Source of the DNA: Alphaproteobacteria bacterium
GTDB lineage: Bacteria > Pseudomonadota > Alphaproteobacteria > Rs-D84
Direction of reading: 5' to 3'
NCBI GenBank assembly: GCA_009783855.1
Contig: WRCO01000012.1
Span: 1-32,488, forward strand
DNA length: 32,488 nt
Shown: piece after piece, positions 1-32,488 of the stretch
How positions within the stretch are numbered: the first letter of the stretch is position 1
How the letters are laid out: the number at the start of each line of letters is the position of its first letter
Made by a program: the position numbers and the translations under genes
The notes under the pieces: generated by a model
Told to the model about the DNA's origin: nothing
The model's input: the letters and a program-made list of their open reading frames with translations, nothing else
Databases searched by the model: none

Positions 1-45
1 CTGTCTACTATGGCAGACAACCATAAAAACGGCAGAAAATCAAGT

Positions 46-63
46 TGTCTAATATATTAGACA
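46..63. repeat. Perfect 18-bp palindrome TGTCTAATATATTAGACA (copy 1); degenerate copy TGTCTACTATGGCAGACA at 2..19
   Basis: Exact self-complementary sequence identical to copies at 16657, 17023 and 17668; followed by a TATAAA-like box. Confidence 0.9.
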
Positions 64-114
64 GTTTTTATAAACAATTATTTTATGCATTGGTCTATTA
101 TCTTAACAGTTCCC

Positions 115-146
115 TAAAAAAACCGTGCGGTCCGCACGATTTTTTA
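115..146. terminator. Bidirectional rho-independent terminator
   Basis: CGTGCGG-T-CCGCACG stem (124-138) flanked by A-run and T-run. Confidence 0.8.
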
Positions 147-482
147 TTTCGATTTCTGTCCCGTGTCATAGCACGCAAGATGTATCGGATACGATGTCTC
201 GCGGCAACTGATGCGCGCACTCCGCCAACGCGGACATGAATATATGTGCGCAACCGGTTTCTGGCGGGTAATGGTTTCGGATTTGGTAAGCACGCAAAAA
301 TGCTCCCCCTTTCTGACGGGCAGGCCGCACACGGCGCAAACGACCTCGCTTTTTGATTTTTTGACAAGTTTTTCAAACCGTTGCTGCGGCGTGGCGGGAG
401 CGCCTTTGCCTTTCATGCGCACGCCGCGGTGGTTGTACTGCACGGTTATCGTTATGCCCGATTGAGTGTATTTCATTTCCAT
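144..482 (-). CDS. Hypothetical small protein with CxxC (CAVCGLP) putative zinc-binding motif
   Basis: ORF with CAVCGLPV and later H/C residues; next to another CPLC protein on the same strand. Confidence 0.6.
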   Translation of the reverse strand: MEMKYTQSGITITVQYNHRGVRMKGKGAPATPQQRFEKLVKKSKSEVVCAVCGLPVRKGEHFCVLTKSETITRQKPVAHIYSCPRWRSARISCRETSYPIHLACYDTGQKSK

Positions 483-502
483 ACTTTTATCTTTATATAA
501 AT

Positions 503-1003
503 CTATGCCTTAAGCTTGTGTTTAAGACAGGTCCGATGCACTGCGTCCCATTTCGCGTGAAGCGTTCTTTTCTTTAATTCCATCACTGCCAAAAGCCCAA
601 GACTCTTCACCTCCGCAACGCGGTTTTCGCACAACGGACATGTGTGAAAGATTTTTTCTTTCATCCTGCCGACGTAATAGTCGCGCACAACCGTCGCGTT
701 AAAGTTCTGATACCACTTGTGCCACTTCATAGGACCGCTTCTGGTATAATCCTGTGCTCTTTCCTTTTTCACAACAATATGCGGAACAGGCGGGATTTCA
801 TCCACGATATATTCGACGTTTACCGAAAATCCGCGGAAATACGGCGCTTCTTTGCTTTTTGGCGCACTTGATTCTTCTTCGTCTTCGTCATCGGATTCTT
901 CGACCCGCACCAAGACTCCCCTTAAAGCCGTCGGATATACAAACGGATGCGAAAGAGTTGCGGCGTTTTCGTCTTGAACTTCTGATTTTTTATCGGTTAC
1001 CAT
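503..1003 (-). CDS. Hypothetical protein with CPLC...HRTCLKH putative zinc-binding C-terminus
   Basis: ORF; acidic N-terminal stretch, CPLCENR plus C-terminal H/C residues. Confidence 0.6.
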   Translation of the reverse strand: MVTDKKSEVQDENAATLSHPFVYPTALRGVLVRVEESDDEDEEESSAPKSKEAPYFRGFSVNVEYIVDEIPPVPHIVVKKERAQDYTRSGPMKWHKWYQNFNATVVRDYYVGRMKEKIFHTCPLCENRVAEVKSLGLLAVMELKKRTLHAKWDAVHRTCLKHKLKA

Positions 1004-1025
1004 TTTCTGCCTTCCTTTTTTATAA

Positions 1026-2273
1026 CTAGTTCGTCCTTGCGCCGCCCGGAATCCGCAAGCGCTGTTTCGGGAAAATCACATTCGGGTTGGCGATGTTGTT
1101 CGCATCGGCAATCATCGTAAACATAGTTCCGCGACCCAGGAAGTTGCGCGAAATTATCCAAAGCGCGTCGCCGCGGCGCACGGTGTAATACGTATCGTCG
1201 TTGCCGGTCATTTTCGGCATCGTGAATTCGTGCATTACTTCGGCGACGCTTGTGCCTTCGCCGTCATGAAGCCGGACGATAAGGGTGTATCTTTTGCCGG
1301 CCTCCAACATTTCCGTATTCGCGCCAAGCATAAAGTGGCGATGGTCGGACGTGCGCGCAAAGCCAAGATATTTGCCATTCAGCGTAAGCGATACGCGAAG
1401 GCGCGGAATCGCGGTGCCGGTCACGACAATGCGGCCGTTTTCAAGATAGTCGATTTTGGACACGACAAGGTCGCCGTCGGCAAGCGCGGGCGCCTGTAAA
1501 ATCTTGCTTCCGCCCTGTGTCATAAGAAGCGACAGCGCGCGCGCGTAATTCCGGTCGCGCGGGATGTATACGAACACGTCGTTTTCACTTACGATATTCT
1601 GGTCGACCGCGGAAAGCCGGATGGTATAGTTGCCGGGCGCAAGCGGTTTCGTCGGCGTGAACACGAATTCGCCGTCGGCGTTGGTTTTTTCCGTCGCGAC
1701 TATGCGTCTGTTCATCATGATGGATACCGGCTGTCTTGGCAAATAACGTCCGGCGACGATGATGTTTCCGTTTCGTTCGATGCGCACTATGTCGAACGAC
1801 GGCAATACGACGCCTTCGACAATGCTTACCGTCGGCGGGACTGCGCCGGCTCCCCTGGCATCGGCCACGGGAATATTGTCCGGTCCGATTGTCATCGTCG
1901 GCACGCCGGAATCATCGCGGCCCGGGATAAGCGCCCAGACAAGAAGCACAAGGACAAGCGACGCGCAAAGTATCGGGAACCAATAATCTTTTATTCTGCG
2001 TCCGCCGCCCATGACGATGACGCGTTCTTTTCTTTCCGGGACTTCGCGTGAAGTCGGGGGCGTGATGGAAAGCGGTTTGCTTTCCGGTTTTTTTGTTTCT
2101 CTCATCGGAATCTCCGGCTTTGTTTTGTTGGGGTTGGATATTGCGGGCGTGCTGGGCCGGTTACGATTCCAAAGCGCGGCGATGCGGCTTTGCTTCGCGA
2201 TTGCATCGTCCATTATTTCTTCGGTGGTTCTTTTAACTTTGCCCAGATGTGCGAATCTTTTGTCGATAGACAT
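1026..2273 (-). CDS. Membrane-anchored LysM-domain protein with Ig-like repeats
   Basis: TM segment YWFPILCASLVLVLLVWALI; C-terminal YYTVRRGDALWIISRNFLGRG...NPNVIFPKQRLRIPG typical of LysM. Confidence 0.85.
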   Translation of the reverse strand: MSIDKRFAHLGKVKRTTEEIMDDAIAKQSRIAALWNRNRPSTPAISNPNKTKPEIPMRETKKPESKPLSITPPTSREVPERKERVIVMGGGRRIKDYWFPILCASLVLVLLVWALIPGRDDSGVPTMTIGPDNIPVADARGAGAVPPTVSIVEGVVLPSFDIVRIERNGNIIVAGRYLPRQPVSIMMNRRIVATEKTNADGEFVFTPTKPLAPGNYTIRLSAVDQNIVSENDVFVYIPRDRNYARALSLLMTQGGSKILQAPALADGDLVVSKIDYLENGRIVVTGTAIPRLRVSLTLNGKYLGFARTSDHRHFMLGANTEMLEAGKRYTLIVRLHDGEGTSVAEVMHEFTMPKMTGNDDTYYTVRRGDALWIISRNFLGRGTMFTMIADANNIANPNVIFPKQRLRIPGGARTN

Positions 2274-2374
2274 GCGCGTACCTTTTGGTTAATCAAAAAG
2301 CTCTCTCTTCGCACCCTCCCAGTAAAGGAATCCTAACACCAAAAGACCTTGTTTGTCAAGGGGAAAAGGTGATT

Positions 2375-2468
2375 GGCGGCTCGTGCTGGTGTCTGGTGTT
2401 TCGTATTCTGGAACGATAAGCGCCGCACGCCCATACTACGAACCACCAACCACTGGCCACCAGCCGCC
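2375..2468. repeat. Intergenic imperfect inverted repeat with heptamer-phased arms (2375-2406 / 2437-2468)
   Basis: GGCGGCTCGTGCTGGTGTCTGGTGTTTCGTA versus revcomp GGCGGCTGGTGGCCAGTGGTTGGTGGTTCGTA. Confidence 0.75.
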
Positions 2469-2506
2469 TTTTATGTTATAATATCTTAAAAGAAAAGGAC
2501 TCCATA

Positions 2507-3598
2507 ATGAGAATAGCAATAATGACCACCGGGGGGGATTGTTCGGGGCTTAATTCGGTAATACGGAACCTTGCCGTGATGGGGCTGATTCGCGGGCACA
2601 AGATGTTCGGAATACTTGACGGCACGGACGGATTGACGCGCGCAGGCGCGCCGCATTTCGTGGAATTCGATTATAACACTCTGCCGGTTGAAAACGCGCG
2701 GCTTGCGGGGTCGTGGCTTCAAAACGGGCATTCGCACGCTTTGAATTTCCAAACCGCGGCAAAAAACGGCGACACGAAGCCATTTAACGCAAAGATGAAA
2801 AAATCGCTTGAAGCGATGAAGCTTGACGCGCTTGTCATCGTCGGCGGCAACGGCACTTTGTCCATCGCGGGCAACAGTCATGCCATATACGGAAACATAC
2901 AGGTTGTCGGAATTCCGAAAACAATCGACATGGATTTGCCGCTTACCGACACCACCATTGGTTTCGTCACCGCGGTACAGCAATTGGCGTCATATTGCGA
3001 CCAGCTTTTGCTTACCGCAAGAAGCCATCACAGATGGTTCGTTGTGCAAAGCATGGGGCGCGATGTCGGCGCGCTTGCGCTTAATGCCGGGGTTGCGTGC
3101 TTTGCCGACGCCATATTGATTCCGGAAATAAAATTCAAACCGGAAAACCTGATTAAACATATAAAAAAGATTGAAAAGGAACAGGGAAGGGATTACGGAA
3201 TAATTATGGTAAGCGAGGCGATAAAAATGCGCGGGCATTCGGGCCGCGCGGCGGATATGATTTCGCGCGAACTTGCAAAGGCGGACATCCCGCACCGCAC
3301 CGCGTTCCCGGAACACACGCAAAGGGCGGGGGACACGGCGGCGTGCGACCGGCTTTTTGCCGCGCGCTTTGCAGAACGCGCTTTGGACGCGCTTGAAAAC
3401 GGCGAAACTTATACCATGGTGCGGCTTGATTCCGGCATCGTGAACACGGTCGCGATTTCGGAAATGTTCCACGCGGGCGAAATCGCGCCGGACCCGTATA
3501 TAAAGGATGTGTTCGTGTCGAACGCATTCGTGTCGGGCGACGACCCGCTTCTTTCCGCCGCCATCGCCCGCGGCACGTATATCGGCGAATTGAAATAA
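2507..3598 (+). CDS. 6-phosphofructokinase (PPi-type candidate)
   Basis: GGDCSGLNSVIR, VGGNGTLSIAG, PKTIDMDLPLTDTTIGF and SMGRDVGALAL motifs of the phosphofructokinase family. Confidence 0.9.
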   Translation: MRIAIMTTGGDCSGLNSVIRNLAVMGLIRGHKMFGILDGTDGLTRAGAPHFVEFDYNTLPVENARLAGSWLQNGHSHALNFQTAAKNGDTKPFNAKMKKSLEAMKLDALVIVGGNGTLSIAGNSHAIYGNIQVVGIPKTIDMDLPLTDTTIGFVTAVQQLASYCDQLLLTARSHHRWFVVQSMGRDVGALALNAGVACFADAILIPEIKFKPENLIKHIKKIEKEQGRDYGIIMVSEAIKMRGHSGRAADMISRELAKADIPHRTAFPEHTQRAGDTAACDRLFAARFAERALDALENGETYTMVRLDSGIVNTVAISEMFHAGEIAPDPYIKDVFVSNAFVSGDDPLLSAAIARGTYIGELK

Positions 3599-3624
3599 AA
3601 ATCCCCCGACCGGGGGATTTTTAT
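3597..3624. terminator. Rho-independent terminator
   Basis: AAAAATCCCCCGACCGGGGGATTTTT. Confidence 0.9.
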
Positions 3625-4559
3625 TTCATCGTGCGGACTTTGCATTCCGCGCGCCGGACGTATTCCGTAAGCTTTTCCAATTCGTAAAGCATCGCTTGCT
3701 GTTTGCCTTCGTTCAACGCCGCATCGGCCCGTATTTTTTCTTCCAGCGCCGCCAAATGCCGCGCCGCGCTTACCGATTCATTAATCGCGCCGATATATTC
3801 CGCGGTTTTGCAAAGCCGAACCTGGGCCGCCAAAAGCCCGTAAATCTTTTCCGGAATGAAATCTATGCCCATCTGCACGGTGCGGATTACTTCTTCTTGA
3901 CGGGTTTTCATGTTGCGCGCGGCCGTGTCGAATTTTATGACTTCTTGGATTTTTCGCGCTTGTTCGCCCGCGTTTCTGAAATACGCGACTTTGTACAACC
4001 CGTCGTCCGATTGTGTGATGCAATTGGGAAGAATGGTGTACGAAATTTTTTCGCGCGACGCATCTTTGCGAACGGCCGGCATATCGGCATCGTCGATGAT
4101 GGCCTCCGGCATGCGCCGGCTTTTGGCGTCGAATCCGCCGACAACATCTCCGCCGACAGAATTGAATACAAATCCCGCCCCGTTTGACACCTTGCCTATA
4201 TAGACTTCGCCGAAACCCTTGTGTTCTGATTCGAAAAGCATTTCCCCGGACATCATGCATACGACGCCAAGCCGCCATTTGTTTTTCGTCTTTTCCCAAA
4301 TCGAAAACAGGGGCAGGTTGCCGATAACCTGAATCTCGTCCGCTTCCATACGGATTTGCGCGGCCGCCTTGAAACCGCGGCAGAAGTATATTTCCTGTTT
4401 TCTGGCATGCCCGTGCCGAATTATGTACCAGCCAAGGTTCGGATTGACCAATATGCTTTTGCCCGCGCCGGTGGTGATTTTATCGCAAAAATAAGGCCGC
4501 GCGGCAAGATGACCGATGCCGTCTTTGTTTATTCTGATAAGGTCTTCCAGTGAAATCAT
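3621..4559 (-). CDS. Hypothetical protein
   Basis: Long ORF, likely start MISLEDLIRINKDG; coiled-coil-like C-terminus; no family recognised. Confidence 0.65.
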   Translation of the reverse strand: MISLEDLIRINKDGIGHLAARPYFCDKITTGAGKSILVNPNLGWYIIRHGHARKQEIYFCRGFKAAAQIRMEADEIQVIGNLPLFSIWEKTKNKWRLGVVCMMSGEMLFESEHKGFGEVYIGKVSNGAGFVFNSVGGDVVGGFDAKSRRMPEAIIDDADMPAVRKDASREKISYTILPNCITQSDDGLYKVAYFRNAGEQARKIQEVIKFDTAARNMKTRQEEVIRTVQMGIDFIPEKIYGLLAAQVRLCKTAEYIGAINESVSAARHLAALEEKIRADAALNEGKQQAMLYELEKLTEYVRRAECKVRTMK

Positions 4560-4645
4560 TTCTGGTGGCCCGCGCTGGTGGTTAGTGATTGGGATAATAA
4601 TACCGTCGTCAATAATTGTCAACTTTTATAATGAAAAGATTCCCC

Positions 4646-4674
4646 CTTGAAATCGTGTTATTGATACCTATATT
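4646..4674 (+). promoter_or_regulatory. Putative sigma-32 (heat-shock) promoter of dnaK
   Basis: CTTGAAA ... CCTATATT with N17 spacing, 35 nt upstream of dnaK ATG. Confidence 0.6.
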
Positions 4675-4708
4675 CAACAGGTATAAACCATTAAAAGGAG
4701 CAACAAAA

Positions 4709-6631
4709 ATGGCAAAAGTACTTGGTATTGATTTGGGCACCACAAACAGCGCGATGTCGTTTATGGACGGCGCGGACCCGAAAATCATCGAAAATGCAGA
4801 GGGCGGACGCACCACTCCGTCTGTTGTCGCATTTGCGTCTAATGATGAACAACTTGTTGGAATCACCGCGAAAAACCAAGCGGTAACGAACCCCGAAAAC
4901 ACAATTTATGAAATCAAACGCCTTATGGGGCTTCGTTTTGACAGCCCGGAAGTGCGCGAAATCCAAAAACACGTGCCGTATAAAATCGTCGCGGGCGACA
5001 ACGGCGACGCATGGGTGGAAATCAAGGGCAAAAAATACGCGCCTTCGCAATTGTCCGCAATCATACTTGGCAAAATGAAAAAGGACGCGGAATCATACCT
5101 TGGCGAACGCATCACCGACGCGGTCATCACCGTTCCGGCGTACTTTAATGATTCACAGCGCCAAGCGACCAAAGACGCCGGCCGCATCGCGGGACTTAAC
5201 GTCCTTCGCATAGTCAACGAGCCGACGGCGGCGGCGCTTGCGTACGGACTTGATAAATCCAAAAACGGCACGGTTGCGGTGTACGACCTTGGCGGCGGAA
5301 CTTTTGATATTTCGATTTTGGAAATTATCGACGGAGTGTTCGAAGTAAAAGCAACCAACGGCGACACGACTCTTGGCGGCGCGGATTTCGACGCGCGGAT
5401 TTTGAAATACCTTTCGGACGAATTCAAAAAACAATCGGGCATTGATTTGTCGAACGACAAACTTGCCCTGCAGCGTCTGAAAGAAGCCGCGGAAAAGGCA
5501 AAAATCGAATTATCGTCGCGCGAATCCACCGACGTCAATTTGCCGTTTATCACGGCGGACGCGTCGGGACCAAAGCATCTGAACATCCCGCTTTCGCGCG
5601 CACGTCTTGAATCTCTGGTCGAAGATTTGATTGAAAAATCCATCGAGCCGTGCCGCAAAGCCTTGCTTGACGCGGGACTCGACAAATCGCAAATTTCCGA
5701 AGTGATTCTTGTCGGCGGACAGACAAGAATGCCGAAAGTGCAAAACGCCGTCAAAGAATTCTTTGGCAAAGAACCGCACAAAGGCGTCAATCCGGACGAA
5801 GTCGTCGCGATGGGTGCGGCAATCCAAGGCGGTGTGTTAAAGGGCGACGTGAAAGACGTGCTTCTTCTTGACGTGACTCCGCTGTCGCTTGGCATTGAAA
5901 CTTTGGGCGGAGTGTTCACGCGCCTTATCGACCGTAACACGACTATACCCACAAAAAAATCGCAAGTATTTTCGACCGCCGAAGACAACCAGAACGCCGT
6001 GACGATACGGGTGTTCCAAGGCGAACGCGACATGGCGGCGGACAACAAACTGCTTGGGCAATTTAATTTGGAAGGCATCGCGCCCGCGCCGCGCGGCATG
6101 CCGCAAATCGAAGTGTCGTTCGACATTGACGCGAACGGCATCGTGCACGTGTCCGCAAAAGACAAAGGCACGGGCAAGGAACAACAAATTTCGATTAAGT
6201 CCGACGGCGGCCTGTCCGAAGAAGACATTAAAAAAATGGTCGCCGAAGCGGCCGCGAACGCCGAATCCGACAAAAAGAAACGCGAATTGGCGGAAGCCCG
6301 CAACATCGCGGAAACCGCGATTCACAGCATAGACAAATCTTTGAAAGACCATGGCGACAAACTTGACGGCGCGACGCGCACGGACATCGACAACGCGCGC
6401 GGCGAACTTGACGCGGAACTTAAGTCCGAAAATGCGACGGCCGAAGATTTGAAAAAGAAAACCGAAACGCTTTCCGAAAAGGCGATGAAGCTTGGCGAAA
6501 TTGTTTACAAAGCGAAACAAGCGGAAGAGGGGGGCGCAGCCGCGCCGGAACAAAGTGAAGGCGGACAGGTCGAACCGGAACAAGGCGACGACACCAAAGC
6601 GACCGACGCAGACTTTGAAGAAAAAAAGTAA
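4709..6631 (+). CDS. dnaK: Molecular chaperone DnaK (Hsp70)
   Basis: [21 protein letters not shown]..., [65 protein letters not shown]. Confidence 0.98.
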
Positions 6632-6637
6632 AACTTG

Positions 6638-6659
6638 AACGGCTCTGAAAAGAGCCGTT
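6638..6659 (+). terminator. Rho-independent terminator after dnaK
   Basis: AACGGCTC-TGAAAA-GAGCCGTT followed by ATTTT. Confidence 0.8.
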
Positions 6660-6662
6660 ATT

Positions 6663-7670
6663 TTACGTCCATGGAAACATTTCCGACAGAAAGCGGCGCA
6701 TCTTGCACTTGTCGTCGATATTATGAAGACAGAATACTTTCGGCCTGTATATCTTCAACAATTTCATGATTAAAAAATTCTTGTCATACGCGTCGTATTT
6801 TACAAACCAGAATATCGTGGCGAACGCCCAAAGCAGAAAGCGCGCCGCGCGCCGCAAAACGGAATCCCGGCGGACATCGTAAACAATCCGCGCACGGCCA
6901 ACGCGCCAGTTAAGCGCCAAAGTGTTCCGCCCCTTTGCATTATCCAGTAACGAAAATGCCAAACGCTGTATATTTTTTTCCGCCCTGAACGGCGTTGTCG
7001 TCGTTTCAAGGAATAATTTTTCGAACTGCTTGAAATTATCCGCCTGGTATGATTTGCGGCACGGTTCAATCGCATGCTTGAACTGCACGTTGTAAAACAA
7101 TCCGAAATTATCGTACACAAGGCGCACCGCGCGGCGGACACGCCTGAAATACATTCCGCTGTGCTTGCTTGGCGTGTTCAGATATTTGTCGTTCAACGCC
7201 CTGTATTGTCTTTTTTCACGGATTATCACAATCGGATTTCCGCGCGGGTCGAAAAAGAAATCCGGCGACACGGAGGCCCCGAAAAACATGTCGTCGTTCG
7301 CGTAAAGGTAATGCTCGGACAATCCCGGAATCTTGTGCAAAAATATTTCGATTGTCGCCGAATTGAACGTCGGGCGATAGGCGTCCGGGATAAAATCCTT
7401 GTGGTCAACGATTGTGACGCGGGGATGCTCGCGAAGCCATTTCGGCGCCGTGCCGTTGTCGACGACTATGAAGATACGGTTTATCCACGGGGCGAATTTA
7501 TCGGCCGACCGCAACGAATAAAACAATTCGTCGTCGGCATCCCATCTTGACGCGCGCGTTCCGAAATCTTCGTTGATTTTTTTACCGGCGGCGGCAAGCG
7601 CCTTTTCCTTTGTCGCAAGCCATTTTTCGTCATCGGGATTGACCCAAGTGTAAACCAAATCTATTTTCAT
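6663..7670 (-). CDS. Stealth-family protein (sugar-phosphate transferase)
   Basis: MKIDLVYTWVNPDDEKW (Stealth CR1) and YLYANDDMFFG (CR2-like). Confidence 0.88.
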   Translation of the reverse strand: MKIDLVYTWVNPDDEKWLATKEKALAAAGKKINEDFGTRASRWDADDELFYSLRSADKFAPWINRIFIVVDNGTAPKWLREHPRVTIVDHKDFIPDAYRPTFNSATIEIFLHKIPGLSEHYLYANDDMFFGASVSPDFFFDPRGNPIVIIREKRQYRALNDKYLNTPSKHSGMYFRRVRRAVRLVYDNFGLFYNVQFKHAIEPCRKSYQADNFKQFEKLFLETTTTPFRAEKNIQRLAFSLLDNAKGRNTLALNWRVGRARIVYDVRRDSVLRRAARFLLWAFATIFWFVKYDAYDKNFLIMKLLKIYRPKVFCLHNIDDKCKMRRFLSEMFPWT

Positions 7671-8665
7671 ATCATCCGTGTGATAATTTTAAGCAAACGC
7701 ACATGCCCGTTCATGAACAGGCGAAGATACGCGCGGGATTTGATGTTAAGGTATTCCGGGCGGAACACGGGCGTGTCGATGATTTGACCAAGCACTTCGC
7801 GGCTGCGCTCTATATGCTGGTTTTTGCGGACGACGTTGCGCACCAATGTTTTGTACATGCGTCTTGTCTCTTTGCGATATATGTATTCGCACCATTCGGA
7901 CCGGCGGCATTTTCTTGAAAACGCTGCAAGAATCGGCATTCCGTAAATAAACCGTTCGACAAGCGAAATCGGCATGACTTTTTTGTTAAGCGTGGTGCTT
8001 ATCGCGCTTCGCCTGTGCAAATATTTGATTGCGTTCGATTGGACATAGTTTCTTACGCGGTCGATGGCTTCCAACATGAACACATTGTCTTCGCCGCCGG
8101 CGCGAAGGTCTTTGGGAAAACGGATTCCCTTTATGGCGGTCGCGCGGAACATGCAAAGCCAGACCCAGCACCATGTATCGTTGCGCCGTTGTTTCCTGTC
8201 ATTCTTTATGAACGCGATATGCGGGTTTTCCGCATAGAATTCAACCCGCGGCCTTGGGTTGAAGAATTTTCCGGCGCTGGCAAGTTGGAATTTTTCCGGA
8301 ATCTTTGTACAGCGGACGCGCACCATGTCGGCGTTATACGCATCGGCAAGACGCATGAAATGCTCAAGCGCGCCGGGGGTAAGCAAATCGTCGTGGTCCA
8401 AAAACGCGATGAATTCGCCGCGCGCCGCGTCAAGTCCGGCATTCCGCGCCGACGACACGCCGCCGTTCGATTGGTTTACAAGCACGAATCTTTTGTCGTG
8501 CTTTACGAATTCCGCGATAACGGATTCCGACCCGTCCGTCGAACCGTCGTTCACGCATACGCATTCCCAATCGGTGTAGGTCTGGTTTTTCACGGATTCC
8601 AACGCGTCGGCAAGATATTTGCCCGCATTGTAAACGGGAAGTATGATAGAGATTTTAGGAGTCAT
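7667..8665 (-). CDS. Glycosyltransferase family 2
   Basis: MTPKISIILPVYNAGKYLADALESVKNQTYTDWECVCVNDGSTDGS...FLDHDD. Confidence 0.95.
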   Translation of the reverse strand: MTPKISIILPVYNAGKYLADALESVKNQTYTDWECVCVNDGSTDGSESVIAEFVKHDKRFVLVNQSNGGVSSARNAGLDAARGEFIAFLDHDDLLTPGALEHFMRLADAYNADMVRVRCTKIPEKFQLASAGKFFNPRPRVEFYAENPHIAFIKNDRKQRRNDTWCWVWLCMFRATAIKGIRFPKDLRAGGEDNVFMLEAIDRVRNYVQSNAIKYLHRRSAISTTLNKKVMPISLVERFIYGMPILAAFSRKCRRSEWCEYIYRKETRRMYKTLVRNVVRKNQHIERSREVLGQIIDTPVFRPEYLNIKSRAYLRLFMNGHVRLLKIITRMI

Positions 8666-8694
8666 TTTTATACCTTTGAGTTTATTCTCTCTCC

Positions 8695-9969
8695 TCAAAT
8701 AGGTAGAATCACGCGCACGCGAAGCCCGCCAAGCGGTGAATCTTCAAGCAGTATCTGTCCGCCGTGGTTTTCGATGGCAGTCTGGGCGATGGAAAGGCCC
8801 AATCCCGTGCCGCCGGTGCTTTCGCTTCGCGATTCATCAAGGCGCACGAACGGCCGCATCGCATCCGCGCGGCGGTCAACCGGGATGCCGCGGCCGTCGT
8901 CGTCTATTGTAATTTCGATTTGTTCCGGCAAATCGGTTTCCGTAATTTCGATTTTTGATTTCGCATGCCGCGCGGCGTTTTCGATTATATTCTGGAACGC
9001 TCTTGCAAGCGCCGTCGGCCGGGCGTAAAAGTCCGACGGCACATCCGGGAAATTCGTGATGATTTCCTTGTCCGGCGCCGCATCCCGCGCAAGACGCAAA
9101 AGAATCGGCGGCATGGATATTTCTTCTTCGACTTCGGAAATTTCGCCGCGCGCGAACGCAAGGTATCCGTTCACCATGTCGGCAAGGCGGTCAATATCGT
9201 GCAAAAGATTTTCGCGCGATGCGGAATTCGTCTCAACGGCAAGCCGCATGCGGGTAAGCGGCGTTTTCAAATCATGCGACACGGCGTTAAGCATATCCGT
9301 GCGCGTGCGATTGTATCTGTTAAGGCGCTCTTTCATTGTAATAAGCGCGTGCGCCGCTTCGCGGATTTCTTTGGACCCGGACGGCTTGAATCCCGGCGCG
9401 TCAAGCCCGCGGCCAAACATATGCGCCGCCGCCGCGATTTTCTTTATGGACCGGACGTGAAGTACGACAAGCGGCGCAATAAGAATGCAGACAATAAGCA
9501 CCGCCGCAAAAAGCCAGATGATAAATACTTCCGTCGATGTTGAATACACGCGGCGCAAAGATGTCGCGAATGTCACGATTTCGCCGCTGCGCGGCACGTC
9601 TATGAATACAAGGCGGTTGGCACGGTCCATGAAAACGGACACCGGCGCGCTTATCCGCGCATTAAGGTTTGTCGCAAGCTTTTCGACTTCGCGCGAATTA
9701 TTGTCGTTGCGCGCCGGGCGGTTCAGCCTTTCATGAATTGAAAGGTTAATCCTTACGTCGCGCGCCATCGCCGTCGCCATTTCCGGGTCGTCGTCCAAAA
9801 GTCTTAACATCGTCACGACTTCGCCGGTAAGCGCCCCGGCCATAGTTTCATGCACGCGCCGCCAATGATTGCCGAAGAACGCCTGGGCTATAATCAGTTG
9901 TGAAATCACAAGCGGCACCAATATCATAAGGATGGTGCGCCAAAGAAAAGAACGTGGGAAGATTGTCAT
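8695..9969 (-). CDS. Sensor histidine kinase (EnvZ-like)
   Basis: Two TM segments, HAMP-like region, HDLKTPLTRMRLAVE H-box, DDGRGIP and GGTGLGLSIAQTAIENHGG ATPase motifs. Confidence 0.95.
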   Translation of the reverse strand: MTIFPRSFLWRTILMILVPLVISQLIIAQAFFGNHWRRVHETMAGALTGEVVTMLRLLDDDPEMATAMARDVRINLSIHERLNRPARNDNNSREVEKLATNLNARISAPVSVFMDRANRLVFIDVPRSGEIVTFATSLRRVYSTSTEVFIIWLFAAVLIVCILIAPLVVLHVRSIKKIAAAAHMFGRGLDAPGFKPSGSKEIREAAHALITMKERLNRYNRTRTDMLNAVSHDLKTPLTRMRLAVETNSASRENLLHDIDRLADMVNGYLAFARGEISEVEEEISMPPILLRLARDAAPDKEIITNFPDVPSDFYARPTALARAFQNIIENAARHAKSKIEITETDLPEQIEITIDDDGRGIPVDRRADAMRPFVRLDESRSESTGGTGLGLSIAQTAIENHGGQILLEDSPLGGLRVRVILPI

Positions 9970-9983
9970 TAAAAACTCCGTGT

Positions 9984-10084
9984 TTCGTGCTGGCTGCCCG
10001 TGCCGGTGCTTCGTGATTTGCTTATTGCGGGAATTATTTCCGCAAATTCACACCACCAATCACCCGCACGAGCCACCGGTCACC
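9984..10084. repeat. Heptamer-phased inverted repeat (arms about 9984-10017 and 10051-10084) around inner palindrome TTGCGGGAATTATTTCCGCAA (10025-10045)
   Basis: CGTGCTGGCTGCCCGTGCCGGTGCTTCGTG versus revcomp GGTGACCGGTGGCTCGTGCGGGTGATTGGTG; right arm encodes the response-regulator C-terminus. Confidence 0.65.
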
Positions 10085-10683
10085 AATTTATATCCCTTGC
10101 CCCTCACGGTGATTATATCAAGCCCGGGCAGGGGTGCAAGTAATTTTTCGCGCAATCTTTTGGCGACCATGGGCGGGGCCGCGGCATGATTTCCAACAGG
10201 CGAGACAAGCTGTAAAAGGAATTCTTTTTCCGCCGCCGACAATTCCAACAACTGATTCTTTATAAAAAATTCTCCATTTTCAATGCTTAATCCCTTGGGC
10301 ATTGCGGGCGCGGCCACGCCTTTGCGCCGCGTAACGGCGGAAAGGCGCAATGATAATTCCTTTAAGCTGAACGGTTTTGCAAGATAATCGTCCGCCCCGC
10401 CGGAAAGTCCCGCAACAGTATTTTCCGTCCCGCCAAGCGCGGTAAGCATGATGACCGGCGTATCCATCCCGCGCGCGCGCATGTGGCCAAGGGCGGTAAG
10501 CCCGTCCGTGCCCGGCATCATCCGGTCAAGAACTATGGCGTCGAAAGTCATTTTATCCAGAATCTGAAAAGCGTGTTCGGCGTTTTCCGCGCCCACGACG
10601 GCAAAGCCTTCGCCGCGAAGCCCCTTGGCAAGCGTTTCACGCAGGGCGGTATCGTCGTCGATGATAAGGATTGTCTTTTGCAT
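10060..10683 (-). CDS. OmpR-type response regulator with shortened winged-helix domain
   Basis: MQKTILIIDDDTALRETLAKGL..., VLDRMMPGTDGL, MLTALGG, YLAKPFSLKEL; C-terminal KRLREKL...ITVRGKGYKLV. Confidence 0.93.
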   Translation of the reverse strand: MQKTILIIDDDTALRETLAKGLRGEGFAVVGAENAEHAFQILDKMTFDAIVLDRMMPGTDGLTALGHMRARGMDTPVIMLTALGGTENTVAGLSGGADDYLAKPFSLKELSLRLSAVTRRKGVAAPAMPKGLSIENGEFFIKNQLLELSAAEKEFLLQLVSPVGNHAAAPPMVAKRLREKLLAPLPGLDIITVRGKGYKLVTGGSCG

Positions 10684-10684
10684 T

Positions 10685-10772
10685 TCGTGGTTCGTGCTGG
10701 TGGTTCGAATTTTGAATTTTATGACCGCAATGCCCACAGATTCATACTATGAACCACCGGCACGAACCACGA
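10685..10772. repeat. Inverted repeat, arms 10685-10706 / 10751-10772
   Basis: TCGTGGTTCGTGCTGGTGGTTC versus revcomp TCGTGGTTCGTGCCGGTGGTTC, one mismatch. Confidence 0.85.
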
Positions 10773-10773
10773 T

Positions 10774-11697
10774 TTACCTTGGCGCCGGCTCCACCGCATA
10801 TTCGCCCGGGCGTATTGTCGTCGCCCCGCCTCTGCCTTCCATGGGATTATTCATGTTGTGGTTCATGCGGACCCCGCGATTAACGTGTTCAAGCCGGAAA
10901 AGAGCATACCCCGTCCCACCGCCCATCGCCGGCCCCTGAAGCCCAAGCGAATAATACCCGCCAAGAATCCCGTAATCCAAATCTATATAGTCGATATTAT
11001 ATATTATCGAAACATTGGTAAATCCGTCGGTCGTCATCCCGCACGCGAATTCGCGCGATACAAGCGTCGATTGGGAATTCACCGGCACGACGACATCGGT
11101 CACGGTCGGCGCGCACCGGACGGGCACTCCGTTGATAAGAAGCGAATAATGCATGCCGATGGTCGCCTTGGAAAGTCCGGTGGACAGCGTAACCTGGTCT
11201 ATGCTTGCGTTCGGTATTTTGACCATCGCGTTCGCGACACCGGCGCGCACGGGGAACGATATGCCGGATTGTATGCACGCGCGCGTGAACGGGTCTGCTT
11301 CGCATATATGCATGCGGGTGTGCGCGTTCATCATGAACATATTCGCGACGGAATTGAAAAGGAACGTGCGCGTGATGCGGTCGTTAAGCTTTGTGCATCC
11401 GAAATCGCGGCACACGACGGTCGGGCGTTCCGCGAATCCTATGCGCGCGCCGGGGTTGCTGTTTGCCTCGGCCTGTCTTGCGTTTTGTATATTCATGTCG
11501 TAATTAAGCGAATCCGTGCGTTGCATAAACACGTGTTCCGGAACGAAATTCACATCGTTCGGATGCGCGAAAAAAGATTTCACCGGCGTTTCGGTGTATA
11601 CGACATGCTGGAACGTTTCCTGTTGCCGGCGCGCGCTTGCGACCATCGGCAAAAGCAGGGCGCACAGCACGGCTATCAGAAATGATTTGCGGTTCAT
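10774..11697 (-). CDS. Secreted/periplasmic hypothetical protein
   Basis: Signal peptide MNRKSFLIAVLCALLLPMVASA; no family recognised. Confidence 0.65.
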   Translation of the reverse strand: MNRKSFLIAVLCALLLPMVASARRQQETFQHVVYTETPVKSFFAHPNDVNFVPEHVFMQRTDSLNYDMNIQNARQAEANSNPGARIGFAERPTVVCRDFGCTKLNDRITRTFLFNSVANMFMMNAHTRMHICEADPFTRACIQSGISFPVRAGVANAMVKIPNASIDQVTLSTGLSKATIGMHYSLLINGVPVRCAPTVTDVVVPVNSQSTLVSREFACGMTTDGFTNVSIIYNIDYIDLDYGILGGYYSLGLQGPAMGGGTGYALFRLEHVNRGVRMNHNMNNPMEGRGGATTIRPGEYAVEPAPR

Positions 11698-11774
11698 AAG
11701 ACCCCTCTCTTTCTTTATATATGCGGAATCATAGAATAATTTCGCCCTCCAGGGCAAGAAGAAAATCCAACCGA

Positions 11775-11870
11775 CAACTGACAACCAACAGCTGACAACT
11801 TTTATGTTGAAATTTGACCATCGAGTGTTGTATAAGATACTATCAGTTGTTAGCTGTCAGTTGTCAGTTG
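11775..11870. repeat. Heptamer-phased inverted repeat (11775-11800 / 11845-11870)
   Basis: CAACTGACAACCAACAGCTGACAACT versus revcomp CAACTGACAACTGACAGCTAACAACT (3 mismatches in 26). Confidence 0.9.
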
Positions 11871-11888
11871 CGACGATAAGGAGCATAC

Positions 11889-12548
11889 ATGGTTGACGTA
11901 ATGATTCCCGGCGAAGCCGGCAAACTGCATGCGGTATATCACAAAGCGCCGGGGGACGCCGCGCCGCTTGCCGTCATATTATCGGGCAATCCGCGCGCCG
12001 GATTCCACATGAACGACCGGATTTCGTACGCGCTGTTCCGCGCTTATATGGACATCGGGTTTTCGGTTCTGCGCTTTAATTACCGCGGCGTCGGCGATTC
12101 CATGGGGACGCTTGGCACCACTGCGGACAATATGATAGACATCGCGGCGGTTATCGACTGGATACAAAACCAAAACGAAGACAGCGATAAAATATGGCTT
12201 GCCGGAAATCATGTCGGCGCGTGGTACGTGCTGCAGGCGATGATGAGAAGGCCCGAAGTTTCCGGATTCACGCTTGTCTCGCCGGATTATGCGGTGACGG
12301 ATTTTTCATTCCTTTCGCCGCGCCCGAACCGCGGGCTGCTTTTACAGGGCGCGCTGGAAGACGACAATGCGGCGGCATTCCGGCATCATGTCACGCACCT
12401 GTTGAAAAAACAGGCCCAGATAATTTTGGAAACCATCTTCATCAAAAACGCGGACGCGAAATACGGCAGCGCGGCGGAATTAAAACAATTGTATAACGAC
12501 GTAAAGGCGTACGTCGGCCGCGAAAACGCGGAAACAAAGTTGTTATGA
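11889..12548 (+). CDS. Alpha/beta hydrolase family protein
   Basis: [19 protein letters not shown]...[28 protein letters not shown] in nucleophile-elbow position. Confidence 0.8.
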
Positions 12549-13558
12549 CGAAACAAAACGAACGCTTTATCGACCCGAATATACCAGACGATTTTGGCAA
12601 CACAATCAGGCCGAAACGTTTGGGCGACTTTGTCGGCCAGGAAGGCCTGAAACAAAACTTGTCTGTATTTATAAGCGGCGCGAAAAACAGGGGCGAGGCA
12701 ATGGACCACGTGTTGCTGTACGGTCCGCCGGGACTTGGCAAGACGACATTGGCGCATATTGTTGCGAACGAACTTGGCACGAATTTTCGCGCGACGGCGG
12801 CGCCGATGCTTACCAAACAGGGGGATTTGGCGGCGATTCTGACGGCGCTTGAGCCGCACGATGTCCTGTTCATCGACGAAATCCACAGGCTTCCGACGGC
12901 AATCGAAGAAGTCCTTTACAGCGCGATGGAAGACTTCAAACTGGACATCATGCTTGGCGAAGGGCCGTCGGCAAAAAGCGTGCGCATTGATTTGCCGCCG
13001 TTCACGCTTGTCGGCGCGACGACCCGCACCGGGCTTTTGTCGAATCCTTTGCGCGACCGGTTTGGGATTGATTTGCGCCTTAATTTCTATTCGGCCGCGG
13101 ACCTTGCGCAAATTATTTCACGAAGCGCGAACATATTGGGCATTCCGATAGAGCAATCGGCGGCGTTGACATTGGCGGGCAGCAGCCGCGGCACGCCGCG
13201 TATTGCCAACCGCCTGTTAAAACGCGCGCGGGATTTCGCTGCGGCGCCCCACGCCTCACGCCTTACGCCTCACGAAACGCCAATCACCGAACCCATCATC
13301 AAAACTACATTGCAACAGCTTGGCATCGACCAAATCGGCCTTGACGCAATCGACCGCGAATATTTGGGCGCGATTGTAAAGCATTACGCGGGCGGCCCGG
13401 TTGGCATTGAAAACCTGTCCGCGGTCTTGTCGGAACCGGCCGATACAATCGAAGACGTCATCGAACCATACCTGATGCAGCAGGGTTTTATACAACGCAC
13501 GCCGCGCGGCCGCATGATTACCGACGCGGGATACAGTCATCTGGGGTTGGAAAAATGA
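12545..13558 (+). CDS. ruvB: Holliday junction DNA helicase RuvB
   Basis: [66 protein letters not shown]. Confidence 0.98.
13250..13276 (+). repeat. Heptamer tandem repeat inside ruvB (CACGCCT CACGCCT TACGCCT CACGAAA)
   Basis: Direct reading; encodes extra HASRLTPHE in the RuvB C-terminal domain. Confidence 0.85.
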
Positions 13559-13992
13559 TAAAAACCGCATCCGTATGGCTTATGAACGCGCGCGGCGAAT
13601 TTTTGTTGCAGCTTCGCGCGCCCAATGTGAAAAATCCGAACAAATGGGGGATGTCCGCAGGGGGCTGGATTGATGCGGGTGAATCGCCGGCGGATACCGT
13701 GAAACGGGAAACCATGGAAGAATTGGGTATTGATATTCCTGTGGGGCAATTTGTATTTCTTGGGGATTTTTTTAACACGGAAAACCCCGAACATCAAACG
13801 CATCCGCATATATATTTTGCCAAAGGCGATTGGGAAATTTCGGACATCAGGTTTCAGGAATCTGAAATCGCGGCGGTCAAATACGTATCATTGGCGGAAA
13901 TCAAAAAAATAATCGGCACATTTGTTTGCGCGATTCAGCCGCAGAAAATCACACTGCTTGAAGAATATTTATACAAGGAGCAATTAAATTGA
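13555..13992 (+). CDS. NUDIX hydrolase
   Basis: [24 protein letters not shown] matches the Nudix box pattern. Confidence 0.93.
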
Positions 13993-14363
13993 AATCCCAC
14001 AAATTCCCATTTACAATCGCATTCGCAGATACCGATGCCGCGGGCATAGTCTATCACGCACGATTCATAGAAATCGCGGAGCGGGCGCGAATGGACTGGT
14101 TCAAAAAAGAGATGCTTATCCATAGCGACGGCGGATTTATTATCAAAAAGCTGTCGGCGAAATACGATATCCCGCTGACCCTTATGGATGAAATCGTTGT
14201 CGAATCCTGTGCGACGCACGTCGGCGCGGCGTCCGCCGACATAGAACAGAAATTCTTGCGTAACGGCACTGTCTGTGCGATAGTCAACATTCGCGTCGCA
14301 TATGTGGGAATAAAAGACCTGAAGCCAAAGCGCATTCCGGCCGAATGGCTGAAACATTTTTAA
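13989..14363 (+). CDS. ybgC: YbgC-type acyl-CoA thioesterase
   Basis: FAFADTDAAGIVYHARFIEIAERARMDWF hot-dog thioesterase motif; next to tolQ. Confidence 0.9.
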   Translation: MKSHKFPFTIAFADTDAAGIVYHARFIEIAERARMDWFKKEMLIHSDGGFIIKKLSAKYDIPLTLMDEIVVESCATHVGAASADIEQKFLRNGTVCAIVNIRVAYVGIKDLKPKRIPAEWLKHF

Positions 14364-14381
14364 TCAATAAAGGAAAAAACT

Positions 14382-14888
14382 ATGACAACAAACCACTTTT
14401 CATTTACGAATCTTTTTACGACCGATGCCGTGATTACGGCGACAAGCATCCTTCTTGTAATCGGAAGCATAATATCATGGGTGATTATAATCGAAAAAAT
14501 CCGGTTGTGGTGGGCGGAAAAACGCACCCCCGCACAGATAAGCCGCACCGACAATATGGATTTGATTGTCGACCGCATCATAAGGCCGTTCGACCGCAAC
14601 CTTTGGTTTCTTTCGATGGCGTCTGTCGTCGCGCCGTTCATCGGCCTGTTCGGAACGATTTGGGGCGTAATGATGGCATTCGGCGCAATCGGCGCAAAGC
14701 AATCCGCGAATATCGCCGTAATCGCGCCGGGTCTTGCGGCGGCGCTTGGCACGACGGCGCTTGGGCTTATTGTCGCGATTCCTGCGGCGATTGCGTACCA
14801 ATATTTTTCCAAAAAAGCGGACGCGCTGTATGACGAGCTTGACGACGCGCGAAAAGAAATAATATGCGGCTGTGAAAGGAAGAAATAA
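14382..14888 (+). CDS. tolQ: TolQ/ExbB proton channel protein
   Basis: Three TM segments, APFIGLFGTIWGVMMAF, GTTALGLIVAIPAAIAYQYF; context. Confidence 0.93.
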   Translation: MTTNHFSFTNLFTTDAVITATSILLVIGSIISWVIIIEKIRLWWAEKRTPAQISRTDNMDLIVDRIIRPFDRNLWFLSMASVVAPFIGLFGTIWGVMMAFGAIGAKQSANIAVIAPGLAAALGTTALGLIVAIPAAIAYQYFSKKADALYDELDDARKEIICGCERKK

Positions 14889-15289
14889 TGTCACGAAGAA
14901 ACACAAGAAATTCGGATGCAAGTTTATCTCTGACACCGATGATTGACGTCATGACGGTTCTGCTTGCCGTGTTTATGGTGTCGATGCCGATGCTGACCAG
15001 CGGGATAGATTTGGATTTGCCGCAAGCGGGGGCAAGCGCGCTTACCGGCGACGACCGCGCGCTTCAGATAAGCGTCGACAGGGAAGGCAATTATTTCCTT
15101 GGCACGGACCGGCTTTCGCGCGAAGACGTCGTGCGGCGCGCGGTCGCGATGCGCGGAGAAAACCCACAGCTGTCGATAATGATTAACGGCGACCACAGCA
15201 CGTCGTACGGCGCGGTGATGCAGATGATGGGAGCGCTTAAAGACGCGGGCTTTGCGCGCGTGGGATTGCGAACGCGGTTGGAAAATTAA
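14888..15289 (+). CDS. tolR: TolR/ExbD
   Basis: LTPMIDVMTVLLAVFMVSMPMLTSGIDLDLPQA. Confidence 0.93.
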   Translation: MSRRNTRNSDASLSLTPMIDVMTVLLAVFMVSMPMLTSGIDLDLPQAGASALTGDDRALQISVDREGNYFLGTDRLSREDVVRRAVAMRGENPQLSIMINGDHSTSYGAVMQMMGALKDAGFARVGLRTRLEN

Positions 15290-15301
15290 AAATTTATCCG
15301 C

Positions 15302-16033
15302 ATGGCTTTCGCCGCAGGCGATAAATCAAAAATGAATTCACGAAACGCATCTTCATTGGAAAACTTTTTCATTTCGCTTGCCGGGCACCTTGCGATTATT
15401 GCGATGCTTTTGACTTCGGTTGCGATTTTCGGCGACCCGCTTATACGGATTGTCGCACCCGATGCGATTCAGATTACGGAAATTGATTTATCACGAGTGG
15501 AAATCACGCGCGATGAAACGCATCTTCGCAACGTGGCCGCGCCGCCTCCGCCACCGGAACCAAGGCCGACGCCGCGCCCGCCCGCGCCCGACCCGGGCGA
15601 AACAGAGTCGGTCGCCGCGCATGTCGCGCCTCCGCCTCCGCCCGCAGAACGGCCGCGTCCCGCGCCGCCGCAAAGAACGACCATTACTGTCAACCGCGAA
15701 ACGACATCTTTGAACCGTACTATGACGGTGTCGGTCGTGGACGCATTGCGCGTGGCGATGACAAGATGCTGGCAATTCGATGCTTCCAGGCCCGGCGTCG
15801 CGGAAATCCGCGCGGTCGCGCATTTGGAAATGAATCCGAACGGCATGGTGCGGACATTGCGCTTTGAAACGGAATCGCGTGCGGACGACGACCCGGCGTT
15901 CGCGTACATAATTGAAACAATACGGACGGCGATTGGCGTGTGCCAGCCGTTCCGCATGCTGCCCGCGTCGGAATTTGAATCATGGCGGCGGATACGTTTG
16001 ACGTTTTACCCGGCTACCGGCGCAGTGCAATAG
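15302..16033 (+). CDS. tolA: TolA-like energy transducer with short proline-rich linker
   Basis: N-terminal TM, APPPPPEPRPTPRPPAPDPG linker, C-terminal TolA/TonB-like domain; position after tolR. Confidence 0.75.
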   Translation: MAFAAGDKSKMNSRNASSLENFFISLAGHLAIIAMLLTSVAIFGDPLIRIVAPDAIQITEIDLSRVEITRDETHLRNVAAPPPPPEPRPTPRPPAPDPGETESVAAHVAPPPPPAERPRPAPPQRTTITVNRETTSLNRTMTVSVVDALRVAMTRCWQFDASRPGVAEIRAVAHLEMNPNGMVRTLRFETESRADDDPAFAYIIETIRTAIGVCQPFRMLPASEFESWRRIRLTFYPATGAVQ

Positions 16034-16158
16034 GGCATAAGTCATAAGACATATGGCATAAAAACTCTTGATTTCACGAACACAAATTTTATATAATCGG
16101 GGTATGAAAAAACTATTGCGCGCTTTTTCCCTATGCCTTGTGACTTGTGCCTTGTGCC
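16034..16158. repeat. Heptamer-phased inverted repeat (16034-16061 / 16132-16158)
   Basis: GGCATAA GTCATAA GACATAT GGCATAA versus TATGCCTTGTGACTTGTGCCTTGTGCC; about 21/27 complementary. Confidence 0.75.
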
Positions 16159-16436
16159 TTGACAGCGCAAGCGCATACCAATTGGTATCAAGCCGGGAAC
16201 TTGGCACGGGCGAGGCAAGGAACCAAAACGTCACCGTGCGCTGTACGACGCCCACGGGCGGCACGACGAATGAAACGTGCCAATTGCGCCGCTATGTGCG
16301 GTGCCGGCGCGGCGGCGACGGCCGCACAACGTGCAGCGGGTGGCAGCCATGGCGCGACATCCGCAACCCGTCGCGTGAATTCGGCGATTGGCGTTCCGCC
16401 GCCGACGCGTGCTGTCGTGCGAAAGGACTTCGATAA
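16104..16436 (+). CDS. Small secreted Cys-containing protein
   Basis: Signal peptide MKKLLRAFSLCLVTCALCLDSASA; six Cys in mature part. Confidence 0.65.
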   Translation: MKKLLRAFSLCLVTCALCLDSASAYQLVSSRELGTGEARNQNVTVRCTTPTGGTTNETCQLRRYVRCRRGGDGRTTCSGWQPWRDIRNPSREFGDWRSAADACCRAKGLR

Positions 16437-16462
16437 AAAATCCGGCAATGCCGGATTTTTTA
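16435..16462 (+). terminator. Rho-independent terminator
   Basis: AAAAAATCCGGCAATGCCGGATTTTTTATT. Confidence 0.9.
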
Positions 16463-16605
16463 TTCCATCATCGAGTTTGTCCCACAAGGACCATTGAGCG
16501 CACATTTTAGCGAATTTTGCCATATTCCAACATTGTATTATTTGTATTCTGAAAACCATTGAGAGGCAATAAAAGCACGGGAAAATTGCCATATAGACGC
16601 CATAC

Positions 16606-16627
16606 GGAATCGCCATATTAGCGCCAT
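16606..16627 (+). repeat. Direct repeat, left copy (GGAATCGCCATATTAGCGCCAT)
   Basis: 20/22 identity with 17703..17724; preceded by a related unit GCCATATAGACGCCATACGG. Confidence 0.75.
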
Positions 16628-16655
16628 GCAAATTAAAAAGTGTTAAAATTATGAC

Positions 16656-16684
16656 TTGTCTAATATATTAGACAACTTTATAAT
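16656..16684 (+). promoter_or_regulatory. Putative promoter overlapping palindrome copy 2: TTGTCT-N17-TATAAT
   Basis: -35 16656-16661, -10 16679-16684, palindrome 16656-16675; upstream of HTH ORF. Confidence 0.65.
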
Positions 16685-16710
16685 AACACTTATAGTTTAA
16701 GGAGAATGAA

Positions 16711-17019
16711 ATGCGATTCAAATTTTTATCCAAACCTGTCATAGAAAGACAACACTTTATTGTTAATAAAAAAATCGACCAAAAATTGATTGCTGAATTA
16801 TCGGTTGCATTGGATAATCTGGATATCGAAAAAATCAAATCCGTTTTAATGGAAATTGCAAAAACTCACCCACGGCGGTCTGACATTCCGGCGATACTGG
16901 GGATTTCCAGACCTGGGTTTTATAATATACTTTCGCCATCCGGCAATCCTGGATTTATAACAATATTGCGCTTATTGAATTTATTTGATATAAAATTACA
17001 AGTTGAAGCAAGAAAATAA
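16711..17019 (+). CDS. HTH antidote/HigA-like (COG3636-type) DNA-binding protein
   Basis: KSVLMEIAKTHPRRSDIPAILGISRPGFYNILSPSGNPGFITILRLLNLFDIKLQVEA resembles addiction-module antidote proteins. Confidence 0.75.
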   Translation: MRFKFLSKPVIERQHFIVNKKIDQKLIAELSVALDNLDIEKIKSVLMEIAKTHPRRSDIPAILGISRPGFYNILSPSGNPGFITILRLLNLFDIKLQVEARK

Positions 17020-17022
17020 TGC

Positions 17023-17040
17023 TGTCTAATATATTAGACA
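17023..17040. repeat. Palindrome copy 3 TGTCTAATATATTAGACA
   Basis: Exact match. Confidence 0.95.
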
Positions 17041-17060
17041 AGCAATAATAGGGGTATAAA

Positions 17061-17654
17061 ATGGGATCGCAAGAAGTTATACAAGAGGCGGCAAATAAAA
17101 TCACCACTATGTTATTAAATGAAATAACTGATGCTTTCAATAAAACATTAGAAACTTCCATAGAATTAGCAGATGCAAAAGCTGTCTGGGATATTTTCAA
17201 CAGTCCGAATAAGGGTTCTTTAACTGTTCGTCAATTTAATCTACTAGAAACCACCTTAAATTCTTTCTTCACTTGTTATGATTTTATAAGAAATGAAATC
17301 GAAGAGAATCCCGAACAATATATACAATCTATGATGAAGCTTGGATTGACACCACCGCAATTTATAAATTTACTTATAGAAAAACTGTCGGGTTATTTAA
17401 TAATGGGTGAGAAACGAATGGTTGAACTAAGACCTTGTTATATATCTGCATTAAAAACCGCAATCGAATTAGGTGCATATCCAGAATTGGAGGCATTAAA
17501 TATGTCCCCAGAAAAATTTATAGAATCTTCTTTGGAGATGATTGATAGGCTTGATGGAAATCCATTGTCTGCCAGAGATTCAATGCAGATATACGAGGCA
17601 CTTTCACAGGGAAAAACATATCCCGAATACTTAGCAGAAAAGAATGATAAATAA
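17061..17654 (+). CDS. Hypothetical 197-aa, predicted mostly alpha-helical protein
   Basis: Uninterrupted AT-rich ORF with GGGG/ATG spacing, between palindrome copies 3 and 4. Confidence 0.7.
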   Translation: MGSQEVIQEAANKITTMLLNEITDAFNKTLETSIELADAKAVWDIFNSPNKGSLTVRQFNLLETTLNSFFTCYDFIRNEIEENPEQYIQSMMKLGLTPPQFINLLIEKLSGYLIMGEKRMVELRPCYISALKTAIELGAYPELEALNMSPEKFIESSLEMIDRLDGNPLSARDSMQIYEALSQGKTYPEYLAEKNDK

Positions 17655-17667
17655 ATCAAAGTAATGC

Positions 17668-17685
17668 TGTCTAATATATTAGACA
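17668..17685. repeat. Palindrome copy 4 (extended GC..GC, 22 bp at 17666-17687)
   Basis: GCTGTCTAATATATTAGACAGC. Confidence 0.95.
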
Positions 17686-17702
17686 GCTTATAGGCTTTCA
17701 AG

Positions 17703-17724
17703 GGAATCGCCATATTGCCGCCAT
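17703..17724 (+). repeat. Direct repeat, right copy (GGAATCGCCATATTGCCGCCAT)
   Basis: 20/22 identity with 16606..16627. Confidence 0.75.
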
Positions 17725-17748
17725 ACGGATTTTCCCGACAATCAAAAA

Positions 17749-17787
17749 ACCTTGCAATACCATACGATGCAAGGGTTCCGGTTTTTT
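17749..17787. terminator. Putative terminator hairpin
   Basis: ACCTTGCA...TGCAAGGGT with flanking A/T tracts. Confidence 0.5.
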
Positions 17788-17800
17788 AAGGATTTAATTT

Positions 17801-20152
17801 TTATTGCGACCGCACCCGCCACGGTTCGTCGTTCATGATAAGGTAATACAGTTCTTGATTTTCCGTGCCCGGGTTGCGGATAATCGGCCGCACTACATAA
17901 ATATCGACATCACAGAATCCCGCAGGTGCGCCCGCCCGCCCGACGGCATTCGACACCACGACTCCGGCGGTAAGCGCCGGTCCGGCAATCCCAAGTATCG
18001 CCGCCGCCTGTGCAATTCGACCGGCATTGTTGCCCATATAATCGTCTTGGGTTTCTTCCAAATCTTGGTGGAATTTTGCGGCGAAATCCATCGCTTGCAA
18101 AAACGCCGCGTCATCGTCCGCCGGGTTCGTCGAATCTCCCGCCCACATAAGCCACATTCCATGATTGACTATGTTTTCCTGCCCCTTTATATCGTCCGCG
18201 GACAAAAGCAGCAAAGGCTTGAACATCAAAGTGCTTGTAAATCCGGAAACTTCGGTGACCGACCAATCGTAAACATTGCCAAGGAATCGCAAAGCGCCGT
18301 AAAGGAACGCAAGGTTGGTCGCGCCGTGCCCGGCCATATGGCCGGCTAACGCGGTCGCTTGGAAAAGATAGTTGCGGGTTGTCCCTGCGACGCCGGATTG
18401 GCTTCCGGCGCGGCGCGCGGCGCGGCCAAGCCGGTTAAGGTTCCGTCCGCCGCCCCGTGCGGCGCGATATGTTGTCCAGTACGCCTTTGACGCGCGATAT
18501 CCGCGCGCGATGACGTTGCCGGTCTGGGGCCGCATTACCCGGTATGCGCGCATGCCTCGTTGCAGTCTTGCCACTTCGGCAAGAGCGTTGCTTGCCTCGG
18601 CAAACTGCGCCACTTCGGTATTTCTTAACAATTCGGTTTTGACCCTGTTTGCTTCTGTAAGCTGTCCTTGTAAATTTCTTATCGCGGTTGCGGAATCCGT
18701 CGTCGTGTCGGCGACATTTACCGCACTTCGCGCCCGGTTTAATGCGACATGAGCCTGGTCCTGTTGTTGCATAAGCCGGCCGATATATTCCGGATTTCTT
18801 CCGGCGCGGCGCGCGGCGGCGACCGCTTCGTCCGCGCGGTTTGCCACGCGCAGCGCATCGTCGTAATTATTTATGGCGGTAATTCTTCGGTTGAGCCGCG
18901 TTATCTCTATATTGGTCCGACGGAACTGATGTATAGGGTTTGCGGCGCTTGCCGTGTGCGCGGCGGCGCGCGCAGTATTCGCAGTGGCATTCGCGACATT
19001 CGCGGCGTTCCTTGCCTCGGTCGCGGCGCGGACGGCGTTTTCATAATTGGCGGCGGCGCTTGTAATGGCGTCTACATCGCCGCCGCGCGCGGCGTTCATA
19101 TAAGCGGTCCGCGCGCTTGTCACGGCGTTGTCTGCGGCGCGTGCGGCGTCTGTTGCGGCGCTTGCCGCGCGCGCGGCGGCGTTCGCATCGGTTACCGCGT
19201 CTATGGTCTTCATCGTCTTGACGGCTTTATGCAGATGCCGGCCGCTGTTTCCCGCGCGGATGCCTTTGAACCAAAGGCTTATCTTGGTGCCGATGCCGGC
19301 GGTAAAGACGGTAAGCGCGACATCGCCCGCAACCTGTGCCCATGTAATCCATTGAAGGTTGACATCGCCCGCGACATAATAATCATTGCCGCGGAACGCA
19401 AGTCCCAATATATTTACATCCCTTGCGCCGTCGGCGGTTTCACCCGTGGTGCGGCGCGCGGCCATGTTGACAAGGTCCATGTCGTTGGCAAGCGCGGACT
19501 TGCTTGTGCACATTGGCACGGCAAGAAGTCCGCCAAGATTTCCCCACGCCGCATCGTTATGATTCGTGGGATAAAACCGGGCAAGGTTGTCCGCAATATA
19601 CCGAAGCGATATGGTATTATACCGCGCGCGGCCGTCTTCATCGACGCCGGCGAATGGAAGCATGCTGTCCGCCTGTACCACCATGATTGCGTACCATGCG
19701 GGGTCGGTGTTCGCCCATTCGACATTCGGGTCGCCGCCCACAAGTTCGGACGGCGCGCCGACCGGCAATTCGCGGCGTTCGGCAAGCTGGGTCCTTTGAC
19801 GTATCATTCGTTTTTGTACGGAATAATTGACGATGATTTCGCGCGCGTCCGTATCGCCTTCGAAAAACGGAGGGAACCTGTACCCGACGGGCGGAAAGTG
19901 AACGACTTCGTCGTCGGATAAATTAAGCGGCGCGATGCACGCAAGTACTTGTCTGTTTACTTCAAGATTTTGAAAGGTCTGGAAAACCCATTGCTGGATG
20001 ATGTGTTCGGGGTCATCTTCTTCGACTTCGTCCGCGCTGTTATAAAGCGCGTCACGGAATACCCGCGCGGCGCATTGCAGTGGCGCCGCATCCGCGCGCG
20101 CCACACCGGCACACAAAAACACCATCCCAAAAATAAGGAATTTCTTTAACAT
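17801..20152 (-). CDS. Large secreted protein, Ala-rich helical centre and hydrophobic C-terminal segments
   Basis: Signal peptide MLKKFLIFGMVFLCAGVARADA; central TDANAAARAASAATDAARAADNAV...; no family recognised. Confidence 0.75.
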   Translation of the reverse strand: MLKKFLIFGMVFLCAGVARADAAPLQCAARVFRDALYNSADEVEEDDPEHIIQQWVFQTFQNLEVNRQVLACIAPLNLSDDEVVHFPPVGYRFPPFFEGDTDAREIIVNYSVQKRMIRQRTQLAERRELPVGAPSELVGGDPNVEWANTDPAWYAIMVVQADSMLPFAGVDEDGRARYNTISLRYIADNLARFYPTNHNDAAWGNLGGLLAVPMCTSKSALANDMDLVNMAARRTTGETADGARDVNILGLAFRGNDYYVAGDVNLQWITWAQVAGDVALTVFTAGIGTKISLWFKGIRAGNSGRHLHKAVKTMKTIDAVTDANAAARAASAATDAARAADNAVTSARTAYMNAARGGDVDAITSAAANYENAVRAATEARNAANVANATANTARAAAHTASAANPIHQFRRTNIEITRLNRRITAINNYDDALRVANRADEAVAAARRAGRNPEYIGRLMQQQDQAHVALNRARSAVNVADTTTDSATAIRNLQGQLTEANRVKTELLRNTEVAQFAEASNALAEVARLQRGMRAYRVMRPQTGNVIARGYRASKAYWTTYRAARGGGRNLNRLGRAARRAGSQSGVAGTTRNYLFQATALAGHMAGHGATNLAFLYGALRFLGNVYDWSVTEVSGFTSTLMFKPLLLLSADDIKGQENIVNHGMWLMWAGDSTNPADDDAAFLQAMDFAAKFHQDLEETQDDYMGNNAGRIAQAAAILGIAGPALTAGVVVSNAVGRAGAPAGFCDVDIYVVRPIIRNPGTENQELYYLIMNDEPWRVRSQ

Positions 20153-20187
20153 CTCTCTTGATTGGATTATATCAGAAAAGCGCTGAA

Positions 20188-20208
20188 GGGGCAAATATCA
20201 TTTGCCCC
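20188..20208. repeat. REP-like palindrome GGGGCAAATATCATTTGCCCC
   Basis: Perfect 9-bp arms; near-identical copy at 25335..25354, related copy in opposite orientation at 20258..20276. Confidence 0.85.
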
Positions 20209-20257
20209 AGATAATTCCAACAAATTCATAATTTATTGTGTGTTGTGATACAATGCA

Positions 20258-20276
20258 GGGCGAATGATATTCGCCC
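20258..20276. repeat. REP-like palindrome GGGCGAATGATATTCGCCC
   Basis: Perfect 8-bp arms. Confidence 0.85.
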
Positions 20277-20392
20277 CTACGAATACGAACACGATATCAA
20301 AACCGGGCGGGGAGGCAAGGTGAACAAACTTTTCGCTTGAACCCTATACCAATATATATTACTATATAATACCAGAGCCAAAGGAGGCAAAT

Positions 20393-20626
20393 ATGGCAAG
20401 AAACACAAGCGTAACTTTGGGTGAACGCTATGATAACTTTACAGACGAACAAGTCCGCACCGGACGCTATAATTCGGTGAGCGAGGTTGTCCGCGCCGGC
20501 CTTCGTCTTTTGGAAGACCGGGAAGCAAAACTTGGCGCGCTTCGCGAAGCGCTTATCGTCGGCGAACAAAGCGGCCGTTCCGAACGTTCGTACAAAGAAA
20601 TATTCAGAAGCCTGAAACAAGGATAG
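20393..20626 (+). CDS. parD: ParD-type antitoxin (CC2985 family)
   Basis: MARNTSVTLGERYDNFTDEQVRTGRYNSVSEVVRAGLRLLEDRE. Confidence 0.93.
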   Translation: MARNTSVTLGERYDNFTDEQVRTGRYNSVSEVVRAGLRLLEDREAKLGALREALIVGEQSGRSERSYKEIFRSLKQG

Positions 20627-20629
20627 ATC

Positions 20630-20907
20630 ATGTTGTTTACAAGCGCACAAGCAGAATCCGATTTGGATAATATATCCGTTTATACTGCGGAAACTTGGGG
20701 ATTGATTATATGCAAATCCTGGAAACAGCGTTTGATATGCTTGCCGAATCACCGAAGACAGGACAGAATATAGATTATATAAGACATGGATATTTCAGAT
20801 ATACCGTTGGCAAACATGTAATCTTTTATCACTTTGTATCGGACACAGACATTGAAGTCGTCCGAATTCTACATCAAAGCATGGATGTTGAGTCACACCT
20901 GTCCTGA
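20630..20907 (+). pseudogene. parE: ParE toxin, frameshifted at GGGG (20697-20700)
   Basis: MLFTSAQAESDLDNISVYTAETWG continues in another frame as GIDYMQILETAFDMLAESPKTGQNIDYIRHGYFRYTVGKHVIFYHFVSDTDIEVVRILHQSMDVESHL. Confidence 0.85.
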
Positions 20908-20928
20908 TAAAAAGACAGGATTTTTTTA
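20897..20928 (+). terminator. Rho-independent terminator after parDE
   Basis: CCTGTC-CTGATAAAAA-GACAGGATTTTTTT. Confidence 0.8.
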
Positions 20929-21084
20929 TCATCTCTCTCGACCAGAATTATATCAGAAAACCGGGCGGGGGTGCAAGGGGATGCAAACGGCTTGCCAAAG
21001 TCGTCATTCCCACGAAGGCATGACTGGGTTGTTTGGAAAAGCTATTGAACGAGTTTTTTGTCATTTCGGCGACGGATTGCAATA

Positions 21085-22509
21085 TTAATCAGACACCGCA
21101 AAGGGGCCGCCGACAACCATGACCTGTGTAAGATCTGTAGCAATCTTATCAGGCGACATCAAGCGCCAGGTCGCGATTGTACCAGCAGTCACCAACATAG
21201 CCCCACCCACGATCCAACCCGCAACCGGAACTTTAAGAGCGATGGCACCGGTTGTTGCGAGACCCGCCAAGCCACCCTTGAACGTTGCCACAGCGGCATA
21301 CCCAACCACCCCCCCTTTTATTGCCACAGCGGTGCCGGTAAAAGCATGTCCATAAGCGACCGCACTGGTCGCGGGTATGGCCCAAAGCCCGAATGTCCCA
21401 AGACCGACCGCAGCGCCTGTACCATAAATTGCACCGGCATTACTCCCACCTTGTACTCTGGTAATCCTCTCGCTTAAACTTCCAAATCCAACAACTTTGC
21501 CCGTCGCGAAATCGATAGGCACATTTGTGCGGTCCAGCGACACAAGATAAACGTAAAGTTTTTGGGTTCCTTCGGTGCACTTTGTGCCTTTAAGATTCTT
21601 TGCGAAATCTTCTGCCATTTGAAGCCCGACTTTCAGATTTTGAAACACCACTACTTCCTGTTTATTGGAGCCTCGGGTTTGTGCAAGCAACAGGCCGGGA
21701 AATGCGCGCATATTATCTCCGGGTGGGAAATCAATGATAAATCTTGCGTTTTCATTCCTATGAAACTGATTCTGGAAATCGGTGTCTTTGATTGTTTGTC
21801 TCATCGCAACCGAAACACCGTTGCTCGCACTTATGCCAAAGCCCCAAGCAATGTTCCAATCGGCGCACTGGCGTGACCACCATCTGTGATTTGCATTACG
21901 TCCAACTGCCCATCCGATATCAGGTTTAATGTCTCTGCCAGTGACAGGATCTCTGGCCATATCTCCTCTGGAATTTCCTTGTTCCCCAAAAACACGAACG
22001 CTATCGTTCTTATCGACAGCGCGGGTTATCGCACTTCCGGGGTTTTTGTTTCTATTCCAAACCATTATACTGTACGTACCCGGAAAATAATCAAATAGCT
22101 TTTTAATATCAAATATAAAGATAAACGCTTCACCTTCGTTACTGAACTGGAACCCGACCGCTGCCTCGTCGTCAAATTTTGCGATAGCGATTATCATCTC
22201 ACCTCCGCCTTCACCGCAAACACGAGACATTGCTTGGGCATAGGCATTATATATCTGTCTTACGGTACCCGAACTCTGAAGCATGTTTCCAATCTGATCG
22301 CCATCATACTCGTCTGTCCGCGGGTTCAGCGCCGCACGAAAAATTGTTTGCATCTCTGCAAGGAATCTACCCTCTATTTCTATGAAATCTCGACAAAGTT
22401 GCCATGCCCCCGATCCAGCCGGAAGATCGACAATTTCGGCCAAAACTGGTCTTACACCAAGACAGACTGTCACAAAAATGGCAAAGAAAAATTTCTTTAT
22501 CAAGCTCAT
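21085..22509 (-). CDS. Secreted hypothetical protein with Gly/Ala-rich hydrophobic C-terminus
   Basis: Signal peptide MSLIKKFFFAIFVTVCLGVRPVLA; C-terminal AGAIYGTGAAVGLGTFGLWAIPATSAVAYG... Confidence 0.75.
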   Translation of the reverse strand: MSLIKKFFFAIFVTVCLGVRPVLAEIVDLPAGSGAWQLCRDFIEIEGRFLAEMQTIFRAALNPRTDEYDGDQIGNMLQSSGTVRQIYNAYAQAMSRVCGEGGGEMIIAIAKFDDEAAVGFQFSNEGEAFIFIFDIKKLFDYFPGTYSIMVWNRNKNPGSAITRAVDKNDSVRVFGEQGNSRGDMARDPVTGRDIKPDIGWAVGRNANHRWWSRQCADWNIAWGFGISASNGVSVAMRQTIKDTDFQNQFHRNENARFIIDFPPGDNMRAFPGLLLAQTRGSNKQEVVVFQNLKVGLQMAEDFAKNLKGTKCTEGTQKLYVYLVSLDRTNVPIDFATGKVVGFGSLSERITRVQGGSNAGAIYGTGAAVGLGTFGLWAIPATSAVAYGHAFTGTAVAIKGGVVGYAAVATFKGGLAGLATTGAIALKVPVAGWIVGGAMLVTAGTIATWRLMSPDKIATDLTQVMVVGGPFAVSD

Positions 22510-23678
22510 CTTCTTGCTCCTGGTCGAAGGTCGAATATACGTATGTTGGGCTGCCCGTCGCCGCGGATAATTGTGCCACCCGTTCCTGTTCCCGCCGCTG
22601 CTGGTCTTCCGCCCGCGACACAGTCACTCCATGTTCCGTCATATCTGCACTGCATGTGTCCCTGTCTTTCGGGCTGGGCGGGCACTTCGGGTGTATCATC
22701 GGTCGCTGGCACGGCCACAACGGCCGGTATTGTGCACGGAACCCAATCATTAAGGGGCCAATCGCGTCCGTGGCTATCACGGCATCTCTGCGCCACAACC
22801 GGCACTTCCACTATTGGCGGTGGTGGCGGTTCCGGCACAGGTACACACGCGGTCCATTCCCGATTCTCGTTACAGAATTGTGTTCCCGGTCTTCCGCCGG
22901 CAAGGAGGCAATTCCTTGTTTCCCATATAGTGCATCTGCAAATGTCCCAGTCTGCAAAGCGCGGGAACACACAGCATCTTTCGTCTGTCATTTCCGAATG
23001 ACATTCGTCGCACCATTGTTCCAGATTCTGCTCTTGTATTGTCGCGCATCTGAAAACCCATTCGTCTCTCTCTCTTACCCTTCTGTCCGCATCTGTTTCA
23101 ATCCGCAACGCTTGATAAGTACAATTTTCAACGCAGACGCCGTACCGATAAACCGGCGCCCACGGTTCGATTCCCTCGCGGATTACCGCCTGTCTTTCAA
23201 CGAACGAAAGCTGGTCAAACGTGGTTGGAAATGCGGTTGCCGCAGGCGCGGCCGGAAACGCCGTCGGTGCGGGTGCGGGCGCCGTCGGGAATGCCGTCGG
23301 GAACGCGGCGGCGGTGCGGTGCGCCGCCGCAACATTCCGCATATATTCATCAAACATGCCGTCTATGAACCCAGCGCACGCGTTTACAAAATTCGCGCCC
23401 GGAATCGCCGACAATTGGGTTATCACAACCGGCCGTATGGCATGCACGGCAAGCCCGGCGCAATTATTCCGCCGACCGCATTCGTTCGCGATTATTCCGC
23501 GCAATACCGATTGGCAATCGGCGGTTCCGACGTTCGGGCCCTGTGCATAAATAGGCACGGGAATCTGCCACCGCGTGTCGCGCTGTACATTGCCAATAAG
23601 AGGGTTCGCATGCAAAGCAGCAAACGCAAAGGCGCAAAACAGCGGCGTGCAAGCAAAGATTTTTCTGAAATTAACCAT
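22506..23678 (-). CDS. Secreted Cys-rich hypothetical protein with AFPT/AP low-complexity linker
   Basis: Signal peptide MVNFRKIFACTPLFCAFAFAALHA; FPTAFPTAPAPAPTAFPAAPAATAFPTT; multiple Cys. Confidence 0.75.
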   Translation of the reverse strand: MVNFRKIFACTPLFCAFAFAALHANPLIGNVQRDTRWQIPVPIYAQGPNVGTADCQSVLRGIIANECGRRNNCAGLAVHAIRPVVITQLSAIPGANFVNACAGFIDGMFDEYMRNVAAAHRTAAAFPTAFPTAPAPAPTAFPAAPAATAFPTTFDQLSFVERQAVIREGIEPWAPVYRYGVCVENCTYQALRIETDADRRVRERDEWVFRCATIQEQNLEQWCDECHSEMTDERCCVFPRFADWDICRCTIWETRNCLLAGGRPGTQFCNENREWTACVPVPEPPPPPIVEVPVVAQRCRDSHGRDWPLNDWVPCTIPAVVAVPATDDTPEVPAQPERQGHMQCRYDGTWSDCVAGGRPAAAGTGTGGTIIRGDGQPNIRIFDLRPGARR

Positions 23679-23695
23679 TCTCTTTCGGGATTATA

Positions 23696-24142
23696 TCATA
23701 ATTTGGGGCAGGCGGGCAAGGCCTTCCTTGCCACCACTTCATAGCATCCATTATTAACAAGTTTACAGGATACGATACGTGGGGCGATGATGCTCTCCGT
23801 CGCCCACTGTTGAAGCTTTTGCTTTAATACACCAGATGCGCCGGTAATAACCCGAATCCGGCGAAGGTTTATTTTATTCCCGTTCGCCGCGGCGTATCGT
23901 TCTGTGGCGCCCAACATCCCGACAATTGCATTCCATGCCTGTTCTTCGGTAAGGCCGTGCAAATCCAACCCGTCATTCCCGCGAAGGCGGGAATCCCCTG
24001 TGCAATGGGTGTCGCGGCTTTGCCGCGGCGGCATTTTATACAATGGATTCCCGCCTTCGCGGGAATGACGGGAGAGAATCGGAATGGCATCAACCATCCC
24101 GTCCAAATCCTTGTCCGAAAGCTGTCTTTTATGCGGCTTCAT
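23696..24142 (-). CDS. Smr-domain protein with inserted palindromic repeat element
   Basis: LDLHGLTEEQAWNAIVGML...RIRVITGASGVLKQKLQQWATE. Confidence 0.85.
   Translation of the reverse strand: MKPHKRQLSDKDLDGMVDAIPILSRHSREGGNPLYKMPPRQSRDTHCTGDSRLRGNDGLDLHGLTEEQAWNAIVGMLGATERYAAANGNKINLRRIRVITGASGVLKQKLQQWATESIIAPRIVSCKLVNNGCYEVVARKALPACPKL
23969..24072. repeat. 104-bp palindromic element with 28-bp perfect terminal inverted repeats
   Basis: CCCGTCATTCCCGCGAAGGCGGGAATCC at 23969-23996, exact reverse complement at 24045-24072. Confidence 0.95.
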
Positions 24143-24597
24143 AACGACATAATCGCCATCGCGACCGCCATACCGGCGAAAAAGAACGGCGCGAACGGCA
24201 CGAATTTCTGCTTATGCGCGCGGCCCCATATATAGCCAAGAATGCACGCCGCAATCAATGCGACGGAAAGCCCGCTTATGCCCAACCAGATGCCGCCCGC
24301 CGCCAATAATTTTATGTCTCCCATGCCGATTGGGTCGTGCGCGTTTTTGGCGCGTTTTTTCAAACGCTTGAACGCCGCGTTTATAACGAACGCCAACCCG
24401 TATCCGACCGCGGCCGCGACCGCGCTTTCCTCAATCCCGGTCCAGGGAAGGGCGCCTCCGACCGAAAGCAGCAATCCGATGATTAAAAACGGAAATAAAA
24501 ACACATCCGGAATGATTCGGCTTTGAAAGTCGGAAAGTGACATTTTTACCGCGAAATACGCGGCAAACAGAAATAATATAGAGTGTATAATTGCCAT
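24139..24597 (-). CDS. Prepilin peptidase (A24 family)
   Basis: SLSDFQSRIIPD and PIGMGDIKLLAAGG aspartate motifs, multiple TM. Confidence 0.85.
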   Translation of the reverse strand: MAIIHSILFLFAAYFAVKMSLSDFQSRIIPDVFLFPFLIIGLLLSVGGALPWTGIEESAVAAAVGYGLAFVINAAFKRLKKRAKNAHDPIGMGDIKLLAAGGIWLGISGLSVALIAACILGYIWGRAHKQKFVPFAPFFFAGMAVAMAIMSL

Positions 24598-24665
24598 AAT
24601 TTTTCCTTGTTTTACGATTCGAAACTATGCTAGACTTTTTCCGTATATGAATCAAAGGATAAATT

Positions 24666-25298
24666 ATGGCGAAAGAGACCTGGTCCCCAGTCGTCCTGAA
24701 CAAAATGAAGTCGTTTTTGGCGCGCGGGCTTTCGACCTCTGAAATCGGCAAGAAAATCGGCATGTCGAAAAACGCCGTCGTGGGCAAATTAAACCGGCTT
24801 GGCTGGAATGCAAAGAATGCCGCCGCGCCTGCGAAGAAAGCCGCGGCGCCCGCAAAAAAAACGGCCGCGAAAGTCGCGCCGAAAAAGCCGGCGGCCAAAA
24901 CGCCCGTAACAAAGCCCGTCGCAAAGCCTGTAAAGATTACCGCTTCTGCAAAGACGGGAACCGCGCCGAAGAAAAGCCCGGCCACAGGGGCGCCTGAAAA
25001 CGCACCCAAAAAGCCCATCGCGAAACCCGGGCCCAAAAAACCGGAATTAAAAAAACCGATACCCGGGCCAAAGATAACCGTTACCAAGACCAATTCCAAA
25101 ACGCTTGCCATGCACCAGCGGATTATCCAGCACTCGCTTGAAATGGCGAACCTTCGCCCGGACCAATGCCGTTGGCCCATTGGCGACCCGGATTCGGAAA
25201 AGTTTCACTTTTGCGGCAAACCGGCGTTTGTCGGCAAACCTTATTGCTATGACCATTGCCTTTTGGCATACCAGATGCAGCCGCCAAAGAAAAAATAA
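24666..25298 (+). CDS. gcrA: GcrA cell-cycle regulator
   Basis: WSPVVLNKMKSFLARGLSTSEIGKKIGMSKNAVVGKLNRLGW; C-terminal RPDQCRWPIGDPDSEKFHFCGKPAFVGKPYCYDHCLLAY. Confidence 0.95.
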   Translation: MAKETWSPVVLNKMKSFLARGLSTSEIGKKIGMSKNAVVGKLNRLGWNAKNAAAPAKKAAAPAKKTAAKVAPKKPAAKTPVTKPVAKPVKITASAKTGTAPKKSPATGAPENAPKKPIAKPGPKKPELKKPIPGPKITVTKTNSKTLAMHQRIIQHSLEMANLRPDQCRWPIGDPDSEKFHFCGKPAFVGKPYCYDHCLLAYQMQPPKKK

Positions 25299-25334
25299 TG
25301 TAGGGGGGCGTACCGCATACGCCTAAAAAACACA

Positions 25335-25354
25335 GGGGCAAATATCATTTGCCC
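25335..25354. repeat. REP-like palindrome GGGGCAAATATCATTTGCCC
   Basis: Matches 20188..20208; adjacent GGCGTACCGCATACGCC hairpin at 25308-25323. Confidence 0.85.
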
Positions 25355-25373
25355 AACAACAAAGAGAAAAGAG

Positions 25374-27329
25374 TTGGAGAGAGACGACAACTTTTCACCG
25401 GACATAAAACTATCGGGCGAAGTGCCGACGATTTCGTTCGGCGAATCCGATGGCGGCCCGCTTTCCGCGGAGCGGTTCAATATCGGCGGAAATGTTTTCA
25501 CCGCATACTATGACATCGCGCATCGGTTGATTTTCGTGCTTGATTACACGCGCGATGCGCGCACTCCGAACGTGCTTCTTGTCACCCGGCGCGACGCCGA
25601 TAATCCCGCCCGCAAATGGGACGACATATTGTCGAACGATTACGGCGTCGATTTGGAAACAGTGCGTCCAAAGAAAAACAACAAATATCAAAAACTGGAC
25701 ATCGAATACGACGGCCTGTCGGCATATAACGACGTTATAAATGAAAAGGCGGGCGCCCTTGACGCGCTGTCCGAATTCCGCGATGCGGCCGCGCGCCGGT
25801 TGGCGAACGCACGGCTTGCCATGGCGATGGAACAGATGCGCATGGCGAACGATACCATTTCGGAAACCGAAATTTCAATCAACAACGCGCACGACAATGT
25901 AAAAGCGTTGAGAGAAAAATTGGCGAAGATTAAAACAAAACTTGGGAAGGAACCGACAAAGGAATCCGCCGCGAAGATATTGCGCACTCAATCGAAAATA
26001 GAAACGACAAAAGAAAAACAAAAACGCGCCGAGCTGCGCCTGCGCCGCGCGCGCCGCCGCCTTAAAGACGCCGAAGACGACGCGGGCGCCGCACGCGCCC
26101 AGATTGCCGCGCTTAAAGCCGCGCCGGCGCCGATACCGATAAAACCAAAGGTTGATATTATGGCCGAAGAAGTAAAACCATTGTTCACAAAAGACCCGGA
26201 AATCATGGACGAAAGAATCGCGTTCAAACCGGTGGAATTCGCCGGCGCGCCGCCGCCGGAACCGCGCCGCAACATCGGCGGAAGCGGGGCGATGCCGCAA
26301 TTTGTTCCGCCGACGCTTGTCGCGCCGAATATCGGAACGAACCTTCGGCCGGCGCAAGACGCCGAATCCTTTGCCGGACAGACGGAATATGCGCCCGCGC
26401 CGGCGGAATCGCACTTTGCCGATACACCGCCGACCGACAGACCCGTCGCGCCGATGCCCGCACATAACCCGCCGCCGCAACCGCCTTTGCCGCCCGCGGC
26501 GGAACCGCGCCAAAGCATAAGCGAAGGCGGACCTGTGCCTATGCCGTTTACGGGCGACGGACCGATAAAAATAATATCCGCAAACGGGCGGTCCGGGCCG
26601 TCCGCGATGTATTACATTATGCTGTTGCTTCTTATCGCGCTTTCGATTTTGACATTATGGCTGTACCAGAATCGGATGACGAACAATGTGCCGAATATCT
26701 TGCGGCCCCTTGCGTCGGCACAGGAGTCTGTGGCGCAACCCGTGCCTGAAATGGCACGGGAACAACGCGCCGCACGCCAAGCAGGCATGGACAGGCTTGG
26801 CGAGCCTGGACCAATGCCGTCGCCGGAATTGGCGGATGTTGACCCGGTGTTCCTTGACGACGATGGCTTTATGCGGCCGGTAACGCTGCCCGCGCGCATC
26901 CCTGACGATATGCCTCTTGATTTCGAAATGCCCGCGCCGCCGGCCGAAGACTTTTATCATTATGAAGAAGAGCGCGATTACGACGTCGCGCCGTTTGACG
27001 AAGTTCCGGTTCCCCAAGATGACGCGGTACCGTTCGCCCATATACCGTCGCCAGAATTTCGACCGGTGGGCGTCGCACAGGAAACAGCGGAATGGGTAGA
27101 AGACAGCTGGACCGACGAAGAATCAGAGGCGGGATGGAACGACCCGCAACCGCTTTCGCCATGGGATGACGAAGCCCCGGCGCAAACATTGTGCGAAGAC
27201 GGAACTGCGCCCGACGGGGACGGGTGCTGTGGAATCGAGCTTCTTACATATATTCCGGATTACGGCGCGGCATGCTGTCCGGGCGGCGGCGCGGCGGATA
27301 TGGACGCCTGTTTCCCGCCATTGCAATAA
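25374..27329 (+). CDS. Single-pass membrane protein with coiled coil, proline-rich linker and Cys-rich C-terminus
   Basis: Coiled coil around KALREKLAKIKTKLGKE; TM AMYYIMLLLLIALSILTLWLY; C-terminal LCEDGTAPDGDGCCGIELL...ACCPGG; likely TTG start. Confidence 0.7.
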   Translation: MERDDNFSPDIKLSGEVPTISFGESDGGPLSAERFNIGGNVFTAYYDIAHRLIFVLDYTRDARTPNVLLVTRRDADNPARKWDDILSNDYGVDLETVRPKKNNKYQKLDIEYDGLSAYNDVINEKAGALDALSEFRDAAARRLANARLAMAMEQMRMANDTISETEISINNAHDNVKALREKLAKIKTKLGKEPTKESAAKILRTQSKIETTKEKQKRAELRLRRARRRLKDAEDDAGAARAQIAALKAAPAPIPIKPKVDIMAEEVKPLFTKDPEIMDERIAFKPVEFAGAPPPEPRRNIGGSGAMPQFVPPTLVAPNIGTNLRPAQDAESFAGQTEYAPAPAESHFADTPPTDRPVAPMPAHNPPPQPPLPPAAEPRQSISEGGPVPMPFTGDGPIKIISANGRSGPSAMYYIMLLLLIALSILTLWLYQNRMTNNVPNILRPLASAQESVAQPVPEMAREQRAARQAGMDRLGEPGPMPSPELADVDPVFLDDDGFMRPVTLPARIPDDMPLDFEMPAPPAEDFYHYEEERDYDVAPFDEVPVPQDDAVPFAHIPSPEFRPVGVAQETAEWVEDSWTDEESEAGWNDPQPLSPWDDEAPAQTLCEDGTAPDGDGCCGIELLTYIPDYGAACCPGGGAADMDACFPPLQ

Positions 27330-27353
27330 AAATCCGCCATTCGGCGGATTTTT
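27327..27353. terminator. Rho-independent terminator
   Basis: AAAAATCCGCCATTCGGCGGATTTTT. Confidence 0.85.
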
Positions 27354-27376
27354 CAACTAGCAACGGTTGCTAGTTG
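27354..27376. repeat. Palindrome CAACTAGCAAC-G-GTTGCTAGTTG spanning the lpxB stop
   Basis: 11-bp perfect arms around one base. Confidence 0.9.
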
Positions 27377-28472
27377 TTATGTCTTTCGCAATCAATTTTG
27401 CGGCGGGGATGCGGCGCTGCCACATTTTGTCCGCGCGGGCAAGTCCCGAAACCATCTTTTTGCGTTCTGCGGGTTTTTCAAGTTTTCGCACCCAGCCCGT
27501 GATATTTTCCGGCGTGCATGCGCGGCCCAAAATTTCGGGATAGACTTCACGGCCCGACAAAATATTGACCAGCGAAAGCCATTTTAATTTCAAGACTCTT
27601 CGCGCCATAAATTCCGTTATCCGGTTTACTCTGAAAACAGCGATTGTCGGCACGTGCATCATCGCCAATTCCGCGGATACAGTACCGACCGCGGCAATCG
27701 CGATATCCGTTTTCGCAAACTGGTCGTATCTTTTTGCCGCCGGGATAACGGTCGGTTTGACCGTCCATTTTTTTACATGTTCGCGCACGTATTCGGCCGT
27801 TGTTTCAACAACCGGCAATACGAATTTGTATTCGGGCAACTGTTCGGTGACTTTTTTGAATATGGGCAAAAGCGTTCTTACTTCGCCCATGCGGCTTCCC
27901 GGAAGCAGGGTGATTACTTTCGCCCCTTTGCCTTCCACCTTGTGCTTCTTGCCTATGAGCCCGTCCGCAATCGGATGTCCGACCGGAATCGTGGGAAGTC
28001 CGTGTTTTGCAAAATACGGCACTTCGAAATCGAAGAACGCATAAAGCCGGTCGAAAACCCGCGCGTATTTTTTCGCGCGGCCCGCGGCCCACGCCCAAAC
28101 CTGTGGCGCGACGACATGGTAAAACAGCGGTCGGCGGTCGGCGGCGGGGGATTGACGTTTGACTTTTTCTATGACTCTTCTTACAAATCCGGGGGAATCG
28201 ATGGTTAAAACTATGTCGGGGCTTTCTTTTATTATCGTATTCGCGGTCTGGTTAATCCGGCGGGTGATGGTGCGTCCCCGGGCAATGACATCGATAAAGC
28301 CCATCACGGCAATGTCGGGCATGGGAAAAATGGAATCCAATCCCCGGGCCTTCATATTTTCGCCGCCTACGCCGATAAATTCAACGTCCGGCATCTCCGC
28401 CATAATTTTCCCGCCAAGAACGTCGCCGGAAACTTCTCCCGCGATTATAAAGATTTTAAGTTTACGCTTCAT
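27357..28472 (-). CDS. lpxB: Lipid-A-disaccharide synthase
   Basis: MKRKLKIFIIAGEVSGDVLGGKIM, HVVAPQVWAWAAGRAKK, LLPGSRMGEV. Confidence 0.97.
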   Translation of the reverse strand: MKRKLKIFIIAGEVSGDVLGGKIMAEMPDVEFIGVGGENMKARGLDSIFPMPDIAVMGFIDVIARGRTITRRINQTANTIIKESPDIVLTIDSPGFVRRVIEKVKRQSPAADRRPLFYHVVAPQVWAWAAGRAKKYARVFDRLYAFFDFEVPYFAKHGLPTIPVGHPIADGLIGKKHKVEGKGAKVITLLPGSRMGEVRTLLPIFKKVTEQLPEYKFVLPVVETTAEYVREHVKKWTVKPTVIPAAKRYDQFAKTDIAIAAVGTVSAELAMMHVPTIAVFRVNRITEFMARRVLKLKWLSLVNILSGREVYPEILGRACTPENITGWVRKLEKPAERKKMVSGLARADKMWQRRIPAAKLIAKDITTSNRC

Positions 28473-29274
28473 CTTCTCTCTCAAGAAGCCCTTTGTGCGC
28501 GCCGCGTTTCGACCTGTTTTCTATAAAGTCCAGCGCATCAAGCGCATACTTGTTCCCATGCACTTCTTTGCGCACTTTTTTAAGATTGCTTGCAAAATTG
28601 CCGGCCTGGTCCTTTGCAAAGACGGCCGCATATACTTTGTGCACGGCGTGAAGGTCTTCGTTTGTAAATCCGTGGCGCAACAGTCCGACTTTGTTAATGG
28701 TACGGTATGTCGCGGGCTTGCCTTCGAATATCGTGTACGGCGGAACGTCAAAGCCGACGCCGCTCATCGGGGCGACAAAGGCGTTGCGCCCGATGCGGCA
28801 GAATTGATGCACCGCGGAAAATCCGGATATTATGACGTTGTCTTCGACTTCAACATGGCCCGCCAATTGCGCAAGGTTGGACAGTACGATGCTGTTGCCA
28901 AGCTTACAGTCGTGACCAATGTGCGAGCTTACCATTATCTGGCAATCGTTGCCGACTTCCGTGCCGGTGGACGCGGGCGTGCCGGAATGGATGGTCGCGA
29001 ATTCGCGTATGCGGCATCTTTTCCCGATTTTAAGGCCGGTCATGCTGTCAGGGTCCTTGTGCTTAAGATCTTGGGCCATAACGCCAAGAACCGCGAACGG
29101 GTATATGATGCTGTCGTCGCCGATTTTGGTTTTGCCGTCAATAACGACGTTGGATACAAGTTCGACCCGGTCGCCAAGTACGACATCCGCGCCGACGGTG
29201 CAGAACGGTCCGATTTTGACATCCGCGCCAAGCTTTGCATCCGGATGGATGATTGATGAATGATGTATGCTCAT
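28462..29274 (-). CDS. lpxA: Acyl-ACP--UDP-N-acetylglucosamine O-acyltransferase
   Basis: Hexapeptide repeats; IHPDAKLGADVKIGPFCTVGADVVLGD, SSHIGHDCKLGNSIVLSNLAQLAGHVEVED. Confidence 0.96.
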   Translation of the reverse strand: MSIHHSSIIHPDAKLGADVKIGPFCTVGADVVLGDRVELVSNVVIDGKTKIGDDSIIYPFAVLGVMAQDLKHKDPDSMTGLKIGKRCRIREFATIHSGTPASTGTEVGNDCQIMVSSHIGHDCKLGNSIVLSNLAQLAGHVEVEDNVIISGFSAVHQFCRIGRNAFVAPMSGVGFDVPPYTIFEGKPATYRTINKVGLLRHGFTNEDLHAVHKVYAAVFAKDQAGNFASNLKKVRKEVHGNKYALDALDFIENRSKRGAHKGLLEREDEA

Positions 29275-29354
29275 GATAGTGACCCGTGCTGGTGGTTAGT
29301 GGCTTTTATTCTACTTCATTGCCAACCGAGAATGTATTCAAAAAACATAACTGA

Positions 29355-30386
29355 TTATAACAGTGTGCGAACTTTGCCGACAAAGTCGTTGCGAGGCGAA
29401 AGCCGCCACATAACCGCCGCGACAAAGACAAGCGCGGGCAGGGCCGCAAGCACTCCGAACAGCCCAAGCGCGACAAGCCACATTTCACCCTTAATCTTTT
29501 TTAACGCTTCGGCATTTTTTTCGGACGCATGCAGCGCCGACAATGCCGTGATAACAAACACCATTGCAAAGAGCGCTCCGAATATGGGCGCTGATTCGGT
29601 GATAAATAAAAGCGCAAGCACAAGCACGGTCAATGCCCGCAAAAACATCTTTGTATAAAAGATTTTTACAAACCATCCGCGCGGCCGCACAAAATGAAGC
29701 GCAAAGAAAACCGCCGACGCCGCCATCGCAAGACACAAGAATATCATGTGCATAAGGGTAAGGTTGGCAAGCTGTCCGAACCGAAAGAATTCCGGCTGCA
29801 TCACAAGGCCGAATATGCCAAGGGTAAGCATCACCGCCACGGGCAAACGCGGGTCCGCATCGCGCACATTGCGCCGGTTAAGCATGTATCCCGTAAAGAT
29901 TCCAATCATCACCGCGCCGGCTTGAAGGATGGATTCATCGCGGCCCGCGCCGATTGTGAACGCAAACGCAATGGCAACGACAATCGTCGGCGCGAAATAA
30001 TCAAGCTTTCGCCCCCATTTCTTGTTGGGCAAAAGCGCGGACAAGCGGCGTCCGGATTCGTAATAACGCCGCGCCATCCAAGTCGACGCAATCCACAATA
30101 TAAAGGCGACAAGTATTCCGACAAGACTTGTCCCGTCGCGCAGAACGGCAAAATTTTCATGGAACAGCGCCCATCCGGCAATCACCAACACGGCGACGAA
30201 TGCGGCGACTTTGTCGCGGTTTTTTGCGTTCGGCGCAAAGCGCTGTGCGATTTCCGGCGCCATAATCCAGCCAAGCGCGACAAGCGGAAGCGCAAGAATC
30301 GCGGACCAGAAGAATCCGGGCGACACAAGCGCGGCATTGTTGAACGTGCTTACCGCGGACGATACGATTAAAGAATGGTCTAACAT
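29355..30386 (-). CDS. Polytopic membrane protein of unknown function
   Basis: About ten hydrophobic segments; starts MLDHSLIVSSAV. Confidence 0.7.
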   Translation of the reverse strand: MLDHSLIVSSAVSTFNNAALVSPGFFWSAILALPLVALGWIMAPEIAQRFAPNAKNRDKVAAFVAVLVIAGWALFHENFAVLRDGTSLVGILVAFILWIASTWMARRYYESGRRLSALLPNKKWGRKLDYFAPTIVVAIAFAFTIGAGRDESILQAGAVMIGIFTGYMLNRRNVRDADPRLPVAVMLTLGIFGLVMQPEFFRFGQLANLTLMHMIFLCLAMAASAVFFALHFVRPRGWFVKIFYTKMFLRALTVLVLALLFITESAPIFGALFAMVFVITALSALHASEKNAEALKKIKGEMWLVALGLFGVLAALPALVFVAAVMWRLSPRNDFVGKVRTLL

Positions 30387-30432
30387 TATTGCTGCCTTTT
30401 GCTTGCCTTTTTGTCTTGGTATTCTATCATAT

Positions 30433-31104
30433 ATGGCGATGTCACAAAAGCAAGACTTTTTTACGGGCCTTGGCGGGCGGGTGAAATTCACCCGGGGCGA
30501 TTATAATATAACAGGCGACCCGGTGTGGCTTGCCGCGTTCATAGGACAGGCATACGGCACAGGGCATAATATCCTTGATGCGGGAATCGGCACGGGCGGC
30601 GCGGCGCTGTGCTTGCTTGCGCATGCGCCGGGATTAAAAATCACCGGCATGGATATTTCGGAAACAATGCTTTCCGAATGCGCGGTGAACGCCGAATTAA
30701 ACGGCCGCGAATTGGAATTAATCCACGGCGATATAACGGCATGGCGCACGGACAGAACATTTGATGCCGTTATGACCAATCCGCCTTATTTCAAAGGCAC
30801 GCCTCGCACCGGCGGTGCGCATCACAACGTTGATTTGACCGATTGGACGCGGGCGTGCCTGAGACGCGTGCGGCCGCAAGGATATTTTTATTGCATCGTC
30901 GATGCCGCGGCAACCGCCGAGGTAATTGCGGCGCTGCACGCCGGCAAAGCAGGGGACATTAACATAGTTCCGCTGTTCGGCGGCGCTGCACACGCAGAGC
31001 GCGCGATGATTTCCGCATGCCTTAACAGCCGCGGCGGCACAAAAATCCACGCCGGATTTTCTATGAACGACGACACGGTGTTGCGCGACGGAAAAGTATT
31101 GTAA
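30433..31104 (+). CDS. TrmN6/Mtase_small-like SAM-dependent methyltransferase
   Basis: ILDAGIGTGGAALCL, ITGMDISETML, FDAVMTNPPYFKG (NPPY N6-MTase motif). Confidence 0.88.
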   Translation: MAMSQKQDFFTGLGGRVKFTRGDYNITGDPVWLAAFIGQAYGTGHNILDAGIGTGGAALCLLAHAPGLKITGMDISETMLSECAVNAELNGRELELIHGDITAWRTDRTFDAVMTNPPYFKGTPRTGGAHHNVDLTDWTRACLRRVRPQGYFYCIVDAAATAEVIAALHAGKAGDINIVPLFGGAAHAERAMISACLNSRGGTKIHAGFSMNDDTVLRDGKVL

Positions 31105-31134
31105 ACTGGGTTTTCTTCTCGTTAGAGGGGGATT

Positions 31135-32488
31135 TTATCTCCAATTCACAGGGATGCTGTTGAAATTATTCAAACCCGTTGCGCCGCGGAACGCGCTGCC
31201 GACTTGGGCGGTCGTGGCAGACGGCCATCTTTGGTGCAAAAGCTGTCCGTTGGAAAACTGCGCCGCCGGCCCGCGAAGGCCGGTGGCATTTAGGAACGTT
31301 CCCCAGAACATATCCGTTTGCGCCGCGCCGGATATTCCATCAAACAAGCCTGTGCCTATACCTGTCAGGCCGGGAGTAGTATTAAATGTATTCTGGAACA
31401 TGCCAATTGCCGGCACGCCTTGGATACCGGCAAACAAACCGCCAGGAATTTCTCCGGTCAGCCCAGTGCAACCATTAAATGTGCCGCGAAACATTTCGCT
31501 TGCAGGCGGCCCTTGTATTCCCGCGAATAAATTTCCGGGGACAGGACCGGTCAGACCGCTGCAATCCAAAAATGTGGTATTGAACATACTGACTGTCGGC
31601 CGGCCTTGGATTCCGGCAAACAGATTTCCCGGTATTGAACCTGTCAAACCGCTAGCGCCACTGAATGTTCCTTGGAACATAGTGGCTGCTGGCGGACCTT
31701 GGATTCCGGCGAATAGATTTTCTGGTATCGAACCGGTCAATCCACTGCAGCCGTTAAATGTTGCCTGAAATACCCCGGCTGCCGGACGGCCTTGAATCCC
31801 GGCGAACAAGTTGCTTGGAATTTCGCCGGTTATGGCTGCGCTGCCATTAAAAGTACTTCGGAACATATGGCTTATTGGTGGGCCTTGGACCCCAGCAAAC
31901 AAGTTCGAGGGTATTGGACCGGTCAAACCAATGAGATTCATAAATGTTTCGAAAAACCGCGGACTGCCGGTATTGCTTGCATTCAGTATGGGGAATATGC
32001 TGCCCAGGTCCCCGGCAATGTCAACAATTCTTGACTGGTTTAAAGAGTTCCTGAAAGATATTGCCGCTATTGTGCCTGAATTATAACTCGTCGCTCTGCC
32101 TCTTATTGTCACAGTATATGGGCCGCCGCTGTATCTTGGCGATGCGGGCGATGTGTACGTAGTAAGCGTCGTATTGGTTTTATTAATAACCTGTGGCGCG
32201 GTGCCAAGACCCCAGTCTATTTCAAAATTCCCCGCAGCAGAAATTTGTAAACTGAATTGAGAATTCGCGGGCATATTATTAAGTGTCACTTGGAATTTGC
32301 CGTGCACCAACGGCTCGATTAGACTATAAACCTGGTTGTCCGGCATGCGCACGGTAAGCCGCCCGGGCGCGGTTCCGGGCGTTAAAAATCCGTACCATAT
32401 ACCTTCGGGCAGTTGTACCGCAAGCGCGGGCGTCGAACGTTTATCCGGTGTTAATGCAATCGATTGTCCGCCAATATACAGCGTCCGC
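31135..32488 (-). CDS. Repeat protein with about seven 31-aa repeats; 5' end beyond window
   Basis: TGxIPxNLFAGIQGxPxxxMFxxTFxxCSGL units, 93-bp period; frame stays open to 32488. Confidence 0.8.
   Translation of the reverse strand, partial: RTLYIGGQSIALTPDKRSTPALAVQLPEGIWYGFLTPGTAPGRLTVRMPDNQVYSLIEPLVHGKFQVTLNNMPANSQFSLQISAAGNFEIDWGLGTAPQVINKTNTTLTTYTSPASPRYSGGPYTVTIRGRATSYNSGTIAAISFRNSLNQSRIVDIAGDLGSIFPILNASNTGSPRFFETFMNLIGLTGPIPSNLFAGVQGPPISHMFRSTFNGSAAITGEIPSNLFAGIQGRPAAGVFQATFNGCSGLTGSIPENLFAGIQGPPAATMFQGTFSGASGLTGSIPGNLFAGIQGRPTVSMFNTTFLDCSGLTGPVPGNLFAGIQGPPASEMFRGTFNGCTGLTGEIPGGLFAGIQGVPAIGMFQNTFNTTPGLTGIGTGLFDGISGAAQTDMFWGTFLNATGLRGPAAQFSNGQLLHQRWPSATTAQVGSAFRGATGLNNFNSIPVNWR

What the first reader, a model, noticed from the sequence alone, without database searches (positions are those of the whole stretch)
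16606..17724. AT-rich two-gene cassette: orphan COG3636-like antidote plus unknown 197-aa helical protein, bracketed by palindromes and direct repeats
Seen: HTH ORF (16711-17019) and 197-aa ORF (17061-17654), each bounded by a palindrome copy, with near-identical direct repeats GGAATCGCCATATT(AG/GC)CGCCAT outside (16606 and 17703). The region is visibly more AT-rich than its neighbours. Known: COG3636-type antidotes normally pair with a RelE/HigB-like toxin; none is present here. Inference: a mobile or recently acquired module in which the 197-aa protein may be a non-RelE toxin or effector, or a regulated partner. This is my best candidate for an undescribed system.
Basis: partly seen in the sequence, partly recalled or inferred. 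Interest (0 to 1): 0.72.

Follow-up and report, generated by a model that had tools for sequence, protein, structure and literature searches.

The report
Palindrome-punctuated gene cassettes with a regulator
This is a small, recently acquired DNA island in an uncultured alphaproteobacterium: a DNA-binding regulator and a passenger gene of unknown function, separated by copies of one 18-base palindrome that is scattered through the genome and that, in related genomes, brackets the same regulator next to quite different passenger genes, so it looks like a little-known gene-cassette system rather than a toxin-antitoxin pair.

Summary
In detail: both ORFs, three copies of the perfect palindrome TGTCTAATATATTAGACA, the outer direct repeats and the low GC (33% against 52%) are real. 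The island is absent from a collinear site in a same-genus genome (G004). In another (G001) the same site holds only a pair of palindromes. The toxin reading is not supported. The 197-aa protein has no relative in any collection searched, while the HTH protein recurs in five other genomes (seven copies in all) beside different cargo: NUDIX, chorismate mutase, Nmad3, SDR, phosphotransferases. At all seven HTH genes the palindrome forms part of a consensus promoter (TTGTCY-17-TATAAT). Recognition-helix residues 67 and 72 track the variable palindrome bases. Palindrome-bracketed genes are AT-rich even without the HTH genes (mean GC 0.41 against 0.50), and compact islands show n genes with n+1 palindromes. 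G000 holds 44 such palindromes, with none for the reversed control pattern. Best explanation: a solitary COG3636/HI1420-type autorepressor whose operator punctuates single-gene cassettes. Autoregulation is well supported by sequence; presence/absence is shown; control of the cargo and the mobilising mechanism are inferred. Integron membership fails (no integrase over cut-off, no attC-like site).

The parts
16588..16604 (+). motif M copy 1 (GCCATATAGACGCCATA), outer repeat
16656..16675 (.). palindrome 1, TTGTCTAATATATTAGACAA; its left end serves as the -35 (16656-16661), 17-bp spacer, then TATAAT at 16679-16684
   Evidence: same arrangement at 7 of 7 HTH genes
16711..17019 (+). 102-aa HTH protein, COG3636/HI1420 (PF21716) type; putative autorepressor; recognition helix about residues 67-74 (inferred)
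17023..17040 (.). palindrome 2, 4 bp after the HTH stop and 21 bp before the ATG of the cargo gene; weaker promoter-like match (CTGTCT-16-AATAAT)
17061..17654 (+). 197-aa cargo protein, predicted all-helical (low-confidence model), no relative found
17666..17687 (.). palindrome 3, GCTGTCTAATATATTAGACAGC; its 18-bp core starts 14 bp after the cargo stop
17747..17787 (+). terminator-like hairpin after motif M (CCTTGCA...TGCAAGG, then T-run), as after many M copies elsewhere
   Evidence: read from sequence
46..63 (.). same palindrome inside a MITE-like repeat cut off by the contig end; a relative of the punctuating palindromes, not part of the island

Best explanation
The region is an acquired island of palindrome-punctuated single-gene cassettes. 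A solitary HI1420/COG3636-type HTH protein binds the palindrome as a dimer, represses its own promoter and, by inference, the promoters of neighbouring cassettes that carry the same palindrome, so that passenger genes of unrelated function come under one local repressor. The 197-aa protein is one such passenger. Shown by sequence: anatomy, promoter overlap, presence/absence, exchange of cargo, cohesion of palindrome type within most islands, and covariation of the protein's recognition helix with the palindrome. Inferred: DNA binding itself, repression of the cargo, and how cassettes enter or leave sites that otherwise hold a single palindrome or a pair.
For: (1) HTH homologues (60-74% identical to the window copy) occur as seven copies in six genomes of one family, 6 of 201 genomes of the order. 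No two of these islands share flanking genes; only the HTH gene itself matches. (2) At 7 of 7 copies the palindrome lies 55-60 bp before the ATG with TATAAT exactly 4 bp after the 18-bp core, giving TTGTCY-17-TATAAT. (3) Residue 67 R goes with palindrome position 5 T (2/2) and K with C (5/5); residue 72 K goes with position 7 C (3/3) and N with A/T (4/4), across the pairwise-identity grouping. A low-confidence model puts both residues in helix 67-74. (4) Symmetry is kept despite variation: 38 of 44 sites in G000 are fully symmetric at the variable positions (shuffled mean 9.6, max 19) and 65 of 83 elsewhere (shuffled mean 16.1, max 30). (5) n genes to n+1 palindromes: window 2/3, G008 3/4, G012 2/3, G005 1/2. 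(6) Bracketed genes are AT-rich: 12 non-HTH genes have mean GC 0.407 against 0.497 for 385 unbracketed genes (p = 2.9e-5). (7) Cargo differs by island: NUDIX, chorismate mutase II, Nmad3, DUF2797, SDR, PHP, two APH kinases, hydrolases. (8) Presence/absence at collinear sites in G001 and G004. Downstream of the grpE-like gene, where G008 has three cassettes, G001 has only a palindrome pair, though the gene on the other side is inverted.
Against: Most palindromes lie outside HTH islands; in the other genomes they are often in convergent gaps (37 of 83), which suits a terminator or structural role. G003 (97% complete) has palindromes but no HTH homologue at E <= 1e-12. Some palindromes travel in a MITE. 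Over all palindromes, those 5' of genes do not have better -10 boxes than those 3' of genes (p = 0.19), so promoter function is clear only for the HTH genes. Two of the 12 non-HTH bracketed genes have host-like GC (0.52, 0.53). Not every island is uniform: G001 has three palindrome types and C15 has one odd copy. No recombinase was recognised in any island, and the covariation rests on seven proteins without a tree.
Confidence: 0.6

Rival explanations
1. The palindromes are ordinary intergenic hairpin repeats (bidirectional terminators or structural sites) that spread by slippage and MITEs; the HTH protein merely uses one such sequence at its own promoter, and the cassette look comes from repeats accumulating at gene ends.
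For: Palindromes prefer convergent gaps (37 of 83 in other genomes), recur at orthologous gaps in different genera with changed sequence, are carried by a MITE, sometimes have extended A-tract/T-tract arms, and occur in genomes without a detected HTH gene.
Against: Perfect match of palindrome and consensus promoter at all seven HTH genes, covariation with the recognition helix, uniform palindrome type within most islands, and low GC of bracketed genes.
Confidence: 0.25
2. A two-gene toxin-antitoxin system in which the 197-aa protein is a new toxin and the HTH protein its antidote and repressor.
For: The HTH protein belongs to the addiction-module antidote family PF21716; the two genes are adjacent, co-directional and AT-rich.
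Against: The 197-aa protein is found nowhere else and the same HTH protein sits beside unrelated enzymes elsewhere. Here the order is regulator first, with a separate promoter-like palindrome between the genes.
Confidence: 0.08
3. A degenerate integron or a dif-module array, moved by an integron integrase or by the host XerC/XerD.
For: Single-gene cassettes of diverse function, about two-thirds unknown, and toxin-antitoxin-like genes are typical of integrons (PMC7370490); dif modules carry such genes between short sites (PMC13141974). XerC/D-type recombinases are present. Motif M flanks the window and G012 islands as direct repeats.
Against: No integron integrase over the cut-off in 10 genomes; the two best matches lie beside an LptF/G-like gene and look like housekeeping Xer. 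attC sites are 55-141 nt imperfect palindromes (PMC7370490), not 18-22 bp perfect ones. Motif M is a direct, not an inverted, repeat.
Confidence: 0.07

Closest known systems
HI1420/COG3636 addiction-module antidotes (PF21716, TIGR02684)
   Same: HTH family score; small; adjacent gene in the same direction
   Different: No RelE/HigB-like toxin; partner changes from genome to genome; far below the NCBIfam cut-off; the palindrome operator also punctuates other genes
Integron gene cassettes (integrase plus attC)
   Same: Arrays of short, mostly single-gene, AT-rich passengers of unrelated function separated by a recurring palindromic site
   Different: No integron integrase; sites are short perfect palindromes that double as promoter/operator; a regulator gene is the common element
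dif modules of Acinetobacter plasmids
   Same: Passenger genes, including toxin-antitoxin genes, between short repeated sites, shuffled between backbones
   Different: Chromosomal; sites are perfect palindromes or direct-repeat motif M rather than XerC/XerD sites; movement not shown
Self-regulating HTH repressors such as phage repressors or restriction-modification controller proteins
   Same: Small HTH protein with a palindromic operator overlapping its own promoter (comparison from general knowledge)
   Different: Operator also stands at the ends of unrelated neighbouring genes and at dozens of sites genome-wide

Membership tests
COG3636/HI1420 antidote | Match to the family profile | tested here: met
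   PF21716 31.9 bits against 27; but TIGR02684 27.3 bits against 53.7, not reached
COG3636/HI1420 antidote | Paired with a RelE/HigB-like (HI1419-type) toxin gene | tested here: not met
   Neighbours are the 197-aa orphan here and unrelated enzymes elsewhere
Toxin-antitoxin system | Conserved two-gene pair | tested here: not met
   197-aa protein in 1 of 100 genomes searched, its own; HTH gene with different partners in other genomes
Toxin-antitoxin system | Toxicity neutralised by the partner | not testable with these tools
   Needs an expression experiment
Integron | Integron integrase (TIGR02249) | tested here: not met
   0 of 10 genomes over the cut-off; the two best matches are Xer-like genes next to an LptF/G-like gene
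Integron | attC sites, 55-141 nt imperfect palindromes | tested here: not met
   Sites are perfect palindromes of 18-22 bp in the window; judged by length and shape, no attC model run
dif modules | XerC/XerD sites flanking modules | tested here: inconclusive
   Palindromes and motif M do not look like XerC-spacer-XerD sites by eye; the dif site of this genome was not identified
Autoregulated HTH repressor | Palindromic operator overlapping own core promoter | tested here: met
   7 of 7 loci, TTGTCY-17-TATAAT
Autoregulated HTH repressor | Protein binds the operator | not testable with these tools
   Only covariation of residues 67 and 72 with positions 5 and 7

The most novel reading that the evidence does not exclude
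The palindrome is at once promoter/operator and the site at which single-gene cassettes are inserted or lost, so that a resident palindrome or pair is an empty site and each inserted gene adds one palindrome. The HTH protein would be the signature gene of a new, integrase-free cassette platform in which passengers arrive already repressed.
Probability: 0.22. Interest if true: 0.85.

Novelty: new variant of a known kind. Interest (0 to 1): 0.6.

Why it matters
Integrons and dif modules are the familiar ways in which bacteria collect single genes at marked sites, and both depend on a tyrosine recombinase and a dedicated recombination site. Here, in genomes of about 0.9 Mb, single-gene passengers of unrelated function are punctuated by an 18-bp palindrome that is also the promoter/operator of the one gene the islands share, a solitary antitoxin-like regulator. 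If confirmed, it would show how an orphan antitoxin can become the local repressor of foreign cassettes, and the natural set of palindrome variants with matching recognition helices is a ready test of how HTH specificity changes together with its operators.

Tried and rejected
No function found for the 197-aa protein: Pfam, NCBIfam, PADLOC, PHROGs and PDB sequence searches gave only non-significant matches. The single-sequence fold has mean pLDDT 61 and no PDB match with E below 1; I did not run the viral fold library on it. No relative in genome or viral contigs, phages or plasmids. No Rfam family on the repeats in six sources. A general promoter signal at all 5' palindromes was not found (p = 0.19), so the promoter claim is limited to the HTH genes. 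The HTH model from six sequences is poor (pLDDT 49) and is used only for helix positions. A first paper search with five joined terms returned nothing. Correction to my notebook entry: motif M copies within 166 bp of a palindrome number 16 of 19, not 18.

Full report
OBSERVATION. The HTH ORF is 16711-17019 and the 197-aa ORF 17061-17654. The palindrome TGTCTAATATATTAGACA stands at 16657, 17023 and 17668 (18-bp cores; 20, 18 and 22 bp when extended). With a fourth copy at 46-63 these are the only perfect palindromes of 18 bp or more in the window. GC is 33% against 52% for the window, GC3 about 0.3 against 0.68 in tolR. The outer repeats are real.

THE PALINDROME IS A GENOME-WIDE FAMILY. The window is contig C12 of a 901-kb genome (G000, 31 contigs). 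The pattern TGTCYNNTATANNRGACA has 44 places there and none for the reversed control. Variants keep their symmetry: 38 of 44 sites are fully symmetric at the variable positions where shuffling gives 9.6 on average and 19 at most; 65 of 83 sites in other genomes, shuffled mean 16.1. A related pattern occurs in 13 of 200 genomes of the order, all in the same family and none in its largest genus, with one control hit in all. Part of the spread is by a MITE-like element of about 175 bp with ends GGGAWCTGTTAAGATA and apparent 8-bp target duplications, which carries two palindromes; it accounts for roughly eight copies of the window's palindrome type in G000, so raw counts of that type overstate independent sites.

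THE HTH PROTEIN AND ITS OPERATOR. The 102-aa protein passes the Pfam cut-off for the HI1420-type antidote family but not the NCBIfam one. Close homologues exist as seven copies in six genomes of one family, 6 of 201 genomes of the order. The named contigs are MAGs called Alphaproteobacteria, Proteobacteria or Rickettsiales; from the isolate codes I infer insect-gut, probably termite, origin for most. In all seven the palindrome lies 55-60 bp before the ATG and TATAAT starts exactly 4 bp after its core, which makes TTGTCY-17 bp-TATAAT, a consensus promoter built into the palindrome. In the window the -35 is 16656-16661 and the -10 is 16679-16684. The recognition helix varies with the operator: R67 with T at position 5 (window, G010), K67 with C (five others); K72 with C at position 7 (G000 contig C15, G001, G010), N72 with A or T (window, G008, G012, G015). 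The window protein is nearest to C15 and G001 (74%) yet shares N72 with the 65-66% group, and the most distant protein, G010, shares K72 and the C. This is more than shared descent would predict, but it is seven sequences and I built no tree. The helix assignment (67-74) comes from a low-confidence model.

CASSETTES. The islands share the HTH gene and little else. Cargo: 197-aa orphan (window); 225-aa and 311-aa proteins without a confident family (C15); PHP and two APH-type phosphotransferases (G001); chorismate mutase type II and a P-loop-like protein (G008); Nmad3 (G012); SDR and a serine-hydrolase-like protein (G015); NUDIX, a/b hydrolase-like and DUF2797 proteins (G002, where only a fragment of the HTH gene remains). 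Compact islands obey n genes to n+1 palindromes: window 2/3, G008 3/4, G012 2/3, and a single 280-aa gene in G005 with two. Genes bracketed by palindromes are AT-rich: seven HTH genes mean GC 0.33, twelve others 0.41, 385 unbracketed 0.50 (p = 2.9e-5 without the HTH genes). The gene caller was partly trained on known cassettes, and two of the twelve have host-like GC, so this is support, not proof.

PRESENCE/ABSENCE. The window island lies between a 107-aa gene (after tolQ-tolR-tolA) and a convergent 797-aa gene. In G004 the same genes are collinear with 145 bp between them and no palindrome; in G001 they are collinear with about 185 bp that contain only two palindromes 27 bp apart. Exact break points cannot be set, because the non-coding DNA is too diverged. 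The G008 island lies next to a grpE-like gene (name by eye); downstream of its homologue in G001 there is again only a palindrome pair, 33 bp apart, but there the gene on the other side is in the opposite orientation, so this second case is weaker. The islands share no flanking genes with each other, which suggests movement or repeated assembly at different places.

In the first set of loci 16 of 19 hits lay within 166 bp of a palindrome. Later loci show copies without palindromes. Many copies are followed by a terminator-like hairpin, as in the window at 17747-17787. In the window and in G012 copies of one subtype flank the island in the same orientation. What M does is unexplained.

MECHANISM. 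Well supported by sequence: the HTH protein represses its own gene through the palindrome. Plausible: it also controls cargo with a palindrome at the 5' end; the window cargo has CTGTCT-16-AATAAT, and the G008 chorismate mutase and the C15 225-aa gene also have good -10 matches, but over all palindromes there is no general excess (p = 0.19). Unknown: how cassettes move. No recombinase was recognised in the islands; the ten genomes tested have only Xer-like matches to the integron integrase model, none over the cut-off.

RIVALS. The strongest rival is that the palindromes are intergenic hairpins or terminators independent of the HTH protein. Their convergent bias (37 of 83 in other genomes), their persistence at orthologous gaps and genomes with palindromes but no HTH gene (G003) speak for it; the promoter match and the covariation speak against it as a full account. 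The toxin-antitoxin reading lacks a conserved partner. Integron membership fails on both tested features.

VERDICT. A real, acquired and unusual island; a solitary autoregulated HTH gene with exchangeable palindrome-bracketed cargo; a new variant of a known kind (gene-cassette or module systems), with a minority chance of a new platform.

Noticed in passing
window 1-120; L016 about 911-1085 and 12835-13008; contig ends in L012-L015, L017: MITE-like repeat of about 175 bp, ends GGGAWCTGTTAAGATA, apparent 8-bp target duplications, carrying two punctuating palindromes; several contigs of the assembly end inside it.
   Followed up: partly
L078 3923-4228: ORF that joins an N-terminal GNAT-like part to the last 27 residues of the HTH protein, as if by recombination inside an island.
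   Followed up: no
L144 4150, L145 3649, L074, L078, L125: Motif M (GACATATACCGGACATAGAAAT) followed by a CCCGCA...TGCGGG terminator-like hairpin, also without palindromes (one is about 170 bp before a tRNA); no Rfam match in the six sources searched.
   Followed up: partly
L086 6169, L087 5432, L089 4961: In G001 palindromes come in pairs or triplets with a 33-bp period, about three helical turns.
   Followed up: no
L128 2878-3062; L018 4850-5060; L022 6800-7020: Many palindrome pairs sit between long inverted runs of short repeated words (such as GGTAAAAGGTAATA... or GTGGCTGGTGGTTCGTG...), so the whole could form a large hairpin.
   Followed up: no
L011 5839-7081: Phosphatase-like and cytidine-deaminase-like AT-rich genes (names by eye) near palindromes on contig C1, another probable cassette site without an HTH gene.
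   Followed up: partly
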